This document shows positions 1-64,000 of a stretch of DNA of 64,000 nt, piece after piece; the stretch's first letter is position 1; the number at the start of each line of letters is the position of its first letter. Source of the stretch: Bradyrhizobium sp. 190 (GTDB lineage: Bacteria; Pseudomonadota; Alphaproteobacteria; Rhizobiales; Xanthobacteraceae); contig NZ_JADPJL010000047.1 of NCBI RefSeq assembly GCF_023073415.1, positions 1 to 64,000 of the forward strand. The letters run 5' to 3'. The notes beneath the pieces are model-generated. The model had not been told where the DNA came from. It searched no databases and saw only the letters and a list, made by a program, of their open reading frames with translations. The position numbers and the translations under genes are program-made.

Positions 1-167
1 GCAGGCGTCGCCGGTCTTTCCGACCGGGAGAACATATCTCGATTAGAATGTTTCGCCATCAAGACCGCACCCAGCATGTTCCCGAAGCTCAGCGACGGCA
101 TTATCCGCTCGGATGCGGCATCCAATTTCCATAGCGGCACCGGCGCGCTAGGCGGCTTCGTCCAACA

Positions 168-240
168 CGTTTTTAGATTACCGGCGCACTCGCAGGGGCG
201 CGCTTTGAAGCTTCGGTACCGCGCCGCCAATCTAAAAACG
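168..240. repeat. Inverted repeat with 20-bp arms, 33-bp loop
   Basis: The arms at 168-187 (CGTTTTTAGATTACCGGCGC) and 221-240 are reverse complements at about 18 of 20 positions. The A/T-rich outer half contrasts with the GC-rich surroundings. No gene is recognisable in positions 1-278, so this stem is the main structure there. It could be an edge of a lost insertion element or a recombinase site. It lacks the integron attC core motifs. Confidence 0.6.
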
Positions 241-247
241 CTCTTTA

Positions 248-267
248 TTATGTCGTGCACCACATAA
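248..267. repeat. 20-bp near-perfect palindrome
   Basis: TTATGTCGTGCACCACATAA reads the same on both strands except at one symmetric pair of positions. It lies 8 bp after the inverted repeat and just before the DUF736 remnant. It has the size of an operator or a recombinase crossover site. The function is not known. Confidence 0.5.
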
Positions 268-278
268 GGCCAAGATGA

Positions 279-437
279 GCGGTCTGGTCGAAGCGCTCCG
301 AGGAGGGCCGTGACTATCTCTCGCTCAAGCTCGACGACCCCTCGTTCAACGCCCCGATCTACGCGAACCTGTTCGATGAGGAAAGCGGGGAAGGCTACAC
401 CCTCCTTTGGTCGCGGCCGCGCAAGAGCGGAGAGTGA
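279..437 (+). pseudogene. DUF736 family remnant (C-terminal part)
   Basis: Reading from 279 to the TGA at 435-437 gives 52 residues. They contain the DUF736 C-terminal pattern of [11 protein letters not shown], then APIYANL, then [12 protein letters not shown] stop codon (TGA at 276-278) sits directly upstream in the same frame, and no start codon or N-terminal half is present. Intact DUF736 proteins are about 100 residues and are common on alphaproteobacterial ICEs and plasmids near replication and transfer genes. I infer a truncated gene left by a rearrangement next to the inverted repeat at 168-240. Confidence 0.75.
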
Positions 438-451
438 GAGCAAGCTCTCAG

Positions 452-487
452 GTCCCGCCCGGTCTTCTCCGGGCGGGGCCTTCCTTG
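452..487 (+). terminator. Hairpin terminator after the DUF736 remnant
   Basis: Perfect 9-bp GC arms (CCCGCCCGG at 454-462 and its complement at 469-477) enclose a 6-nt loop, followed by a T-containing stretch (CCTTCCTT). A smaller stem (TGAGAG/CTCTCA) directly precedes it. The position just after a reading frame fits a rho-independent terminator, although the T tract is weak. Confidence 0.55.
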
Positions 488-745
488 GATCCGTCAGCCC
501 GTCAGGCTTTGCCTTCCAATCGCATTGCGACCTTGCCGGTCGGCCGCTCCGGCCTCCGTTTAACTTTTTCTTTACTCAGGTTTCGCGCAAACGATTCGGC
601 GCAGAAGCTCCATTCCCGCGTCACGGAGCGCTCGTCTGAGTCGCTGAAGAGTCAAGCTCGCAACAGCAAATTAGGTCAATAACGATCGGCGCGACTCGCT
701 CTATAACTCTGCCCACAGAAAGTCTGGATGGTATCATGGAGCGGA

Positions 746-898
746 ATGATGGCGCATTCGTTCAACGCGTTTCACGATGAAGGCGCAACGCTCAAACGCA
801 TCTGCGTCGCTCAAGCGATCGTCAGCCTTTCGGCGCTGACATCGACTGCCCTGCTGCTATCGAAGCTCTTGCCGACGATGATGAATGACTTTCACTAA
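746..898 (+). CDS. Small hypothetical protein, about 50 residues
   Basis: Two in-frame ATGs (746 and 749) follow a plausible ribosome site (GGAGCGG) and open a 50-residue frame ending with TAA at 896-898. The first half is polar. The middle (AQAIVSLSALTSTALLLSKLL) forms one amphipathic or membrane helix. No family is recognised. The open frame alone could be chance, and the ribosome site is the main argument for it. Confidence 0.35.
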   Translation: MMAHSFNAFHDEGATLKRICVAQAIVSLSALTSTALLLSKLLPTMMNDFH

Positions 899-963
899 GT
901 GATTATGGTGTCACTGCGTTGAAGACCGCCATCGTTTGGCCCAATCAGCAGTCAACAAATCAA

Positions 964-1003
964 AAGCCGAACCGCATAGCGCAAGGCGTATGCGATTCGG
1001 CTT
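964..1003. terminator. Long imperfect hairpin
   Basis: Arms at 964-978 and 989-1003 pair at 14 of 15 positions (AAGCCGAACCGCATA on the left). It lies between the small plus-strand frame ending at 898 and the minus-strand lysine-rich peptide gene, so it could end transcription from both sides. There is no clear U tract. It may instead be a dispersed palindromic repeat. Confidence 0.4.
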
Positions 1004-1108
1004 AGGTGTCTTCGTTGCTCATCTAGTCAGAGCGGTTAAACCAACTACACCGGTGGCTCACCGCCCGGAGCGCCTCGATAGATGATAGCACGTTGTCACG
1101 GAAAGCAG

Positions 1109-1174
1109 CTACTTTTTCTTCTTTTTAGCTTTTTTCGCAGTCGTCTTTTTGGCCTTCTTCGCTTTCTTAGCCAT
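1109..1174 (-). CDS. 21-residue lysine-rich basic peptide
   Basis: A minus-strand ATG at 1174 follows a good ribosome site (GGAGGGCAC directly upstream) and opens 21 codons ending in TAG. The product is built almost only of Lys and Ala (MAKKAKKAKK, then two Thr, then a Lys run). This resembles the basic tails of histone H1-like and HU-like proteins. A role in nucleic-acid binding is inferred from charge alone. It is isolated, with about 150 bp before the next gene. A coding gene is favoured by the strong ribosome site and the regular K/A pattern. The alternative is low-complexity A/T-rich DNA. Confidence 0.5.
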   Translation of the reverse strand: MAKKAKKAKKTTAKKAKKKKK

Positions 1175-1321
1175 GTGCCCTCCATGATTCACATCTGAAA
1201 TAGTGCAGGCCGAGAATCGGCATGCACTACGGAAATATAACATCAAATTTGCAATATTGACATTGAGACATATCGCTCACCCGCTTAGAGCTTCCGAACC
1301 GCTTGTCTCTTCCAGGAGGCA

Positions 1322-2242
1322 ATGCACGGCGCAAAAGAACATTGCCGCAACGCAATCCCTGAGGGCCGTTCTCTTGCCCCATTTGGGCCGAAGGATCCTC
1401 GCCGAAAAAGCTATCTGCGGGGGCGGCTATTGAATCATTCCGTCGGTTCTTCGCGTGGTCGCACCGACGCGCTTTCCTGTGGAGCCGCCGATTACGATGG
1501 GGCCGATTGGGCGTGGGAGTTCTTACGCCGAAATCAGGACTATATCGCCGATTGGCGACGCTCCGTTCCGCGGCACCTGCCATGCATTACGTTGAAGGAC
1601 GGCACGCGGCTGTTGCGCCTCAGGCAGCGATTTCCGCGTGCGGAGAAGTGGGGGCTTTACGCCTTCGCCGATCCGAGACGCTGCGCCCTTGACGCAACCG
1701 TGGTCTGGCATGCCAATGCCTTGAAACGCGTGGTCCGGCTGAGTGCTAGGATGCCGAATGAGCACAGTGGTGCCATGACGCGCGCGCTCGCCGATTTCAA
1801 TGGCGATCGACTAGCGGTGATTGATACCGAAGGCGTTCAGCACGTTTCGATCAAAGGCATGGGCGTTCGCGTCAATGTCGAAATCAAAGGCCTTTCCGTC
1901 CTGACCGCGCCATTTGCTGCGATCTTTGAACTCCATGACCTCGACGATCTCTCAGGGCAGACCGAGGTCCTGAAGCGTCTTCATCGGTTCACTGATACCA
2001 ATGTTACAGCCCTTCAAAGATCAACTTTTTCAGGCGACGAACGCCTCCGCCAGGCCCTGATCGCGCTCGATGAAAGCCTGAACGGCAAGACGTATCGGCA
2101 GATCGCGATTACTCTCTTTGGAGATAAGAAAGTTGCTGAAGAATGGCTGGGGCCTAGTCAATTCTTGAAGGACCGCACGCGGCGCCTCGTCGCGAAAGGC
2201 ACCGAGTTGATGAAGGGCGGTTATCGCGATCTCCTGAGTTAG
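1322..2242 (+). CDS. DUF2285 domain-containing protein
   Basis: The 306-residue frame starts at ATG 1322, with AGGAGG five bases upstream, which decides the start. The part from about residue 55 has the DWAWEFLRRNQDY motif seen at the head of DUF2285 proteins. A middle region follows and then the C-terminal DUF2285 segment, with LNGKTYRQIAITLFG and a closing RRLVAKG helix. Families of this type are found near traF and relaxase genes in alphaproteobacterial ICEs and are probably DNA-binding accessory proteins, but no biochemical role is established to my knowledge. The first 50 residues are atypical and may not be translated. Confidence 0.75.
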   Translation: MHGAKEHCRNAIPEGRSLAPFGPKDPRRKSYLRGRLLNHSVGSSRGRTDALSCGAADYDGADWAWEFLRRNQDYIADWRRSVPRHLPCITLKDGTRLLRLRQRFPRAEKWGLYAFADPRRCALDATVVWHANALKRVVRLSARMPNEHSGAMTRALADFNGDRLAVIDTEGVQHVSIKGMGVRVNVEIKGLSVLTAPFAAIFELHDLDDLSGQTEVLKRLHRFTDTNVTALQRSTFSGDERLRQALIALDESLNGKTYRQIAITLFGDKKVAEEWLGPSQFLKDRTRRLVAKGTELMKGGYRDLLS

Positions 2243-2395
2243 ACGATTCCGCCATTCTCGCTTTGACGAGTTTTGCTCGCGTGGGATGGCGAAACAAGGT
2301 CCGCCATCTTCGCCACTCCAAAAACAGTCCCGATCTGACGACGCTTCCCCTTGCACCTCTTGCTTGTGCGAGATTCGATAAGGGGACGTTGGACG

Positions 2396-2614
2396 ATGAC
2401 AAAAAGTGACGACAAAGAACCGGAAAAGCCGTTCCTCAACACGGTGGAAGCCGCCGCCTGGCTCCGGCTTACCAAAAACACCCTAGAGAAGATGCGGGTG
2501 AACGGCAGAGGGCCCGCTTACCGCAAGCACGGACGCTATGTCCGCTACCACATCGAAGATCTCGTCGAATGGTCGCAGGCAAGCAAGCGGAGGTCGACCT
2601 CCGATGCAGATTGA
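2396..2614 (+). CDS. Excisionase/AlpA-like helix-turn-helix protein
   Basis: The protein has 72 residues if started at ATG 2396, preceded by AAGGGGA. An in-frame ATG at 2351 is possible but adds unrelated residues. It contains the MerR/AlpA-type winged helix: FLNTVEAAAWLRLTKNTLEKM, followed by GPAYRKHGRYVRYHIEDL, the wing that recognises DNA. Such proteins act as excisionases or local regulators on ICEs. The end overlaps the start of traF by 11 bp, so the two are probably translated together. An excision role is inferred from family and position only. Confidence 0.8.
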   Translation: MTKSDDKEPEKPFLNTVEAAAWLRLTKNTLEKMRVNGRGPAYRKHGRYVRYHIEDLVEWSQASKRRSTSDAD

Positions 2615-3143
2615 TCGCACAAGACTGTGGCGGCAGGCCAGCATTCTTTCGGCCATGTGCGCCGGCATCATCACTCTTCTGATGTCCTCTGCACCCTCGG
2701 TGCCGCTCTTGATTTACAATGCATCCGGCAGCGCTCCGCTGGGGTTCTATTATCTGGAGCAACGCTTACCAGTGCGCGGCGAACTCGCCGTCTTCAAGCC
2801 GCCACCCGCGATCGAACTCTTGATCATCGCGCACAAAATCTTGCCTGTGCCGGTACCGCTTCTGAAGCGGGTCGAAGCGAGCGGTGGAGACGAAGTCTGC
2901 CGCGCGAAAGAGCCGATCGGCACCATGTCCATCAACGGCAAGGTCGTCGCTGAGGTACTGGAGAAGGACCGGGAGGGGCTGCCGCTTCCCTCCTGGGAAG
3001 GCTGCATGAGACTGGTCGAGGGGGAATTTTTCCTGCTGCAGCCGCATCCTCATTCGTTCGACTCGCGATACTTCGGGCCGGTCCTGCGTTGCGATGTCTT
3101 GGGCGTGGCGCACCCGCTCTGGACTTGGAAGTCGGATATTTGA
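2604..3143 (+). CDS. traF: TraF-type S26 signal peptidase of conjugation
   Basis: The protein has 179 residues from ATG 2604. An N-terminal membrane anchor (residues about 10-30) is followed by the S26 serine motif (ASGSAPLGFYY) and, about 55 residues later, the lysine motif (LLKRVEASGGDEVC). These are the catalytic Ser/Lys pair of leader peptidases. The C-terminal part has the conserved SFDSRYFGPV box. TraF proteins mature the pilin TrbC in IncP-like systems by cyclisation or processing in the periplasm. TrbC is encoded in the same element at 10955. The start overlaps the upstream HTH gene. Confidence 0.85.
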   Translation: MQIDRTRLWRQASILSAMCAGIITLLMSSAPSVPLLIYNASGSAPLGFYYLEQRLPVRGELAVFKPPPAIELLIIAHKILPVPVPLLKRVEASGGDEVCRAKEPIGTMSINGKVVAEVLEKDREGLPLPSWEGCMRLVEGEFFLLQPHPHSFDSRYFGPVLRCDVLGVAHPLWTWKSDI

Positions 3144-3486
3144 AAGTGGCTCACGACGACGATCGTGCGCGTCGGAAAACGGGCGCGCACCTCTTCACCC
3201 TTGCCGCCGGGCCGCCCGTTCGGGCAGATCGCGAGCTCACGGGTCAAGCAAGCTCTTCCATTTAGATCAACGGTTGAAACGAACGAAGCGGGAGAGCAAG
3301 ATAAAAGCACTGGCGCTCCACTGACTTTAAGTCGTTGCCTGCACATCCAAGAGTTGGCGACAGCACGGAGTGCGATGCCGCCAATTGCAGCTTAAGGCAA
3401 TGCTGTCGTTCGTTGATGACGTCTGCGGCTTGGCAGGGGTGCAAAGGCTTCACATATCGCGGTCTTCCTGAAGGGGAGCTCGCGTC
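3144..3486. other. Intergenic stretch before the relaxase gene
   Basis: This 343-bp stretch between traF and the relaxase gene holds short overlapping frames but none with a convincing ribosome site or family resemblance. Related elements often have an extra gene at this place, so it may be a decayed gene. It could also hold the transfer origin, but I saw no clear nick-site signature. Confidence 0.4.
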
Positions 3487-5454
3487 ATGGGGGGCGTCGA
3501 CGAGGACGAATTCGAAGTAAAGCTCGGCCGGATCGGTGACCGCAAAGCCAGGAGGGCCAAGAGTTATCTCCGGCGAGTGCGCCAGGCAGCTGAGAAGGCC
3601 GGCGGCAGTTCGAAGCGTGCATCGAACTTTTCGGGCGGCCGGATCGGCCGCGGATACGCGCAAGGCGCGGTGCTGGCCGGGAGAGGGCGGAGCAAGGGCC
3701 AGCGCAGGGTCGTCATCAAGGCCCGCATCGTGCGCATCAAGGCAGGCGACCCCGGAGCTATTCGGGCGCACTTGCGCTATGTGCAGCGCGACGGCGTCAC
3801 GCGGGATGGTGAGCCGGGCGAGCTTTACGATACCACAAGCGACCGGGCCGAGGGCAAGGCATTCACGGAACGAAGCGCCGGCGATCGCCATCAGTTCCGC
3901 TTCATCGTGGCACCTGAGGATAGCGCGGAGCTTTCCGACCTGAAGCCTTTCATCCGCGACCTGATGCGGCAGATGGAAAGTGATCTGGGCACCCGGCTCG
4001 ACTGGGTCGCGGCGGATCATTTCAACACGGGCCATCCGCATAGTCACATCGTCTTGCGCGGAAAGGGCGATGATGGACAGGACCTCATCATCGCCCGCGA
4101 CTATATTGCTCACGGCTTGCGGGCGCGGGCAGCCGATCTCATCACCCGTGAACTCGGTCCGGAGACCGAAATCGAGGCCGCCCGCAAGCTGCAGCAGGAG
4201 GTCACGGCCGAGCGGTTTACGCGTCTTGACCGGGCGATCTTGCGCGATGGGCTGAATGGTGTCGTCGAACTCAGTGCGCGGCCGAAAGGAGATCCAGTCT
4301 GGAAGACCGCGCGAATGGGGCGGCTGCGAACGCTTGAGCGGATGGGGTTGGCGGAAGAGGCCAGTCCCGGCCGTTGGCGGATCGACGCCGGGCTCGAGGC
4401 CAAGCTCCGGCGCATGGGCGAGCGCGGCGACATCATCAAGACCATGCATCGCGAGCTTGCCGCGGCAGGAATTGCGCGGGCCGCCGGCAGCTACACCATC
4501 TTCGATCCGGGACAGGGCAGCCAGCGCCTGGTCGGGCGCGTCGTCGGCGAGGGGTTTTCGGACGAACTCAGGGAGCGTCGCTATGTGGTCCTCGATGGCA
4601 TCGACGGGCGGACACACTACGCCGAGATCGGCAGTCTCTCGGCTGGCGATGAGCCGCCTGTCCGGAACACCATCGTAGAACTCAGATCGCGTGTTGCTGA
4701 GCCGCGCGAGATTGATCGGACCATCGCAAGGATCGCCGCCGCGCATCGCGGACGCTACAGCGAGCACTTGCACCATGAGTTCGACCGTCGGGCTTCCGGC
4801 GAGTTCGTCGCATCGCATGTACGGCGCCTGGAAGCGATGCGGCAGGAAGGTATCGTCAGCCGGCTCGCCGACGGAAGCTGGACGGTGGGCGATTATCTTG
4901 ATCGGGCGCTTCAATACGAGAACCGCCAGCGCTCCCGCAATCCGGTTCGCCTTGCGGTGCTGTCATGGCAGAGGCTCGAGGATCTGCCACAGGCGGTGGG
5001 CGCCACCTGGATCGATCGCCAGCTTGTCGCCAGGACGCCCGAGGCGCTTGGGCCGGGCGGAATGGGTGCGGAGGTCGACGTGGCAATGCGGGCGAGACGG
5101 CAATGGCTGATCGAGCAGGGGCTCGCGCGCGAACAGGACGGGAAGCTGCGCTATGCGCGGGACTTGCTGCGGACCCTCGAGGCTCGTGAACTCCGCCAGA
5201 CCGCTGCGGAGATTTCGGTGCGAACCGGCCTTGAACATCTCGAGGTCAAGGCGGGTGACAACGTCAGCGGCGTCTATCGGCGTATGCTGACGCTGAACAG
5301 CGGACGGTACGCGCTGATCGAGCGGTCCCACGATTTTGCGCTGGTGCCTTGGCGACCGGTGCTTGAGCGGGCGCGCGGGCAGCTCGTCACCGGTAGCGTC
5401 GGCGGTGAGGGGATTTCCTGGTCGATCGGAATGAAGCGCGGCATCGGACGCTAG
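3487..5454 (+). CDS. Relaxase, MobA/VirD2-like with DUF3363
   Basis: The protein has 655 residues from ATG 3487, with AAGGGGA upstream. The N-terminal 80 residues are basic. The relaxase domain follows (about 80-230), with the metal-binding histidine motif in HFNTGHPHSHIVLRG and the DLIIARDYIAHGLR segment. The rest is the DUF3363 region. The protein should nick the transfer origin and lead the strand into the recipient. No frameshift is visible. It stands alone on its transcript, and the coupling protein gene follows only after a toxin-antitoxin pair on the other strand. A 550-codon frame on the opposite strand is its shadow. Confidence 0.88.
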   Translation: MGGVDEDEFEVKLGRIGDRKARRAKSYLRRVRQAAEKAGGSSKRASNFSGGRIGRGYAQGAVLAGRGRSKGQRRVVIKARIVRIKAGDPGAIRAHLRYVQRDGVTRDGEPGELYDTTSDRAEGKAFTERSAGDRHQFRFIVAPEDSAELSDLKPFIRDLMRQMESDLGTRLDWVAADHFNTGHPHSHIVLRGKGDDGQDLIIARDYIAHGLRARAADLITRELGPETEIEAARKLQQEVTAERFTRLDRAILRDGLNGVVELSARPKGDPVWKTARMGRLRTLERMGLAEEASPGRWRIDAGLEAKLRRMGERGDIIKTMHRELAAAGIARAAGSYTIFDPGQGSQRLVGRVVGEGFSDELRERRYVVLDGIDGRTHYAEIGSLSAGDEPPVRNTIVELRSRVAEPREIDRTIARIAAAHRGRYSEHLHHEFDRRASGEFVASHVRRLEAMRQEGIVSRLADGSWTVGDYLDRALQYENRQRSRNPVRLAVLSWQRLEDLPQAVGATWIDRQLVARTPEALGPGGMGAEVDVAMRARRQWLIEQGLAREQDGKLRYARDLLRTLEARELRQTAAEISVRTGLEHLEVKAGDNVSGVYRRMLTLNSGRYALIERSHDFALVPWRPVLERARGQLVTGSVGGEGISWSIGMKRGIGR

Positions 5455-5576
5455 TGAAACGTATCCGTCTTCGCCCAGCGCTCGCTGGTTCTCTCGGCAA
5501 GGTCCCATTTGCCCGTAGGCTTTTTTTCCGAGAAACCTTCTCAGGAACATGCGCTAAGATTCTGAAATCACGGATG

Positions 5577-5605
5577 GTTATACTACTCTTGCGAACTAGT
5601 ATAAC
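5577..5605. repeat. Perfect inverted repeat GTTATACTA-N11-TAGTATAAC
   Basis: Nine-bp arms with an 11-bp spacer sit in the 300-bp gap after the relaxase gene. The core resembles the palindrome at 19815-19828 (both contain CTAGTATA). It may be an operator for the XRE regulator encoded at 19864, or part of a transfer origin. Nothing else is recognisable in 5455-5753. Confidence 0.55.
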
Positions 5606-5753
5606 TTGCCCTTGCAGTCGGTATCCGCAGTTCGGTTGACGGTGAGTGAATCCGCCCCTGCGCGTCGACCAACTTATCTCGCCAAGTCGCGTGCATACCC
5701 AACCCCCCAAATTGCCCCCGGATTGGCCGGCTCGACGGCGCCTCAGCCGGGCG

Positions 5754-6321
5754 CTACCGCCGCGCGAGCCGCCAAAACCAATCCTGATCCAGTTTGGTCT
5801 CCCGGCCGATCTCGCGGACCGAGCTGCGCGCGCGATCAAAGATTGCGAAGCAAAGGCCTTCATCGTCGTGCCGGGCATAGTAGGCGATGCCGTCGGGATG
5901 AAGCGGGTGGTCGAACAGCGCCTTCGACCAGGCTTGGGGTGCATCGTAAGGGCAGTCCGCCATGCACCACCTCCGCAGTCGCGCCGAGGACGGCAAGCGA
6001 GGGGCCAGCGAGCCTGATCAGTTCAATATCTGCTGTAATTTCGAGACTAACGTATGCTTTGCGCCGGAGCAGGCTGGCATCGATCAGCGTTCGTCCCGGC
6101 ACGCGGAGGAACGTTTCTGCGAAGGCGCCATGTGCTTCCCGAGCGGCATAGAGGACGCCGTAGCTCCCATCGGGGGCGTTCAGTCTGCCGAGACGCGAAG
6201 TGTCGAAAAAGATCGGATCGTACTCGGCCGTGTAGAACCGATGCACAACCGTGCCCCGCCGCAGTCGGACCGAGCGGGGACGACGGCGAGCCAGATCGTC
6301 CGGCGGCAGCGGTGCACTCAC
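5754..6321 (-). pseudogene. RES-domain toxin, frameshifted
   Basis: The first frame (from ATG 6321) has the RES-domain signature: VVHRFYTAEYDPIFFDTSRL, GSYGVLYAA and AFAETFLR. RES toxins act on NAD in characterised members. At about residue 120 the frame runs out after HGGLP. The matching continuation (PYDAPQAWSKALFDHP to the end at 5754) is in another frame, consistent with one extra T at about 5949. The complete protein would be about 190 residues. The start overlaps the stop of the antitoxin gene by 4 bp (ATGA). A sequencing error is possible, but decay is common in this element. Confidence 0.75.
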
Positions 6322-6899
6322 GCGCCTTGCTGAGCCATTCGCCGGGCGGCCTCAACCGCGAGTTCGACTTTGCCTTCCTTGAGCAGATCGATGGGTTTAC
6401 GGCCGTTCAGCCGGTCATCGGGCTGAGCCAGGAAGTTCAGGACGCTCCAGGGATTGTCGGTCGGCAGTGCCTCATGAATGGCCTTGAGGCCGTCCACGAC
6501 GGAGCCGTCCAGGTTGAACTGAAGGGTCGGGTAGCTGCGGTGATTGCTTGGGCCCGGAACGGCAAGCAAGCTGCCTTCCTGCACCCGCTTGTCGATGGCT
6601 TGGCGGGAGATGCCCCTCATCAGCGTCCTGACCTGCTCCAGATCATAGGCGCCCCCCGATCGTCGCAGGTCTTCCTGGGCGATACGAACGCCTTCGAGAA
6701 CGGCCAGCGCGCGTGCATCGGGTTCAAACGCAGCCTTATTGACGACGGTCGGCTTGGCTGTACGGGCCTTTGAGAAGTACCGGACTTCGTAGCCAAACAA
6801 CTTCTTGTGGCGTCGACGGAGCTTTTGCAGAGTAGTTCCGCTCTTGGAGACAATCGCTACCGCCGCATCCGGAGGAAGGGCAGTATGCAACTTTGTCAA
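6318..6899 (-). CDS. Xre/MbcA/ParS-type antitoxin
   Basis: The protein has 193 residues. The N-terminal two thirds include a DNA-binding-like section (ISRQAIDKRVQEGSLLAVPG). The C-terminal part matches the DUF2384 toxin-binding pattern (NPWSVLNFL, then LNGRKPIDLLKEGKVELAVEAA). It is upstream of, and overlaps by 4 bp, a RES-domain gene. This is the normal layout of RES/Xre toxin-antitoxin pairs, where the antitoxin also represses the operon. The upstream DNA is A/T-rich (6900-6950) and probably carries the promoter. The toxin partner is frameshifted, so the antitoxin may now act alone. Confidence 0.8.
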   Translation of the reverse strand: MTKLHTALPPDAAVAIVSKSGTTLQKLRRRHKKLFGYEVRYFSKARTAKPTVVNKAAFEPDARALAVLEGVRIAQEDLRRSGGAYDLEQVRTLMRGISRQAIDKRVQEGSLLAVPGPSNHRSYPTLQFNLDGSVVDGLKAIHEALPTDNPWSVLNFLAQPDDRLNGRKPIDLLKEGKVELAVEAARRMAQQGA

Positions 6900-7373
6900 C
6901 TCTTACAATAATTATAGGTATTATAAGACCTCCAACCTTGGCCTCCGTATCGGCAAAGCACTTAGGGTAGATTCGGTTTCCCAAGGCTGCGGTGAAGCGG
7001 CGACGGAGATTGGTGATCTCCATGGGTAAGTATGCGCTTTGCGGCGTGAGCATAGTTGAAGAAGCTCTGTCACGTCGCGTCTCGCTGTCGCGTTTCCGCC
7101 TGGAAGCGAGTCGCGTTGTTCTCCACCGTGCTGAAGTAGCGACGGCGCCCACGCCGTGACCAAACCGACAATGAAATCCCAGGTGCGCCAATAGTTCACG
7201 GGTTGTTGAGGCGCTTGATGATCCTCTCCCCAACTTGATGCTCAAACCCTCGGTCTGATCGAGCTTGATCAATCACGCTCTCGCTGACGGCGCGATTTTT
7301 TATTTCGATTGAAGGCCAGCCGCATTCGCCGTTTCTTCGCGCCGTCAACGTTGTGCGGCGAATAGGGCGGCGA
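6900..7373. other. Intergenic region, A/T-rich divergent promoter
   Basis: The 474 bp separate the antitoxin (minus) from traG (plus). The first 50 bp are A/T-rich with TTGACAAAG and TATAAT-like elements reading toward the antitoxin. Short minus-strand frames exist here, but none has a family resemblance or a clear ribosome site. Confidence 0.45.
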
Positions 7374-9395
7374 ATGTATCCAGCGAAAATCTATGTCGGT
7401 CAGATCACGATCGTACTCGGCATCGTCTTCGCGTCGAGCTGGGGGGCGACGCAATGGACCGCGGCAGCTCTCGGCTTTCAGGAGCGGCTCGGTGCGCCCT
7501 GGTTCCTGATTGCAGGCTATCCGGTTTATCTGCCCTGGCGGTTGTTCGAATGGTGGTTCGCTTACGAGGCCTATGCGCCGGAAATCTTTGAAGAGGGCGG
7601 TGCCATCGCGGCAGGTGGTGGCATCGCAGGCGCAGTGTTTGCCATCCTCAACTCCGTGTGGCGGGCGCGGCAAAATCAGCTGGTGACGACCTACGGCTCG
7701 GCACGTTGGGCGACGCCCAAAGAGATCAAGGAGGCCGGCCTCTTCACGACCAAGGGCGTCTTTCTTGGACGGCTTGAGGACAGTTACCTGCGTCACGATG
7801 GCCCGGAGCACGTCATGTGCTTTGCGCCGACCCGCTCGGGAAAGGGCGTGGGGCTCGTGCTGCCGACGCTGTTGTCATGGACCTCCTCGGCGGTGGTGCA
7901 TGACATCAAGGGTGAGAACTGGGAGCTAACTTCCGGCTGGCGCGCAACTTTCTCGCATTGCCTGTTGTTCAATCCGACCGACTCGAGGAGCGCCCGCTAC
8001 AATCCGTTGCTCGAGGTCCGCAAGGGCGCTGCGGAAGTTCGGGATGTCCAGAACATCGCTGACATCCTGGTCGACCCGGAAGGCGCGCTGGAACGCCGCA
8101 CCCATTGGGAAAAGACCAGCCATTCCCTGTTGGTCGGCGTGATCCTTCATGTTCTCTATGCGGAGGAGCAGAAGACGCTCACCCGCGTGACCGAGATCCT
8201 GGCCGATCCCGCGCAGTCCTTCGAGAAGACGCTGCGGATCATGATGGCCACGAACCATCTCGGAAGCGAGGCCGAGCCGAAGGTCCATCCCGTGGTTGCC
8301 GCCACCGCGCGCGAGCTTCTCAACAAGTCCGAGAACGAACGCTCGGGCGTGCTGTCGACAGCCGTAAGCTTTCTGGGACTCTACCGCGACCCCGTTGTCA
8401 GCCGGAACACCGAAAGCTGCGATTGGCGCATTGCCGATCTGGTTAGCGCCGAGAAACCTGTCACGCTTTACCTGGTCGTGCCGCCTTCGGACATCAGCCG
8501 CACCAAGCCACTGATCCGGCTGATCCTCAACCAGATCGGCCGGCGCTTGACCGAATCCTTGAACACGAAAGCGAGCGAGGCCAAGCAGCGCCAGCTCTTG
8601 CTGATGCTGGACGAATTCCCCGCGCTCGGCCGACTCGATTTCTTTGAGAGCGCGCTCGCCTTTATGGCCGGCTATGGCATCCGCGCCTTTTTGATCGCCC
8701 AGTCGCTCAATCAGATCGCGAAGGCCTATGGCGAGAACAATGCGATCCTGGACAATTGCCACGTTCGCATCGCGTTTGCGGCCAACGACGAGCGGACCGC
8801 AAAGCGCATTTCGGACGCGCTCGGCACCGCGACGGAGCTAAGAGCGCAGCGGAACTATGCCGGTCACCGGCTCGCGCCCTGGCTTGGCCACGTGATGGTC
8901 AGCCGCCAGGAAACCGCGCGGCCGCTGCTCACTCCCGGCGAAGTGATGCAGTTGCCGTCCGACCAGGCCATCGTGCTGGTTTCGGGCCTTGCGCCGGTTC
9001 GCGCCTCTAAGCTTCGGCACTACGAGGACGCCAATTTTGTAGGGCGTCTGCGTTCGCCGCCGCAGCTTGCCGCGGACGAGTATCACGACCGTCCGTCGGC
9101 ACGTCCTAACGACTGGGCCTGTCAAATCCGCAACCTCGATCTTCGGCTAGCGACCCTGCCGTTCCGCGACCTCATGCAGGCCGAGGACGGCGGCCTCAAG
9201 CAGCAACTGCCGCTTTTTGAGGAAACCGCTCCCCATGCGGAGGCTACGAGGTTCGCCGAGGAGCGCTTGCTCGATGATGACGCAGACGTAGCCGCGGATC
9301 GCAATCAGATGCAGCGCGCGGCTAACGCCTCAAGCACTATCCGCCGTGCCCACGCTGTGACCCGCGACGACGATGACCTCCTTCCTGCGTTCTGA
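7374..9395 (+). CDS. traG: TraG/VirD4 coupling ATPase
   Basis: The protein has 673 residues from ATG 7374, which has AGGGCGG eight bases upstream. A GTG at 7353 has no such site. Two or three N-terminal membrane segments (to about residue 100) precede the ATPase core. Walker A is at about 150 (APTRSGKGVGLVLPT) and Walker B at about 410 (LLMLDEFPALGRLDF), followed by FLIAQSLNQI. The protein joins the relaxase-DNA complex to the Trb channel at the inner membrane. It heads the transfer operon, 12 bp before the CopG-like gene. The C-terminal tail is acidic. Confidence 0.92.
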   Translation: MYPAKIYVGQITIVLGIVFASSWGATQWTAAALGFQERLGAPWFLIAGYPVYLPWRLFEWWFAYEAYAPEIFEEGGAIAAGGGIAGAVFAILNSVWRARQNQLVTTYGSARWATPKEIKEAGLFTTKGVFLGRLEDSYLRHDGPEHVMCFAPTRSGKGVGLVLPTLLSWTSSAVVHDIKGENWELTSGWRATFSHCLLFNPTDSRSARYNPLLEVRKGAAEVRDVQNIADILVDPEGALERRTHWEKTSHSLLVGVILHVLYAEEQKTLTRVTEILADPAQSFEKTLRIMMATNHLGSEAEPKVHPVVAATARELLNKSENERSGVLSTAVSFLGLYRDPVVSRNTESCDWRIADLVSAEKPVTLYLVVPPSDISRTKPLIRLILNQIGRRLTESLNTKASEAKQRQLLLMLDEFPALGRLDFFESALAFMAGYGIRAFLIAQSLNQIAKAYGENNAILDNCHVRIAFAANDERTAKRISDALGTATELRAQRNYAGHRLAPWLGHVMVSRQETARPLLTPGEVMQLPSDQAIVLVSGLAPVRASKLRHYEDANFVGRLRSPPQLAADEYHDRPSARPNDWACQIRNLDLRLATLPFRDLMQAEDGGLKQQLPLFEETAPHAEATRFAEERLLDDDADVAADRNQMQRAANASSTIRRAHAVTRDDDDLLPAF

Positions 9396-9407
9396 CGGGA
9401 ATCTCCA

Positions 9408-9959
9408 ATGAAACCGAAACTCTCTGCCTACGTTTCTGACAGCGTGGCACAGCGGCTCGAGCTCGCCGCCAGGCGACCTGGAACCAACAAATCGGCGATT
9501 GTCGAAGCAGCGCTGGATCGCTTCCTCAATCCGGAACGGGACGCAAGCGGCGATGCGGCACTAATCCGCAGGCTAGACCGCATGAGCCGGCAGCTCGATC
9601 GTTCGGACCGCGATCTTTCGATCATGGCGGAAACCATTGCGCTGTTTGTCCGCTACTACCTGACCATCACGCCGCCTCTGCCTTCGCCCGATCAGGATGC
9701 GGCGCGCGCGCTTGGACGCGAGCGCTTCGAAATGTTCGTCGCCCAGGTCGGCAAACGCGTCGCGTCAGGCGGCCGGCTCGTTGCCGACGTCATGGAGCAG
9801 GTCTCAACGTCAAACCCGGATCTCTTCATGCGGCATATCGAGGAGGGCGCCCCGCTCGGCGCCAGCCCTCGTGCTGATGACAAATCCCGTTCGCAAGACG
9901 CGACGGGCGAGCAGCCGGGGCCGTCTCCGGCAGGGCGGGAGGAGGTCGGTTATGTCTGA
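9408..9959 (+). CDS. CopG-like ribbon-helix-helix protein of the tra/trb operon
   Basis: The protein has 183 residues. The first 45 form a CopG-type ribbon-helix-helix: KPKLSAYVSDSVAQRLEL, then NKSAIVEAALDRFL. The rest is helical with a disordered, charged C-terminus. In related ICEs this gene always sits between traG and trbB. It may regulate the operon or assist the relaxosome. The end overlaps the trbB start by 8 bp. Confidence 0.82.
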   Translation: MKPKLSAYVSDSVAQRLELAARRPGTNKSAIVEAALDRFLNPERDASGDAALIRRLDRMSRQLDRSDRDLSIMAETIALFVRYYLTITPPLPSPDQDAARALGRERFEMFVAQVGKRVASGGRLVADVMEQVSTSNPDLFMRHIEEGAPLGASPRADDKSRSQDATGEQPGPSPAGREEVGYV

Positions 9960-10935
9960 TCTTCTCTCGCCCGAAACCCGCGAACGACGCCGCGGCATGT
10001 TGCGGACAGCGATGGGGCCGGCGATCGCGCTGGCTCTCGAAGAGGCCGATGTCGTCGAAGTGATGGTCAATCCCGACGGCAGGCTCTGGCTCGACCGGCA
10101 CGGGTCCGGGCGTGCGGATACTGGCGTGGTGCTGACGGCGCAGGAGGCCGAGCGGATCATCCGCCTGGTCGCGAGCCATGTTCGGGCTGAGGCAGGCGGA
10201 TCATCTCCGATTGTTTCGGCCGAGCTTCCCGAAACCGGAGAGCGATTTGAAGGCGTCCTGCCGCCAGTCTCGCTTGCGCCGTGTTTTGCCATCCGTAAGC
10301 CCGCAACAACCACCTTCCGTCTCTCCGACTACATCAAGGCGCAGATTGCATCGCCCGTGATGGCCAAGGTGCTCACCGCCGCGGTGACAGAAGGCCGAAG
10401 CATTCTGGTTGCGGGCGGCACGGGATCGGGCAAGACCACGCTAGCCAATGCGCTTCTCGCCGAGATCGCCCGCCTTGATGAGCGAATCGTTATCATCGAG
10501 GACACGCGCGAGCTCCGCTGCGAGGCCAAGGATGCCGTGACGCTCCGAACCAAGCCTGGCGTGGCAAGCCTTGCCGATCTCGTGCGTTCCACGCTTCGCT
10601 TGCGTCCTGATCGCATCATTGTCGGCGAGGTGAGAGGCGCCGAAGCCCTCGACTTGCTCAAGGCCTGGAACACAGGTCATCCGGGCGGCATCGCCACGGT
10701 TCACGCCAATTCGGCGCGCGCGGCGCTCTACCGAATCGAGCAATTGATCCAGGAAGCCGTCGCCACCGTGCCGCGCCGGCTCATCGCCGAGGCGATTGAT
10801 CTCATCGTCTTCATCAAGGGGCGGGGACCCGCGCGCCGGATCGAGGCAGTGGCCGAGCTCAAGGGCCTCGATCCTTCCGGTGACTACCTCCTGGAAACCC
10901 CACCTGGCCTTCCGAACACCAGCCACCGGCCTTAA
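9952..10935 (+). CDS. trbB: TrbB, VirB11-type secretion ATPase
   Basis: The protein has 327 residues from ATG 9952, which has GGGAGGAGG 10 bases upstream. A longer frame from 9697 overlaps the CopG-like gene and is not coding. It has Walker A at about 155 ([15 protein letters not shown]), an Asp box (IVIIEDTRELRC), Walker B (RPDRIIVGEVRGAEALDLL) and the His box (TGHPGGIATVHANSA). This hexameric ATPase powers pilus assembly and DNA transfer at the inner membrane face. Confidence 0.93.
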   Translation: MSDLLSPETRERRRGMLRTAMGPAIALALEEADVVEVMVNPDGRLWLDRHGSGRADTGVVLTAQEAERIIRLVASHVRAEAGGSSPIVSAELPETGERFEGVLPPVSLAPCFAIRKPATTTFRLSDYIKAQIASPVMAKVLTAAVTEGRSILVAGGTGSGKTTLANALLAEIARLDERIVIIEDTRELRCEAKDAVTLRTKPGVASLADLVRSTLRLRPDRIIVGEVRGAEALDLLKAWNTGHPGGIATVHANSARAALYRIEQLIQEAVATVPRRLIAEAIDLIVFIKGRGPARRIEAVAELKGLDPSGDYLLETPPGLPNTSHRP

Positions 10936-10954
10936 GACCCACGGAGAGTGCGAC

Positions 10955-11311
10955 ATGCTCGTTTCACTGCGTTCAACTACGCGTTTCTTTTTTCACTTGG
11001 CTTACAGACCACTCCTCACGGAGTTCGGGACCGTCACCTGCGTACTTTTTACGGCGTCGGCGGCCCATGCCGCCGGGTCGGGCATGCCGTGGGAAGCTCC
11101 GCTGGAGCGCATCCTAGAATCCGTGCAGGGGCCGGTCGCCAAGATCGTCGCTGTCATCATCATCACCGTGACCGGGATATCGCTGGCCTTCGGCGATACC
11201 TCCGGCGGGTTTCGCAAGATGGTCCAGGTCGTGTTCGGCCTCTCGATTGCTTTTGCAGCGAGCTCCTTCTTCCTTTCGTTTTTCTCGTTCGGCGGCGGAG
11301 CGCTAATCTGA
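10955..11311 (+). CDS. trbC: TrbC pilin precursor
   Basis: The protein has 118 residues from ATG 10955, preceded by GGAGAG. A long signal peptide ends near ASAAHAAGSGMPWE, and two hydrophobic helices follow (VAKIVAVIIITVTGISLAF and the FGLSIAFAASSFFLSFF region). This is the VirB2/TrbC layout. It is the likely substrate of the S26 peptidase at 2604. The stop codon shares one base with the trbD start (TGATG). Confidence 0.9.
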   Translation: MLVSLRSTTRFFFHLAYRPLLTEFGTVTCVLFTASAAHAAGSGMPWEAPLERILESVQGPVAKIVAVIIITVTGISLAFGDTSGGFRKMVQVVFGLSIAFAASSFFLSFFSFGGGALI

Positions 11312-11568
11312 TGCGCCCCGATGGTTTCGAACTCGTGCTTCACCGCTCGCTGACCGAACCCATCCTGATCGGTGGCGCGCCGCGCGCCGCTGCTATTCTG
11401 ATCGGCACTCTCTCGGCCGTTCTGGCGCTGGGCCTGCGGCTTTGGCTTGCGGGTCTGGTGTTCTGGATCGTCGGCCACGGCATCGCGGTCTGGCTTGCCA
11501 AGCGCGATCCCGCCTTTGTCGAGGTCGCCGTCCGCCACACCAAGCATAAGGGCTGGCTCGCATGCTGA
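11311..11568 (+). CDS. trbD: TrbD, VirB3-like inner-membrane protein
   Basis: The protein has 85 residues from ATG 11311. A short cytosolic head (VLHRSLTEPILIGGAPR) precedes two adjacent membrane helices, the VirB3/TrbD pattern. The gene overlaps trbC by 1 bp and trbE by 7 bp, so it is translated in coupling. It helps anchor the VirB4-type ATPase TrbE. Confidence 0.9.
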   Translation: MRPDGFELVLHRSLTEPILIGGAPRAAAILIGTLSAVLALGLRLWLAGLVFWIVGHGIAVWLAKRDPAFVEVAVRHTKHKGWLAC

Positions 11569-14147
11569 ACTTAAGAGAATTCCGCAGCCATGCCTATCGC
11601 CTGGCCGATTGGCTGCCTTGGGCATGTCTGGTCGCGCCCGGCGTGGTCCTCAACAAGGACGGTAGCTTTCAGCGCACTGTTCGCTACCGGGGACCTGACC
11701 TCGACAGCGCAACCGAGGCCGAGCTCATGAGCGTGGTCTCGCGGGTCAACAACGTCCTGAAGCGCTTTGGCTCGGGCTGGGCGCTATTCTTTGACGCCTC
11801 GCGGATCGAGGCGTCGGAATACCCGCGCTCGCAGTTTCCCGAGGCCGTGTCCTGGCTCGTCGACGAGGAGCGGCGGGCCGCGTTCGAAAGCACGTCTGAT
11901 GCCTGGTGGGACGATCCTTCACGTCCGCGCGGACAGCATTTTGAGAGCGTTCTGCATCTTACCTTGATGTACCTGCCGCCGGCAGAGCGCATGTCGCGGC
12001 TGGAGGGACTGTTTCTGGAGCGCCCGCGAGAGAAGCAGGCCGGGAGACGGAGCCGGCGTCAGCAACGTGCTGAGGTAGCTGTTCAGGCCGGACAATTCGA
12101 CGGTGAGCAAAACGGCCGTGTTTCTGAAACTGTCGTTGAAGGTGGTCGGCCCCAGCCGTCGGGCGAGCACAGCTATTGGGACCACCTTGAGCGCTTTGTC
12201 CAGGAGACGGACCGGGCGATCGATCTCCTGTCTTCCGTCCTGCCCGAGATCTGGCCACTCAGCGACGAGGAGACGCTGACCTACCTGCATAGCTGTGTTT
12301 CGACCAAGCGCCACCCGGTCGCCGTTCCCAAAATTCCAGCCTATCTCGATTGTTTCCTTAGCGACGAGCCGTTGACCGGTGGATTGTCGCCGGCGATCGG
12401 CCGAAACCATCTTCGCGTGCTGACCGTGCTCGGCTTACCAGCTGTGACCTTTCCCGGCTTGCTTGATGAACTGAACCGGCTTGGCGTCGCCTATCGCTGG
12501 GCGACGCGATTCTTGCCGCTCGACCGCACACAGGCCCACGCCGCGTTGTCGCGGTACCGCCGTCAGTGGTTCGCCAAGCGCAAATCGTTAGGCGCAATCG
12601 TGAAGGAGGTCATGTTCAATGAGCAGGCGGCGCTCATTGACACGGACGCCAGCAACAAGGCCATCGATGCGGACGCCGCGCTCACTGAGCTTGGTGATGA
12701 TCTCGTAGCATTCGGTTACATGACCACAACCATCGCTGTCAGCGATGAGGACGCGCGGTTCGCCGATGACAAGATCCACCTCGTCGAACGCGTTATCAAT
12801 AGCCGCGGCTTCACCACCATCAGGGAAAGCGTCAATGCGGTCGAGGCCTGGCTCGGCGGACTGCCGGGCCAGGCCTATGCGAATATTCGTCAGCCAATCG
12901 TTCACACGCTCAATCTCGCCCATATGTGTCCGCTGTCGGCAGTGTGGGCTGGGCCGGAACGCTGTGAGCACCTCGATGGTCCGCCGCTTCTGATCGCCAT
13001 AACCAAGGGCGCCACCCCATTCCGGCTCTCACTCCATGCCGGAGACGTCGGGCATACCATCGTCGTGGGGCCAACCGGCGCTGGCAAGTCAGTGCTGCTT
13101 TCGATGCTCGCGCTGCAGTTCCGCCGCTACCCGAATGCCCAGCTGATCACCTTCGACAAGGGCCGCTCTGCCCGTGCGACAACGCTTGCCCTGTCAGGGG
13201 CCTGGTATGAGCTGGGGGCCAAAGGCGGCATCGCGTTTCAGCCGCTGAAGGATGTGGCGGAGGAGGGCGCGCGGCTATGGGCGCTCGACTGGCTCTGCGG
13301 CGTGCTTGCGCACGAGCGCGTCATCGTGACCCCTGAGGTCAAGGAAACCGTCTGGTCTGCGCTCAAGAGCCTCGGCACCGCGCCGGTTTCCCAGCGCACG
13401 ATGACCGGGCTTGTGGCGTTGCTGGCCCGCGATGCCCTGCGACAGGCGCTCCAGCCGTATACCCTCGAAGGGCCATACGGCCGTTTCCTCGATGCGGACG
13501 CCGACCGTCTCTCCAGCGCCGACGTTCTGACCTTCGAGATGGAGGAACTGATGGCGCTGCCCGGCTTGATCGCGCCCGTTCTCACCTATCTCTTCCATAC
13601 CCTGGACGCGCGCTTTGACGGCCGACCAACCTTGCTCGTGCTCGATGAAGCCTGGGTCTTTCTCGACGACCCGCTGTTCTCCAGCCGAATCCGTGAATGG
13701 TTGAAGACGCTGCGCAAGAAGAATGTGGCGGTGATCTTCGCGACCCAGTCGCTGACCGATATCGCCGACAGCCAGATAGCGCCGGCGATCATCGAATCCT
13801 GTCCCACCCGGATATTCCTGCCGAACCCGCGCGCGCTCGAGCCGACCCAGACCGAAACCTATCGGCAGTTTGGCTTGAATGACACGCAAATCCGCCTAAT
13901 CGCGGAGGCCTTTCCCAAGCGCGACTATTATCTGCAGTCGCGCGCCGGCAATCGCTTGTTCGAGCTTGGCCTTGGGCCAGTCGCACTTGCGCTCGTCGGA
14001 GCATCCTCGGCGGAAGACCAGCGCAGCATCGAAGCGGTCTTGGCCCGGTCTGGCCTTCATCATTTCGCCGAGCGCTATCTCGCTGAACGAGACCTGCACT
14101 GGGCCGCGAACCTGATCAGCACCTTCGAACAGGCTCACAAGGCCTAA
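11562..14147 (+). CDS. trbE: TrbE, VirB4-type ATPase
   Basis: The protein has 861 residues, close to the family size. The N-terminal half is the CagE/TrbE region. Walker A is at about 503 (GPTGAGKSVLLSML) and Walker B at about 690 (LLVLDEAWVFLDDPL), followed by VAVIFATQSLTDIA. It energises pilus and channel assembly. Residues about 150-200 are a Gln/Arg-rich insert between the N-terminal segments. No interruption is visible. Confidence 0.94.
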   Translation: MLNLREFRSHAYRLADWLPWACLVAPGVVLNKDGSFQRTVRYRGPDLDSATEAELMSVVSRVNNVLKRFGSGWALFFDASRIEASEYPRSQFPEAVSWLVDEERRAAFESTSDAWWDDPSRPRGQHFESVLHLTLMYLPPAERMSRLEGLFLERPREKQAGRRSRRQQRAEVAVQAGQFDGEQNGRVSETVVEGGRPQPSGEHSYWDHLERFVQETDRAIDLLSSVLPEIWPLSDEETLTYLHSCVSTKRHPVAVPKIPAYLDCFLSDEPLTGGLSPAIGRNHLRVLTVLGLPAVTFPGLLDELNRLGVAYRWATRFLPLDRTQAHAALSRYRRQWFAKRKSLGAIVKEVMFNEQAALIDTDASNKAIDADAALTELGDDLVAFGYMTTTIAVSDEDARFADDKIHLVERVINSRGFTTIRESVNAVEAWLGGLPGQAYANIRQPIVHTLNLAHMCPLSAVWAGPERCEHLDGPPLLIAITKGATPFRLSLHAGDVGHTIVVGPTGAGKSVLLSMLALQFRRYPNAQLITFDKGRSARATTLALSGAWYELGAKGGIAFQPLKDVAEEGARLWALDWLCGVLAHERVIVTPEVKETVWSALKSLGTAPVSQRTMTGLVALLARDALRQALQPYTLEGPYGRFLDADADRLSSADVLTFEMEELMALPGLIAPVLTYLFHTLDARFDGRPTLLVLDEAWVFLDDPLFSSRIREWLKTLRKKNVAVIFATQSLTDIADSQIAPAIIESCPTRIFLPNPRALEPTQTETYRQFGLNDTQIRLIAEAFPKRDYYLQSRAGNRLFELGLGPVALALVGASSAEDQRSIEAVLARSGLHHFAERYLAERDLHWAANLISTFEQAHKA

Positions 14148-14174
14148 GTTCAATCTCAACCTTCGGAGTAACTC

Positions 14175-14927
14175 ATGCTCAAGGGCATCTGCCGCCTATG
14201 CTCCAACACAACCGTAGGAGCAGCAGTAACAATAGTTCTATCTCTCATCATCGCCGTGAACGGATCCCGACGGCTCGGAGCGCAAGTCATCGTGTTCGAT
14301 CCATCGAACTACAGCCAGAACCTTCTGACTGCCGCAAGAGCGCTTGAGCAAATCAACAACCAAGTCAGGAGCTTGGAAAATCAGGCTCAATCACTTCTCA
14401 ATCAGGCCAAACACCTTGCCGCTCTCCCAACGAGCGTGGTCGGTCAGCTCGCTTCGACGATCAGTCAGATGAACAGCTTGATTGCTCAGGCGAAGGGCAT
14501 CTCATTCGATGTTCAGCGGACCCAACAGGATTTTGCCCGATTCTATCCTCGCCAGTATGGAGCGGCCACGTCGTCCAACAAGATGGTGCAGGACGCCACC
14601 ACACGCTGGGACAATAGCTATGAGGGGCTGCAGCAGGCGCTCACGCTTCAATCGGCGATCGTCAGTACCCTGAGCCAGGATGGCCAGACGCTTCGTACGT
14701 TGATGGCAAGCTCATCGGGAGCGATCGGCTCGCTGCAAGCCCAGCAGTCGGGCAATGAATTGCTCGCCCTGCAGATAAAGCAGACATTGCAGACGCAGGC
14801 GCTGCTGGCAACCCAGGCACGCGCGGACACGTTGAGAGCGGCCGAGCAGCAGGCTTCCGTTGCGGCCGCCCGGGAGCGCTTCATCCGCTTCATCGGCGAT
14901 GGCCAAGCCTACGCCGGCCGCAGATAG
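14175..14927 (+). CDS. trbJ: TrbJ, VirB5-like pilus protein
   Basis: The protein has 250 residues. A signal peptide (about residues 10-36) precedes a long helical region rich in Gln, Asn and Leu (EQINNQVRSLENQAQSLLNQ). A second coiled segment near the end is also rich in Gln. This matches TrbJ/VirB5 proteins exported to the periplasm, which form the pilus tip. It starts 27 bp after trbE. No trbK entry-exclusion gene is present between trbJ and trbL, where many related elements carry one. Confidence 0.88.
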   Translation: MLKGICRLCSNTTVGAAVTIVLSLIIAVNGSRRLGAQVIVFDPSNYSQNLLTAARALEQINNQVRSLENQAQSLLNQAKHLAALPTSVVGQLASTISQMNSLIAQAKGISFDVQRTQQDFARFYPRQYGAATSSNKMVQDATTRWDNSYEGLQQALTLQSAIVSTLSQDGQTLRTLMASSSGAIGSLQAQQSGNELLALQIKQTLQTQALLATQARADTLRAAEQQASVAAARERFIRFIGDGQAYAGRR

Positions 14928-14938
14928 GAGAGGGCGCC

Positions 14939-16099
14939 ATGGCTGATCTCTCCGTCATCGATCGCTTCACCGAAACCTTCTCGAGGTACATTGACTCGGG
15001 CTTTGGCTTTCTGTCCGGCGAAGTCTCGTTCTTGAGTTCGACGCTCGTCGTCATCGATCTCACGCTTGCCGGGCTTGCCTGGAGCGTGCGGGCCGACGAC
15101 CAGATTCTGGTGACGCTCGCGAAGAAGGTGCTCTATGTTGGCGCGTTCGCCTTCATTATTATCAACTTCAAAAGCCTCGCCGATATCATCTTCAGCTCGT
15201 TCTCGAGCCTTGGCCTGAAGGCATCCGGCGGTACCCTTAGTGCCGCCGACCTGACCCGCCCGGGGTTTGTCGCTTCCGCCGGGTTTACTGCGGCGCATCC
15301 GCTTCTGGAGGAGACGAGTCAGTTCTCCGGCTTCGATGTGCTGACCAATTTGCCGACGATCCTGATCCTGTTGTTTTGTTGGATCCTGATCGTGCTGGCG
15401 TTCTTTGTGCTCTCGGTCCAGCTCTTCGTCACCCTGATCGAGTTCAAGCTGACCACGCTTGCGAGCTTCATTTTGGTGCCGTTCGCGCTCTGGGGCAAAA
15501 CCGCGTTTCTGGCCGAGAAGACGCTCGGCAACGTCGTCGCCTCCGGCGTGAAGGTGATGGTGCTGGCAATCATCATCGGCATCGGTTCGACCATTTTCGG
15601 TCAACTCGCGAGCACCCTTACACGGCCCATCGACATTGCGTCGGCCATGAGCCTTCTGCTTGCGGCCCTGTCTCTATTTGGACTTGGAATCTTTGGTCCG
15701 GGCATTGCCGCAGGTCTTGTTTCGGGTGCGCCTCAACTGGGTGCGGGTGCTGCGGCCGGAACACTGGCAGGCGCCGCCGCTGTTGCAATTGGAGGAGGCG
15801 CCGCGGCAATGGGCGGCCTTCGCGCCACGGCGAGCGGATCAATGACGGCGGTCCGGTCAGCAGCGTCGTTGGCGGGAACCGGCTCGATAGCTGGCAGCGC
15901 AGCACGTGGTTCGGCCGTCGACCAACTGTCGAGTCCAGGCGGTGGTGGTGCAAGCGGTGGAGCGGAGGCATCTTCCGCCCAGCCATCAGCATCAACTGGA
16001 CGGCAGCGGGCCAGCGAAGCTGCACGGGTTGCCGCCCATACGCTGAAGGATGGTGACAAGGGCGGACATTCGTCGGGTCCGAAGCTGGGGGAGGACTGA
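14939..16099 (+). CDS. trbL: TrbL, VirB6-like channel protein
   Basis: The protein has 386 residues with at least five membrane segments between residues 30 and 245 (for example TLIEFKLTTLASFILVPFAL). A Gly/Ala/Ser-rich tail follows, ending in a charged segment. The TrbL signature region (GVKVMVLAIIIGIGSTIF) is present. It is the inner-membrane part of the mating channel. It begins 11 bp after trbJ and ends 3 bp before trbF. Confidence 0.92.
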   Translation: MADLSVIDRFTETFSRYIDSGFGFLSGEVSFLSSTLVVIDLTLAGLAWSVRADDQILVTLAKKVLYVGAFAFIIINFKSLADIIFSSFSSLGLKASGGTLSAADLTRPGFVASAGFTAAHPLLEETSQFSGFDVLTNLPTILILLFCWILIVLAFFVLSVQLFVTLIEFKLTTLASFILVPFALWGKTAFLAEKTLGNVVASGVKVMVLAIIIGIGSTIFGQLASTLTRPIDIASAMSLLLAALSLFGLGIFGPGIAAGLVSGAPQLGAGAAAGTLAGAAAVAIGGGAAAMGGLRATASGSMTAVRSAASLAGTGSIAGSAARGSAVDQLSSPGGGGASGGAEASSAQPSASTGRQRASEAARVAAHTLKDGDKGGHSSGPKLGED

Positions 16100-16102
16100 C
16101 AC

Positions 16103-16807
16103 ATGGCTAGTCATCCCTTTCAACGTGTTTCTGTTCGATACGGCGAAACGCCAGAACCCGTGACGCCCTATCAGAAAGCGGCCCAGGTTTGGGACGAGCG
16201 GTTGGGGTCCGCGCGGGTTCAGGCGAGCAACTGGCGGCTTGCGGCGCTGGCGGCGACCGCTTTGTCCGGCCTGCTTGGATTGACGCTTCTGGTCGTGATC
16301 GGTCGCTCGGGAGTCGTTCCTTACGTGGTCGAGGTCGACCGCCTTGGCGAGGTACGTGCCGTTGGCCCGGCGCTTGAAGCGTATCAGCCCTCAGATGCAC
16401 AGATCGCGCATTTTCTGGCGCGGTTCATTGAAAACGTGCGTTCCTTGTCGATCGATCCCATCATCGTGCGAAGCAACTGGCTGCGGGCCTACGACTTCGT
16501 CACCGATCGCGGTGCACTTGCCCTGAACGACTACGCGCGTGAAGCCGACCCGTTCGCGAAAATTGGCTCGAAAACAGTCACGGCCGAAGTCACCTCGGTG
16601 GTGCGCGCGTCCAGCGACAGTTTCGAGCTCCGCTGGAAGGAAAATACCTACGAGAACGGCTCGATTGCGAAGACCGAGCGTTTCACCGGGCTCGTGACCA
16701 CGGTGCTCAAGCCGCCGACAGACGCCGAAACGCTGCGCAAGAATCCCCTCGGACTCTATGTCCATTCCCTCAACTGGTCGCGCGACCTCATTGGAGACGC
16801 CAAATGA
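16103..16807 (+). CDS. trbF: TrbF, VirB8-like inner-membrane protein
   Basis: The protein has 234 residues. A cytosolic N-terminus (PFQRVSVRYGETPEPVTPYQ) precedes one membrane helix (about 50-70), and then the periplasmic VirB8-like fold with FIENVRSLSIDPIIVRSNW. Its end overlaps trbG by 4 bp (ATGA). It links the inner-membrane ATPases to the outer-membrane core. Confidence 0.93.
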   Translation: MASHPFQRVSVRYGETPEPVTPYQKAAQVWDERLGSARVQASNWRLAALAATALSGLLGLTLLVVIGRSGVVPYVVEVDRLGEVRAVGPALEAYQPSDAQIAHFLARFIENVRSLSIDPIIVRSNWLRAYDFVTDRGALALNDYAREADPFAKIGSKTVTAEVTSVVRASSDSFELRWKENTYENGSIAKTERFTGLVTTVLKPPTDAETLRKNPLGLYVHSLNWSRDLIGDAK

Positions 16808-17829
16808 ATTCTGCTGCTACTAGTAAACTTGCGTCGGCCAGCGTCCTCGCCTTGTCGCTCATGCTCGGCGGATGCGCGACCAAGCTCAATCTTGAGGCTC
16901 CTTATGACGACATAACCTTTGAGCAAGCGGCCCCAGAAACTGATCCGCCAAAGGCGGTCCAGGTGGTGGAGACGCCAAAGATCCTGCCACTGCCCGGCCA
17001 GCTAAAGCCTTATCCGACGAAGGGCGGCAAGGAGGAAAAGCTCCCGCCGGAGCAGGCAATCGCGAAAGCCAACAAGGCGGCGCGGATGGAGCCGACTCGC
17101 GCCGGATACATCAATGCCATCCAGGTCTATCCCTGGACGGAGGGAGCCCTCTATCGGCTCTATGCAAGCCCCGAGAAGGTCTCGACCATCGCTCTGCAGC
17201 CGGGTGAGGAACTGATCGACGTCTCGACAGGCGATACGGTCCGGTGGGTCGTTGGTGATACCTTGAGCGGGCACGGCGGCGCCCGGCGGGTGCATATCCT
17301 GGTCAAGCCCACGCTGCCGGATATCCAGACCAACCTCGTGGTCCTGACGGACCGGCGCGCCTATCACCTGGAGCTTGTCTCTACCAAGCAAACCTATATG
17401 GCCTCGATCTCCTGGACCTATCCGACGGATACGCTGGTTGCGCTCCGCAAACAAAACGCATTGGCGGAGGCGAACCAGGAGCGCGTGGCGGATCGCGGGG
17501 TACGGCTCGACAGCTTGAACTTCCGTTACCGCATCGAAGGCGACGACCCGCCATGGCGGCCGCTACGCGCGTTCGATGATGGCCGCAAAGTCTACATCCA
17601 GATGCCGTTAGGCCTGTCCCAAGGCGAAGCTCCGCCACTGTTTGTTGCGGGCGCCGACGGTCGTCCAAATCTCGTGAACTACCGCGTCCGCGGTTCGTAC
17701 TACATCGTCGATCGGATGTTTGGCGCCGCCGAGCTCCGCCTTGGGGAAAATCCCCAGCGTATCGTCCGGATCATCCGCATCGACGCGCGGCCGGTGTCGC
17801 AGGCCATCGGCTTCGGAGGCGCGTCATGA
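16804..17829 (+). CDS. trbG: TrbG, VirB9-like outer-membrane core lipoprotein
   Basis: The protein has 341 residues. A lipoprotein signal ends in LMLGGCA, so Cys about 24 should be lipidated. A proline-rich linker (about 35-85) leads to the VirB9/TrbG beta domain (WTEGALYRLYASPEKVSTI and the closing GRPNLVNYRVRGSYYIVDR). It overlaps trbI by 4 bp. Together with TrbI it forms the core complex spanning the envelope. Confidence 0.93.
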   Translation: MNSAATSKLASASVLALSLMLGGCATKLNLEAPYDDITFEQAAPETDPPKAVQVVETPKILPLPGQLKPYPTKGGKEEKLPPEQAIAKANKAARMEPTRAGYINAIQVYPWTEGALYRLYASPEKVSTIALQPGEELIDVSTGDTVRWVVGDTLSGHGGARRVHILVKPTLPDIQTNLVVLTDRRAYHLELVSTKQTYMASISWTYPTDTLVALRKQNALAEANQERVADRGVRLDSLNFRYRIEGDDPPWRPLRAFDDGRKVYIQMPLGLSQGEAPPLFVAGADGRPNLVNYRVRGSYYIVDRMFGAAELRLGENPQRIVRIIRIDARPVSQAIGFGGAS

Positions 17830-19109
17830 AGCCTGGACCAGATCAGGATCCGCCGGAGCCGCTGGAGCTGCGGGCACGGCCGCGGCCAATTCGGCGTCTC
17901 AACAGGCGCGCCCTCATGATCGGCTGTGCCGTCGCGGCACTGTTCGTTGCGGGGGCGACAATCATTGCGCTTCGGCCGCCTGCGTTCAGACAGGCCGAAC
18001 GGTCGGAGCTCTACAACACGGATCGGAAGCAAACGGCCGAGGGCCTGAACAAGCTGCCAAAATCCTATGAGGAGTTGCCTCCCTCAACGCCGCGCCTGGG
18101 GCCGCCGTCGCCGGGGGATATTGGGCGCGCCTTCGCTGAGAACGAAAAGAAGGCCGGCACAGCGTCATCGGATCCAGGCTTCCGCACCAATCCGGAGGAG
18201 GACGCCGAGAGAGCCGAGCGCATCCGCCAGGCGCGCATCGCGCAGCAGGCCAAGGAGTCCGGATTGTTCTTCCGGCTGTCGGAGAAGCAGGACAAGCGAA
18301 AACAGGCGAACACTGCCGAGGTGGCAGCCAGTCCGGCCTCCGCATTCCGACCGCCGGCGGCTGATCAGGGACTATCGGCTGAAGAGCTGGCACAGGCGGC
18401 CCGGATGATGGTCGATCGCTCCAACGAGATCATTCCATCGTCACAGGCGCGAAAGCTCGCCTTTGTGGGTGCTAAAGCGGATACGGCGACCACCAACCCT
18501 CACGGGCTTACGGCGGCGCCTTCCAAATACGCCGTGATGGCGGGATCGATCATTCCAGCGAGCCTCGTCACAGGGCTGAATTCGGACTTGCCCGGTGCCA
18601 CGATCGGCCAGGTCACCGAGAACGTGTACGACACCGTCACGGGCGAGCATCTCTTGATCCCGCAGGGGACGCGGCTGGTGGGCAAGTACGATAGTGTCAT
18701 CGCCTTTGGCCAGAAGCGGGCGCTTGTGGTCTGGACGCGGCTGATCCTGCCAAACGGCAACTCGATCGTGATCGAGAACCTTCCGGCTACCGATGTCGCA
18801 GGCTATGCCGGGCTCGAGGATGAGGTCGATTTCCACACCTGGCAGATGCTAAAGGGCGTGGCTCTGGCGACGCTGATTGGGGTGGGAACCCAACTGTCAA
18901 TCGGCAATGACGAAAGCGATCTCGTCAAGGCACTGCGCCAAAGCACTCAGCAAACGACCAATCGGGCGGGGCAGCGCCTGGTGGAGCGACAGCTTGACGT
19001 TCAGCCGACGATCACGGTTCGGCCCGGATGGCCGTTGCGGGTGATTGTTTCGAAGGACCTCGTGCTGAAGCCATATCAGGACGTTCAGACAGTGGCGAAG
19101 GGCAGGTGA
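17826..19109 (+). CDS. trbI: TrbI, VirB10-like core protein
   Basis: The protein has 427 residues. One membrane helix (about residues 35-53) is followed by a long polar linker and then the VirB10 beta barrel from about 225 (YAVMAGSIIPASLVTGLNSDLPG, in pieces). The barrel contains GEHLLIPQGTRLVGKYDS and the conserved ending IVSKDLVLKPY. It spans both membranes and senses ATPase energy in the model systems. Confidence 0.93.
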   Translation: MKPGPDQDPPEPLELRARPRPIRRLNRRALMIGCAVAALFVAGATIIALRPPAFRQAERSELYNTDRKQTAEGLNKLPKSYEELPPSTPRLGPPSPGDIGRAFAENEKKAGTASSDPGFRTNPEEDAERAERIRQARIAQQAKESGLFFRLSEKQDKRKQANTAEVAASPASAFRPPAADQGLSAEELAQAARMMVDRSNEIIPSSQARKLAFVGAKADTATTNPHGLTAAPSKYAVMAGSIIPASLVTGLNSDLPGATIGQVTENVYDTVTGEHLLIPQGTRLVGKYDSVIAFGQKRALVVWTRLILPNGNSIVIENLPATDVAGYAGLEDEVDFHTWQMLKGVALATLIGVGTQLSIGNDESDLVKALRQSTQQTTNRAGQRLVERQLDVQPTITVRPGWPLRVIVSKDLVLKPYQDVQTVAKGR

Positions 19110-19112
19110 CGC

Positions 19113-19346
19113 ATGAAGCTTGCGAAATTGCCTGATCGGACGCCAGTCAAGGTGAATGTCGTGCTGGCGCCGAGCCTTGCGAAGCGGCTGCGCGAATATG
19201 CTGATTTCTATGCTGAGACTTACGGAAGCCGGGAGGAGGTGACCGAGCTAATACCGTTCATGCTCGAGGCGTTTCTCGACGGTGATGTAGCTTTCAAGAA
19301 AGATAAAAAAAGGGTCGACCCTGCCAAGTCATCATCAAGTGAATGA
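19113..19346 (+). CDS. DUF2274 protein, last gene of the trb operon
   Basis: The protein has 77 residues starting 3 bp after trbI. The KLAKLPDRTPVKVNVVLAP head and RLREYADFYAETYG helix match DUF2274. This family normally closes the trb operon in these ICEs. Its role is unknown. The tail is basic, then Ser-rich. Confidence 0.88.
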   Translation: MKLAKLPDRTPVKVNVVLAPSLAKRLREYADFYAETYGSREEVTELIPFMLEAFLDGDVAFKKDKKRVDPAKSSSSE

Positions 19347-19371
19347 TAGGGGTCAAATTGATCCCACGGAG

Positions 19372-19782
19372 TTACGATTCAGCGCAGGTCTGCGCGAGTG
19401 CGGTCTTTACATGTTCAATGGATAGCTCCAGCGATCTCAAGAGCCCGCGCAGCTCGCTTGTCGATGCTTCCTCCAGATGAAGGTTGTTCGTGCTGACGGT
19501 CTCGACAATCAAACTATCTATTGAGGCGACCGAACAAGGGCTCACCAGATCAAAACCGGATGAATCGACGATCCGACTCACCACTTCACCGGAGGGACTA
19601 ACCGCTGTGACGAAGTCCAATCCGGCTGCGACCTCCCGTTCGAGCACATGAACAGGAACCTCAACACCTGCCAAAATGTAGCCCAATCCCTCAGCTCGAT
19701 AACCAACACGAAAGTACCGCCCGTCGGGCAGGGAGACCCGGTGGACGAAGGGTTCGACTGATTGGGGGGGCCCATTGGTCAT
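19372..19782 (-). CDS. Hypothetical protein, 136 residues
   Basis: No family is recognised. The protein is acidic, with a mixed beta/alpha pattern (RYFRVGYRAEGLGYILAG, SELRGLLRSLELSIEHVKTAL) and no membrane segment. It is divergent from the XRE regulator at 19864, and their 80-bp gap carries a perfect 14-bp palindrome. I infer joint control by that regulator, and the pair could be a regulatory or toxin-antitoxin-like unit. It converges on the trb operon with a 25-bp gap. Confidence 0.6.
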   Translation of the reverse strand: MTNGPPQSVEPFVHRVSLPDGRYFRVGYRAEGLGYILAGVEVPVHVLEREVAAGLDFVTAVSPSGEVVSRIVDSSGFDLVSPCSVASIDSLIVETVSTNNLHLEEASTSELRGLLRSLELSIEHVKTALAQTCAES

Positions 19783-19807
19783 CTGAAAGGATCCTCAACC
19801 AAGCCAC

Positions 19808-19828
19808 TATAATACCTAGTATACTAGG
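19808..19828. promoter_or_regulatory. TATAAT box and operator CCTAGTATACTAGG
   Basis: A consensus TATAAT (19808-19813) reading rightward is followed by a perfect 14-bp palindrome (19815-19828). On the minus strand the centre of the palindrome supplies TATACT, a possible -10 box for the gene at 19372-19782. The layout suggests that the XRE protein encoded just downstream represses one or both directions by binding the palindrome. Confidence 0.65.
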
Positions 19829-19863
19829 TGGAGATCAAGTGACGTTTGGTGCCGTCATGCCGC

Positions 19864-20073
19864 ATGAAGTTGCGGCGGATGGTAGCCAAAAATCTTCGGC
19901 GTCTACGACTGAAGAGCGGCCTTTCTCAAGAGGAATTGGCTGATCGCGCGGGCCTGAATCGTAACTACATCGGAATGATTGAGCGCGAGGAAAATGCACC
20001 GACCGTTGACGCTCTCGAACAAATTTCGGAAGCGCTCGCGATTGACCCTGTCGTGCTATTTCAGGACCGGTAG
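19864..20073 (+). CDS. XRE-family regulator
   Basis: The protein has 69 residues from ATG 19864. An upstream TTG at 19846 and a downstream ATG at 19879 are alternatives, and no ribosome site decides between them. It is a single lambda-repressor-type helix-turn-helix: NLRRLRLKSGLSQEELADRAG, then RNYIGMIEREENAPTVDALEQI. The size and palindromic site upstream recall small controller proteins. It probably regulates its own promoter and the divergent gene. Confidence 0.82.
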   Translation: MKLRRMVAKNLRRLRLKSGLSQEELADRAGLNRNYIGMIEREENAPTVDALEQISEALAIDPVVLFQDR

Positions 20074-20202
20074 CTAGGGGCCATTGCTTCAACCATTCGA
20101 TGGCCGACGGAGTCGAAGACGGTCGTTCTCGAGATCCGTTATATCTACGAGGCACAGCAGGGTGTCCCCAATCGACTCGGCTGAAAAAGGCCGGATGTCC
20201 AT

Positions 20203-20841
20203 TCAGGGACAATAGTATTTTGATCCATCCGAGTAAGACACGTTCCCGTCCGCAAACCTGCGTTTCGCGCGCCAAACTGTGCCGGCCATCTGCATGGCCA
20301 TTGCTGTATCATCCGATACCGGCGCTTTGTGACCGGTCTGCCCGTAACCGCCATGCGAAACGGTTGCCTTTGGCAAGGCCAGCGCTGCGTGCTTGGTTTC
20401 TTTGATGACAAGCGCGAAGCTGTTGAGCGTGATGCCCTGGCAACCTCCGCGATACGCGACTGACATGAGCTTTTGACACCAAAGCAGATTTATCCGAGAT
20501 GATGCCTGCTGAAGCGGTTTCGCACCAACGCGCCACGTCCTGTGATGTCGCCAGATCCATCCTTCCTGAGGTTCTGGCCGCGAACCGCTTCGCAACCGGT
20601 TCATACGCAAGAACGCAACTGTAGTTCCATCTATACTCTCGCACTCGAAACCCAACCCATCAACAAGAGCGTAGAAGGCGTCATATGATCCGTCGTCGTT
20701 AGAATATCCGTTAAACACCGCCTGAGGGACCCTCAAACCACATGATGGATTACAATCGCTGGGGACGTCGGTTCTGCATCGCTGTGCTCGTCGTAAGTCT
20801 AAAAGCCTGAATCGAACCATGGGTCTCTTGCTCGCGCCCAA
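20203..20841 (-). CDS. Hypothetical reading frame, possibly decayed
   Basis: The 212-codon frame has no recognised domain and unusually many Arg, Trp and Cys in the middle, typical of out-of-frame translation. The last 90 residues look more protein-like (GGYGQTGHKAPVSDDTAMAM and YSDGSKYYCP). A competing frame at 20309-20644 is equally plausible in the middle. I suspect an old gene broken by frameshifts. The region 20842-21100 has only a 35-codon minus-strand frame and nothing recognisable. Confidence 0.3.
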   Translation of the reverse strand: MGASKRPMVRFRLLDLRRAQRCRTDVPSDCNPSCGLRVPQAVFNGYSNDDGSYDAFYALVDGLGFECESIDGTTVAFLRMNRLRSGSRPEPQEGWIWRHHRTWRVGAKPLQQASSRINLLWCQKLMSVAYRGGCQGITLNSFALVIKETKHAALALPKATVSHGGYGQTGHKAPVSDDTAMAMQMAGTVWRAKRRFADGNVSYSDGSKYYCP

Positions 20842-21100
20842 GTTTCGACCGCAGTATGCAACGTCGCGATCTCTGCTATGAGCTCCTGATCATTGTGGGT
20901 CTGCATGAACTCATCGGCATGCTTGTTGGGACGTCAACTCATATCCCAAGATGGAGTTGATAGCTTTTCAGGCCCAGGTGTTGCTCAGTGAGAACTGCAA
21001 TAGGGAGCGTTTCACATCGACGTTCTCTACATAGAATGGACTTTACGCCGCGTTTTGGACGCCGATTTCCTCGGTGCATGGGGCAGTATCGCCCGCAACT

Positions 21101-22198
21101 TTACGCGGCCGCCTTCTTCAAGTGAGAACGCCCACGGCTCATGGGTTTCCGATTTGGCGATTCTGGAGGACAGGCCGGACATGCAATGATGCTTTCCGAT
21201 CCAAGTTCCACGGAGCCTTCGGTCAAGCTGTCGAGCTGACCGGCGAGTAGGGCAGCGATCTGTTGGTCAAAGGCTTTGTGCGTGACTGCATACATGCCGC
21301 CGCGAGCTCCTTCGAAGCCACAATTCCAAGCGGCGAGAGCCTGCCCATACCGCAACGCTCCGCGCAAGCCTTGCGCACCGGCCTGCCGCAGTCCCGTTCG
21401 ACCTTGCGCGGCAATCTTCGCGATAAGGCCTGCCGTACACCAGTCGCCCGAACCGCAGCTGTCTGTAAGACGTGGTGCAGCAATTGCGCTGAGATGAAGC
21501 CAGTTCGAAGCGGATCGCCCTAAACGGTGCCGGTATCTAAGACCTTGCTCACCTAGAGTCTGAATCTCAACCAGCGTTGCCGAACCGTCTTTCATCACAC
21601 CCTGAACGCCAGCAAGCCGCTGGTCAGAATACTTGACAATATGCGCAAGGCTGACCGCTTCGGCAAAAAGCTTATCGGTTGCTTTGCTCGATGGCTCGAA
21701 GATAACCACAGCGCCTCGCTCGGCCGCTTGCGCGGCGAGCGTTAGCGTCGCCCGAGACACACGGTCCAGGAAAAATACTGACGCTCCGGTCAATGCTGGG
21801 GTCACTTTTTCAACGGCTTCGATCGTGACAGCCTTAAAGCCCGGTAACCATTGCCCGCATTGCGGGCATGACCAGGAGAACCGATGTTTGGGGCGGCCGT
21901 CGCGTCCGCGTCGGATCTCCTGGATAATAATAGGCGTATGTGCTGTCGGGCTGCAATTTGCATAGTCCATATGAACGCCCCACCGCGCCATGTCATCGCG
22001 AACACGGACCGACGCTGGATCGCCGTTCAGCCGCGCGATCGGATAGCTGTCCCAGCCGAGATAAGCCAGCGCCGAAAGGACATTACCGCACGTTCCGCCG
22101 GCCCATGAGCGAATGGGAGCTTGCGGATCCAAGCCGACGACCACATCGAGCGCAATCAGGCCAGCTCCAAAAGCTTTTGGTCGCACCACAGCAGTCAT
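21101..22198 (-). CDS. PfkB-family carbohydrate/nucleoside kinase
   Basis: The protein has 365 residues from ATG 22198, which overlaps the stop of the preceding gene (ATGA). A 22-residue longer start at 22264 lies inside that gene and is unlikely. The N-terminus has the ribokinase pattern: FGAGLIALDVVVG, then the sugar-binding AGGTCGNVLSALAYLGW. The C-terminal signature TDSCGSGDWCTAGLI (about 243-258) gives the catalytic Asp and anion hole. An insert with SCPQCGQW is unusual and might bind zinc. PfkB kinases phosphorylate sugars or nucleosides. The substrate cannot be told. It is the last gene of the five-gene operon. Confidence 0.85.
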   Translation of the reverse strand: MTAVVRPKAFGAGLIALDVVVGLDPQAPIRSWAGGTCGNVLSALAYLGWDSYPIARLNGDPASVRVRDDMARWGVHMDYANCSPTAHTPIIIQEIRRGRDGRPKHRFSWSCPQCGQWLPGFKAVTIEAVEKVTPALTGASVFFLDRVSRATLTLAAQAAERGAVVIFEPSSKATDKLFAEAVSLAHIVKYSDQRLAGVQGVMKDGSATLVEIQTLGEQGLRYRHRLGRSASNWLHLSAIAAPRLTDSCGSGDWCTAGLIAKIAAQGRTGLRQAGAQGLRGALRYGQALAAWNCGFEGARGGMYAVTHKAFDQQIAALLAGQLDSLTEGSVELGSESIIACPACPPESPNRKPMSRGRSHLKKAAA

Positions 22199-23310
22199 TT
22201 TGCAGTCATTCCCTCTATGAGTAGTACCGGCCGGGGCTGAGGATAGACATCCCCTTCCAACCAAATATGAACAAGATTCGGCGCAGCGATCTCCATGGGA
22301 ACCGCCGAGCCCAGATCGTAGCCGATCGGCTCAAGATGCGCGACCGGCAAATCGCGCTCAAGCGCCGCCATCAACGCTCCTAAAGCCATAACTTTGCTTC
22401 CGAAGGGCGAGAGCACTACGAGTGAGCCGCCTGTCTCGGCGAAAACTGGCTTTCGTAGATCGTCAAGCCGAAGAATGGTTCTGTAGAGATCGACGGGGTC
22501 GCTCTCGTCCGCATAGACAATGTTGCGCGTATCAACAGACCAGGCACTTTCCAATTCCGTCAGGTACTCTTCAGCCAGGGCATCGACCATACGGGGATTC
22601 ATCGCCGGAAATGGAAGAATAGGGCAGGTATCGTGCGGCGCCACGAAATCGTGCAAGCGGCCAAGCGCCCTTCGACGCCCAGCGGCAAGCTGAGGCAGCC
22701 AAAGCTTGGCCGCAGTGGCGAAGCCGTCTAGAGTTGAGCCTCCCTTAAAACCGTGCACATAGCCCGGCGAGTCGCTCGGGACCGACCGGATGTCAGCATC
22801 GAGCTTTGGATCGTGTGCGACGAAAACATGGAGATTTGCTGGACCCTTCCGGCGCTCGATGCGCTCCAAGAAATAACGGATAATTGGGAAGCTGGTGCCA
22901 ACCGACAGCGCGCTAATATCGATCACGATGTCCGTGATACTATCGAATTGCAGGCGATTGAGGACCGCGACCACATTTCGGCCGCCGGTGACGGCACCGT
23001 CAGCGCCAAAGATGTTCACGGGCACGACTTCGCGATCGGCGATCGCCGCAAGAAGCGCATCGGTGTTCGCGCTCGCACGGTCAATCAAGCCTTGCGCCGC
23101 ATTTGGACGATTCTCCTGGAAAAACATCGCTCGCACCGACGCTCCCGCTGCTACCAATCGCGAAGCAACAGTCCTCGATCGGGGGTCGAAGCCAGCGCCC
23201 GCCACAAACATGACGCGTCGATCTTTCAGAGCGAAGTATTCCGCGACGAACGCGTCAGCTTGCGCGCCGTGATGGGCGATACACGGATCCCAGCGACGGT
23301 CCCGCGCCAT
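22195..23310 (-). CDS. Unrecognised Rossmann-like protein of the cluster
   Basis: The 371-residue protein starts directly after the stop codon of the ATPase gene. No family is recognised. The pattern is of alternating strands and helices: RRVMFVAGAGFDPRS near the start, DIVIDISALSVGTSFPIIRYFLE in the middle, and a late LVVLSPFGSKVMALGALMAAL. The Asp-x-Ser strand followed by a Gly-rich turn recalls CARF- or sirtuin-like sensor folds, but that is only a resemblance by eye. The tight operon position implies an obligate partner of the ATPase and kinase. Confidence 0.75.
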   Translation of the reverse strand: MARDRRWDPCIAHHGAQADAFVAEYFALKDRRVMFVAGAGFDPRSRTVASRLVAAGASVRAMFFQENRPNAAQGLIDRASANTDALLAAIADREVVPVNIFGADGAVTGGRNVVAVLNRLQFDSITDIVIDISALSVGTSFPIIRYFLERIERRKGPANLHVFVAHDPKLDADIRSVPSDSPGYVHGFKGGSTLDGFATAAKLWLPQLAAGRRRALGRLHDFVAPHDTCPILPFPAMNPRMVDALAEEYLTELESAWSVDTRNIVYADESDPVDLYRTILRLDDLRKPVFAETGGSLVVLSPFGSKVMALGALMAALERDLPVAHLEPIGYDLGSAVPMEIAAPNLVHIWLEGDVYPQPRPVLLIEGMTAK

Positions 23311-25215
23311 TCAGTCCTCGCTCAGAAAGCGCAGGAGGTCGTCGGCACGCCGTTCGAGAAAGCCTCCTCGCTTCAAGGTCAGCCCTTGATGAAGCAGAAA
23401 CACACCCCCCAATTCGATTAGGCACCAGACCCGTTTTTTGGTGCCGTGGTTCGGCACAAGCACGAAAGCGTTGTAAGCTACTCCGAATTGCAGGACGCGC
23501 GCCAATTGTGGATGGGTTTCGGGAATCGCCTCGAATTCATCTTGCGGAATGCCGAATGCTGTCGCGCCGCCACCCAGAGAGGCATTACCTTCGAGACTCT
23601 TGGCCAGGCACTCGGTTGCGATCCCGTCGGCCATCCGACGGACCTGCTGGTGTTGCGGAAAGTCCCATTCCCGCACCATCTCGCCGGCGCGCTCGCGCAA
23701 CAGTTTATGCTGAATCCCGCTCTTGAGTGTTGCTGCCTTGGCACGGATAAGTTGAGTTTCCGATTGCGATACGAGGCGCGCAGCCAGCTGTAGAAATTGC
23801 TCTGCATTTTCAGAGCTTGCGTCGCAAAGCGCGTCGATGCCGAAATAATACGGCCGATCCTGACGGTGCATCAGGTGAATGCGCGCACCGTCAGCGACGC
23901 CTGCGTCAGCCGTAAGTGGCCGGTTTGGTTCAGCATCATCACCGCCTTCTTCGAACAGGCCACGCTGTGGGGTACGCTTGGCGTAGCGCTCGAGCAAAAT
24001 CGCGAGCATGGCGAGCCTCAAATCCTCGCCATCTTCTTCAGCGCCGGCCAGATAGGTCTCGATCTCTTGTTCTAACCCTCGCCGTCGCTCGGCGGAGACG
24101 CCGTAGCGGTGTTGCAAGACCTCCACTTGTTGGGCGAGCTTTTCGCGCTTTCCGGGAGGGATCGTTTCAGGGGCGGTTGCGAGCAAGTCGCCGAGATTAT
24201 GAAGTCGTCGCCGGTTAAAAACCTCCATTTGACTGAGGTAACGGCCGGCCATGTCCTTCGCCATCTTGCGAAACGCGCGACGCTGGCCAGCGCGATCCTC
24301 GCTGCTCTGCATCCAGATGTCTGTGATCTCGCGAGTGTGCTTGAGACCAGGTTCCTCGGGCGCAGAGATCTTATCCAGCAATACGTCTGAGGGCGTCAGC
24401 GCGTCCAGACGCGTTAGCACCCATCTGGCGACCTTCATTTCGCGCCGCGTAAGCCACCGACGTAAGGCGGCGAGTTGCGTTGGATGCAGGCTATGGGCAT
24501 CATCGAAAATGACCAGCGGTCTGAGATGCAATACCTGTTCGCCGTCTGTAACACGAAATGACTCGATCACATCGAACGGCCGATACACGGCAGCAGCTTC
24601 GCGGTCGATGTCTACGATATTGGGAGGCATCAACGCAGCCGAGATCTTATAAATTGCAAGCTCGACCTCGCGCGCGCGCTCAAGCAGGACAGGGCCTTGC
24701 GTCCCGCCAATCGCGGTGAGCGCGGCATCAGCGTCAGCGCGCGGAATGATTGCCACGCGATCGAGCGACACGCCAGCGGCTTGAATGTTCCGCAGCCAAG
24801 TCAGAACGGTCCGCGCCTGCAGCAGCGCTATCATCAGACCCGTCTTGAAATCCTCAGGATACGGGAATTCCCAGAACTCGCGATACTCGGTTTCCAGGGG
24901 CAACCTGCCGCCGATCACTGTTGGGCGTTCGTCCTCGATCGCTCCGCAGGCCGTCAAGGTGTCAATCAGCGCCTTATAGGTGTTCAGACCGCGGTTGCGA
25001 AGCAAGGTGGTCAGTGTGGAGAACTGAAAGAGCCGAGCAAGAGTGGTTTTTCCGCTGCCCGGCGTTCCGACGATCATCGCAAGCCTGTCATACAGTCGTC
25101 CCTCTTTGGCAGGCTTTTGGAAGAAGGTCGCAAGCGGCTCTGGCGTTACGACCGCCAAGAAAGCCTCGTCGTCGCGGAGATATTCGGTCGCTCGTTTCTC
25201 GAAAGGATTTGCCAT
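23311..25215 (-). CDS. AAA ATPase, ORC/CDC6-like, of a conflict system
   Basis: The protein has 634 residues. Walker A lies at 50-57 (GTPGSGKT) and Walker B at about 234-241 (LVIFDDAH), followed by a sensor-like WVLTRLD. The N-terminus [18 protein letters not shown] and the overall size fit the ORC-CDC6-like ATPases that accompany PRTase-type effectors in predicted defence systems, as I recall them. The C-terminal 300 residues are helical, then a winged-helix-like part. It probably senses invading DNA or a cellular change and switches the enzymes. It lies 12 bp downstream of the PRTase gene. Confidence 0.78.
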
Positions 25216-25227
25216 GCCGTCTCTTCT

Positions 25228-26367
25228 TTAAGCGTGCCGCTGACGGCGACGAAAGAGGGGACGCATCGCCGGCACGGTTGCGCCATCGTGTTCGCCACCG
25301 TCGGTTTCGGCCCACAATAGCGCGACCGCGTTGTTGGGCGTGTTGTGCTCAAGCACCAGCGGAAGCGCACATCCGCCATAGCCGAGACCCAGATGGGTAA
25401 CGCCACCAACCTCAGTATGCTTCGTCTGGATCTTTGGATCATAGTACTTCTGCGTCAGCCGAATGAATTCCGCATGCCGCCCATCAATGTCGATTGGCAA
25501 GTTCTCGGGTAGGATCGTGCCAAAGGAAGCGTGGACCTGCTTCGCCCATCCATCGCCATTGAGTGCCGGCAGTGCTTCTTGATGGCGCTGGACAATAGCT
25601 TGGGCGGCATCAGCCGAAGCAATATAATGGTGGATGCACAGTTCCCAATCCGGCGCGAGAACCCGATCACCACCCAGCGCCGCTGCCGCACCTTCTATCG
25701 ACTCGCGGAACTTAATGAGCTTGCCCTTCCACTTCTGCTTTTCCTGGTCATACCGCAGGAACGTGGTCCCGGTACCGGTGAAATCGTCGATCAGATAGAC
25801 CAAACGAAAGCGCGCTTCAGGATCGCTTAGGTCGGAGCGAAGATTTGCGAGCAGGTCGGCCCATTTGTCCTTGTCAACTTGTGTTGCGAGAACCAGCTGT
25901 TCATTGGAGATCAGCCCGACATTGGCATGGCGCACGGTGTCGATCCGCGCGCCGTCGCTCAGACCCATGAACAAAGTCTGCCGCCGAAGCCGCTCAGCTG
26001 CCGCGCGCGCATCGGCGTCCGCGAGAACACGGTAAGTCGGGATGCCTCGCTCCGCTGCAACCATGCTGGAAATGCGATCCCGAACGGTCCGGGGATAGAG
26101 CTGCTCCACGAGGCGCTGCATTTCGCCGGGACCAATGTAGACGAGTGTATGCCGGACGAAAGCATACGCGGTTTCGCGTTTCGCGGGCGCAAATTGCTGC
26201 AGCCAGGTCGCGAGGCTTTCGATAAATCGCATGCCGGCCTGAAAATCACGGTAGCCATCATACTTGAGCCGAGCCATGAGTCGGAGCCATTGGAATTCCT
26301 CTCGCGCCCGTTCATCGGGCCAATCCATAATCTGGCCTAGTATCTTGAGACCCAGATCTTGATTCAT
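25228..26367 (-). CDS. Phosphoribosyltransferase-like protein (PRTase-CE type)
   Basis: The protein has 379 residues. The N-terminal 120 residues are helical and resemble a winged-helix domain seen with PRTases. The type I PRTase PRPP loop is at about 190-202 (VYLIDDFTGTGTT), with the two acidic residues and Gly-Thr-Gly-Thr that hold pyrophosphate and ribose 5-phosphate. The second half is unlike housekeeping nucleotide PRTases. From memory, such proteins were predicted as effectors in nucleotide-centred conflict systems (PRTase-CE). The reaction is unknown. The start overlaps the SIS-HAD stop by 4 bp. Confidence 0.8.
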   Translation of the reverse strand: MNQDLGLKILGQIMDWPDERAREEFQWLRLMARLKYDGYRDFQAGMRFIESLATWLQQFAPAKRETAYAFVRHTLVYIGPGEMQRLVEQLYPRTVRDRISSMVAAERGIPTYRVLADADARAAAERLRRQTLFMGLSDGARIDTVRHANVGLISNEQLVLATQVDKDKWADLLANLRSDLSDPEARFRLVYLIDDFTGTGTTFLRYDQEKQKWKGKLIKFRESIEGAAAALGGDRVLAPDWELCIHHYIASADAAQAIVQRHQEALPALNGDGWAKQVHASFGTILPENLPIDIDGRHAEFIRLTQKYYDPKIQTKHTEVGGVTHLGLGYGGCALPLVLEHNTPNNAVALLWAETDGGEHDGATVPAMRPLFRRRQRHA

Positions 26368-28307
26368 GTGAGAGCGCCCTCGGCGAAATGGAGGATGCCG
26401 TCACGTGCTTCCAGCGATGAGAGATATTCCAACGTGGCCGCAGGCCCGCGTTGTCCCGGCTCCGCCAGGTTCCAGCAGGTGGAGGGATCGACGCTAATCT
26501 CGTCAACACCGAGTGCGTAGGGACCGCGCAACAGTTCGTAGTCATTGCCGGGCCAGCGTCCCCGGTCACCGATAGCGAGCACTGGCGCGGTGCCGACCAA
26601 ATTACGAAGCTGGGTCACGACACTTAGCTTCGAGACGCCGGCGGCGACGATGTCGACCGAATGACTCGACCTAGTGACCGTGACATCGGCCGTGCCAGTC
26701 ATGATGATGACCTGCCGCGCCAAGTCCCAAAGCCGGCTTTCGGGCATGACACGGGTACCTTCCAGCGTAATTTGATAGCGACGCTCGGTTTGCCGCGCGA
26801 GTTGCGCGAGTTCAGGCTGATTGCGCAGCGCTGCGGCGAGCGGCGCAAGCGCCGCGCATGTGCCCTCCGAACCATCGGGGGCGTCGTCGTCGTTCAACAG
26901 TGCGATTTCGGCTCCATTGTAATAGCCGACCAGAATTCTATCCCAAAGCGTCTTCGGGATCCGAGCCCGGAGGTCTCGGCGCACCGATGCGCCGCGGCCG
27001 GTCGCTATAGCGACCCAAATACCCGCCGCCGCTATCCGTTCTAGCTGGGCGCTCATCGGCTGGGGGGCTGGTATGAACCGGTCGCGAGTGTCAACGACGG
27101 TGCCATCGTAATCGAGAACGACGCCAGCAAACGCTGCCGCGCGAAGTCCATCGCGGAAACTGTCGAGCGCGAGCCGCCATCGATCGAGTTCCCCGGCGGC
27201 CGTCATATGCGCGGGAGCGACGCCAGCCTTGCGCGCTATGGCTGCGGCGTCTCGCGGCGAGAGCCCGTTGAGGTTTCTCCCGCGCGCTGCACGAGGAAGC
27301 GGCAAGTTGTAAAGCTTGCGGCCAAAATCAGGCACGCCTGGTCGGCCCGGGTCGATGCCGCGCGCGCTACCGGCCCAGCCGCTGACACGGAAGGCTGCAA
27401 CAAGAGCTGACAAGGCGGTAGCACAGGCTTGTCCAGAAAAGCTCAAATGTGCCTGAGTGATCTCCCGCGGGATCAATGCCAGCGTGCGCTCGGCTAAGGA
27501 TCGGTCGGCATCGGTGATGAGAGCAAGGACCCCGCTCATCTCGCCTCGCTTTGCCAGCCAATGATGGCGGCCATGAGCAAAGTTGCGATAATCGGCGAGC
27601 TGCAAATTTCCGAGCGCGGCTTCTGTGAACTTCGACTCCAGATCAATTGCGCCAATGCGGGTCGAGGGGCCATAAAGGACAAGCGTCGTCGGCCGCGACC
27701 ATAGCGGCTTGGTCTCGTCTTCCCAGGCTTCAGCTACACTCGAACCCTCGGTTAGGAGCAGGCGCAGACTCGTCATGGCATCGACCCACTCAGCTTCGCA
27801 CCCGAATTCGGCTGCGTACGCCCGGGCAAGAAGCGCCGAAAAACCGAGCAGCGAGTTCGTAGCAAGGAAACCATCCTTGCCGGCTGGCGGCGGGTAGATA
27901 AGCAGGTCCACGAAAGGGTGCGCGCGGCAGAGTTCGGCCAGCGGGCTATCCTCGCGCCCGCACAAGACAGCTAGCTGCCGCGGTTCACGTTCGATAAGCG
28001 CCTTGGCGGCTGCGACGATGTCAACGTTGCCGCCGCTGGCGCTCAGCAGCCAAGTGCTGACTGTATGTTCGAGCGGTTCTTCGACGGCTTCCAGAGGTGT
28101 GGAAACGGCCGCCATCCGGGCCGTGAAGCGTTGGTGGAAATTTGCAAGCGCGTGGGCGGCTGTAAGGGAGCCGCCGGACCCGACGGCGCGCAAGGCGGAC
28201 AGTCCAGCAGTCCGGACCGCTTTCCGCAGTCGTTTGATATCGGTTGACGCCGCCCATTCAAAGGTTTCGGCCAGCTTTGTCATTTCACTTGCGTACGGGC
28301 GCGCCAT
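26364..28307 (-). CDS. SIS-HAD fusion: sugar-phosphate isomerase-like plus phosphatase
   Basis: The protein has 647 residues from ATG 28307, preceded by GGAAGG. ATG 28283 is an alternative. The frame stays open upstream to 28595, but it overlaps the divergent gene there. A SIS domain comes first (GSGGSLTAAH at about 43-52, then STWLLSASGGNVDIVAAAKAL). Next is a HAD hydrolase with motif I at about 397 (VVLDYDGTVVDTRD), motif II (AIATGRG) and motif IV near 577 (AIGDRGRWPGND), the last typical of Cof/sugar-phosphatase HADs. It may isomerise and dephosphorylate a phosphosugar or nucleotide. It heads the operon. Confidence 0.82.
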   Translation of the reverse strand: MARPYASEMTKLAETFEWAASTDIKRLRKAVRTAGLSALRAVGSGGSLTAAHALANFHQRFTARMAAVSTPLEAVEEPLEHTVSTWLLSASGGNVDIVAAAKALIEREPRQLAVLCGREDSPLAELCRAHPFVDLLIYPPPAGKDGFLATNSLLGFSALLARAYAAEFGCEAEWVDAMTSLRLLLTEGSSVAEAWEDETKPLWSRPTTLVLYGPSTRIGAIDLESKFTEAALGNLQLADYRNFAHGRHHWLAKRGEMSGVLALITDADRSLAERTLALIPREITQAHLSFSGQACATALSALVAAFRVSGWAGSARGIDPGRPGVPDFGRKLYNLPLPRAARGRNLNGLSPRDAAAIARKAGVAPAHMTAAGELDRWRLALDSFRDGLRAAAFAGVVLDYDGTVVDTRDRFIPAPQPMSAQLERIAAAGIWVAIATGRGASVRRDLRARIPKTLWDRILVGYYNGAEIALLNDDDAPDGSEGTCAALAPLAAALRNQPELAQLARQTERRYQITLEGTRVMPESRLWDLARQVIIMTGTADVTVTRSSHSVDIVAAGVSKLSVVTQLRNLVGTAPVLAIGDRGRWPGNDYELLRGPYALGVDEISVDPSTCWNLAEPGQRGPAATLEYLSSLEARDGILHFAEGALT

Positions 28308-28411
28308 AGCCTTCCAGAACCTTCCATGGCCTGTTTTGAGCAGACTCTGCGTGAACAAAACGGGAACATACCATATGGCGACTCGCCTATACAACATGCA
28401 ACTTAGCACAG

Positions 28412-28476
28412 GTCCGAAGAATGTAGTCTTCTTCGGACATTGACACGTCCGAAATATCCGCAATTCTTCGGACGTG
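28412..28476. promoter_or_regulatory. Operator array of GTCCGAA half-sites
   Basis: Two perfect inverted repeats lie side by side between the divergent genes. The first is GTCCGAAGAA/TTCTTCGGAC (28412-28421 and 28429-28438, 7-bp spacer). The second is CACGTCCGAA/TTCGGACGTG (28444-28453 and 28467-28476, 13-bp spacer). The last half-site includes the GTG start codon of the regulator at 28474. I infer binding by that protein and control of both directions. Confidence 0.75.
28440..28468 (+). promoter_or_regulatory. Promoter with consensus -35 for the regulator gene
   Basis: TTGACA at 28440-28445 is followed, after 17 bp, by ATTCTT at 28463-28468 as a weak -10 box. Transcription would start near 28475, at the GTG start codon, so the messenger is probably leaderless. 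The promoter lies inside the operator array, which fits autorepression. Confidence 0.5.
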
Positions 28477-29133
28477 CCCGATTCACGCAGCTCTGACATT
28501 CGCTCGCGTTTGCTCCAGCGCATCCAATCCAGCGGAGATACCGTATGGACGCCGGCGGACTTTGCGGACCTTGGTGGACGTGCCGCGGTAGACAAATCAT
28601 TGCAACGACTCGCCGCCGCTGGAGAACTGCGTCGAATTGAGCGTGGCCTATATGATTGTCCGCACCGAACTCGAGTGGTTGGAAGCGATACGGTTCCTGA
28701 TTATCGCGCCGTGATCCGCGCCGTAACCCGCCGCGATCAGGCCCGCTTTGTTGTTGATGGCATGACCGCTGCCAACGATCTCGGACTGACTACGGCCCTG
28801 CCATCCCGGATCGAAGTGCTGGTTGATACACGTCTCAAGCCAATCAAACTAGGCGCCCGCGAAATCCGGTTCAAGTCGGCGGCGCCCAAACGTCTCTTCT
28901 GGGCGGGTCGCCCCGCCATGCTCGTGGTCCAAGCGCTTCATTGGATGCAGGACGCCTTGGCTAATGCAGAGGAGCACGAGCGTGTGGTGGCGCATCTTCG
29001 TCGTCTCTTCGCCGACCCCGAAAATGGACCTGCGCTCTGCGACGACCTGCGCCACGGTTTCTCGGCGTTGCCCATTTGGATGCAGAACTTCCTGCGCGAC
29101 TTGATTTCACCGGGTACTGCCGAAACCCGGTGA
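28474..29133 (+). CDS. AbiEi/DUF6088-type antitoxin-like regulator
   Basis: The protein has 219 residues from GTG 28474. The N-terminal winged helix (about 25-70) has VWTPADFADLGGRAAVDKSLQRL and GELRRIERGLYDCP, the pattern of DUF6088 and AbiEi antitoxins. The middle part (VVDGMTAANDLGLTTALPSRIEVLVDT) matches the second AbiEi segment. Such proteins repress their own operon and counter an AbiEii nucleotidyltransferase. No AbiEii gene follows here. It is instead divergent from the SIS-HAD operon, whose control it probably exerts. Confidence 0.82.
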   Translation: MPDSRSSDIRSRLLQRIQSSGDTVWTPADFADLGGRAAVDKSLQRLAAAGELRRIERGLYDCPHRTRVVGSDTVPDYRAVIRAVTRRDQARFVVDGMTAANDLGLTTALPSRIEVLVDTRLKPIKLGAREIRFKSAAPKRLFWAGRPAMLVVQALHWMQDALANAEEHERVVAHLRRLFADPENGPALCDDLRHGFSALPIWMQNFLRDLISPGTAETR

Positions 29134-29149
29134 GATACCGTTATCTCAC
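29130..29149 (+). terminator. Hairpin GTGAGATA-CCGT-TATCTCAC
   Basis: A perfect 8-bp stem with a 4-nt loop overlaps the stop codon of the regulator gene (TGA at 29131-29133). There is no U tract. It probably ends or stabilises the transcript. Confidence 0.5.
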
Positions 29150-29257
29150 AACGGTGTGAGCGGTGCAGTATGGGGCGTGAAAATCGGCGAGTTCCGCAAG
29201 GAACGTTGGCCTGGTATATCAATGTGGAGGGCGGCGTCTCGCCTGCTCGGAGCTCGG

Positions 29258-29497
29258 CTAATCTTTTACGAGCGAGCCAATGAGTGCCCGCAATTTATCC
29301 TGCGGCGTTCCCTTCCCATTGAGAAATACTTCAAGCTCGATATGATGAGTGTCGCGCTTATAGCCATTGTCGTGGCGCAAAGACGTTTCGTGCAAAACCG
29401 CGACGGCGCCGGTATCGCGGTCTAGGATGAGCGAAAACCACTGCTCATCTCCCATGCCCTTTTCACTATGGAAAAACTCTAGGCTCTTAAATGCCAT
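29258..29497 (-). CDS. Small hypothetical protein
   Basis: The protein has 79 residues from ATG 29497. An upstream start at 29557 adds 20 residues of less protein-like sequence. It has a good globular pattern (KSLEFFHSEKGMGDEQWFSL, then LDRDTGAVAVLHETSL, then HHIELEVFLNGKG). No family is recognised. It is separated from its neighbours and has no clear ribosome site. Confidence 0.55.
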   Translation of the reverse strand: MAFKSLEFFHSEKGMGDEQWFSLILDRDTGAVAVLHETSLRHDNGYKRDTHHIELEVFLNGKGTPQDKLRALIGSLVKD

Positions 29498-29602
29498 GTC
29501 GAATCCAGTTTTTTGCCGTGCGCGGTATTGAAATAGGAGCTGCGACCGCGCCGTCAACCTTTTCGAACTGAGATGCGGCCTGGCACGGCGTAGCCGATCG
29601 TG

Positions 29603-29851
29603 TCAGCAGTCGCCCAAAACTTCAAACGAGTCCGCCGCCTCCGATTTCGGAGATAGACTCGCGCATATCGCCGACGGACATGGCATCGCGTCCCTTTGGG
29701 AACGGAGGCTGCGAATTTTGTTGCGATCAAAGCAGATAAATAACGACTCTGGCGGACCTGACGCGATCATCTTTTCGGCGGGGCTCAGCGGCACAGGGTT
29801 CTTCGCTCGGATCCGAACAGGCACATGGAGGGGTCTGCCCTCGTCGTCCAT
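29603..29851 (-). CDS. Hypothetical frame, doubtful
   Basis: The 82-codon frame begins with a fairly protein-like half (GRPLHVPVRIRAKNPVPLSP, then GPPESLFICFDRN) and ends in a Ser/Cys-rich part. It overlaps the frame at 29727-30158 in another phase, so at most one is real over the shared 125 bp. No ribosome site is visible. Confidence 0.25.
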   Translation of the reverse strand: MDDEGRPLHVPVRIRAKNPVPLSPAEKMIASGPPESLFICFDRNKIRSLRSQRDAMPCPSAICASLSPKSEAADSFEVLGDC

Positions 29852-30158
29852 GGTTGCAGAGTAAAGGGGGGCTACCGACGACTGTCTGAAGTCGTTGGGC
29901 TTTCGCTTTTGTGTCCCACGGCATGACCGGTCCCATCAGAAGGCCGGGGAGGCGGCAGCGCAAAACCTTCAGCATTTCCAGTGCCTCGGCTTGGCGGATG
30001 TTATAGCGGGAAGTCGTCGCAACCGAGCTAGGCTGCGAGGTAGTGATATCAGCGCTCTCGCTCTTGGTGACGTTGATGCCCCAGAGCTTCGCAAGCCGGT
30101 GAATCTCGTAGTCGTTCTCTGCGGTGATTGTGATTGTGCGCTTAGTCTTATTCGGCAT
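29727..30158 (-). CDS. Hypothetical protein, N-terminal half convincing
   Basis: The frame has 143 residues from ATG 30158. The first 70 residues look real (KRTITITAENDYEIHRLAKL, then YNIRQAEALEMLKVLRC), with a pattern like a short regulator or phage-type protein. The rest is Pro/Arg/Cys-rich and may follow a frameshift. No family is recognised. The region to its right is a decayed gene on the same strand. Confidence 0.4.
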   Translation of the reverse strand: MPNKTKRTITITAENDYEIHRLAKLWGINVTKSESADITTSQPSSVATTSRYNIRQAEALEMLKVLRCRLPGLLMGPVMPWDTKAKAQRLQTVVGSPPLLCNHGRRGQTPPCACSDPSEEPCAAEPRRKDDRVRSARVVIYLL

Positions 30159-30164
30159 TCGTTG

Positions 30165-30610
30165 TGTGTGTCTTTGTTGGTTATCTTCAGGCCCATCTGC
30201 TTCGCCTTGAAGTCGCGGGCAGCGCGGGCGTCCATCACAAACTGCCAGAGAGGCACGCCGGCCTCCATGTGGGCGGCGAAGGTTTCCCGCGTCTTCCGCA
30301 GCCTGATACAGAGCCGCCAGTTTGGCGGCGCACGCATCATGGGTAGTGTTCGCGTCCACTAGAACAGGGTCTCGTCGTCGATGGAGCGCCGGTCTGCGCG
30401 ACGGCGGCATCGATCGCCTTGCTATTCAGCGCCTGATCTGCCGGCGACTGCCGAATGACGTCCTTCATCTTCTCGCTAAGGCCGTCGGATACGGACCGGT
30501 CGATCTCGTTGACGCCGATTCCTCGTTCTGTTGTTCCGCTTTCCTGGACGACTTTTCCAAATTTTGGAGCGCCGACGAATTACACTTGCTGCGTCGGGCA
30601 AAAAAGTAGT
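30165..30610 (-). pseudogene. Decayed hypothetical gene with several frameshifts
   Basis: Three protein-like stretches on the minus strand follow one another in different frames. The first (from about 30595) has FVGAPKFGKVVQESGTTERG and KMKDVIRQSPADQALNSKA. The second has VLVDANTTHDACAAKLAALY. The third has TRETFAAHMEAGVPLWQFVM and DARAARDFKAKQMGLKI. Joining them needs at least two frame changes. The family is unknown to me. An additional minus-strand frame at 30611-30720 (RSGPYSGIFRYQNNELCGTK) may be its N-terminus. Confidence 0.55.
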
Positions 30611-30720
30611 TCATATAGATCGTCTCCTTCGTCCCGCATAACTCGTTGTTCTGATAGCGGAAAATGCCGCTGTACGGGCCGCTTCGTTGCTTATCGTTGG
30701 GGGTGGATGAAATAACCATT

Positions 30721-31059
30721 GGTGTCGGATGAATCGTCAAATGGGATTTGCAAACGTGCAAAACCGATGGCGGTAGGTTGATGCGTTGTTTGCGGTTGAC
30801 GGGCTCTGCCAGACTTAGGTGGTTTGGGATTTGGAGGTTGCCGTGAAGAAGGCGGTTACAAGACGAAGGGACGAAGGGCCCACTAGACCAAAGCTGATTA
30901 TCGGCTTGGCCAACGTGCTCGCTCAGTCGGAAACCGTGTCCAGGGCGTTCGGCCCTGGGTGGGATTCATCTTCGTGCTCGCCACAGTTCTAGCGGCGGCG
31001 GCGGTCAGTGTAACGAGCTTGTTCCTGTTGGCAAAGGGTGTAGGGCGCGTCCTGGGAGT
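30721..31059. other. Region without a convincing gene before the two-gene unit
   Basis: It holds a 49-codon plus-strand frame starting at GTG 30842 (KKAVTRRRDEGPTRPKLIIG) with no family and no strong ribosome site. The promoter of the following two-gene unit should lie here. I see no clear boxes. Confidence 0.35.
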
Positions 31060-31914
31060 GTGAACCAGCAAAGCCTGATAGGTTGTGCGGGTGATTTGCT
31101 GCAGCTCGTGGATCAACCGATGGCCAAACCAAAAGACGTGAACCTCCAGGACTTTTTCATGAACAGCAATCTGGCTGTTCCCAAAACTCCTCCATGGATT
31201 CACAGCACGGCCTCAAGCCGGCTCATTCCGATCCTAAGGGAAGAAAAGCTCCTCGCCGTCAAGTGCAACGTCTTCAAGGGCGAAAAGCTTTGTTACCTCT
31301 TCGTCGGCCGCGCGGCCTATAAGGGCAAGGACGCGCTGAACCCCGAACCGTGGCAGCTGCCGTCCGTGTTTGTTATGAGGTTCAATACCCCACCGCCACT
31401 GAAGCGGATACACCCCTTCGACACAGGGGCTTTCAACAGGGGACGGATGCCCGACTACCTAACGACGTTCAAATTGGATGATTTCAATGTCGGTACCGAT
31501 CAGGACCAGATTGGAAGGCTGATTTCTCTCTATTTCGAAACACCGCGGCGGTACGTCGACCGGGACGCTAACGACCAAAAGAAGCTGAAAGACGAGCATT
31601 TGCTCACCATGAGCCATGCCAAGGTTCTGGCAGTGGCGAAGCTGTACAAGGAAGGCTCGACCAAAAACTATGACGACCGGGCGGCGGCTATCGAGCTTCA
31701 GGTCGAAGAGGACATTCCGCTCAAGAAGGAAAACCTGCTGGGTGTCGTCATTCCGGAAGAATACACGCGGACGCCTGGCGTCAGACAATCCCTGAAGGAC
31801 CTGACCAATGTGGTCGAAACCTATCGGCTGTTGCCACTGAACATCAGCCAACATTACGGCCTGATCTATGAGTGCGTGGAGCAGGTCTACAAGCGGGCAG
31901 GCATCAACCTTTGA
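31060..31914 (+). CDS. Unknown protein A of an intact two-gene unit
   Basis: The frame has 284 residues from GTG 31060. ATG 31120 and ATG 31159 are also possible starts, and the ribosome sites are weak. From about residue 45 the sequence is globular: PWIHSTASSRLIPILREEKL, then VFKGEKLCYLFVGRAAYKG. The His-Ser followed by a helix and the Tyr-x-x-x-Gly-Arg strand vaguely recall ADP-ribosyltransferase-like toxins such as DarT, but no catalytic Glu can be assigned. Its stop shares bases with the next start (TTGA). The bases around it are less GC-rich than the trb genes. Confidence 0.7.
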   Translation: MNQQSLIGCAGDLLQLVDQPMAKPKDVNLQDFFMNSNLAVPKTPPWIHSTASSRLIPILREEKLLAVKCNVFKGEKLCYLFVGRAAYKGKDALNPEPWQLPSVFVMRFNTPPPLKRIHPFDTGAFNRGRMPDYLTTFKLDDFNVGTDQDQIGRLISLYFETPRRYVDRDANDQKKLKDEHLLTMSHAKVLAVAKLYKEGSTKNYDDRAAAIELQVEEDIPLKKENLLGVVIPEEYTRTPGVRQSLKDLTNVVETYRLLPLNISQHYGLIYECVEQVYKRAGINL

Positions 31915-33122
31915 CTCCCGACGATCTGTTAGTCTGCGCTGCGATTCGACTATCGCCGGTCGACTCGATTGGCGTGCCCGTCTTCTTGGCTGGCAATTCG
32001 ATGTACCTTCCAGAAATGGATGCTGACTTCAATATCAGCGCCTTCCTGCACTTCGAGAACGCAGACGGTTACGAGCTGACCTCCCTGATTCCCGATGCCT
32101 ACGGGCAGCGGATGTTCCGCATCGGAGATCCTGCGCCCATTATCTTCTGGGTGGACCAGGCGCCGTACATCGTGGAGGGCGACGCGGAGAAGGCGAAGCT
32201 GGATGAAATCTTCGGCATCAGGGCGCGGACCCATCCCGTTCTGAAAGACCTCGGCGGGATGTTGCACGACGCCCGTACAGGAGTTTTCAAGCGCCAGCAG
32301 GAGGAGTGGCTGGCCAAGGAACTGGAGGTGTCTTACGGCGACGTATTCCTGGAGGCGCCGAGCCGGACGAAGTACTGGATACACCGCTACCGGGTGGCCC
32401 TCGAAAACGCCCGCCAGCTCACACAACCACCGCATCCGATCGATGTGCGCCTGCGACGGGCGTCCACGGAATGGCTGCAGAAGTTCGCCACCAAGGCTGA
32501 ACTGCCGATGATAGCGTCACTGCTGGGTGAGGCCTCGCAAGGCATTTACTCGCTCCGCCAAATCACTGAAATCATGTTTGCCTATCTCAGCAATAAGCTT
32601 TCGACCGCGCGCTCCGCCGAGATCAACAAAATCGCCGCTGACGAGACCATCAGGGCTCTGTTCGCTCACGGCATGCATGAGTACTACATCAAGAACGGGT
32701 GGCCCAACGCGCCGTTCAACTACGCCAAGTTGGACTTCGTCGAAGTAATGAAACAGCGATTGGCACAGGGAAAGGAAAGCGGGACGTGGGAGGTGGCCCG
32801 CCAGCTCTCGAAGGTCCTGTTTGGCGACAGGGACGCCCCGACGGAAGTGGATGATGTGGCGCTGATGTACATCAGGCCGATCCTGGGGACCTATAAGAGC
32901 CTGCTGGGTGAGGCAGAGAGTAGGTACGCCTACAACGGCATGAAGTTTACCAGTGAGGGGCTGCTGGGCCACTCAAGGGCAATTGTCGATTGCTTCGATC
33001 GCGTTCAGGAACTGGGCTGCATTATGAACGGCGACGACCGCAAGAACGGCTCGATGATGGATGGCCGTTTCCAGGTCGATCAGTATCAGGTCAAATGGTA
33101 TCGGGAATACTTGGAAAGCTGA
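31911..33122 (+). CDS. Unknown protein B, coupled to protein A
   Basis: The protein has 403 residues from TTG 31911, overlapping the stop of gene A. An in-frame start at 31872 lies within gene A and is unlikely. The N-terminal 100 residues are beta-rich (SIGVPVFLAGNSMYLPEMDA, GQRMFRIGDPAPIIFWVDQA). The remainder is helical (IYSLRQITEIMFAYLSNKLS, MKQRLAQGKE). No membrane segment or known motif is seen. The obligate coupling suggests a binding partner, possibly an antitoxin or effector of gene A. No family is recognised. Confidence 0.7.
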   Translation: MTPDDLLVCAAIRLSPVDSIGVPVFLAGNSMYLPEMDADFNISAFLHFENADGYELTSLIPDAYGQRMFRIGDPAPIIFWVDQAPYIVEGDAEKAKLDEIFGIRARTHPVLKDLGGMLHDARTGVFKRQQEEWLAKELEVSYGDVFLEAPSRTKYWIHRYRVALENARQLTQPPHPIDVRLRRASTEWLQKFATKAELPMIASLLGEASQGIYSLRQITEIMFAYLSNKLSTARSAEINKIAADETIRALFAHGMHEYYIKNGWPNAPFNYAKLDFVEVMKQRLAQGKESGTWEVARQLSKVLFGDRDAPTEVDDVALMYIRPILGTYKSLLGEAESRYAYNGMKFTSEGLLGHSRAIVDCFDRVQELGCIMNGDDRKNGSMMDGRFQVDQYQVKWYREYLES

Positions 33123-33129
33123 GGCGCAC

Positions 33130-33365
33130 TTAGTGGGCGATACCAGAAACTCTTAAGATTAGATATGCGAAGCCACACATGAGGCCGTAAAGGTCAAGCC
33201 GCTCATATCGGTTCTCCAACAGTCGGTCAACGAACAGGACGTAGCTCTTGCCCGCGGTCCTCAACTTCCCCCTCACGGCCAGCGATATCGCATAAGCGAA
33301 GAATTGCACCTGCTGATGCTCGAGGCGTTCAATGCCACGAATTCCATGCAGCTAGAACAGGCCGA
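33130..33365 (-). pseudogene. Remnant of a small gene with one frameshift
   Basis: Reading leftward, one frame gives IRGIERLEHQQVQFFAYAIS and ends at a GGGG run. A second frame then gives AGKSYVLFVDRLLENRYERL and GFAYLILRVSGIAH, closing with TAA at 33130-33132. A single missing base in the G run would join them. The family is unknown. The stretch from 33366 to 33575 has no convincing gene. Confidence 0.4.
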
Positions 33366-33575
33366 CTCCTCGTCGCCCATCAAACCATCAACCGCTGAAG
33401 ATTGACCACTCTAAGTTCTGTCAGGCGCTGAAAGACGGAAGTCGCCTCCAATATGGAGGTAGCCGTCCGGTTGCACGGCGCGCTCGGCTTTGAGTACGGA
33501 GCCCACGCCCATAAGCTGAAGGCAGTCAAATACAAGTACGGCAAGCGGCTCAAGGAGATCGCCGGAGAACTGAAG

Positions 33576-34698
33576 TTAAATCCGCACTTCCGCCAGTGCC
33601 TTACCATGCTCGTTCTTCGTAAGCGCTTGGATGAATTCTTCCAGCGATGGCTGCGGCTCAGTTTGTAGCTTATGAAGCTCTTCGGGCTTCAGTTTAGTGT
33701 AGCGGCGCAGCGTACGCCAATCCTTATGACCGGTAACTAAAGCAACCTTTTCGATCGATAGCCCGGCCTCGAAGAGCCGGCTAGTGCCTTCGTGCCGCAG
33801 ATCGTGAAAATGCAGATCCTCGATCTTCAACTCGTCGCAGGCTCGCGTGAAGGCCGCGCTCACTGAGCGATGGTTGTAAGGGAATACACGACCCAAGCCC
33901 CGAGTGATGATGCGCTGCTGGAGCATGATCTCCCACGCATCGTAGCCGGTCAGATTGAGAAGCGGGACCTTCTGATCGTTGCCATCCTTGGCCCGAGGAT
34001 CCTTGCGGTCGCGAATGATCAGGAGCCGCTTTTGCATATCGACGCGGGCCAGTCGGGCCGGCAAATCTCTTCCTGCCGCATGGTCGTCGCCACAGCGTAC
34101 CGAACGATGCGGCCCATCGGGATGAACTGCCGACGATTGGTTTCGAAGTATTCAATGAGCTCATCGAGCTCATCTTGGGTTGGCCGTCGGTCTCGCTCCT
34201 CCGAATTACCAACGAGTCCCAAATGCTTCATTGCAAAGCGTGCTAATCGAACCTCTTCAGCCGAGATCTCAACCGCGCACGGCGGCAGCATGTGTGGCGA
34301 CAGTTCTGATGAATGAGAAGTCGATCGCCAGCGTGGCCGGCCCGGCACCTTGCTTCGCCCGCTTTCGACCGAATTCGATCAGTCGCTCACGATTGAGCTG
34401 GGACAACTTCACTGCCCCCAAGGACGCTTTCAGCGCATCTAAGACGGCCGCCTTGGAAGGTCGGGGAGGGCGGCCGACCTCGTGCATATCTTCGACGTGC
34501 AGATCGATGATGTCGCCGAACGTACGGACCTGTGCCGCAGCCTTCGGTTTCGGTGATCCACGGCGGTCAATGTTGCGCTCCATATTGAGCGCCCAACTTC
34601 GCCGTCCTTGCGCCGGCGGAAGGTCTCTGACACGTAGCGGTTCTTGCGGCGGACTTGGACGCGCCAGTTCCGGAGGGCAACTGAGTGAAGCTGGCCAT
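33576..34698 (-). pseudogene. ICE tyrosine integrase, frameshifted about four times
   Basis: The original start is ATG 34698 (MASFTQLPSG). The coding sequence then passes through four other frames, with breaks near 34675, 34605, 34285 and 34060. The pieces are NWRVQVRRKNRYVSETFRRR (arm-binding), a SAM-like core-binding part, and the catalytic half. The catalytic half has HFHDLRHEGTSRLFEAG (the His-x-x-Arg motif), GHKDWRTLRRYTKL (second His and the Tyr nucleophile) and an intact end. It lies about 340 bp from the tRNA 3' end, the usual place for the ICE integrase. It should be inactive unless the frameshifts are sequence errors. Confidence 0.85.
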
Positions 34699-34701
34699 GG
34701 C

Positions 34702-34796
34702 CGTGTGCACTCCCCAATTCGTGTGCGCTACGTGTGCACCGAGAGGTCAAAACGGGTACAAACGTGTGCAATTTCGGCTAGTTTGAGTGCACACGT
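34702..34796. promoter_or_regulatory. Cluster of GTGTGCA repeats upstream of the integrase
   Basis: CGTGTGCAC or a one-base variant occurs at 34702, 34720, 34731 and 34763, and once inverted at 34788-34795. All lie within 95 bp between the integrase start and the tRNA. Such spaced repeats are typical of integrase arm-type or excisionase binding sites. Nothing else is recognisable from 34797 to 35040. Confidence 0.6.
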
Positions 34797-35040
34797 TCGT
34801 GTTTCATCCTATTGAGAGCATAGGGTGAATCATTGAAATCGCAACACTATCGCTTTTCTGTGGCTCCGATGATGAATTGGACGCACGCCTCTTCGCCATG
34901 GCAGATTGGGGCGTGCCGGCGGCCTCCCAAACGCCTATCAACGAACGTGGCGCGAACAAATCACGATTGGTTTCTGTGGCGGTAGCTGAGGCGGTATCAA
35001 ATCGTCACCCTTCAGAAACGTAATAAGCTCCTGTAATGAC

Positions 35041-35068
35041 TGGTGGGCCCGGCAGGACTCGAACCTGC
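35041..35068. other. Putative ICE attachment site (right end)
   Basis: The 3' end of the tRNA gene adjoins the element carrying the integrase remnant, so the right junction should lie in this tRNA 3' segment. A second copy was not found anywhere in the window, as expected if the left end is outside. The exact core length is unknown. Confidence 0.5.
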
Positions 35069-35116
35069 AACCAGACCGTTATGAGCGGCCGGCTCTAACC
35101 ATTGAGCTACAGGCCC
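35041..35116 (-). tRNA. tRNA-Ile2 (anticodon CAT)
   Basis: This is a complete 76-nt cloverleaf on the minus strand with encoded CCA. The acceptor arms pair (GGGCCTG with its complement), the anticodon loop is CTCATAA, and the T arm reads GGTTCGAGTCC. The CAT anticodon with this D-arm and the E. coli-like loop marks the minor isoleucine tRNA whose C34 is changed to lysidine by TilS, not an elongator or initiator tRNA-Met. The 3' end faces the ICE. Confidence 0.92.
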
Positions 35117-35284
35117 CGCCGCGAGCGGCCGGGGAGGCGGCCGGCAACGGTGCTGGCATCGTTTACAGGCATGACAGCGATACGGCAATGCCGGCTCCGG
35201 GCCGAAAACAGGCTTTCCCAAAGCCTTGCGCTTGCCATACAACCTCTATTGCATCATTCGTCGGGATACGCTTTGAGGCCAAAA

Positions 35285-36259
35285 ATGAAACTTGCCGCTC
35301 GGATTGCCTGTGCCTGTCTCCTTCTTTTGGTTTTGGCGGGTGGCGCCTCGGCGCAGGATGGAGGCAAGGCCATTACCAAAACCACAATCAGCCTGGGGAC
35401 CGCGACGCCGGGCGGCGGTTTCCCGGTCTACGGCAACGCCTTCGCCGAAATCCTGAATGCGGCCGATCCGGGGCTCTCGATCGAGCCGCGCAACACCAAG
35501 GGCTCCAGCGAAAACATCCCGTTCCTTGAATCCGACCAGCTCGACATCGCGCTGGTGGCCGGCGAGCCGTCCTACGAAGCCTTCATGGGCATCGGGCGGG
35601 CGGCGACAAAACTGAAGATCCTCACCGCGATGTATTCCAGTCCCGGCATGTTCGTGGTGCGTGCGGACAGTCCCTACAAGACGATCAGGGATCTGGTCGG
35701 CCAGCCGGTTGCCTTCGGCGCCAAGGGGTCGGGTCTTCCGATCCTGTCGCGCTACATGCTCGACGGAATCGGGCTGAAGCAGGACGAGGATTTCAAGTCG
35801 ATCTATCTCGATCGCGCCGGCGATGGTCCCGCTATGGTGCAGGACGGCCGTGCGGCGGCGCTGTGGGGCGCGGGCGTCGGCTGGCCGGGTTTTGCTACGA
35901 TGGTGCAAAGCCCCGGCGGCGCACGGTTCATCGCGCCCGACGCCAGCGAGATCGCGCGCATCCGCGCCAAGCATGCGTTCCTGAAACCTCTGACGGTCCC
36001 CGCCAACAGCTATCCGAACCAGCCGGCAGCGATCGATTCCGTCGGTTCATGGAGTTTTGTGCTCGCGCGCGAAAGCCTACCCGACGACGTCGCCTACCGG
36101 CTGGCGCGCACGCTGCACGGGGCCGAAGCCGCGCTGTGCAAGAAGCTGCCGCAGGCCTGTGAGACCACGGCCGCGAACACGGTCGCGGCCGCGCCGAACG
36201 CTGCGCTGATCCATCCCGGCGTGATGAAATATTTCCGCGAGGTTGGGGTGGTGAAGTAG
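35285..36259 (+). CDS. TAXI-family TRAP substrate-binding protein
   Basis: The protein has 324 residues from ATG 35285. A Sec signal peptide ends near AGGASAQDGG. The TAXI pattern follows: SLGTATPGGGFPVYGNAFAE, then TKGSSENI and GMFVVRADSPYKTIRDLVG. Such proteins bind carboxylates in the periplasm for tripartite transporters. No TRAP membrane genes are beside it, so it may serve a distant transporter or a sensor. It starts 168 bp after the tRNA gene, reading away from the ICE. Confidence 0.85.
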   Translation: MKLAARIACACLLLLVLAGGASAQDGGKAITKTTISLGTATPGGGFPVYGNAFAEILNAADPGLSIEPRNTKGSSENIPFLESDQLDIALVAGEPSYEAFMGIGRAATKLKILTAMYSSPGMFVVRADSPYKTIRDLVGQPVAFGAKGSGLPILSRYMLDGIGLKQDEDFKSIYLDRAGDGPAMVQDGRAAALWGAGVGWPGFATMVQSPGGARFIAPDASEIARIRAKHAFLKPLTVPANSYPNQPAAIDSVGSWSFVLARESLPDDVAYRLARTLHGAEAALCKKLPQACETTAANTVAAAPNAALIHPGVMKYFREVGVVK

Positions 36260-36292
36260 CTTCGCCATCCGCGCCGCGTCCGGGACGCGCTT

Positions 36293-37504
36293 CTATTTCT
36301 TTGCCATCGCGCAGGCCGGATCCGGCGGGCCGAACGCTTCTTCGCCCGGGATCTTGGCGAGGATCTGATAGTAGTCCCACGGATATTTCGATTCCTCCGG
36401 TTTCTTGACCTGCACCAGCCACAGGTCATGCACCATCAGATTGTCCTCGCGCAGTTTGCCGTTGCGGGAGAAGAAATCCTCGATCGGCTTTTCGCGCATC
36501 TTCGCCGCCACTTTCAGCGGCTCGTCGGTGCCGGCCTCCTTGATGGCGTTGAGATAGTGTATCACCGAGGAATAGACGCCGGCCTGCCACATCGTCGGCA
36601 TCCGGTTCATCTTGGCGAAATAGCGTTTTGACCATTCACGCGTCTTGTCGTCCATGTCCCAGTAGAACGAGGTCGTCAGCAACAGGCCTTGGGCTGCCGG
36701 CAATCCCAGCGAATGGATGTCGGTGATCAAGGCAAGCAGCGCCGCCATCTGCTGGCCGCCCTTGAACACGCCGAACTCGGCGGCGGTCTTGATTTCGTTC
36801 ATGTTGTTCGGCGGACCGGCGGCGATGCCGATGATCTTTGCTTTCGAGGCCTGCGCCTGCAGTACGAAGGACGACAGGTCCGGCGTCGCGAGCGGCGGGC
36901 GCACCGCGCCCAGCACCTTGCCGCCATTGGCGGTGACGACGCTGGAGGCGTCGCGTTCGAGCGCGTGGCCGAACGCATAATCGTCGGTGATGAAGAACCA
37001 GCTGTCGCCGCCGCGCTTCACCACCGCCTGCGCGGTGCCTGCGGCGAGCGAACGGGTGTCGATCACCCACTGCATCGCGTAAGGCGAGCAGAATTTGCCA
37101 TGGAAATCCGCGGCCAGCGTCGAATGCGTGATGAACAGCTTCTTCTTGTCATTGGCGATGTTCTGCACCGCAAGACCGACCGCCGACACCGGAACGTCGA
37201 CGATCAAATCGACCTGATCGACGTCATACCAGCGCCGCGCGATGCCGCCGCCGATATCGGGCTTGAGCTGGTGGTCGCCGACGATGATGGTGATTGGCTT
37301 GCCCAGCACCGTGCCGCCGAAATCGTCGATCGCCATTTGCGCTGATGTGACCGAGCCCTGGCCGGTCGGCGTCGCCGCCGGGCCGTTCATATCGGTGAGG
37401 ACGCCGATCTTGACCACATCGTCGGAAACTTGCGCGAGCGCGGCGGTCGATGCCAGCATCGCGGCCGCGACTATTCCCAGCCTGGATAGGTTCCTGGCGA
37501 ACAT
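36293..37504 (-). CDS. Branched-chain amino-acid ABC transporter-type binding protein
   Basis: The protein has 403 residues from ATG 37504, which has GGAGGAAAC directly upstream. An earlier start at 37582 has no site. A signal peptide ends near STAALAQVSD. The Leu/Ile/Val-binding (type I periplasmic) fold begins VVKIGVLTDMNGPAATPTGQ, with later DDYAFGHALERDA. The ligand is unknown. No permease or ATPase genes are adjacent. It converges with the TAXI gene (33-bp gap). Confidence 0.87.
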   Translation of the reverse strand: MFARNLSRLGIVAAAMLASTAALAQVSDDVVKIGVLTDMNGPAATPTGQGSVTSAQMAIDDFGGTVLGKPITIIVGDHQLKPDIGGGIARRWYDVDQVDLIVDVPVSAVGLAVQNIANDKKKLFITHSTLAADFHGKFCSPYAMQWVIDTRSLAAGTAQAVVKRGGDSWFFITDDYAFGHALERDASSVVTANGGKVLGAVRPPLATPDLSSFVLQAQASKAKIIGIAAGPPNNMNEIKTAAEFGVFKGGQQMAALLALITDIHSLGLPAAQGLLLTTSFYWDMDDKTREWSKRYFAKMNRMPTMWQAGVYSSVIHYLNAIKEAGTDEPLKVAAKMREKPIEDFFSRNGKLREDNLMVHDLWLVQVKKPEESKYPWDYYQILAKIPGEEAFGPPDPACAMAKK

Positions 37505-37681
37505 CTGTTTCCTCCCTGGAAGCGGCACGTTGGCCGTTGGTTTTTGCAGGCGGTTTGATCCGCCAATTGGTCTCATTTGCAACTATTTTCGGCCGGCGTC
37601 AACGTGGTTCCGGGGAAAGGCCCGACGACGGGTTGCCCCGGTTCTGTTTATTTCCGGCCCGATTCAGGGCATAGCCGGGCC

Positions 37682-38794
37682 ATGACCTCGCCCCAGCGCC
37701 TGCCGACCTCGCTGACGCCGCTCGATGTGGCGCTCGACGCCCTGCTGAACGGATTGGAACCGGTCGCACCGGTGGAAGTAACGCTCAAGGAAGCGCTGCG
37801 TTGCATCGCTGCCGGGATGCCGCCGCTGCCGGCTCATCCGCCGCGCGATACCGCGGCGGCGGACGGCTATGCATTTTGCGCACGCGATCTCGTCGGCGCA
37901 TCCTCCTATTCACCGCTGCTCTTGTCCGCGCCGCCGGTTTGGGTCGAGGCCGGCGAGGCCATTCCGGAGGAATGCGACTGCGTTCTCGATTCCGATTCGG
38001 TCGATTTCTCCGGGCCGATGCCGCAGGTGCTGGCCGAGGCGATCCCGGGGCAGGGCGTGCGCCGGGCCGGCGGCGATATCGCGGCAGGCAGTCTCGTCGC
38101 GGAGGCCGGGCGGCGTGTGCTGCCGCGCGATCTCCTGATGGCGCGCGCCTCCGGAATAGGGCGCATGAAAGTCCGCCGTCCGCGGCTCGGCGTCGTCGAT
38201 GTTCCCGGCGGCGCGGTGACGGCGGATCTGATTGCGGAGAGTGCGCGGGCGGAGGGCGCCGACGTCGTGTCGTCGACCGCCGCGGGCCGCGATGCCGGAC
38301 CGATTGCGGCGGCACTTGCTGACGGCGCATATGATCTGCTCCTGATCGTCGGCGGCTCCGGCGTCGGCCGCACCGACGCGGCGGTGACGGCATTGGCTGC
38401 GCGCGGCGAAGTTTTCGCCCATGGCATTGCCCTGCTGCCCGGCCGTACCTCGGCCGTCGGACGCGTCGGCAAGACGCCCGTCGTGGTGCTGCCGGGCGCG
38501 CCGGATCAGGCTTTTGCGGCATGGTGGACGCTGGCGCTTCCTGTACTCGATCGCCTCTCGGGCCGAGCCTTGCGAAAATCAGTCAATTTGCCGCTGGCGC
38601 GCAAGATTGCATCTCAGGTTGGCATGGCCGAGATCGTGTTGCTGGAGCGGAAGCAGGATATGTGGACCCCGCTGGCGGTGGGCGAATTGTCGCTGGAGGC
38701 GATCGCCCGCGCCGAAGCCTGGCTCGTGGTATCAGGCGGCTCGGAAGGCTTTGCGGCCAGCGCGCCGGTGGATGCCTATATGTTGCGGGACTGA
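37682..38794 (+). CDS. MoeA-like molybdopterin-binding protein
   Basis: The protein has 370 residues from ATG 37682. The MoeA layout is seen: an N-terminal part with PPRDTAAADGYAFCARDL, a middle, and the molybdopterin-binding domain with LLLIVGGSGVGRTDAAVTAL. It is more divergent than the MoeA at 45059, with a changed active-site region. It lies 10 bp upstream of the MoeA-PBP fusion gene and is probably cotranscribed. It may insert molybdate or adapt it for a particular enzyme. Confidence 0.8.
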   Translation: MTSPQRLPTSLTPLDVALDALLNGLEPVAPVEVTLKEALRCIAAGMPPLPAHPPRDTAAADGYAFCARDLVGASSYSPLLLSAPPVWVEAGEAIPEECDCVLDSDSVDFSGPMPQVLAEAIPGQGVRRAGGDIAAGSLVAEAGRRVLPRDLLMARASGIGRMKVRRPRLGVVDVPGGAVTADLIAESARAEGADVVSSTAAGRDAGPIAAALADGAYDLLLIVGGSGVGRTDAAVTALAARGEVFAHGIALLPGRTSAVGRVGKTPVVVLPGAPDQAFAAWWTLALPVLDRLSGRALRKSVNLPLARKIASQVGMAEIVLLERKQDMWTPLAVGELSLEAIARAEAWLVVSGGSEGFAASAPVDAYMLRD

Positions 38795-38804
38795 CGGGAC
38801 TGAT

Positions 38805-40766
38805 ATGAGTTCGGGAATGATCAATACGACCTCGCCCAGAGATCGCGACACTAACGAGCAGGACCAGTTCCTGACGATCCTGTCGCGTGAGGATGCGCTG
38901 GCGCGTTTCGAGGCCGCCTTGTTCCCGCGTGCGGTGCCGGCAGAGAAGCGCCCGCTCGCCGACGCACTCGGCTGCGCGCTTGCTAAAGACGTGGTGGCGC
39001 CGATCGACGTGCCGCCGTTCGACCGTTCCAATGTCGATGGCTTCGCGATGCGTTCCGCCGATCTCGCTTCGGCCGGCGAGGCTTCGCCGGTGCGCGTGAT
39101 GCTGAACGATGAGGTGATCGCCTGCGGCACCGCGCCGACGCGGCCGGTATTGTCGGGAACAGCCACATCAATCGCGACCGGCGGTCCGGTGCCGCGCGGG
39201 GCAGATGCTGTCGTCATGGTCGAGCATACGCAGCCGGCGGGACATCGCGCGATCGAAATCCGCCGCGCTGCGTCGCCCGGACAATTCGTGTCCTATGCCG
39301 GTTCCGACATCGCCCGCGGCGAGGCGCTGCTGCGCGCCGGCACCATCATCGGCTCGCGCGAGATCGGCATGCTGGCGGCCTGCGGCATCGCGCATGTCAC
39401 CGTCGCGCGGAGGCCGCGCGTTGCGATCATCTCCACCGGCGACGAATTGGTGCAGCCTGGCCAGCCGCTGCGCCCGGCTGCGATCTACGACACCAACGGC
39501 GCGATCGTGACAGCCGCGATCTCGGAGAACGGCGGCGAGGCGCATTTTCTAGGGGCGATCCCCGACGACGAAGCGCAACTTGAATCCGCGATGCGCGAGG
39601 CGCTCGCGACCAGCGACATGCTGGTGCTGTCGGGCGGCACGTCGAAGGGCGCGGGCGACGTTTCCCATCGCATCATCGGCCGGCTGGGCGAGCCCGGCAT
39701 CATCGCGCATGGCGTGGCGCTGAAGCCGGGCAAGCCGCTGTGTCTTGCGGTATGCGACGGCAAGCCCGTCATCATCCTCCCGGGATTTCCGACCTCGGCG
39801 ATGTTCACCTTCCACGACATGATCGTGCCGGTGCTGCGGCGGATGGCAGGCCTGCCGCAGCGTTCGGACGCCAAGGTCAATGCGCGCGTACCGGTGCGGA
39901 TCGCCTCCGAACTCGGCCGCACCGAATTCGTCATGGTGTCGCTGGTCGAAGGGGCGGACAGGTTGATCGCCTACCCCACAGGCAAGGGCTCCGGCGCCAT
40001 CACGTCCTTTGCGCAGGCCGACGGCTTTCTGCGCATCGATGCGCTGGCCGATCAGATGCCGGCCGGCAGCGAGGCCGAGGTGACGTTGTTCACGCCGCAT
40101 GTGCGGGTGCCGGATCTCGTCATCGTCGGCAGCCACTGCACCGGGCTCGATCTCGTCACCGCGCCGATGGCGCACGCGGGCCTCGTCGTGCGCTCGATCG
40201 CCGTCGGCAGTCTTGGCGGGCTTTCGGCCGCCAAACGCGGCGAGTGCGACTTTGCGCCGATTCATTTATTCGACGAGAAGACCGAGACCTACAACACGCC
40301 CTATCTCACTGACGGGCTCGAACTTGTGCCGGGCTGGCGGCGCATGCAGGGCATCGTGTTCCGCAAGGGCGATCGGCGCTTCGAAGGTCTGAATGCTGAA
40401 GACGCGGTGCGTGCGGCGCTGGCCGATTCCGCCTGCATCATGGTCAATCGCAACCAGGGCGCGGGCACGCGGATACTGATCGACCGGCTGCTCGGCGGCG
40501 CGCGCCCGGACGGCTACTGGAATCAGCCGCGTTCGCACAATGCGGTGGCGGCTGCGGTCGCGCAGCATCGCGCCGATTGGGGCATGACCATTGCGCCGGT
40601 CGCGCATGCGTCAAACCTGGGTTTCATTCCCTTTGCCGAAGAGCATTATGATTTTGCGCTGGTGAAGGCGCGCAAGCAGCGGCCGGCGGTGCAGGCCTTC
40701 CTCGATGCGCTGGCATCGGAAGAGGGTCGCGCGGCGCTGAAGCTGGCGGGATTTCGGCCGGCCTGA
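38805..40766 (+). CDS. MoeA fused to a periplasmic-binding-like domain
   Basis: The protein has 653 residues from ATG 38805. The first 420 residues are a complete MoeA: PPFDRSNVDGFAMRS, ATGGPVPRGADAVVMVEHT, AIISTGDELVQPGQPLRPAA and VLSGGTSKGAGD. The rest (about 440-653) is a PBP-like domain (VPDLVIVGSHCTGLDLVT, SLGGLSAAKRGECDFAPIHL, and NQGAGTRILIDRLL). The fusion is known in alphaproteobacteria and archaea. It is thought to sense or deliver molybdate or tungstate, but this is not proven. The first 45 residues are an extra lead. Confidence 0.88.
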   Translation: MSSGMINTTSPRDRDTNEQDQFLTILSREDALARFEAALFPRAVPAEKRPLADALGCALAKDVVAPIDVPPFDRSNVDGFAMRSADLASAGEASPVRVMLNDEVIACGTAPTRPVLSGTATSIATGGPVPRGADAVVMVEHTQPAGHRAIEIRRAASPGQFVSYAGSDIARGEALLRAGTIIGSREIGMLAACGIAHVTVARRPRVAIISTGDELVQPGQPLRPAAIYDTNGAIVTAAISENGGEAHFLGAIPDDEAQLESAMREALATSDMLVLSGGTSKGAGDVSHRIIGRLGEPGIIAHGVALKPGKPLCLAVCDGKPVIILPGFPTSAMFTFHDMIVPVLRRMAGLPQRSDAKVNARVPVRIASELGRTEFVMVSLVEGADRLIAYPTGKGSGAITSFAQADGFLRIDALADQMPAGSEAEVTLFTPHVRVPDLVIVGSHCTGLDLVTAPMAHAGLVVRSIAVGSLGGLSAAKRGECDFAPIHLFDEKTETYNTPYLTDGLELVPGWRRMQGIVFRKGDRRFEGLNAEDAVRAALADSACIMVNRNQGAGTRILIDRLLGGARPDGYWNQPRSHNAVAAAVAQHRADWGMTIAPVAHASNLGFIPFAEEHYDFALVKARKQRPAVQAFLDALASEEGRAALKLAGFRPA

Positions 40767-40817
40767 CGCGCGACATGTAAGAAGCCGTCATTAGAAACGG
40801 TTCGGGCAGGGACGGGA

Positions 40818-41948
40818 ATGGCAAGACCGCTATCGATTGCGATCATCGGCGCCGGCATGGGTGGGCTCGCGACCGCCGCGGCGCTGCGGCGGGTGGGCAT
40901 CGACGTCACCGTCTACGAGCAGGCCACGCAATTCGCGCGGATCGGCGCCGGCATCCAGATCGGCTGCAACGCCATGAAGGTGCTGCGTGGTCTCGGGCTG
41001 GAGGCAAGGCTGCGTGCGCAGTCTTTCTATCCGCGCTCCTGGAACAACCGCGACTGGCGCACCGGCGAAGTCAAGTTCGACATGATCTTCGGCGAGAGCG
41101 CGGAGCAGAAGTTCGGTGCGCCCTATCTGCTCGCGCATCGCGGCGATCTTCATGCGGCTCTCGCCAGCGCCGTTCCAGACGAGTGCGTCAAGCTCAACCA
41201 CAAGCTGGTCGGGCTGGAGGAAACCGGCGAGGGCATCCGGCTCGCCTTTGCCAATGGCGCAACTGCAACAGCGGATGCCGTGGTTGGCGCTGACGGGATC
41301 CATTCCCTCGTGAGAGACGTTCTGTTCGGCGCCTCGCCGGTCAGCTTCACAGGACGGATCGCCTATCGCACCACCTATCCGGCCGCGCTGCTCGGCGGTG
41401 AAAAGATTGACGATTGCACCAAATGGTGGGGCGAGGACCGGCACATCGTCATCTATTACGTCAAGCCGGACCGCAGCGAGATCTACCTCGTCACCAGTCA
41501 GCCGGAGCCGGAGTTTCGGATCGAGTCCTGGTCGGCGAAGGGCGACGTCAGGGATTTGCGCAAGGCGTTCGCCGGCTTCGACCGACAAGTTGAACAGGTG
41601 CTGGCCGCATGCCCCGACGTGCACAAATGGGCGATCGTCGATCGCAACTCGCTGGAGCGATGGGCCGACCGCAATGTCACGCTGCTCGGTGACGCCTGCC
41701 ACCCGATGACGCCCTACATGGCGCAAGGCGCGGCGATGGCGATCGAGGACGCGGCGGTATTGTCGCGCTGCCTTGACGGCGTCGAAAGGGAAGGCGTTGC
41801 GAACGCGTTTCGCCGCTTCGAGGCGACGCGTAAAGATCGGACCGCGCGCATCCAGCAGACCTCGCGGGCGAATACCTGGCTCAGCGGCAAGACCGATACC
41901 GATTGGGTCTACGGCTACGACGCCTGGACCGTGCCGCTGGCGGCGTAA
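40818..41948 (+). CDS. FAD-dependent monooxygenase, NicC-like
   Basis: The protein has 376 residues. The FAD site is at the start (IAIIGAGMGGLATAAALRR), the DG motif is VVGADGIHSLVRDVL, and the GD motif is VTLLGDACHPMTPYMAQGAA. The ending ANTWLSGKTDTDWVYGYDAW matches 6-hydroxynicotinate 3-monooxygenase (NicC) as I remember it. Other salicylate-hydroxylase-like enzymes are close. It stands alone, 51 bp after the MoeA fusion, with no nicotinate genes beside it, so the substrate is uncertain. Confidence 0.82.
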   Translation: MARPLSIAIIGAGMGGLATAAALRRVGIDVTVYEQATQFARIGAGIQIGCNAMKVLRGLGLEARLRAQSFYPRSWNNRDWRTGEVKFDMIFGESAEQKFGAPYLLAHRGDLHAALASAVPDECVKLNHKLVGLEETGEGIRLAFANGATATADAVVGADGIHSLVRDVLFGASPVSFTGRIAYRTTYPAALLGGEKIDDCTKWWGEDRHIVIYYVKPDRSEIYLVTSQPEPEFRIESWSAKGDVRDLRKAFAGFDRQVEQVLAACPDVHKWAIVDRNSLERWADRNVTLLGDACHPMTPYMAQGAAMAIEDAAVLSRCLDGVEREGVANAFRRFEATRKDRTARIQQTSRANTWLSGKTDTDWVYGYDAWTVPLAA

Positions 41949-41955
41949 TTTTCCC

Positions 41956-42627
41956 TTAACCCTGAATGCGCAACAGCTCGCTGATGATCCGTGGCTTCAT
42001 CCAGCCGACGTTATCCACGATCTCCCGGCGCAGGATGTCGTGCTCCGCCTCGTATTGCTCCCGGGTGATGCCTTGGCCGCCTGTCGCCGTAACTCCGAAT
42101 GCTTCCAGCGCGACGTCATGACGTTGCTTCCAGTCGATCACGCGCTTGGTCATGACTTCCGTGATCGCCGGCACCGTACCGGGATGGCCTGCCAGATCAC
42201 AGGCCTCCTTGGTACGTACATCCCCTGCCAGCATAAGTACGTTCCACTCATCGAACCCTATGAGCTTCATCTGGGCATACAGGAACGCACCATGTTCGCC
42301 GTCCCAGATCGTGTGGTCGATGACCAGAAAAGGTACGGCATGGCAGTAGCCATAGCGCGCCCTCATGTCGCGGTTGAAGGCTTCAGTGCGCTCATGTAGC
42401 CGCTGCTTGGCCGCCGCGAAGAGAGCGATATAGTCCTCTGCCGTCGGCAGGATGTTGCGCGCATCATCCGGGGCAAGACCAACTTCCCGCAGGAAGTTGC
42501 CGATCTTTGGATCGTCCCAGAGTTCCCTGGAGAAGACGCGGGTCACACCATCTGCGTCCGGTGTCGCGCGCATTGTCTCCTTGAATTCGGTAAAGCTTTG
42601 CGGCTTCCTGCGTCCGAATATTGCCAT
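41956..42627 (-). CDS. Hypothetical protein, 223 residues
   Basis: The cytosolic, mainly helical protein has no recognised domain. Features include a His/Cys-containing middle (RARYGYCHAVPFLVIDHTIW) and a helical end (ITREQYEAEHDILRREIVDN). It converges with the NicC-like gene (7-bp gap). The region upstream (42628-42758) has nothing clear. Confidence 0.65.
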   Translation of the reverse strand: MAIFGRRKPQSFTEFKETMRATPDADGVTRVFSRELWDDPKIGNFLREVGLAPDDARNILPTAEDYIALFAAAKQRLHERTEAFNRDMRARYGYCHAVPFLVIDHTIWDGEHGAFLYAQMKLIGFDEWNVLMLAGDVRTKEACDLAGHPGTVPAITEVMTKRVIDWKQRHDVALEAFGVTATGGQGITREQYEAEHDILRREIVDNVGWMKPRIISELLRIQG

Positions 42628-42758
42628 GGTGCCTCGCGCCTAATCCACCGCGATAACCCTATGGGCAAGCACATTAAATTGCATTTAATCTGAATCTGAA
42701 ATCACGACCGAATTCTTCAATCTCCAGGTAGTTAAGCGGATTGCTTACCGAGCCCGCG

Positions 42759-42898
42759 GTCGTCCCCGCGAACGCGGGGACCCATACGCCGCGGCCCGGC
42801 TGATGAAAGGCGGTGGTTGACGTCCTGCTTAACTCACAACGTCCTGTGGTTATGGGTCCCCGCGCCACGTGCGCAATTGCGCACTAGGCGGGGACGAC
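42759..42898. repeat. REPIN-like pair of palindromic repeats
   Basis: The left repeat (42759-42783) and the right repeat (42854-42898) are inverted copies of a REP with the core CCCCGCGAACGCGGGG. The right copy has an insert with a perfect 16-bp palindrome (GTGCGCAATTGCGCAC, 42869-42884). The same type of element appears at 61916-62061. Dispersed repeats of this kind are usual in Bradyrhizobium genomes. Confidence 0.75.
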
Positions 42899-42914
42899 GA
42901 GGGAGAGAGTTGAG

Positions 42915-43550
42915 TCAACCCCCGTCCAGCGCCGCCAGCCGTTCTGCCTCGGCGATGTCATCCACGGTGTTGGCGTTGAAAAACGGATCGAGCGGTTCGA
43001 CCGGCCACGTCACGGTGGCGAGTTTGTAGCGCGCGGTCCAGCGGTCGATCTTCCTGACGTCTTCGACGACAAGCGCGTGACGCAGCTCTTCGCGCAAGCC
43101 GACGCTCCATAGTCCGATCACCGGATGCGACTGTCCATCGGAGGCGGCGACGGCAAGCTCGGCCTTCTCCGCTTCGAGCGCAGCCTGCAGCCGCGACACC
43201 AGATCGCGCGGCAGGAAGGGGCAGTCGGCGGCGGCGCTGAGAACGAGTTTTACATCTGGCCGGTTGGCCGCAGCCCAGTCGAGCGCTGCGAGGACACCGG
43301 CGAGCGGACCGGGAAAATCCGCAACGCCGTCAGCGACGACTGGCAATCCGAACGCCGCAAAGCGCGCAGGATCGCCATTGGCGTTGAGGATGAGGCCGTC
43401 GCATTGCGGTTTCAACCGCGCGATCACGCGGTCGAGGATGGTGCGATCGGCAATGGTGCGCATCGGCTTGTCGCCGCCACCCATCCGTCGCGCAAGGCCC
43501 CCGGCGAGCAGCACGCCGGGAATTTTGACGGTCCCCGTCGCGTCAGTCAT
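42915..43550 (-). CDS. mobA: MobA, molybdenum cofactor guanylyltransferase
   Basis: The protein has 211 residues from ATG 43550 (an earlier start at 43595 lies in fdhD). The GTP-binding motif is [20 protein letters not shown]. The active-site Asp lies in [14 protein letters not shown]. The C-terminus has [16 protein letters not shown]. MobA transfers GMP to molybdopterin to form the bis-MGD cofactor needed by formate dehydrogenase. It overlaps fdhD by 8 bp, so the two are cotranscribed. Confidence 0.92.
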
Positions 43551-44430
43551 CGCTTTCACCCTTGCGCTTGTGCCGCGCGGATTCTTCCTCGACATAGTCG
43601 AGGTTCTGGTCGAACACGATCCGCTCCTGTCCCGACAGCGCGATGAAGCGTTTTCCCCGCGTGCGGCCGACCAGCGTCAGCCCGACCTGCCGCGCCAGCT
43701 CGACGCCCCACGCGGTGAAGCCAGAGCGCGAGACGAGAATGGGGATACCCATCCGCACCGTCTTGATCACCATCTCCGAAGTAAGGCGGCCGGTGGTGTA
43801 GAGGATCTTGTCGGCGGGATCGACGCCGTGGCGATAGATCCAGCCTGCGATCTTGTCGACCGCGTTATGGCGGCCGACGTCCTCGGTGTAGCACACCGGC
43901 GTGCCTTCCTTGCACAGCACGCAGCCATGGATCGCGCCGGCTTCCAGATAGAGCGAGGGCATGGTGTTGATCGCGTGCGTCATCTGGTAGAGCCAGGACG
44001 TGCGCAATTCCGCCTTTGGCAGCGCCACGCTTTCGACCGCTTCCAGCAGATCGCCAAATGCTGTGCCCTGCGCACAGCCCGAGGTTTGCGTGCGCTTCTT
44101 CAGTTTTGCCTCAAAGTTGGTGTGGTGCTCGGTGCGCACTACCACCACCTGAAGGTCGTCGTCATATTCGACCTCGGTGACGACGTCGTCGTATTTCAGC
44201 ATGTTCTGGTTCAGGAGATAGCCGAGCGCGAGGTATTCCGGATAGTCGCCGATCGTCATCATGGTGACGATCTCCTGGGCGTTCAGGTACAGCGTCAGCG
44301 GCCGCTCCACCGGCACCCTGATCTCGACGGCGGCGCCGGCCTGGTCGGTCCCGGCGACGCGCTCGGTCAGCCGCGGATCCTCGGGATTCGGCACGATCAG
44401 GGGGGCGGGGGCTTTCTCGATTTTCATCAT
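43543..44430 (-). CDS. fdhD: FdhD, sulfur transferase for formate dehydrogenase
   Basis: The protein has 295 residues. It contains the FdhD hallmarks [35 protein letters not shown] and [20 protein letters not shown]. FdhD moves sulfur from IscS to the molybdenum centre. The usual Cys-x-x-Cys pair of the active-site loop reads [11 protein letters not shown] here, so the second Cys is missing. A separate CVLC occurs at about 168. It is divergent from mobB with a 92-bp gap. Confidence 0.9.
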
Positions 44431-44522
44431 GTCCGCAGGTTAGCATGACAATGGCTGTCAGCCGATATAAAGCACCTTTGGAGAATGCCTAGCCCGGTCC
44501 GGCCAGGACAGCGGAGAATGCG

Positions 44523-45050
44523 ATGAAAGTAATAGGCCTCGCGGGATGGAGCGGCGCCGGCAAGACCACCTTGCTGACGCGGGTGATCCCGCAATTGCAG
44601 AAACGGGGCCTGCGCGTATCCGTGATCAAGCACGCCCATCACGCCTTCGATGTCGACGTGCCCGGCAAGGATTCCTGGAAGCATCGCGAGGCCGGTGCGG
44701 CCGAAGTCCTGGTGTCGTCCAGCCAGCGCTGGGCCCTGATGCACGAGCTGCGCGGGGCCCGCGAGCCGCGGCTGCCGGAACTGCTGGCAAAGATGTCGCC
44801 GGTCGATCTCGTCGTCGTCGAGGGTTTCAAGCGCGAGCCGCACCGCAAAATCGAGATTTATCGCGCCGCGAATGAAAAACCGCTGCTGTTCCCCGACGAT
44901 CCCGGCATTGTCGGCATCGCGACCGATACGGCGGTTGAAACCACGCTGCCGACCGCCCATCTCGACGATATCGAGGCGGTGGCGGCGATGATGCTGAAAT
45001 CGGCGATATCGCTCGAGGACGTGCTGGCGAAATGCGAAGCTGAGGGCTGA
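44523..45050 (+). CDS. mobB: MobB, molybdopterin-guanine dinucleotide accessory GTPase
   Basis: The protein has 175 residues. The P loop is at the start (GLAGWSGAGKTTLLTRVIP), and the conserved HAHHAFDVDVPGKDSWKHR and VVVEGFKREPHRKIEIYR follow. MobB assists MobA. The moeA gene begins 8 bp downstream. It is divergent from the fdhD-mobA pair. Confidence 0.93.
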   Translation: MKVIGLAGWSGAGKTTLLTRVIPQLQKRGLRVSVIKHAHHAFDVDVPGKDSWKHREAGAAEVLVSSSQRWALMHELRGAREPRLPELLAKMSPVDLVVVEGFKREPHRKIEIYRAANEKPLLFPDDPGIVGIATDTAVETTLPTAHLDDIEAVAAMMLKSAISLEDVLAKCEAEG

Positions 45051-45058
45051 TCAGGCAC

Positions 45059-46312
45059 ATGGCGCAATTGTCCGACGATTGCTTTGCCTTCGGCGGGCCG
45101 ATGATGTCGGTCGATGAGGCCGTGGGCCTCATTGCGACGCGCGTGACGCCGGTCGTGGATGTCGAGACGGTCATGCTTGCCCGCGCCGATGGCCGCATTC
45201 TCGCGCACGATATTTTGGCGCCGCTGCCGCTGCCACCCTTCACCAATTCCGCCGTCGACGGCTATGCGGTTTCGAGCCGCGACCTGCCGCAAAAGGAAGA
45301 ACAGGCATTTCCGGTGATCGGCCGCGTTCAGGCGGGTAGCTCCACGCCTGCGCCGCTCAAGCCGGGGCAGGCGGTGCGCATCTTTACCGGCGCGCCTATG
45401 CCCGAAGGCGCCGATACTGTGTTTATGCAGGAAGACGTGCGCGTTGACGGCGAGGAGGTCGTGCTTCCTGCGGGCCTGAAGCCCGGCGCCAATGTGCGGC
45501 CCGCGGGCGAAGACATTCCGTCAGGCTTTGCGGCGCTGCAGGCCGGCCAGCGGCTGCGGCCGCAGGATGTTGCGCTTGCCGCGGCCTTCGGCCTGACAGA
45601 GCTCGATGTCGTCAGGCGCCTTCGCATCGCCGTGTTCTCCACCGGCAACGAACTGGCGTCGCCGGGCGAAGCGCGCGCCACGGCGCAATTGTTCGATTCC
45701 AACCGTTTCATGCTGATGGCGATGCTGTCGCGGCTCGGCTGCGAGGTCAGCGATCTCGGCATCCTCAGGGACGACCGCGCCGCGCTCGCGCGCGCCCTGC
45801 AAGACGTGGCCGGCACCCACGACCTGATCCTCACCACCGGCGGCGTTTCGACCGGCGAGGAGGACCACGTCAAGGCGAGCGTCGAAAGCGTCGGCAGGCT
45901 GGTGCTGTGGCGGATGGCGATCAAGCCGGGGCGCCCCGTCGCGATGGGCATCATCGGCGGCACGCCTTTCATCGGATTGCCCGGCAATCCGGTGGCGAGT
46001 TTTGTCACCTTCGTTCACGTGGTGCGCCCCACGATCCTGGCGCTGTCAGGTGCGCGGCCGGAGCCGCTGATGCCGATGCCGGTTCGCGCCGCCTTCAGCT
46101 ACAAGAAGAAGATCGCGCGCCGCGAATATGTTCGCGTCAACCTGCGCAAGGCGGCGGACGGCGCGCTCGAAGCGGTGAAGTTTCCGCGCGAAGGTGCGGG
46201 CCTGTTGTCTTCGCTGGTCGATACCGATGGCCTGGTCGAACTCGGCGAACAGGTGACGCTGGTCGAGCCCGGCCAGACGGTCGGGTTTCTGTCTTATGCA
46301 GGTCTGATCTAG
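45059..46312 (+). CDS. moeA: MoeA, molybdopterin molybdenumtransferase
   Basis: The protein has 417 residues. It has the full MoeA set: PPFTNSAVDGYAVSSRDL, RIFTGAPMPEGADTVFMQED, RIAVFSTGNELASPGEA, TTGGVSTGEEDHVKASVE and GLPGNPVASFVTFVHVVRP. It ligates molybdate into molybdopterin. This is the conventional paralogue, while two others lie at 37682 and 38805. It follows mobB and is probably in the same transcript. Confidence 0.95.
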   Translation: MAQLSDDCFAFGGPMMSVDEAVGLIATRVTPVVDVETVMLARADGRILAHDILAPLPLPPFTNSAVDGYAVSSRDLPQKEEQAFPVIGRVQAGSSTPAPLKPGQAVRIFTGAPMPEGADTVFMQEDVRVDGEEVVLPAGLKPGANVRPAGEDIPSGFAALQAGQRLRPQDVALAAAFGLTELDVVRRLRIAVFSTGNELASPGEARATAQLFDSNRFMLMAMLSRLGCEVSDLGILRDDRAALARALQDVAGTHDLILTTGGVSTGEEDHVKASVESVGRLVLWRMAIKPGRPVAMGIIGGTPFIGLPGNPVASFVTFVHVVRPTILALSGARPEPLMPMPVRAAFSYKKKIARREYVRVNLRKAADGALEAVKFPREGAGLLSSLVDTDGLVELGEQVTLVEPGQTVGFLSYAGLI

Positions 46313-46316
46313 GAAT

Positions 46317-46442
46317 GTAGGGTGGGCAAAGGAGCGTCAGCGACGTGCCCACCATCTATCATCTGGCGCGCTTCTAGATGGTGGGCACGCTTCCGCCTTC
46401 GCTCTTCGAGCTACGGCGGACAAGTCGCTTTGCCCATCCCAC
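46317..46442. repeat. Composite inverted repeat
   Basis: The outer arms GTAGGGTGGGCAAAG (46317-46331) and 46428-46442 pair at 13 of 15 positions. Inside them a perfect 14-bp stem GTGCCCACCATCTA (46345-46358 and 46375-46388) is found. This is a typical dispersed repeat of this group. It fills the gap between moeA and the TusA-like gene. Confidence 0.7.
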
Positions 46443-46487
46443 GGACCGTCCGTTGACGAAGCAGTTCTGCTTCGCCATGGTCGGCGC

Positions 46488-46739
46488 ATGACGACGACAA
46501 AACTCGATCTTGCCGGGCTGAAATGCCCGCTTCCGGCGTTGAAGACGCGCAAGGCGCTGAAGACATTACCGCCCGGCGACAGGCTGGAAGTGCTCTGCAC
46601 GGATCCGCTGTCGGTAATCGACATCCCGAATCTCATTCGCGAGACCGGCGACAAGGTCGAAATCACCGAGCGCAGCCAGGACCGTATCGTGTTTTTGATA
46701 GAGAAAACAGCAGGTTCCGTGGAAAAGGCAAATGCCTGA
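46488..46739 (+). CDS. TusA/SirA-family sulfur carrier
   Basis: The protein has 83 residues. The Cys-Pro-x-Pro box is near residue 12 (GLKCPLPALKTRKAL), and the fold continues with LCTDPLSVIDIPNLI and a short end. TusA proteins carry persulfide to tRNA or to molybdoenzymes. The nearness of fdhD and FDH suggests sulfur supply for cofactor sulfuration. It stands alone with the TCS genes 87 bp downstream. Confidence 0.88.
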   Translation: MTTTKLDLAGLKCPLPALKTRKALKTLPPGDRLEVLCTDPLSVIDIPNLIRETGDKVEITERSQDRIVFLIEKTAGSVEKANA

Positions 46740-46825
46740 GCGGGACGGCTGGGGCAAAATCCTTGCTCGTCAATTAGACGACCGAGCGATTGCCGGGTGC
46801 GACATTCGGTCCTAGAAACCCCGGC

Positions 46826-48259
46826 ATGAACTTCCCGACATCGAAGGCGAGCGCAGCGGTATCCCCTGCCACGATCAATGAACCTGCGGCAAAACTCGGC
46901 AAACCGGCCGGCAGCCCCGAGTTCAGCGCGCTGGCGCAGGCCTCGATCCTGATCGTCGATGACGAGCCCGGGATGCGCAATTTTCTCGTGCGCACGCTGG
47001 GGCCGCGCTGCAAGCATGTGGCGGAGGCGGCCGACACCGACGAAGCCTCGCGCCTGCTCGACAAGAGCCGATTCGACGTCGTCATCCTCGACAACATCAT
47101 GCCGGGCAAGAATGGCGTCGACTGGCTCGCCGAGCAGCGCGCCGTCGGCTTCTTTGCCGACGCCATCCTCATCACCGCCTATGCCGATCTCGACACCGCC
47201 ATTCAGGCGCTGCGCGCCGGCGCGGTCGATTTCGTGCTGAAACCGTTCCGCTCTAACCAGATCTTGAACGCGGTGGCGCGTTGTCTGGACCGGGTCCGGT
47301 TGCAGCGCGAGAATTATGTGCTGCGCTATGCGCTGCGCGCTTCCTCCGATCGCACGTTCCTGCGCGACAATCTGATCGGGACGTCACCGGCGACCCGCGG
47401 CGTGCGGGAAACCATTGCCCGCGTCGCCCGCCTTCCGACATCAATCCTGCTCACCGGCGAATCCGGAACCGGCAAGGAAGTCGCGGCGCGCTCGATTCAT
47501 TCGCTGTCCGATCGCGCTGACAAGCCCTTCGTGCCGGTCAACTGTGCTGCGATTCCGCCCGAGATGATCGAGGCCGAACTGTTCGGCCACATCAAGGGAG
47601 CCTTCACCGGCGCAGACAGCGGGCGCGAGGGCCTGTTTCTCTATGCGCATGGCGGCACGCTGTTCCTGGATGAAATCGGCGAACTGCCGCTGCCGATGCA
47701 GAGCAAGTTGCTCCGCGTTCTGGAGGATCGCCGCGTTCGTCCCGTCGGCTCCGAGCGTGAGGTGCCGGTTGATCTTCGCCTCATCTTTGCGACCAATGCC
47801 GATCTGCAGAAGGGAGTAGAGAAGGGGCGCTTTCGGGCCGACCTCTATTATCGCCTGAACGTCATGCAGATTCATCTGCCGCTGCTGAAGGATCGCGGCG
47901 ACGACGTGCAGGAACTCGCCGCGATCTTCATGAACAAGCTCTCGATACAGCTCGGTATGCCGCCGGTTGCGATCGGCAGCGCGGTCCGCGCCGCATTGGC
48001 AAGTTACGACTGGCCGGGCAATGTGCGGGAGCTACGCAATCTGATCGAACGCACGCTGATCCTCGGCGCGTTCCCGGACGATTTCGCCGGGCCGCGAAGC
48101 GATGGCCAGCCGGCCGCCGCCGATAGCCTGGCCGATCTGGAGCGCCGGCACATTCTTTCTGTCCTGAAAGAAACCGGCGGCAACCGTGAGGAAGCCGCGC
48201 GCCGGCTTGGAATCTCGCGCAAGACCATCGACCGCAAATGCGCGCTATGGAATGTCTGA
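46826..48259 (+). CDS. Sigma-54-dependent NtrC-type response regulator
   Basis: The protein has 477 residues from ATG 46826 (GTG 46790 possible). A receiver domain (SILIVDDEPGMRNFL, phospho-acceptor Asp in VVILDNIMPGKNG) is followed by the AAA domain with ILLTGESGTGKEVAARS and the sigma-54 loop IKGAFTGADSG. A Fis-type HTH is at the end (NREEAARRLGISRKTIDRK). It should activate the sigma-54 promoter at 50368, downstream of its kinase gene. It overlaps the kinase gene or ends 14 bp before it, depending on the kinase start. Confidence 0.9.
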   Translation: MNFPTSKASAAVSPATINEPAAKLGKPAGSPEFSALAQASILIVDDEPGMRNFLVRTLGPRCKHVAEAADTDEASRLLDKSRFDVVILDNIMPGKNGVDWLAEQRAVGFFADAILITAYADLDTAIQALRAGAVDFVLKPFRSNQILNAVARCLDRVRLQRENYVLRYALRASSDRTFLRDNLIGTSPATRGVRETIARVARLPTSILLTGESGTGKEVAARSIHSLSDRADKPFVPVNCAAIPPEMIEAELFGHIKGAFTGADSGREGLFLYAHGGTLFLDEIGELPLPMQSKLLRVLEDRRVRPVGSEREVPVDLRLIFATNADLQKGVEKGRFRADLYYRLNVMQIHLPLLKDRGDDVQELAAIFMNKLSIQLGMPPVAIGSAVRAALASYDWPGNVRELRNLIERTLILGAFPDDFAGPRSDGQPAAADSLADLERRHILSVLKETGGNREEAARRLGISRKTIDRKCALWNV

Positions 48260-48272
48260 GCGGGCAGGCAGC

Positions 48273-50276
48273 ATGAACGAGCCGGCGCGCGGGCGCTCCG
48301 TTCGTTTTCGGCTGCTGGCGATCGCGCTGCTGCCCATGCTGGTCATCCTGCCGCTGCTGCTCGGGGTCGCCATTTATCGCTGGAATGCGAGGTTCGACGC
48401 CACGCTGATTTCGAAGGTGAATGGCGATCTCACCATCGCGCATCAGTATCTGGCCCGCATTCTGGAAAAGACCGGCGTTCAGATCCGCGCACTCGGCCTC
48501 TCCGCCCGCTTCCGCGATGTGGAAGAGCACGATCCGCTGTCCGCCGTGGCCGACCTGCTCGAAACTTCCCGCAAGGAGCTCGGTCTCGACTTTCTCTATC
48601 TGATGGACTCGAGCGGAAAGATCCTCGCCTCGTCACCCGCGTTTCCGGGACGGCCAAAGCGCGATTGGCCGATCATTACTTCGGCGTTGTCGGGGGAAGC
48701 GCCGTCCGCCGGCATCGACATCTTCACCAATGACGAGCTCGCGGCGATTTCGCCCGCGCTTGCCGAACGTGCGCGCCTCGATCTGGTGCCGACGCCGAAC
48801 GCGGTGCCGACCGATCGCAGCACGGAAACGCACGGCATGGTCGTGCATGCGGCGAGCCGGGCGACGACCCCTGGGGGAGCGCCGGCTGCGTTGGTCGGGG
48901 GCATTCTGCTCAATCAGAATCTGGAGTTCATCGATACGATCAACGACCTCGTCTACCAGTCGGCCAGCCTCCCGGAGGGCAGCCAGGGAACGGCGACGCT
49001 GTTTCTGGACGACGTGCGGATTTCGACCAACGTCCGCCTGTTCGAGGGACGGCGCGCGCTGGGGACGCGGGTATCGGCAGCGGTCCGCTCTGCAGTGATG
49101 GGTGAGGGACGCACCTGGCTAGACAGCGCGTTCGTCGTCAACGACTGGTACATTTCAGCCTACGAGCCGCTCGTCGACAGCTATGGCAAGCGCGTCGGCA
49201 TGCTCTATGTCGGGTTTCTGCAGAAACCGTTCAACGACGCGAAGTTTGAGACGCTCCTGATTATCGCGCTCGCATTCATCGTGATCACGGCAGCAACCGT
49301 GCCGATCTTCCTGCGCTGGGCGCAGTCGATATTCATGCCTCTCGAACGCGTCACGACGACGATCGGCGAAGTGGAGAGTGGCAATCTGTCCGCCCGCACC
49401 AAATTGCCGGCGTCGGGCGACGAGATCGGCCGCGTGGCGTTTCACCTCGATACCCTGCTCGACCAGATCCAGGAGCGCGACCGGCAATTGCGCGAGTGGA
49501 ACGAGGAGTTGAATACGCGGGTCCGCGAGCGAACCAGGGATCTCGAGCATGCCAATCTGAAGCTGGAGGCGACTACCAAGCAGCTCATCATGTCCGAGAA
49601 GCTCGCCGCGATCGGCGAAATTACCGCCGGCGTGGCGCATGAGATCAACAATCCGATCGCGGTGATGCAGGGCAACCTCGACGTCATCCGCAGCGTGATC
49701 GGCGACGAGGCCGACAAGGCCAAGGTCGAGTTCCGCCTGCTGGATGAGCAGATTCACCGCATCAGCCAGATCGTCATGAAGCTGCTCCAGTTTGCGCGAC
49801 CGGAGGAATACGCCGGCTATATCGAGCGCCACGCGCCGGGGAGCGTCGTTCAGGATTGTTTGCCGCTGGTCCAGCATCTCCTGAACAAGACTGAAATCAG
49901 GGTAGTGAGAGAAGATCGGGCGAGCCGCCTGGTCCTGATGAATCGCACCGAGCTTCAGCAGGTGGTGATCAATCTGATCGTCAACGCCATCCATGCCATG
50001 CCCGACGGCGGCACGCTGGCACTCCGCTCGTTCGACGCCGATCGCGACGGCAACGCGGGCATTTCAGTAGAAGTGGCCGACACCGGCATCGGCATGAACG
50101 CGGATGTCATGGACAAGGTGTTCGATCCCTTCTTCACGTCGAAACGCCGGGAAGGCACCGGCCTTGGTCTGTCCATCAGTCAGACGCTGGTGAAGCGCCA
50201 ACGCGGCCATATCACTGTCGAAAGCCGGATCGGCGCGGGGAGCACATTCCGCGTATGGCTGCCGGAAGCGAGCTGA
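48273..50276 (+). CDS. Sensor histidine kinase with periplasmic sensing domain
   Basis: The protein has 667 residues from ATG 48273 (ATG 48252, overlapping the regulator stop, is the alternative). Membrane segments lie at about 15-35 and about 322-345, enclosing a large Cache-like sensor (YLMDSSGKILASSPAFPG). A HAMP domain (ERVTTTIGEVESGNLSART), the His box (GEITAGVAHEINNPIAVMQG) and the ATP site (ADTGIGMNADVMDKVFDPFF, GTGLGLSIS) follow. The likely signal is a small carboxylate such as formate or oxalate, inferred from the downstream carrier. Confidence 0.88.
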   Translation: MNEPARGRSVRFRLLAIALLPMLVILPLLLGVAIYRWNARFDATLISKVNGDLTIAHQYLARILEKTGVQIRALGLSARFRDVEEHDPLSAVADLLETSRKELGLDFLYLMDSSGKILASSPAFPGRPKRDWPIITSALSGEAPSAGIDIFTNDELAAISPALAERARLDLVPTPNAVPTDRSTETHGMVVHAASRATTPGGAPAALVGGILLNQNLEFIDTINDLVYQSASLPEGSQGTATLFLDDVRISTNVRLFEGRRALGTRVSAAVRSAVMGEGRTWLDSAFVVNDWYISAYEPLVDSYGKRVGMLYVGFLQKPFNDAKFETLLIIALAFIVITAATVPIFLRWAQSIFMPLERVTTTIGEVESGNLSARTKLPASGDEIGRVAFHLDTLLDQIQERDRQLREWNEELNTRVRERTRDLEHANLKLEATTKQLIMSEKLAAIGEITAGVAHEINNPIAVMQGNLDVIRSVIGDEADKAKVEFRLLDEQIHRISQIVMKLLQFARPEEYAGYIERHAPGSVVQDCLPLVQHLLNKTEIRVVREDRASRLVLMNRTELQQVVINLIVNAIHAMPDGGTLALRSFDADRDGNAGISVEVADTGIGMNADVMDKVFDPFFTSKRREGTGLGLSISQTLVKRQRGHITVESRIGAGSTFRVWLPEAS

Positions 50277-50278
50277 CC

Positions 50279-50315
50279 GGACATTTTGTCCAAGGCGCGT
50301 CCGGACATTTTGTCC
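50279..50315. promoter_or_regulatory. Tandem enhancer-like palindromes GGACATTTTGTCC
   Basis: Two identical 13-bp palindromes (50279-50291 and 50303-50315) lie 24 bp apart, two helix turns, just after the kinase stop codon. They precede the sigma-54 promoter by about 55-90 bp. I infer binding sites for the NtrC-type regulator at 46826. Confidence 0.75.
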
Positions 50316-50367
50316 ATGGCTGCGAGAATCCCTCCACTAAGTGATTGATTTTCCGTATCGCGCCATT

Positions 50368-50383
50368 TGGCACGCGGATTGCT
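50368..50383 (+). promoter_or_regulatory. Sigma-54 promoter TGGCAC-N5-TTGCT
   Basis: TGGCAC at 50368-50373 and TTGCT at 50379-50383 have the exact -24/-12 spacing of RpoN promoters. Transcription would start near 50395, giving a leader of about 265 bases before the OFA carrier gene. An NtrC-type regulator is encoded just upstream. Confidence 0.8.
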
Positions 50384-50660
50384 GTCCCTCCAACCTAAGA
50401 GTTGAAATGGGGAGGGGGCGCGATGGCCGGATGTTCGGTCGCAAAGGGGGCGACAGCGCGAGCGAAGTCGTTCGCTGCTTGCGTCTTCCTGACGCGCTCG
50501 CACCGCACTCAAAACGATTTTGCCTCGAGACCAACTCCGATCGGTCGCGTGTGCGCCACACGTGCACGCACAGCGATCGGCGTTTCGCGGCTCACCTCAC
50601 GCAATTCCCCAACTTTCCAACCGATGTGCCGGTAAGGCCACGAACCCGGAGGTTTTTTCT

Positions 50661-52313
50661 ATGAGCACTGCCGATGTCACTCTTGCACCATCAGGTGCGC
50701 TCGGACTCCTTGACAAGGAGCGAACAATCGCAACCGCCGGCTTCAATCGCTGGCTGGTGCCTCCGGCGGCGCTTTGCATCCATCTCTGCATCGGCATGGC
50801 CTATGGCTTCAGCGTGTTCTGGCTGCCGCTGTCGCGCGCGCTCGGGATGAGCGCGCCGAAGGTATGCTCCGACATGACGCTGGTGCAGGAACTCTTCACC
50901 ACCACCTGCGACTGGAAGGTCGCCAGCATGGGCTGGATGTACACGCTGTTCTTTGTGCTGCTCGGTATTGCCGCCGCGGTGTGGGGCGGCTGGCTCGAGC
51001 GCGTCGGCCCGCGCAAGGCGGGCTTCGTCTCGGCGCTGTGCTGGTGCGGTGGCCTGTTCCTCGGCGCGATCGGCATCTACACGCATCAGCTTTGGTTGCT
51101 GTGGCTCGGCTCGGGCGTGATCGGCGGCATCGGTCTTGGTCTCGGTTACATCTCGCCGGTGTCGACGCTGGTGAAATGGTTCCCTGACCGCCGCGGCATG
51201 GCGACCGGCATGGCCATCATGGGTTTTGGCGGCGGTGCCATGATCGGCGCGCCGCTGGCGAACCTGCTGATGAACTATTTCAAGTCGCCGACCTCGGTCG
51301 GCGTCTGGGAAACCTTCGTCGCAATGGGCGTCATCTATTTCGTGTTCATGATGATCGGCGCGTTCCGCTATCGCATTCCGCCGGCCGGCTGGCGGCCCGA
51401 GGGCTGGACGCCGCCGGCAAAAGCCAATGCGATGATCTCGCAGAACCACGTTCATCTGAAGGACGCGCACAAGACGCCGCAATTCTGGCTGATCTGGTGG
51501 GTGCTCTGCCTCAACGTGTCGGCGGGCATTGGCGTGATCGGCATGGCTTCGCCGATGCTGCAGGAAATCTTCGCCGGCAAGCTGATCGGATTGCCCGACG
51601 TCGGCTTCAACCAGCTCGACGCCACGCAGAAGGCGACGATCGCCGGCATCGCGGCCGGCTTCGCCGGACTGCTCTCGCTGTTCAACATCGGCGGCCGCTT
51701 CTTCTGGGCGTCGCTGTCGGACAAGATCGGCCGCAAGAACACCTATTATACGTTCTTCATCCTCGGCATCGTGCTCTACGCGCTGGCGCCGACCTTCGCC
51801 GCGATGGGTTCGAAGCTTTTGTTCGTGCTCGGCTTCGGCATCATCCTGTCGATGTATGGCGGCGGCTTCGCCACCGTGCCGGCCTATCTCGCCGACATGT
51901 TCGGCACCCAGTTCGTCGGCGCGATCCACGGCCGTCTGCTGACGGCCTGGTCGACGGCTGGCATCATCGGTCCCGTGGTCGTGAACTACATCCGCGAGTT
52001 CCAGCTTGCCGCCGGCGTTCCGCGCGACCAGCTCTACAACACCACGATGTACATCCTGTGCGCCATGCTGATCGCGGGCCTGATCTGCAACTACCTGATC
52101 AAGCCGGTCGATAAAAAATGGCACATGAGCGATGCCGAGGTCGCCAAGCTGCAGGCGGCAACGGCGACCGCGGGGGCATCGGGACCGTCGGGCTCCTATG
52201 GCATCGGATTTGGCGGGCTCGACGCCAAGGCCGCGCTGTTCTGGGCGTTTGTCGGCACCCCGCTGGCCTGGGGCGTGTGGAAGACGCTGGAAAGCGCCGT
52301 CAAGATACTTTGA
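50661..52313 (+). CDS. OFA-family MFS carrier (oxalate:formate antiporter-like)
   Basis: The protein has 550 residues from ATG 50661, preceded by GGAGGT. Upstream in-frame codons are not used. About 12 membrane helices are present, with the MFS loop WFPDRRGMATGMAIMGFGGG and the second-half motif LSDKIGRKNTYYTFFILG. The first half includes an extra loop with Cys (SDMTLVQELFTTTCDWKVAS). OFA carriers exchange oxalate for formate or take up small carboxylates. Formate dehydrogenase genes follow, so oxalate or formate import is the best inference. A sigma-54 promoter precedes it. Confidence 0.85.
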   Translation: MSTADVTLAPSGALGLLDKERTIATAGFNRWLVPPAALCIHLCIGMAYGFSVFWLPLSRALGMSAPKVCSDMTLVQELFTTTCDWKVASMGWMYTLFFVLLGIAAAVWGGWLERVGPRKAGFVSALCWCGGLFLGAIGIYTHQLWLLWLGSGVIGGIGLGLGYISPVSTLVKWFPDRRGMATGMAIMGFGGGAMIGAPLANLLMNYFKSPTSVGVWETFVAMGVIYFVFMMIGAFRYRIPPAGWRPEGWTPPAKANAMISQNHVHLKDAHKTPQFWLIWWVLCLNVSAGIGVIGMASPMLQEIFAGKLIGLPDVGFNQLDATQKATIAGIAAGFAGLLSLFNIGGRFFWASLSDKIGRKNTYYTFFILGIVLYALAPTFAAMGSKLLFVLGFGIILSMYGGGFATVPAYLADMFGTQFVGAIHGRLLTAWSTAGIIGPVVVNYIREFQLAAGVPRDQLYNTTMYILCAMLIAGLICNYLIKPVDKKWHMSDAEVAKLQAATATAGASGPSGSYGIGFGGLDAKAALFWAFVGTPLAWGVWKTLESAVKIL

Positions 52314-52534
52314 TGACGGAGGACGCCGCGGGGCCGCCAGTCAGCGTATCCCGCGGCACCTTCACCCGGGTTCCGCGCAGCGATCGATGCGTCTTCGCAA
52401 TCGCAGCATGGGATGGCTTTATTGATCTTGCCGTCATTTCGCGGTCTCATTCGTGTAGACAGCGGGCGTGGGTCGAGAGCGGTGATTCCGCGGTCCCGCT
52501 CAAGTAAATCCTTGCCACAGCCTCATAATTCGCT

Positions 52535-52571
52535 TGGCATCTGGTATGCCAGAGATTAGAGTCGATCTAAT
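52535..52571. promoter_or_regulatory. Two palindromes upstream of formate dehydrogenase
   Basis: TGGCAT-CTGGT-ATGCCA (52535-52551) and ATTAGA-GTCGA-TCTAAT (52555-52571) lie 27-63 bp before the fdsB-type start codon. The first resembles a LysR-type box. The 220 bp between them and the carrier gene hold no gene. A promoter for fdsB should be here. No sigma-54 site is visible. Confidence 0.5.
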
Positions 52572-52597
52572 TCAGGTTCAGAGAACGAGACGTATCA

Positions 52598-54310
52598 ATG
52601 AATGTCCATGACGTACAAACGGTCCGTGCGTTCGAACATCCGGGCGCGGGACGGAAGCGGGCCAAGGCGACCCCCAAGGGGCGCCAGGTTGACCCCACCG
52701 CCGCCCACGAGATCGAGCTTCTGCTCGGCGAGCGGCCGCGGCGGCGCGATCTCCTGATCGAGCACCTGCACCTGATCCAGGACAAGTATCGCCAGATCTC
52801 GGCGGCGCATCTCGCAGCGCTGGCCGACGAGATGAAGCTGTCATTTGCGGAAGTATTCGAGACCGCGACCTTCTACGCGCATTTCGACGTGGTGAAGGAA
52901 GGCGAGCCTGATATCGCGCCGCTGACCATCCGCGTCTGCGACTCACTCACCTGCGCCATGATGGGCGCGGAAAAGCTGCTTAGCGAATTGCAGGACAAGT
53001 CCGGCCCTGGCATTCGCGTGGTGCGCGCGCCCTGCGTCGGATTCTGCGATAGTGCCCCGGTCGCCGAAGTCGGACACCGCTATGTACTCAATGCGACTTC
53101 GGCCGAGGTCCTCGATACCGCGGCGCGGGGCGAGACCCATCCAATCATCCCGTCCTACGTCGATTACGAGACCTATGTCAGCGAGGGCGGCTACAAGCTG
53201 CTTAGTGACTTGCGTGCGGGGCGGATCAGCAAGGAAGACATTCTCAAAGTTCTGGACGACTCCAGCCTGCGGGGGCTCGGCGGCGCCGGCTTTCCCACCG
53301 GCCGCAAATGGCGGGCAGTGCTGGGCGAGCCGGGTCCCCGGCTGATGGCCGTCAATGGCGACGAGGGCGAGCCCGGCACGTTCAAGGATCGCTTCTATCT
53401 GCTCCGCGACGTTCACCGTTTCCTCGAAGGGACGTTGATTGCGGCGCATATCATCGACGCGGAGGACGTCTACATCTATCTGCGTGACGAATATCCTGCC
53501 GCGCTCAAGCTGCTTCCGCTCGAGATTGCCAAGCTGCCCGCAGGCGGTCCGCGAATTCACATGCGTCGCGGCGCTGGCGCCTATATCTGCGGCGAGGAGT
53601 CCGCGCTGCTCGAGAGTCTTGAAGGCAAGCGCGGCTTGCCGCGGCACAAGCCACCCTATGCGTTCCAGGTCGGCCTGTTCGGCCTGCCGACGCTCATCAA
53701 CAATGTCGAGACTTTGTTCTGGGTGCGCGACATCGTTGAGAAAGGCTCCGACTGGTGGAAGAGCCACGGCCGCAACGACCGTGTCGGGCTGCGCAGCTAC
53801 TCGGTCTCTGGGCGCGTCAAGAATCCCGGCGTCAAGCTGGCACCGGCGGGTGTCACGGTGCGCGAACTGATTGACGAATTCTGCGGCGGCATGGCGGATG
53901 GACACACCTTCCACGCTTACCTGCCGGGCGGCGCATCGGGCGGCATCCTGCCAGCGTCGATGGACAACATCCCGCTCGATTTCGGCACGCTGGAAAAATA
54001 CGGCTGCTTCATCGGTTCCGCCGCCGTCGTCATCATGTCCGAGCAGGACAGCGTGAAGGGCGCGGCGCTGAACCTGATGAAATTCTTCGAAGATGAGAGC
54101 TGCGGCCAGTGCACCCCGTGCCGCGTCGGCACCCAGAAGGCGGCGATCCTGATGGAAAAGCCGGTCTGGGATCGCGAGTTGCTCGACCAGTTGAGCCAGG
54201 CGATGCGCGATGCCTCGATTTGCGGGCTTGGACAAGCCGCCTCGAATCCGCTGACGTCAGTGATCAAATATTTTCCGGAAGAGTTCGTGCCGAAAGAGGC
54301 TGCGGAATGA
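52598..54310 (+). CDS. fdsB: NAD-dependent formate dehydrogenase, beta (flavoprotein) subunit
   Basis: The protein has 570 residues. A NuoE-like part (about 30-180) binds [2Fe-2S] with CDSLTCAM and CVGFCDSAP. A NuoF-like part follows with LRGLGGAGFPTGRKW (NADH/FMN), GAYICGEESALLES and the [4Fe-4S] cysteines ESCGQCTPCRVGTQ (about 500). This fused layout matches the beta subunit of tungsten or molybdenum formate dehydrogenase 1 of Methylobacterium. It passes electrons from formate to NAD. It overlaps the alpha gene by 4 bp (ATGA). Confidence 0.9.
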   Translation: MNVHDVQTVRAFEHPGAGRKRAKATPKGRQVDPTAAHEIELLLGERPRRRDLLIEHLHLIQDKYRQISAAHLAALADEMKLSFAEVFETATFYAHFDVVKEGEPDIAPLTIRVCDSLTCAMMGAEKLLSELQDKSGPGIRVVRAPCVGFCDSAPVAEVGHRYVLNATSAEVLDTAARGETHPIIPSYVDYETYVSEGGYKLLSDLRAGRISKEDILKVLDDSSLRGLGGAGFPTGRKWRAVLGEPGPRLMAVNGDEGEPGTFKDRFYLLRDVHRFLEGTLIAAHIIDAEDVYIYLRDEYPAALKLLPLEIAKLPAGGPRIHMRRGAGAYICGEESALLESLEGKRGLPRHKPPYAFQVGLFGLPTLINNVETLFWVRDIVEKGSDWWKSHGRNDRVGLRSYSVSGRVKNPGVKLAPAGVTVRELIDEFCGGMADGHTFHAYLPGGASGGILPASMDNIPLDFGTLEKYGCFIGSAAVVIMSEQDSVKGAALNLMKFFEDESCGQCTPCRVGTQKAAILMEKPVWDRELLDQLSQAMRDASICGLGQAASNPLTSVIKYFPEEFVPKEAAE

Positions 54311-57072
54311 CCAAGATCAAGTTCGAACTCGACGGCAAGCAAGTCGAGGCCAACGCGGGCGAGACTATCTGGCAGGTGGCAAAACGCCACCAGAAGGAAA
54401 TCCCGCATCTCTGCTATTCGCCTGAGCCTGACTACCGGCCTGACGGCAATTGCCGCGCCTGCATGGTCGAGATCGAGGGCGAGCGCGTGCTGGCGGCGTC
54501 CTGCAAGCGAACGCCAAGCGTCGGCATGAAGGTGAAGACCGAGAGCGCCCGCGCGGTCGCCGCGCAGAAGATGGTGATGGAATTGCTGGTCGCCGACCAG
54601 CCGGCGCGCGAGACCTCGCACGATCCCGATTCGAAGTTCTGGCACTGGGCCGAGAAGGTCGAGGTGACCGAGAGCCGTTTCCCGGCCGCCGAGCGCTGGC
54701 AGGGCGACACCAGCCATCCCGCGATGAGCGTCAATCTCGATGCCTGCATCCAGTGCGGCCTCTGCGTGCGCGCCTGCCGCGAGGTGCAGGTCAACGACGT
54801 CATCGGCATGGCCTATCGCAGCCACGAAGCCAAGATCGTGTTCGACTTCGACGATCCCATGGGTGAATCTACCTGCGTCGCCTGTGGCGAATGCGTGCAG
54901 GCCTGTCCGACCGGCGCTCTCATGCCCTCGGTGATGCTGGACGAGAACCAGACCCGCGTGACCTATGCCGACAAGAAGGTGGACTCGCTGTGCCCGTTCT
55001 GCGGCGTCGGCTGTCAGGTCACCTATCAGGTCAAGGACGAGAAGGTCATCTACGCCGAAGGCCGCGACGGCCCGGCCAACCACAACCGTCTCTGCGTCAA
55101 GGGCCGCTTCGGCTTCGACTACATCCATCATCCGCATCGGCTGACAAAACCGCTGGTGCGGCTGCCGAATGCGAAGAAGGACGCTAACGACCAGGTCGAT
55201 CCGGCCAATCCGTTCACGCATTTCCGCGAAGCCTCGTGGGAAGAAGCGCTGGATATCGCCGCCAAGGGCCTCGTCAAGATCCGTGACGAGAAGGGCGTCA
55301 AGGCGCTGGCCGGTTTCGGCTCCGCCAAAGGCTCGAACGAAGAGGCGTATCTGTTCCAGAAGCTGGTGCGCACCGGCTTCGGCTCCAACAATGTCGACCA
55401 CTGCACGCGGCTGTGCCACGCTTCATCAGTGGCCGCGCTGATGGAAGGGTTGAACTCGGGCGCGGTGTCGGCGCCGTTTGCGGCGGCGATGGACGCCGAA
55501 GTCATCATCGTGATCGGCGCCAACCCGACCGTGAACCATCCGGTTGCCGCGACCTACATCAAGAACGCAGCCAAGCGCGGCGCCAAGCTGATCGTGATGG
55601 ATCCGCGCCGGCAGTCGCTGTCGCGCCACGCCTGGCGGCATCTGGCGTTCAAGCCCGGCAGCGACGTCGCGATGCTGAACGCGATGCTCCACACCATCAT
55701 CACCGAAGGGCTGACCGACCAGCAATATATCGCGGGCTACACCGAAGGTTTTGATGAACTCGCCGAGCGCATCAAGGATTTCCCGCCGGAGAAGATGGAA
55801 GCGATCTGCGGCATTCCCGCAGAGACGCTGAAGGAAGTCGCGCGGGTCTATGCCCGCTCGCAGTCCTCGATCATCTTCTGGGGCATGGGCATCAGCCAGC
55901 ACATCCACGGTACCGATAACGCGCGCTGCCTGATTGCGCTGGCGTTGACGACAGGCCAGGTCGGCCGTCCCGGCACCGGCCTGCATCCGCTGCGCGGCCA
56001 GAACAACGTGCAGGGCGCTTCCGACGCCGGCCTGATCCCGATGTTCCTGCCGGACTATCAGCCGGTCGGGCGCACCGATCTGCGTGAGCCCTTTGAAAAG
56101 CTCTGGCATCAGGACCTCGATCCGGTGCGCGGGTTGACCGTTGTCGAGATCATGAACGCGATCCACGCCGGCGAAATCACCGGCATGTATATCGAGGGCG
56201 AAAACCCTGCGATGTCCGACCCCGATCTGCAGCACGCGCGCGGTGCGCTGGCGATGCTCGATCATCTGGTCGTGCAGGATCTTTTCGTCACCGAAACCGC
56301 GTTCCATGCCGACGTGATCCTGCCGGCCTCGGCTTTTGCGGAGAAGAGCGGCACCTTCACCAACACCGACCGCCGCGTGCAGCTCGCGCGCGAGGTGATC
56401 CGGCCGCCGGGTGACGCGCGGCAGGATCTCTGGATCATCCAGGAGATCGGCAAGCGCATGGGCCTGCCCTGGAACTATGACGGTCCGGCCGATGTGTTCA
56501 CCGAGATGACGCAGGTGATGCCGTCGCTGAACAACATCACCTGGGACCGGCTGGTGCGCGAGGGCGCGGTGACCTATCCGGTCGACGCTTCGGACAAGCC
56601 CGGCAACGAGATCATCTTCACCACGGGTTTCCCGACCGCGAGCGGCCGCGGCAAGATCGTGCCGGCCAAGGTGATCGCCCCCGACGAGGTGCCCGACACC
56701 GAATATCCGATGGTGCTGTCGACGGGCCGCGTGCTCGAACACTGGCACACGGGGTCGATGACTCGCCGCGCCAGCGTGCTCGACCAGATCGAGCCGGAGG
56801 CGGTGGCATTCATGTCGCCAAAGGATATGCGGCGCCTCAGCGTATGGCCCGGCGATTTCATCCGCCTGGAAACCCGCCGCGGCGCCGTCGAGGTCAAGGT
56901 GCGCTCTGACCGCGACGTGCCGGAGAACATGGTGTTCATGCCGTTCTGCTACGCGGAGGCGGCAGCAAACCTGTTGACCAACCCGGCGCTCGACCCGTTC
57001 GGCAAGATCCCCGAGTTCAAGTTCTGCGCCGTGCGCGCGGAGAAGGTGGAATTGCAGTCGGCGGCGGAGTAG
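54307..57072 (+). CDS. fdsA: Formate dehydrogenase, alpha (Mo/W-bisMGD) subunit
   Basis: The protein has 921 residues from ATG 54307. An N-terminal [2Fe-2S] domain (CYSPEPDYRPDGNCRACMVE), two [4Fe-4S] motifs (CIQCGLCVRACREVQ, CVACGECVQACPTGAL) and the cofactor cluster motif CPFCGVGCQVTYQV precede the catalytic core. The catalytic residue is a Cys, in CTRLCHASSV at about 370, not selenocysteine. C-terminal molybdopterin motifs are present (NTDRRVQLAREVIRPP). Formate is oxidised in the cytosol. FdhD, MobA and MoeA nearby make and mature its cofactor. Confidence 0.93.
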   Translation: MTKIKFELDGKQVEANAGETIWQVAKRHQKEIPHLCYSPEPDYRPDGNCRACMVEIEGERVLAASCKRTPSVGMKVKTESARAVAAQKMVMELLVADQPARETSHDPDSKFWHWAEKVEVTESRFPAAERWQGDTSHPAMSVNLDACIQCGLCVRACREVQVNDVIGMAYRSHEAKIVFDFDDPMGESTCVACGECVQACPTGALMPSVMLDENQTRVTYADKKVDSLCPFCGVGCQVTYQVKDEKVIYAEGRDGPANHNRLCVKGRFGFDYIHHPHRLTKPLVRLPNAKKDANDQVDPANPFTHFREASWEEALDIAAKGLVKIRDEKGVKALAGFGSAKGSNEEAYLFQKLVRTGFGSNNVDHCTRLCHASSVAALMEGLNSGAVSAPFAAAMDAEVIIVIGANPTVNHPVAATYIKNAAKRGAKLIVMDPRRQSLSRHAWRHLAFKPGSDVAMLNAMLHTIITEGLTDQQYIAGYTEGFDELAERIKDFPPEKMEAICGIPAETLKEVARVYARSQSSIIFWGMGISQHIHGTDNARCLIALALTTGQVGRPGTGLHPLRGQNNVQGASDAGLIPMFLPDYQPVGRTDLREPFEKLWHQDLDPVRGLTVVEIMNAIHAGEITGMYIEGENPAMSDPDLQHARGALAMLDHLVVQDLFVTETAFHADVILPASAFAEKSGTFTNTDRRVQLAREVIRPPGDARQDLWIIQEIGKRMGLPWNYDGPADVFTEMTQVMPSLNNITWDRLVREGAVTYPVDASDKPGNEIIFTTGFPTASGRGKIVPAKVIAPDEVPDTEYPMVLSTGRVLEHWHTGSMTRRASVLDQIEPEAVAFMSPKDMRRLSVWPGDFIRLETRRGAVEVKVRSDRDVPENMVFMPFCYAEAAANLLTNPALDPFGKIPEFKFCAVRAEKVELQSAAE

Positions 57073-57103
57073 CGCGGTCCTTGCGGACGGCCAGGTCTAG
57101 TAG

Positions 57104-57129
57104 CCCGGATGAGCGAAGCGATATCCGGG
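57104..57129. repeat. Short dispersed repeat, hairpin CCCGGAT/ATCCGGG
   Basis: CCCGGAT (57104-57110) and ATCCGGG (57123-57129) enclose GAGCGAAGCGAT. It lies 30 bp after the formate dehydrogenase stop, between convergent genes, and may act as a bidirectional terminator. Confidence 0.55.
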
Positions 57130-57145
57130 GCTCAACGTCCGCGCT

Positions 57146-58306
57146 TCACTGTGCGGGAAGGACGAAGACCTGGCCGGGATAGATCCGGTTGGGATTGCGG
57201 ATTTGTCCCTTGTTAGCCTTGTAGATGACGGCGTAGCGCGTGCCCGCGCCGTAGGTGACCTGGCTGAGACGCCAGAGGCTATCACCGCGGGAGACGGTGG
57301 TGGTTGCGATCTTCGGCACCACCACGGTGGAGGGCGATGAGCTTCCGTCCGGCAAAACGGTAGCCCCTGCGGCCGCCAGTTGCGGACCGGCTGTGTCCGG
57401 GCGCTTGGCCGCGCTGGCCTGCGCCGACAACGACGCGGTCGTGTCGGGAACGTTGAACGGCACCTCGGCGCGTGCGCGGACCGTGCCGGAACTCGAGGCC
57501 TCGTCCACCCTGACACGGTAGCTGCCCGGTCCGACCCCTTCATTGATGGTGACTGCAAAACGTCCATCCGCGCCGGCCGTTACCGACGTCACAAAGCTGT
57601 CGTTGAGATAAAGCCTCAGCGCCGCGCCGGCGCGTGCCTGCCCGCTCGCATGGAACTTGCCGCTCGGCTCGATCTCGACCGTCTCCACGACCACTGCGCC
57701 GGCTGCCGGTTTTGGCGCATCCGGTTGCGACAGCACGACGGTGGGCTTGTTCGGCGTGACCAGCGCTACGACCGGCCGGTCAGTCGATTTCGGCTCCAGC
57801 GCCGCCGTCACGTGCTGCCTGGATGTGGCCATCGTGCCATCAGCCTGTTTCGAGCGCAGCGTCAGGTCGTAAGTGCCGGAAGGAAGCTTGGGCGGTACCA
57901 TGACGAATTGTCCGGACTTATCAGCGACCGCGCGGTCATGCACTTCGCCATCGCGCAGCAGTTCCACCGTTGCGCCCGGCGTCGCCCGGCCCGCGATGAC
58001 GGCGTCGCCTGTCGGCTCGATGCGGGCAACGTCGAACGTCGGCACGCCGTCACTGTTTTCGGGCGATGCGGGTGATCCGATCAGCGCGTCCACGACGGCG
58101 TTTGCTTCCGACTTGGCCGTTGCGAGCGCGGCCACTCGCGTATCAGCTGCAGGCTTCGAGGTCGCAGGCGCCGTCGTTGCAGCCATGGTGTCAGCCGGCG
58201 GCTCCCGGCGCACGTACTGAATGGCGAAGACGGCGCCACCGGCGGCTACAACCGCCACCAGGGGGAGGACTATTCGGCTAATCGATATGGCAGTCATGAT
58301 GCTCAC
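57146..58306 (-). CDS. LysM-domain envelope protein
   Basis: The protein has 386 residues. One N-terminal membrane helix (RIVLPLVAVVAAGGAVFAIQ) anchors it. A long Ala/Thr-rich region contains Ig-like repeats (ATPGATVELLRDGEV and ARAGAALRLYLND). The C-terminus is one LysM (TVSRGDSLWRLSQVTYGAGTR, closing with NPNRIYPGQVFVLP). It should bind peptidoglycan in the periplasm. Neighbours give no more hints. It converges on formate dehydrogenase. Confidence 0.85.
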   Translation of the reverse strand: MSIMTAISISRIVLPLVAVVAAGGAVFAIQYVRREPPADTMAATTAPATSKPAADTRVAALATAKSEANAVVDALIGSPASPENSDGVPTFDVARIEPTGDAVIAGRATPGATVELLRDGEVHDRAVADKSGQFVMVPPKLPSGTYDLTLRSKQADGTMATSRQHVTAALEPKSTDRPVVALVTPNKPTVVLSQPDAPKPAAGAVVVETVEIEPSGKFHASGQARAGAALRLYLNDSFVTSVTAGADGRFAVTINEGVGPGSYRVRVDEASSSGTVRARAEVPFNVPDTTASLSAQASAAKRPDTAGPQLAAAGATVLPDGSSSPSTVVVPKIATTTVSRGDSLWRLSQVTYGAGTRYAVIYKANKGQIRNPNRIYPGQVFVLPAQ

Positions 58307-58408
58307 CCGCCTGCCGGATCGCTGGCGCGTCCGTAGTTTATACCGTCTTAAGCAGGGTGGGTACTGGTTTGCGCCCGGAAAATGCAGTCTTTTCGGCGCC
58401 TTAGAAGC

Positions 58409-59425
58409 CTACAACCAGCCGACGCGCCGGAACCGCCAGAATAGGGCTGCGCATACCAGCAGGATCGTGCTGATTACGCCAAAATAGCCATACTGCCACT
58501 CCAGCTCCGGCATATGCTTGAAGTTCATGCCGTAGATGCCGGCGATCGCCGTCGGGACTGCGATGATGGCGAGCCATGACGCCAGTTTCTTGGACACCGC
58601 GGTCTCCTGTGCCTGGCCGACCAGAAGGCTTGCCTCAAAGGCAAACGCCAGCACCTCGCGAAGCGAATCGATCTGCTCCTGCACCGTCCGGACGTGGTCC
58701 GTGACGTCGCGAAACAACGGCTGCATCGTGGATCGCACCATCGGCAGATTGTCATGCTCGAGCCGGCGGCAGACTTCCACCAGGGGCCCAACCGCATTGC
58801 GCAGCCGCAGCAGGTCGCGCCGGAGCAAATAGAGGCGCTCGATCTGCGCCTGCGTCATGGCGCTGGCGAGCACCTGCGCTTCCATCGCCTCGACTTCCTC
58901 CTGAATGGTTTCGAGCACGGGGGAGTAGTTGTCGACGATGAAGTCGAGGATGGCGTAGAGAATGTAATCCTCGCCCCGGGCCAGCGCCCGAGGGCAGCTT
59001 TCGCATCGTTCGCGCACCGGCTTGTAGGACGTCGAGGCGCCGTGCCGGACCGACACGATATATCCTTCGCCGACGAACAGATGCGTCTCGCCGAATGCGA
59101 TGCTGTCACCCTCGAGCTGCGCGGTGCGCGCGACGATGAACAGCGCGTCGCCATATTGCTCGATCTTCGGTCGTTGATGGGCGTGGTCGGCATCCTCGAT
59201 CGCAAGGTCATGCAGCTCGAACTGCCGCTGCACGCGGCGTAGCACGGCGATATCGGGTTCATGGAGTCCGATCCAGACCACGTGGTCGGGCTTGCTGCGC
59301 CAGCTCGAGGCTTCATCGATGGCGATGTTGGCGACACGCCGGCCTTCGACGTAGACGCCGGCTGCGACCACGCCGTCGGCGGCGATCGGCTCGGTTTTCG
59401 TAATGCCTGACGATGCGACGTTCAT
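58409..59425 (-). CDS. CorA-family magnesium/cobalt transporter
   Basis: The protein has 338 residues from ATG 59425, preceded by GAGGG. A GTG at 59434 is possible. A large cytosolic domain (WIGLHEPDIAVLRRVQRQFE, DYILYAILDFIVDNYSPVLE) is followed by two C-terminal membrane helices. The selectivity motif GMN is at IAGIYGMNFKHMPELEWQYG. CorA forms a pentameric Mg2+ channel in the inner membrane. Confidence 0.92.
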   Translation of the reverse strand: MNVASSGITKTEPIAADGVVAAGVYVEGRRVANIAIDEASSWRSKPDHVVWIGLHEPDIAVLRRVQRQFELHDLAIEDADHAHQRPKIEQYGDALFIVARTAQLEGDSIAFGETHLFVGEGYIVSVRHGASTSYKPVRERCESCPRALARGEDYILYAILDFIVDNYSPVLETIQEEVEAMEAQVLASAMTQAQIERLYLLRRDLLRLRNAVGPLVEVCRRLEHDNLPMVRSTMQPLFRDVTDHVRTVQEQIDSLREVLAFAFEASLLVGQAQETAVSKKLASWLAIIAVPTAIAGIYGMNFKHMPELEWQYGYFGVISTILLVCAALFWRFRRVGWL

Positions 59426-59685
59426 GGCTTCCACCCTCGATGATTGTTGCCGAACCTTGCTTCGCGGCGATGTTTTCGAATGAAGCTAGCACCATGGAAT
59501 CCGCCGTCAATGCGATCGGGGCGACGATGTTCCCGCAAGCTCCTTCGACCATGCCGCTGGCGCGCCCTGTCAATCTTTATGCCGCGTCTATGCGAAAGGA
59601 ACGCCGGGCCTCTCGAAATCCTATGCCTGCCTTTGCATGTTCGCTTATCCGGCGCGCGCTTCGCGCCGACATTGGGAAGACGAAC

Positions 59686-59952
59686 ATGACGCTTTTCTAC
59701 ACGCACCATGACCGGCGGTACGGCTCGGCGGGAGGCTTTTCCATCGGCCGCGCGGTACGCCGCCTGAGGACCGCACTGAAGACAATTCATCGCGCGATCG
59801 CCGCCGCAAAGATCCGGCGGCTGCGCAACGAATTGCGGCTGCACGCTGCAACGCGTGCGAAGTGGGCGCGCCCGCACCAACCCGAGCCGGAAGCGCATGG
59901 CGACCGGATTCCGCGTCAGCCGCTGCATCTCGGCGAGAAATGGGATTTCTGA
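59686..59952 (+). CDS. Small hypothetical basic protein
   Basis: The protein has 88 residues from ATG 59686. The tail ends in HGDRIPRQPLHLGEKWDF, and a helical Arg-rich centre (AVRRLRTALKTIHRAIAAAK) is seen. No family is recognised. Upstream (59426-59685) there is no convincing gene. The start lacks a strong ribosome site. The pattern of a helix with basic face suggests a real but uncharacterised protein. Confidence 0.45.
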   Translation: MTLFYTHHDRRYGSAGGFSIGRAVRRLRTALKTIHRAIAAAKIRRLRNELRLHAATRAKWARPHQPEPEAHGDRIPRQPLHLGEKWDF

Positions 59953-59953
59953 C

Positions 59954-60250
59954 ATGCGACGATCAGTATCGGCGGCATCATTGCTGCGCGCGCTAACCCG
60001 CTTGCTGACCTGGTTTGGTAACGAGCCGGTCAGGATCTATCGCCCGGAAGCTCACTACATGCGTGGTCCAGGACCGGCGTGGCGGGCGAAGCACGGCGCG
60101 GTTGAGCAGATCTTCGCCGGAGGGGTGGGCGACGCTGTGCCGATCAATAATGGAAACGCGAGAAATGGATCGCTGTTCGTAGCACCACCAGTCCGGCGAG
60201 CAGCCCTCCTACCGAAAGCATCGCAAGCGCGCCCAGGCAGAATTTCTTGA
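59954..60250 (+). CDS. Hypothetical frame, doubtful
   Basis: The 98-codon frame follows the previous gene by one base. The first 60 residues (LLRALTRLLTWFGNEPVRIY) look protein-like, while the rest overlaps a minus-strand micro-ORF and is Ala/Arg-rich. Probably only the first half has ever been coding. Confidence 0.3.
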   Translation: MRRSVSAASLLRALTRLLTWFGNEPVRIYRPEAHYMRGPGPAWRAKHGAVEQIFAGGVGDAVPINNGNARNGSLFVAPPVRRAALLPKASQARPGRIS

Positions 60251-60260
60251 CTGTTGCCAA
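60144..60260 (-). CDS. 38-residue single-membrane-helix peptide
   Basis: From TTG 60260 the frame reads a basic start (ATVKKF) and one hydrophobic helix (GALAMLSVGGLLAGLVVL), then a His/Phe-rich tail to the stop at 60144. There is a weak purine-rich upstream stretch (GGGCGGGCAG). The composition is typical of small membrane proteins. It overlaps the end of the broken dapA-like frame. Confidence 0.4.
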   Translation of the reverse strand: MATVKKFCLGALAMLSVGGLLAGLVVLRTAIHFSRFHY

Positions 60261-60631
60261 CTGCCCGCCCGCATTGGCTTGTTGTAGTAGGGCACCACCG
60301 ACAACACGGCATCTGCGCCGGCGCGCTTGGCCCGCATCGTCAACTCGATCGCGCGGTCGGTCGAATTGGATCCTGCGCCCGCAATGATGCGGGCGCGGCC
60401 TCGCGCGGTCTTGGCGGCGCAGCGAATAAGACGAAGCCTTTCTGTAGCCGTCAGCGTCGGGGCCTCGCCGGCAGTCTCGCCGACGACGATGGCCGAGGCA
60501 CCAGCGTTGATCTGTCGCTCGCACAGCGCCGCGAAAGCGTCGAGATCGAGTTCGCCATCTTCGTCGAACGGGGTCGGAAGGTCGGCTATGTAGCCGGTAA
60601 GCCAACTTGCCGGGTTTGCCAATGCGGTCAT
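60209..60631 (-). pseudogene. Truncated dihydrodipicolinate synthase-like gene
   Basis: The first about 120 residues match DapA-type aldolases: DLPTPFDEDGELDLDAFAAL, GETAGEAPTLTATERLRLI, and then the PYYNKP motif with the conserved Tyr. After this the similarity stops and the frame runs on in unrelated sequence. Complete DapA has about 290 residues and a catalytic Lys at about 160, which is absent. I infer a deletion that removed the last 60 percent. Confidence 0.75.
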
Positions 60632-60637
60632 CGCGGT

Positions 60638-60931
60638 TCAGGAAGTCCGGCCGAATTCGATACGGCTGCCGGCGGATCGATCGGCGGGGCATCGGCTGTC
60701 ATGCATGTTGAGTTCGATTTCGCGCGACAATTCGATGACGGTCTCCGGGTGATGTCCGTTCTCGAACAGCGCGTATTTCAGCGCCTGGGCGCGATTGACG
60801 AACAGGCCGCCATAGAGGCCGTTCTGCTCCTGGGCGACCCACTGGCCGCGCCGGTTCCGGCCGATAAAGACGATGGTTGACGCGGCGCTGCACGATGGAG
60901 GTTCGACGACTTCACGTTGGTATTCCTTCAC
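60638..60931 (-). CDS. Hypothetical protein, 97 residues
   Basis: The sequence has a compact beta/alpha pattern: TIVFIGRNRRGQWVAQEQNG, then LFVNRAQALKYALFENGHHP, then a polar tail. No named family. The N-terminal 20 residues are less typical, and a later start is possible. It lies 6 bp upstream of the truncated dapA-like gene on the same strand. Confidence 0.55.
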   Translation of the reverse strand: MKEYQREVVEPPSCSAASTIVFIGRNRRGQWVAQEQNGLYGGLFVNRAQALKYALFENGHHPETVIELSREIELNMHDSRCPADRSAGSRIEFGRTS

Positions 60932-61043
60932 AAGACGAGGTAGGTGCCCTTGAATATCTTTGCGGATGGATATGAATTCGAGCGGAGTGCGCGAGCGATC
61001 TCATAAGGACCGCATAGGATCGCAATCGTTTTTCGGTGATTGG

Positions 61044-61313
61044 TCAGCCGAGGGCGCGGGTGAGCGCGCAGAGCGCGCCGTAGGCCGCCATCTCGTCCCA
61101 ATGGTTGAGATCGCGATCGAGAAACCGTTCTTGCCGGATGCCGGCGATCGCGGCGCAGAGGACCGTGGCCATCCAGAATAGCGCCATCAGGCTTTGCTTC
61201 AATCCGATGCTGCCGAAGCCGGCGAAGGCGACCAGGACGAGCAGGCGGAGGCCAAACCGGACCAGGACCTGGGTCGATCGCAGTCGTTGCGGCAGGTTCG
61301 GCCAATGCTGCAC
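61044..61313 (-). CDS. Small membrane protein, 89 residues
   Basis: Two membrane helices (RFGLRLLVLVAFAGFGSIGL and MALFWMATVLCAAIAGIRQE) are followed by a polar end with DRDLNHWDEMAAYGALCAL. No family is recognised. It follows the gene at 61326-61793 by 12 bp and may be in one transcript. Confidence 0.6.
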   Translation of the reverse strand: MQHWPNLPQRLRSTQVLVRFGLRLLVLVAFAGFGSIGLKQSLMALFWMATVLCAAIAGIRQERFLDRDLNHWDEMAAYGALCALTRALG

Positions 61314-61325
61314 GGAGGCCTCGCG

Positions 61326-61793
61326 TCAGGCGAAGTTGTCGGTGCAGACCGGCTGATACGACGTCGTCGCTTCCTGCGGCACGGCCGGGACGCTGGTCCG
61401 GCTCCGCGGCGTGCTGATGCGCCGGGCTTCGACGAAGGCGGTCAGGATCGCCAGCGCCAGGTCGGCGTGGCGGGCTTCAACCGATTGATCGAGCCAGTCG
61501 GGCAGCTCGCGCTGGCGCGACAGCGCGCAGTACCATTCGCCGTCGTCATAGGCGAGGCGGCGGATCTGCCATTGCGGCAGCTCCAGATCGATCAGCGCGA
61601 GCGCAGCGTCGGTCCATGCCTGCGGCTCGATCAGCCGCTCAATGCGGGCGGTCTTGCTGCTTTGACCGCTGGATGGAAAGCGGCGGCAGGTAGCGCGGAT
61701 AATGTCGGACAGGAATTCGGCCGTGACGCGACCGGCGTCGCGAAGCCGGTCGCCGAGTTCGGCGGGGGCTTGCTGTTCTAATAGGAGTGACAT
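61326..61793 (-). CDS. Hypothetical protein, 155 residues
   Basis: ATG 61793 (MSLLLEQQAP) is chosen over 61841, because the extra residues look non-coding. It is a helical protein with IIRATCRRFPSSGQ, then LIDLELPQWQIRRLAYDDGE and ALAILTAFVEARR, ending in a Ser/Thr/Pro-rich tail. No family is recognised. It may act with the following small membrane protein. Confidence 0.6.
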   Translation of the reverse strand: MSLLLEQQAPAELGDRLRDAGRVTAEFLSDIIRATCRRFPSSGQSSKTARIERLIEPQAWTDAALALIDLELPQWQIRRLAYDDGEWYCALSRQRELPDWLDQSVEARHADLALAILTAFVEARRISTPRSRTSVPAVPQEATTSYQPVCTDNFA

Positions 61794-61915
61794 GGCGTGA
61801 TCTCGCTTATGGTGCGGCTGCCACTGCAACCGCGTCCCCAAACTGGCGATAACGCCATTTGAAAACGAGAGGAGGCGAGGGGCGGAGATATAGGGGGTTC
61901 ATAAGGAAAGTGCCT

Positions 61916-62061
61916 GTCGTCCCTGCGAAAGCAGGGACCCCCGCGTGAGCGCTCCGCGCTCATCGCGATACCGCGTTGCTCTCTCGATAGGGCAGGGCGG
62001 CTGAGGATCTCCGCAAAAATGGCCTTCGGTGGCTGTGGGTCCCTGCTTTCGCAGGGACGAC
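61916..62061. repeat. REPIN-like element with perfect 25-bp inverted arms
   Basis: The arms at 61916-61940 and 62037-62061 are perfect reverse complements, and each is itself a palindrome around CCCTGCGAAAGCAGGG. The 96 bp between them hold no gene. It occupies the gap before the kdp genes. A related pair is at 42759-42898. Confidence 0.8.
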
Positions 62062-62201
62062 GGCGGGATCTTTATGAGAATCCTATAACGTCGCTATCCC
62101 TCCCGTCTCGAAAACCTATGCGCCCGGTGGCACCTCAGCCCGGTAAAGACGCGAAAACTCGTCCATTCGGTTCGCGGATCACGTCGCACAGGAACATTCC
62201 C

Positions 62202-62285
62202 ATGTTGGACATTGTCATGCTGGCGCTCGCGCTCGGCTTCTTCGTGGCAGGCATCGGCTACGCCTATGCTTGCGAACGGCTCTAG
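62202..62285 (+). CDS. 27-residue membrane peptide upstream of kdpF
   Basis: ATG 62202 opens 27 codons giving one hydrophobic helix (VMLALALGFFVAGIGYAYA) and a short polar end. The TAG stop lies next to a GAGGAG ribosome site for kdpF. It resembles KdpF in size and topology but not sequence. It may be an extra KdpF-like subunit. Confidence 0.55.
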   Translation: MLDIVMLALALGFFVAGIGYAYACERL

Positions 62286-62297
62286 AGGAGCAAGGCC

Positions 62298-62387
62298 ATG
62301 ATCTTCGATTACTCGCTTGCCGGTCTCGTCTCGCTAGGTCTGCTGTTCTACCTGACCTACGCATTGCTGCGGCCCGAGCGCTTCTGA
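62298..62387 (+). CDS. kdpF: KdpF, small subunit of the Kdp potassium pump
   Basis: ATG 62298 is preceded by GAGGAG and opens 29 codons. The peptide has one membrane helix (AGLVSLGLLFYLTYALLRPE), and the ending LLRPERF is characteristic of KdpF. KdpF stabilises the KdpABC complex in the inner membrane. Confidence 0.85.
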   Translation: MIFDYSLAGLVSLGLLFYLTYALLRPERF

Positions 62388-62394
62388 GCCCGCC

Positions 62395-62490
62395 ATGCTT
62401 ACGCTGGTCGAAGTCGTCCTGGCGTTTGTCGTGACCTCCGCGCTTCTGATCGCGTTCATTCGCCTGCTGCTGCCTACAAGAAAATTCTGA
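62395..62490 (+). CDS. 31-residue membrane peptide between kdpF and kdpA
   Basis: ATG 62395 opens 31 codons giving a single helix ([20 protein letters not shown]) and a basic end (PTRKF). It is a third tandem micro-protein in the kdp leader and starts 7 bp after the kdpF stop. No family name is known to me. Confidence 0.55.
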
Positions 62491-62503
62491 AGGATTCCCG
62501 ACA

Positions 62504-64000
62504 ATGACCGTCATCGGCTGGATTCAAATTCTCCTGTACTGCGCGATCGTGATCGCGCTGGTCAAACCGCTCGGCTGGTACATGACCCGCGTCTTCAACG
62601 GCGAACCCACCTTTCTGTCCCCGGTGCTGCGCCCGGTCGAACGCGGGCTGTACTGGATCGGTGGCGTCGACGAAAAGCGTGAGCAGCACTGGCTGACCTA
62701 TACGGTCGCGATGCTGCTGTTCCATGTCGGCGGCTTCCTCATCATTTATGGGCTGATGCGGCTGCAGGCGCTGTTGCCGTTTAATCCGGCGGAGCAATCC
62801 GCCGTCGCCCCGGATCTGTCCTTCAACACGGCGATCTCCTTCCTCACCAACACCAACTGGCAGAACTACGGCGGCGAGAGCACGCTGTCATATCTGACGC
62901 AGATGGTCGGTCTCACGCACCAGAATTTTCTGTCGGCCGCGACCGGCATTGCGCTCGCGGTGGCGCTGATCCGCGGCTTCTCCCGCTCCTCGATGCGCAC
63001 CATCGGAAATTTCTGGGTCGATGTGACACGCTGCGCTCTCTATGTCTTGCTGCCGATCTGCATCGTCTACTCGCTGTTCCTGGTCTGGCAGGGCATGCCG
63101 CAGACGCTCGGGGCCTATGTCGAGGCGACGACGCTGGAAGGTGCCAAGCAGACCATCGCGGTCGGGCCGGTCGCATCGCAGGTCGCCATCAAAATGCTCG
63201 GCACCAATGGCGGCGGCTTCTTCAACGCCAATGCTGCGCATCCCTTCGAAAACCCGACCGCGCTGTCGAATTTCGTGCAGATGATCTCGATCTTCACGCT
63301 TGGCGCGGCGCTGACTAACGTGTTCGGCCGCATGGTCGGCAACCAGCGGCAGGGCTGGGCGATCCTTGCCGTGATGGGCGTGCTGTTCCTGTCGGGTGTG
63401 GCTGTCACCTATTGGGCCGAGGCCAACGGCACCTCAACGCTTGCCTCGCTCGGGCTGTCCGGCGGCAACATGGAAGGTAAGGAAGTCCGCTTCGGGATCG
63501 TTGCCTCCTCACTCTTCGCCGTCATCACCACGGCGGCCTCGTGCGGCGCGGTCAACGCCATGCATGACAGCTTCACCGCGCTCGGCGGCATGATCCCGCT
63601 GATCAACATGCAGCTCGGCGAAATCATCGTCGGCGGTGTCGGCGCCGGGCTTTACGGCATGCTGCTGTTCGTGGTGCTGGCGATCTTCGTCGCCGGTCTG
63701 ATGGTCGGCCGCACGCCGGAATACGTCGGCAAGAAGATCGAGGCGCGCGAGGTCAAGATGGCGATGCTTGCCATTCTGATACTGCCGCTGATGTATCTCG
63801 GCTGGACCGCGGTCGCCGTGGTGCTGCCGTCGGCGGTGGCCTCGATGGCCAATGCCGGCCCGCATGGCTTTACCGAGGTGCTCTACGCCTTCACCTCGGC
63901 GACCGGCAATAACGGCTCGGCCTTCGGAGGCCTGACCGGCAACACCTTATTCTACAATCTGACGCTCGCCAGTTCGATGTTCGTCGGCCGCTTCTTCATG
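62504..64000 (+). CDS. kdpA: KdpA, potassium-binding subunit of the Kdp ATPase (cut by window end)
   Basis: ATG 62504 opens a frame with no stop up to the window end (499 codons; the family has about 560-570). The sequence starts [20 protein letters not shown] and contains the four selectivity-filter loops, for example [35 protein letters not shown] and [13 protein letters not shown]. It forms the potassium channel part of KdpFABC, which scavenges K+ at low levels. The kdpB, kdpC and kdpDE genes would follow outside the window. Confidence 0.95.

Follow-up and report, generated by a model that had tools for sequence, protein, structure and literature searches.

A two-component system of the NtrC type that senses formate appears to drive an OFA-family carrier from a sigma-54 promoter with upstream activator sites (UAS) and an IHF box in the window, the whole 64,000-nucleotide stretch of Bradyrhizobium sp. 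190 DNA that was analysed; judging from sequence comparison we give this reading a probability of roughly three in four. In this scheme periplasmic formate would bind the Cache sensor of the kinase through R249, T252 and T265, the kinase would phosphorylate the NtrC-type regulator encoded alongside, and dimers of the regulator would occupy, with their Fis-type HTH, a pair of GGACA-N3-TGTCC sites whose separation is about two turns of the helix. IHF would bend the DNA near -50, the AAA+ ring would open RNA polymerase-sigma-54 at TGGCAC-N5-TTGCT, and the OFA carrier, once made, would supply formate for the formate dehydrogenase-type enzyme whose genes lie downstream. We infer the binding of regulator and IHF, the phosphotransfer, the ligand, the transport substrate and the start site. 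The core idea of a preliminary description of this DNA, that a sigma-54 promoter links the two-component system to the carrier, is partly supported and appears to hold by position, co-occurrence and recurrence; the IHF box, a probable ligand, a corrected label for the carrier and a wider regulon are added to it here.

Promoter layout and its recurrence

The kinase gene ends in a TGA at 50274-50276, just 5' of the distal of two putative enhancer sites, each a GGACATTTTGTCC palindrome (GGACA-TTT-TGTCC). The distal site lies at 50279-50291 and the proximal site at 50303-50315, 24 bp away from centre to centre, and both fall between the kinase and carrier genes. So does the predicted sigma-54-type -24/-12 element, TGGCACGCGGATTGCT, at 50368-50383 on the plus strand, where TGGCACgcggaTTGCT (TGGCAC-N5-TTGCT) is matched with 0 mismatches. 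The RpoN consensus match and the palindromes 24 bp apart near the end of the kinase gene had both been pointed out in the preliminary description, and both were recovered. By convention, the GG and GC of a -24/-12 element are placed at -25,-24 and -13,-12, so the start site would fall at about 50394 and the centres of the enhancer sites near -109 and -85. The spacing had been called shorter than in most enhancer systems, which we do not uphold, since centres at about -85 and -109 do not look exceptional and PspF with IHF at psp is similar. As a candidate sigma-54 promoter, the region has a -24/-12 element and, as sequence, upstream activator sites in the form of two recurrent palindromes. Between enhancers and promoter, at 50338-50350 on the minus strand, lies AATCAATCACTTA, a perfect match to the IHF consensus (WATCAAN4TTR) that was absent from the preliminary description; 1 such match was found in the 64-kb window against 0.68 expected.

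The genome search for the palindrome proposed earlier was run and returned the exact form twice in 8.6 Mb, both copies at the carrier promoter. At up to 3 mismatches the palindrome was found 14 times in the window against 12 expected from shuffles, neither rarer nor commoner, and the -24/-12 box at up to 1 mismatch was found once in 64 kb against 2 expected, so that the box alone is not beyond chance. It is the recurrence of the layout that argues for a real promoter. The own genome holds only one such promoter at up to 3 mismatches and the fixed spacing of the window; a fixed-spacing search with mismatches misses promoters that are spaced differently, as in one relative (G030) where it found none, yet one is present at 66 bp.

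The kinase was found at E 1e-60 or better in 19 of 80 genomes, the own genome and 79 relatives, own included. Each of the 16 loci L008-L023, which represent the own kinase and 15 orthologues from the genus, carries a pair of palindromes that deviate from GGACA-N3-TGTCC by no more than 1 mismatch apiece, followed by TGGCAC-N5-TTGCT, directly past the kinase stop; the distance between the palindromes is 33 bp in L021. Degenerate or partial versions were found at two loci from other families (L024, L026), and at L025 the promoter was present twice, at other genes. A strict pattern search in the genus matched 53 of 195 genomes, own included, with 1 match for the reversed control; in one matching genome (G186) the spacer differs and the match may be chance. 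Of the 48 genomes G000-G047, 17 have the kinase, and 14 of these match the strict pattern vs 0 of the 31 without the kinase (Fisher p 1.4e-9, shared ancestry ignored); the three kinase genomes that lack it have proximal sites 1-2 bases off. Class-wide, the strict pattern was found in 3 of 289 genomes (the own genome, L208 and L209), and it is therefore specific but too strict for a census.

A wider set comprised 80 loci picked by two peptide patterns in the sensor, which are therefore no random sample, together with 6 annotated plasmid loci. At up to 2 mismatches, 91 promoters were found in 68 of these 86 loci, 71 of them remaining after removal of near-copies, and 18 loci had no promoter at that limit; L186 and L187 (Paracoccus, beside FDH-N) and L189 had none even at 4 mismatches. 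The calls at L145, L148, L150, L154, L157, L175 and L181 are doubtful. The distal palindrome is present in 70 of the 71 non-redundant promoters: 68 have it 20-24 bp and 2 have it 42-43 bp from the proximal palindrome, and 1 promoter lacks it. The distances are roughly multiples of a helical turn. In the Thalassospira-type loci (L144, L148, L150, L154) the palindromes stand 42-43 bp apart vs about 22, about two helical turns more. When the distance from palindrome start to -24 element was taken over 14-200 bp, the 205 pairs (near-copies included) formed two narrow peaks, one of 92 pairs at 64-68 bp and the other of 87 pairs at 86-92 bp; together these hold 179 pairs, and 26 lie elsewhere.

Scrambled palindromes served as controls for the real motif. 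With up to 1 mismatch in total, it gave 72 matches vs 0 in each of five scrambled palindromes; with up to 2, 92 vs 0, 3, 0, 0 and 8; with up to 3, 96 vs 2, 7, 2, 0 and 15; and at 4 mismatches 110 vs 16, 37 and 14, the controls rising as the limit was loosened. Over 44 offsets and two strands, 61 IHF matches (up to 1 mismatch) were counted in the 71 promoters, of which 55 cluster on the minus strand between offsets -29 and -32; no fewer than 16 of the 71 promoters must therefore be without an IHF box of this quality in that position. With an IHF box at a fixed place, the promoter has the classic UAS-IHF-promoter layout.

The regulator, the kinase and the probable ligand

The regulator gene lies at 46790-48259 on the plus strand (start codon uncertain) and encodes a receiver, an AAA+ sigma-54 interaction domain and a Fis-type HTH (Pfam Response_reg 6e-23, Sigma54_activat 3e-69, HTH_8 2e-12), the three domains of an NtrC-type regulator, which bears out the NtrC-type activator named earlier as the partner of the kinase. 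Among the 25 of 111 NCBIfam models listed, none reached its cut-off; the best-scoring of those listed was AtoC (374 bits, cut-off 714), and the NtrC equivalog model gave 365 for a cut-off of 559. The HTH segment LGISRKTIDRK is largely kept in the regulator homologues.

The sensor histidine kinase, at 48273-50276 on the plus strand, combines a periplasmic Cache sensor with HAMP, HisKA and HATPase domains (Pfam sCache_3_3 2e-29, HAMP, HisKA, HATPase_c). In a sequence search of the PDB with the sensor, only 8py0 and 8py1 fell below E 0.001, as they did with a 32-row profile (3e-4 and 1e-4, respectively), and the titles of both entries read 'in complex with formate'. Fold comparison of the sensor with 8py0 and 8py1 gave 2.5 Å over 148/157 and 134/156 residues. 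R142, T145 and T158 of PacF are reported to affect formate binding (PMC12501870), an sCache_3_3 domain with the reported residues is described as having formate as its ligand (PMC12415202), and R115 is described in Atu0526, a formic acid receptor (PMC8698456). R249, T252 and T265 of the kinase, putative formate-binding residues within the codons at 49017-49067 on the plus strand, have the spacing of the PacF residues (0, +3, +16), which is visible in the alignments to both 8py0 and 8py1. All 92 kinase rows in which this segment is covered show the R-x2-T-x12-T spacing; two of these rows (L026 and L066) are one gene of G058. As a control, 17 sCache_3_3 domains were collected in 21 relatives: 13 have the triad spacing, namely the five kinases of this family and eight shorter proteins, and the four without it all come from G052, so the triad marks a large subset of sCache_3_3 and not every member. 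As a candidate sCache_3 formate sensor, the domain shows kinship in sequence to formate-bound structures and has the R/+3 T/+16 T arrangement.

The predicted structure of the sensor has a mean pLDDT of 82.5, with a mean of 67 for the triad stretches and values under 50 for residues 218-222. The model looks like a tandem Cache with the formate-type module second, the extra module being missing from the formate-bound single-Cache chains. Judged by fold only, DctB, LuxQ and amino-acid receptors equal or outscore these chains. We rejected the fold search as ligand evidence, as no more than 2 Z units separate the 50 entries listed; 8py0 and 8py1 are not among the 50 Foldseek matches listed, an absence that is uninformative. 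Since many Cache chains tie by fold, the ligand call rests on sequence and residues, and these suggest that the kinase probably detects formate outside the cell.

Several further sensors and kinases came to light. On contig C1 the own genome has a second sCache_3_3 domain (1043494-1043814, L222), which lies in an open frame of 620 aa and shows the R-x2-T-x12-T spacing too; the protein may be a formate chemoreceptor. Kinase homologues at E 1e-100 or better occur on 94 plasmid records, 47 of them from Pseudosulfitobacter. The kinase of L189, the one of these plasmid loci that was looked at closely, may be an orphan, as a regulator homologue was not found at that locus. In Rhizobium sp. RCAM05350 (L163, 7593-11000) the regulator and kinase homologues come in several pieces, which suggests broken frames or sequencing errors, and the kinase of a bin labelled Arenimonas (L159) groups with that of Ciceribacter (path about 0.10), perhaps a mis-binned contig.

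The carrier, its neighbours and related loci

The carrier gene (50661-52313, plus strand) starts with an ATG at 50661 that is preceded by GGAGG and encodes an OFA-family MFS protein, the proposed formate (monocarboxylate) carrier. The OFA tail domain NF047966 scored 34.6 for a cut-off of 24, and the best model, NF049980 (SfMCT L-lactate transporter), narrowly missed its cut-off with 318.6 bits vs 320. The oxalate/formate antiporter model TIGR04259 gave 130.9 bits vs a cut-off of 335, so that the earlier label 'oxalate/formate carrier' lacks precision. The genome has a TIGR04259 member over the cut-off on another contig than the window (C1:561677-562897, 651.5 bits), 5.6 kb from an oxalyl-CoA decarboxylase that scores over its own cut-off. 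Because the carrier is below the TIGR04259 cut-off and the antiporter lies near an oxalyl-CoA decarboxylase elsewhere, formate is a better guess for the substrate than oxalate, and the protein is probably a small-acid carrier for formate.

A 5' leader of about 267 nt is predicted at 50394-50660 on the plus strand, its start deduced from the position of the -24/-12 element, in agreement with the length of about 265 bases given earlier. By eye, the leader differs between relatives in the genus, and it matched no Rfam family at the gathering score, the one match (E 0.78) being below it. A regulatory RNA was rejected on these two counts, and for the same reasons the leader adds no evidence. A sigma-70 promoter or terminator was also rejected, the counts being near those of shuffles.

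Downstream of the carrier, a gene at 52598-54310 on the plus strand encodes an FdsGB-like fused NuoE/NuoF-like subunit of a formate dehydrogenase-type complex (Pfam Complex1_51K, 2Fe-2S_thioredx, NADH_4Fe-4S); it is a neighbour that may belong to the regulon, and it adjoins the carrier in G058 (L066) too. It is followed at 54307-57072 on the same strand by an FdsA-like molybdopterin catalytic subunit (Pfam Molybdopterin 4e-74 and partner domains). At 52534-52553, about 45 bases 5' of the FdsGB-like gene, we noted an inverted repeat, TTGGCATCTGGTATGCCAGA, which looks like a separate operator, perhaps of the LysR type. Genes for FdhD (43543-44430, minus strand; Pfam FdhD-NarQ 1e-74), MobB (44523-45050; Pfam MobB 3e-52), MoeA (45059-46312; Pfam MoeA_N 3e-47) and a TusA/YedF-like protein (46488-46739; TusA and YedF models below their cut-offs) make 43543-46739 a maturation neighbourhood. 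The arrangement with FdsGB-like and FdsA-like genes behind the carrier and the FdhD, MobB and MoeA genes at the other flank is seen in relatives as well as in the window.

Nineteen loci were of the window type (18 Bradyrhizobium and 1 Pseudolabrys bin) and 61 were not. An OFA gene is present in 19/19 of the former and 45/61 of the latter, FdsA- or FdhD-like genes in 18/19 and 27/61 (some FdsA-like matches are YdeP-like); 10 of the 61 have neither in the covered flank, and two of these ten (L165, L171) carry an NAD-dependent formate dehydrogenase (NAD-FDH) homologue. A Rhizobium plasmid and a Shinella plasmid have the order regulator, kinase, OFA carrier, and in Methylorubrum CM4 the OFA gene is ahead of the regulator-kinase pair. 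In Azospirillum ramasamyi and Paracoccus alcaliphilus the pair lies beside FDH-N genes; in Azospirillum, two palindromes at a distance of 22 bp lie upstream of a TGGCAC element whose first base is 54 bases ahead of the fdnG start, and no such promoter site was found in the stretch covered in Paracoccus. In a gammaproteobacterial bin (L179) the promoter stands before an NAD-FDH gene (655 bits, cut-off 329), and at L165 a homologue occupies the corresponding position. Molybdopterin domains are common to the FdsA-like and FDH-N subunits; NAD-FDH belongs with the 2-hydroxyacid dehydrogenases. The NAD-FDH family is not known to need a metal. As far as these gene assignments go, formate is the common denominator of the predicted targets. 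ABC-transporter genes are preceded by such a promoter at three loci; in L139 (707), L164 (538) and L152 (1647) it was seen upstream of a periplasmic-binding-protein gene that is ahead of the regulator and kinase, the protein being a Peripla_BP_6 in L139 and the gene beginning about 520 bases further on in L152.

In a quick tree of the kinases (13 near-duplicate rows removed from 93), twelve formed one branch with an SH-aLRT of 100; the labels 'ofa' and 'fdhN_or_none' in that tree are approximate and carry no weight here. Its members come from Bradyrhizobium, Rhizobium, Mesorhizobium, an unplaced Rhizobiales genome and three gammaproteobacterial bins (loci L057-L065, L096-L104, L165-L173 except L167 and L169, L179 and L180). 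Promoters of this branch lie within about 420 nt before genes for DnaK, ClpB, GroEL, Hsp20 and DUF308 proteins, and likewise before SOD-like (below cut-off), Dyp peroxidase, FdhF/YdeP-family and NAD-FDH genes. Several copies surround the paralogous regulator genes, and L059 has one before the regulator itself. In this branch, chaperone genes may be controlled by sigma-54, which would, to our knowledge, be unusual. Tentatively, we propose an undescribed family of NtrC-type systems that sense periplasmic formate, are widespread in Alphaproteobacteria, are wired to carriers and to differing formate dehydrogenases and have a DNA code of their own (GGACA-N3-TGTCC twice, IHF and sigma-54 at near-fixed spacing), with one branch recruited to a chaperone, acid and oxidative-stress island. 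If true, formate would be a signal for protein quality control through sigma-54.

Alternative explanations and known systems

The promoter and regulator might be as described and the signal be another small carboxylate (lactate, pyruvate or oxalate) or weak-acid stress, the carrier moving that compound, which we consider unlikely. The carrier does score nearest to the L-lactate transporter model; on the other side, an antiporter over the TIGR04259 cut-off and an oxalyl-CoA decarboxylase lie elsewhere in the genome. The promoters before ABC-transporter genes at three loci and those of the paralogous branch at chaperone, DUF308 and YdeP-like genes would also suit a different signal; against them stand the formate-binding Cache triad, constant in every kinase row that covers it, and the formate dehydrogenases, two unrelated kinds included, that recur as neighbours of the system or behind its promoter.

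That the palindromes belong to a DNA-binding protein other than the adjacent regulator, for example a repressor of the carrier, is conceivable in that GGACA-N3-TGTCC would suit further dimeric regulators, but it is much less probable, since their distance to the sigma-54 element is nearly constant and an IHF box lies in between, and since they co-occur with the kinase and reappear around the paralogous regulator genes, in L059 before the regulator itself. Least credible of all is a chance origin of the elements, or that they are terminator-like repeats where the kinase gene ends. Neither the -24/-12 box by itself nor the loosely matched palindrome is rarer than chance in 64 kb, but the layout recurs over 71 non-redundant promoters, no scrambled palindrome produced a match at up to 1 mismatch where the real one produced 72, and the three terminator-like sites found all lie elsewhere. 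A formate-sensing system acting on the carrier promoter through the adjacent regulator is the reading that we prefer.

In a survey, formate dehydrogenases already figure among the molybdo-enzymes under sigma-54 regulation, with enrichment in groups to which alphaproteobacteria belong (PMC12316311); its promoters for them are predicted, and the passages compared here give neither a regulator nor a ligand or enhancer motif. Among the top matches listed in literature searches that covered few subscription journals, none dealt with a histidine kinase that senses formate or with this NtrC-type regulator. The present reading joins regulator, ligand, DNA site and target in one testable prediction, and the system could be used as a formate sensor part.

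FhlA, the activator of the E. coli formate regulon, is sigma-54-dependent and acts from upstream sites with IHF, and it senses intracellular formate itself, without a kinase. The likeness to it lies in a sigma-54 activator that would respond to formate and switch on formate metabolism with IHF, whereas here a periplasmic Cache kinase is paired with a receiver-type regulator, and the formate hydrogenlyase activator model gave 242.5 vs a cut-off of 830. DctB-DctD and AtoS-AtoC are carboxylate systems in which a Cache-type or membrane kinase is paired with an NtrC-type regulator; DctB heads the list of fold matches and AtoC is the best-scoring NCBIfam model listed, but the present proteins are not members of the AtoS-AtoC pair, with AtoC at 374 vs 714 and AtoS at 184 vs 646 bits. 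At psp, the enhancer sites lie close to the promoter, and PspF, unlike the present regulator, has no receiver domain. Enhancer sites near the promoter together with IHF, for which PspF at the psp promoter is cited (PMC7175178), are shared with the window, but PspF is negatively regulated by PspA (PMC7057263). PacF, 8py0 and 8py1 resemble the kinase in the sensor module and in the R-x2-T-x12-T spacing (PMC12501870); these and Atu0526 are described as chemoreceptors (PMC12501870, PMC8698456), whereas here the sensor sits on a histidine kinase and has an extra module.
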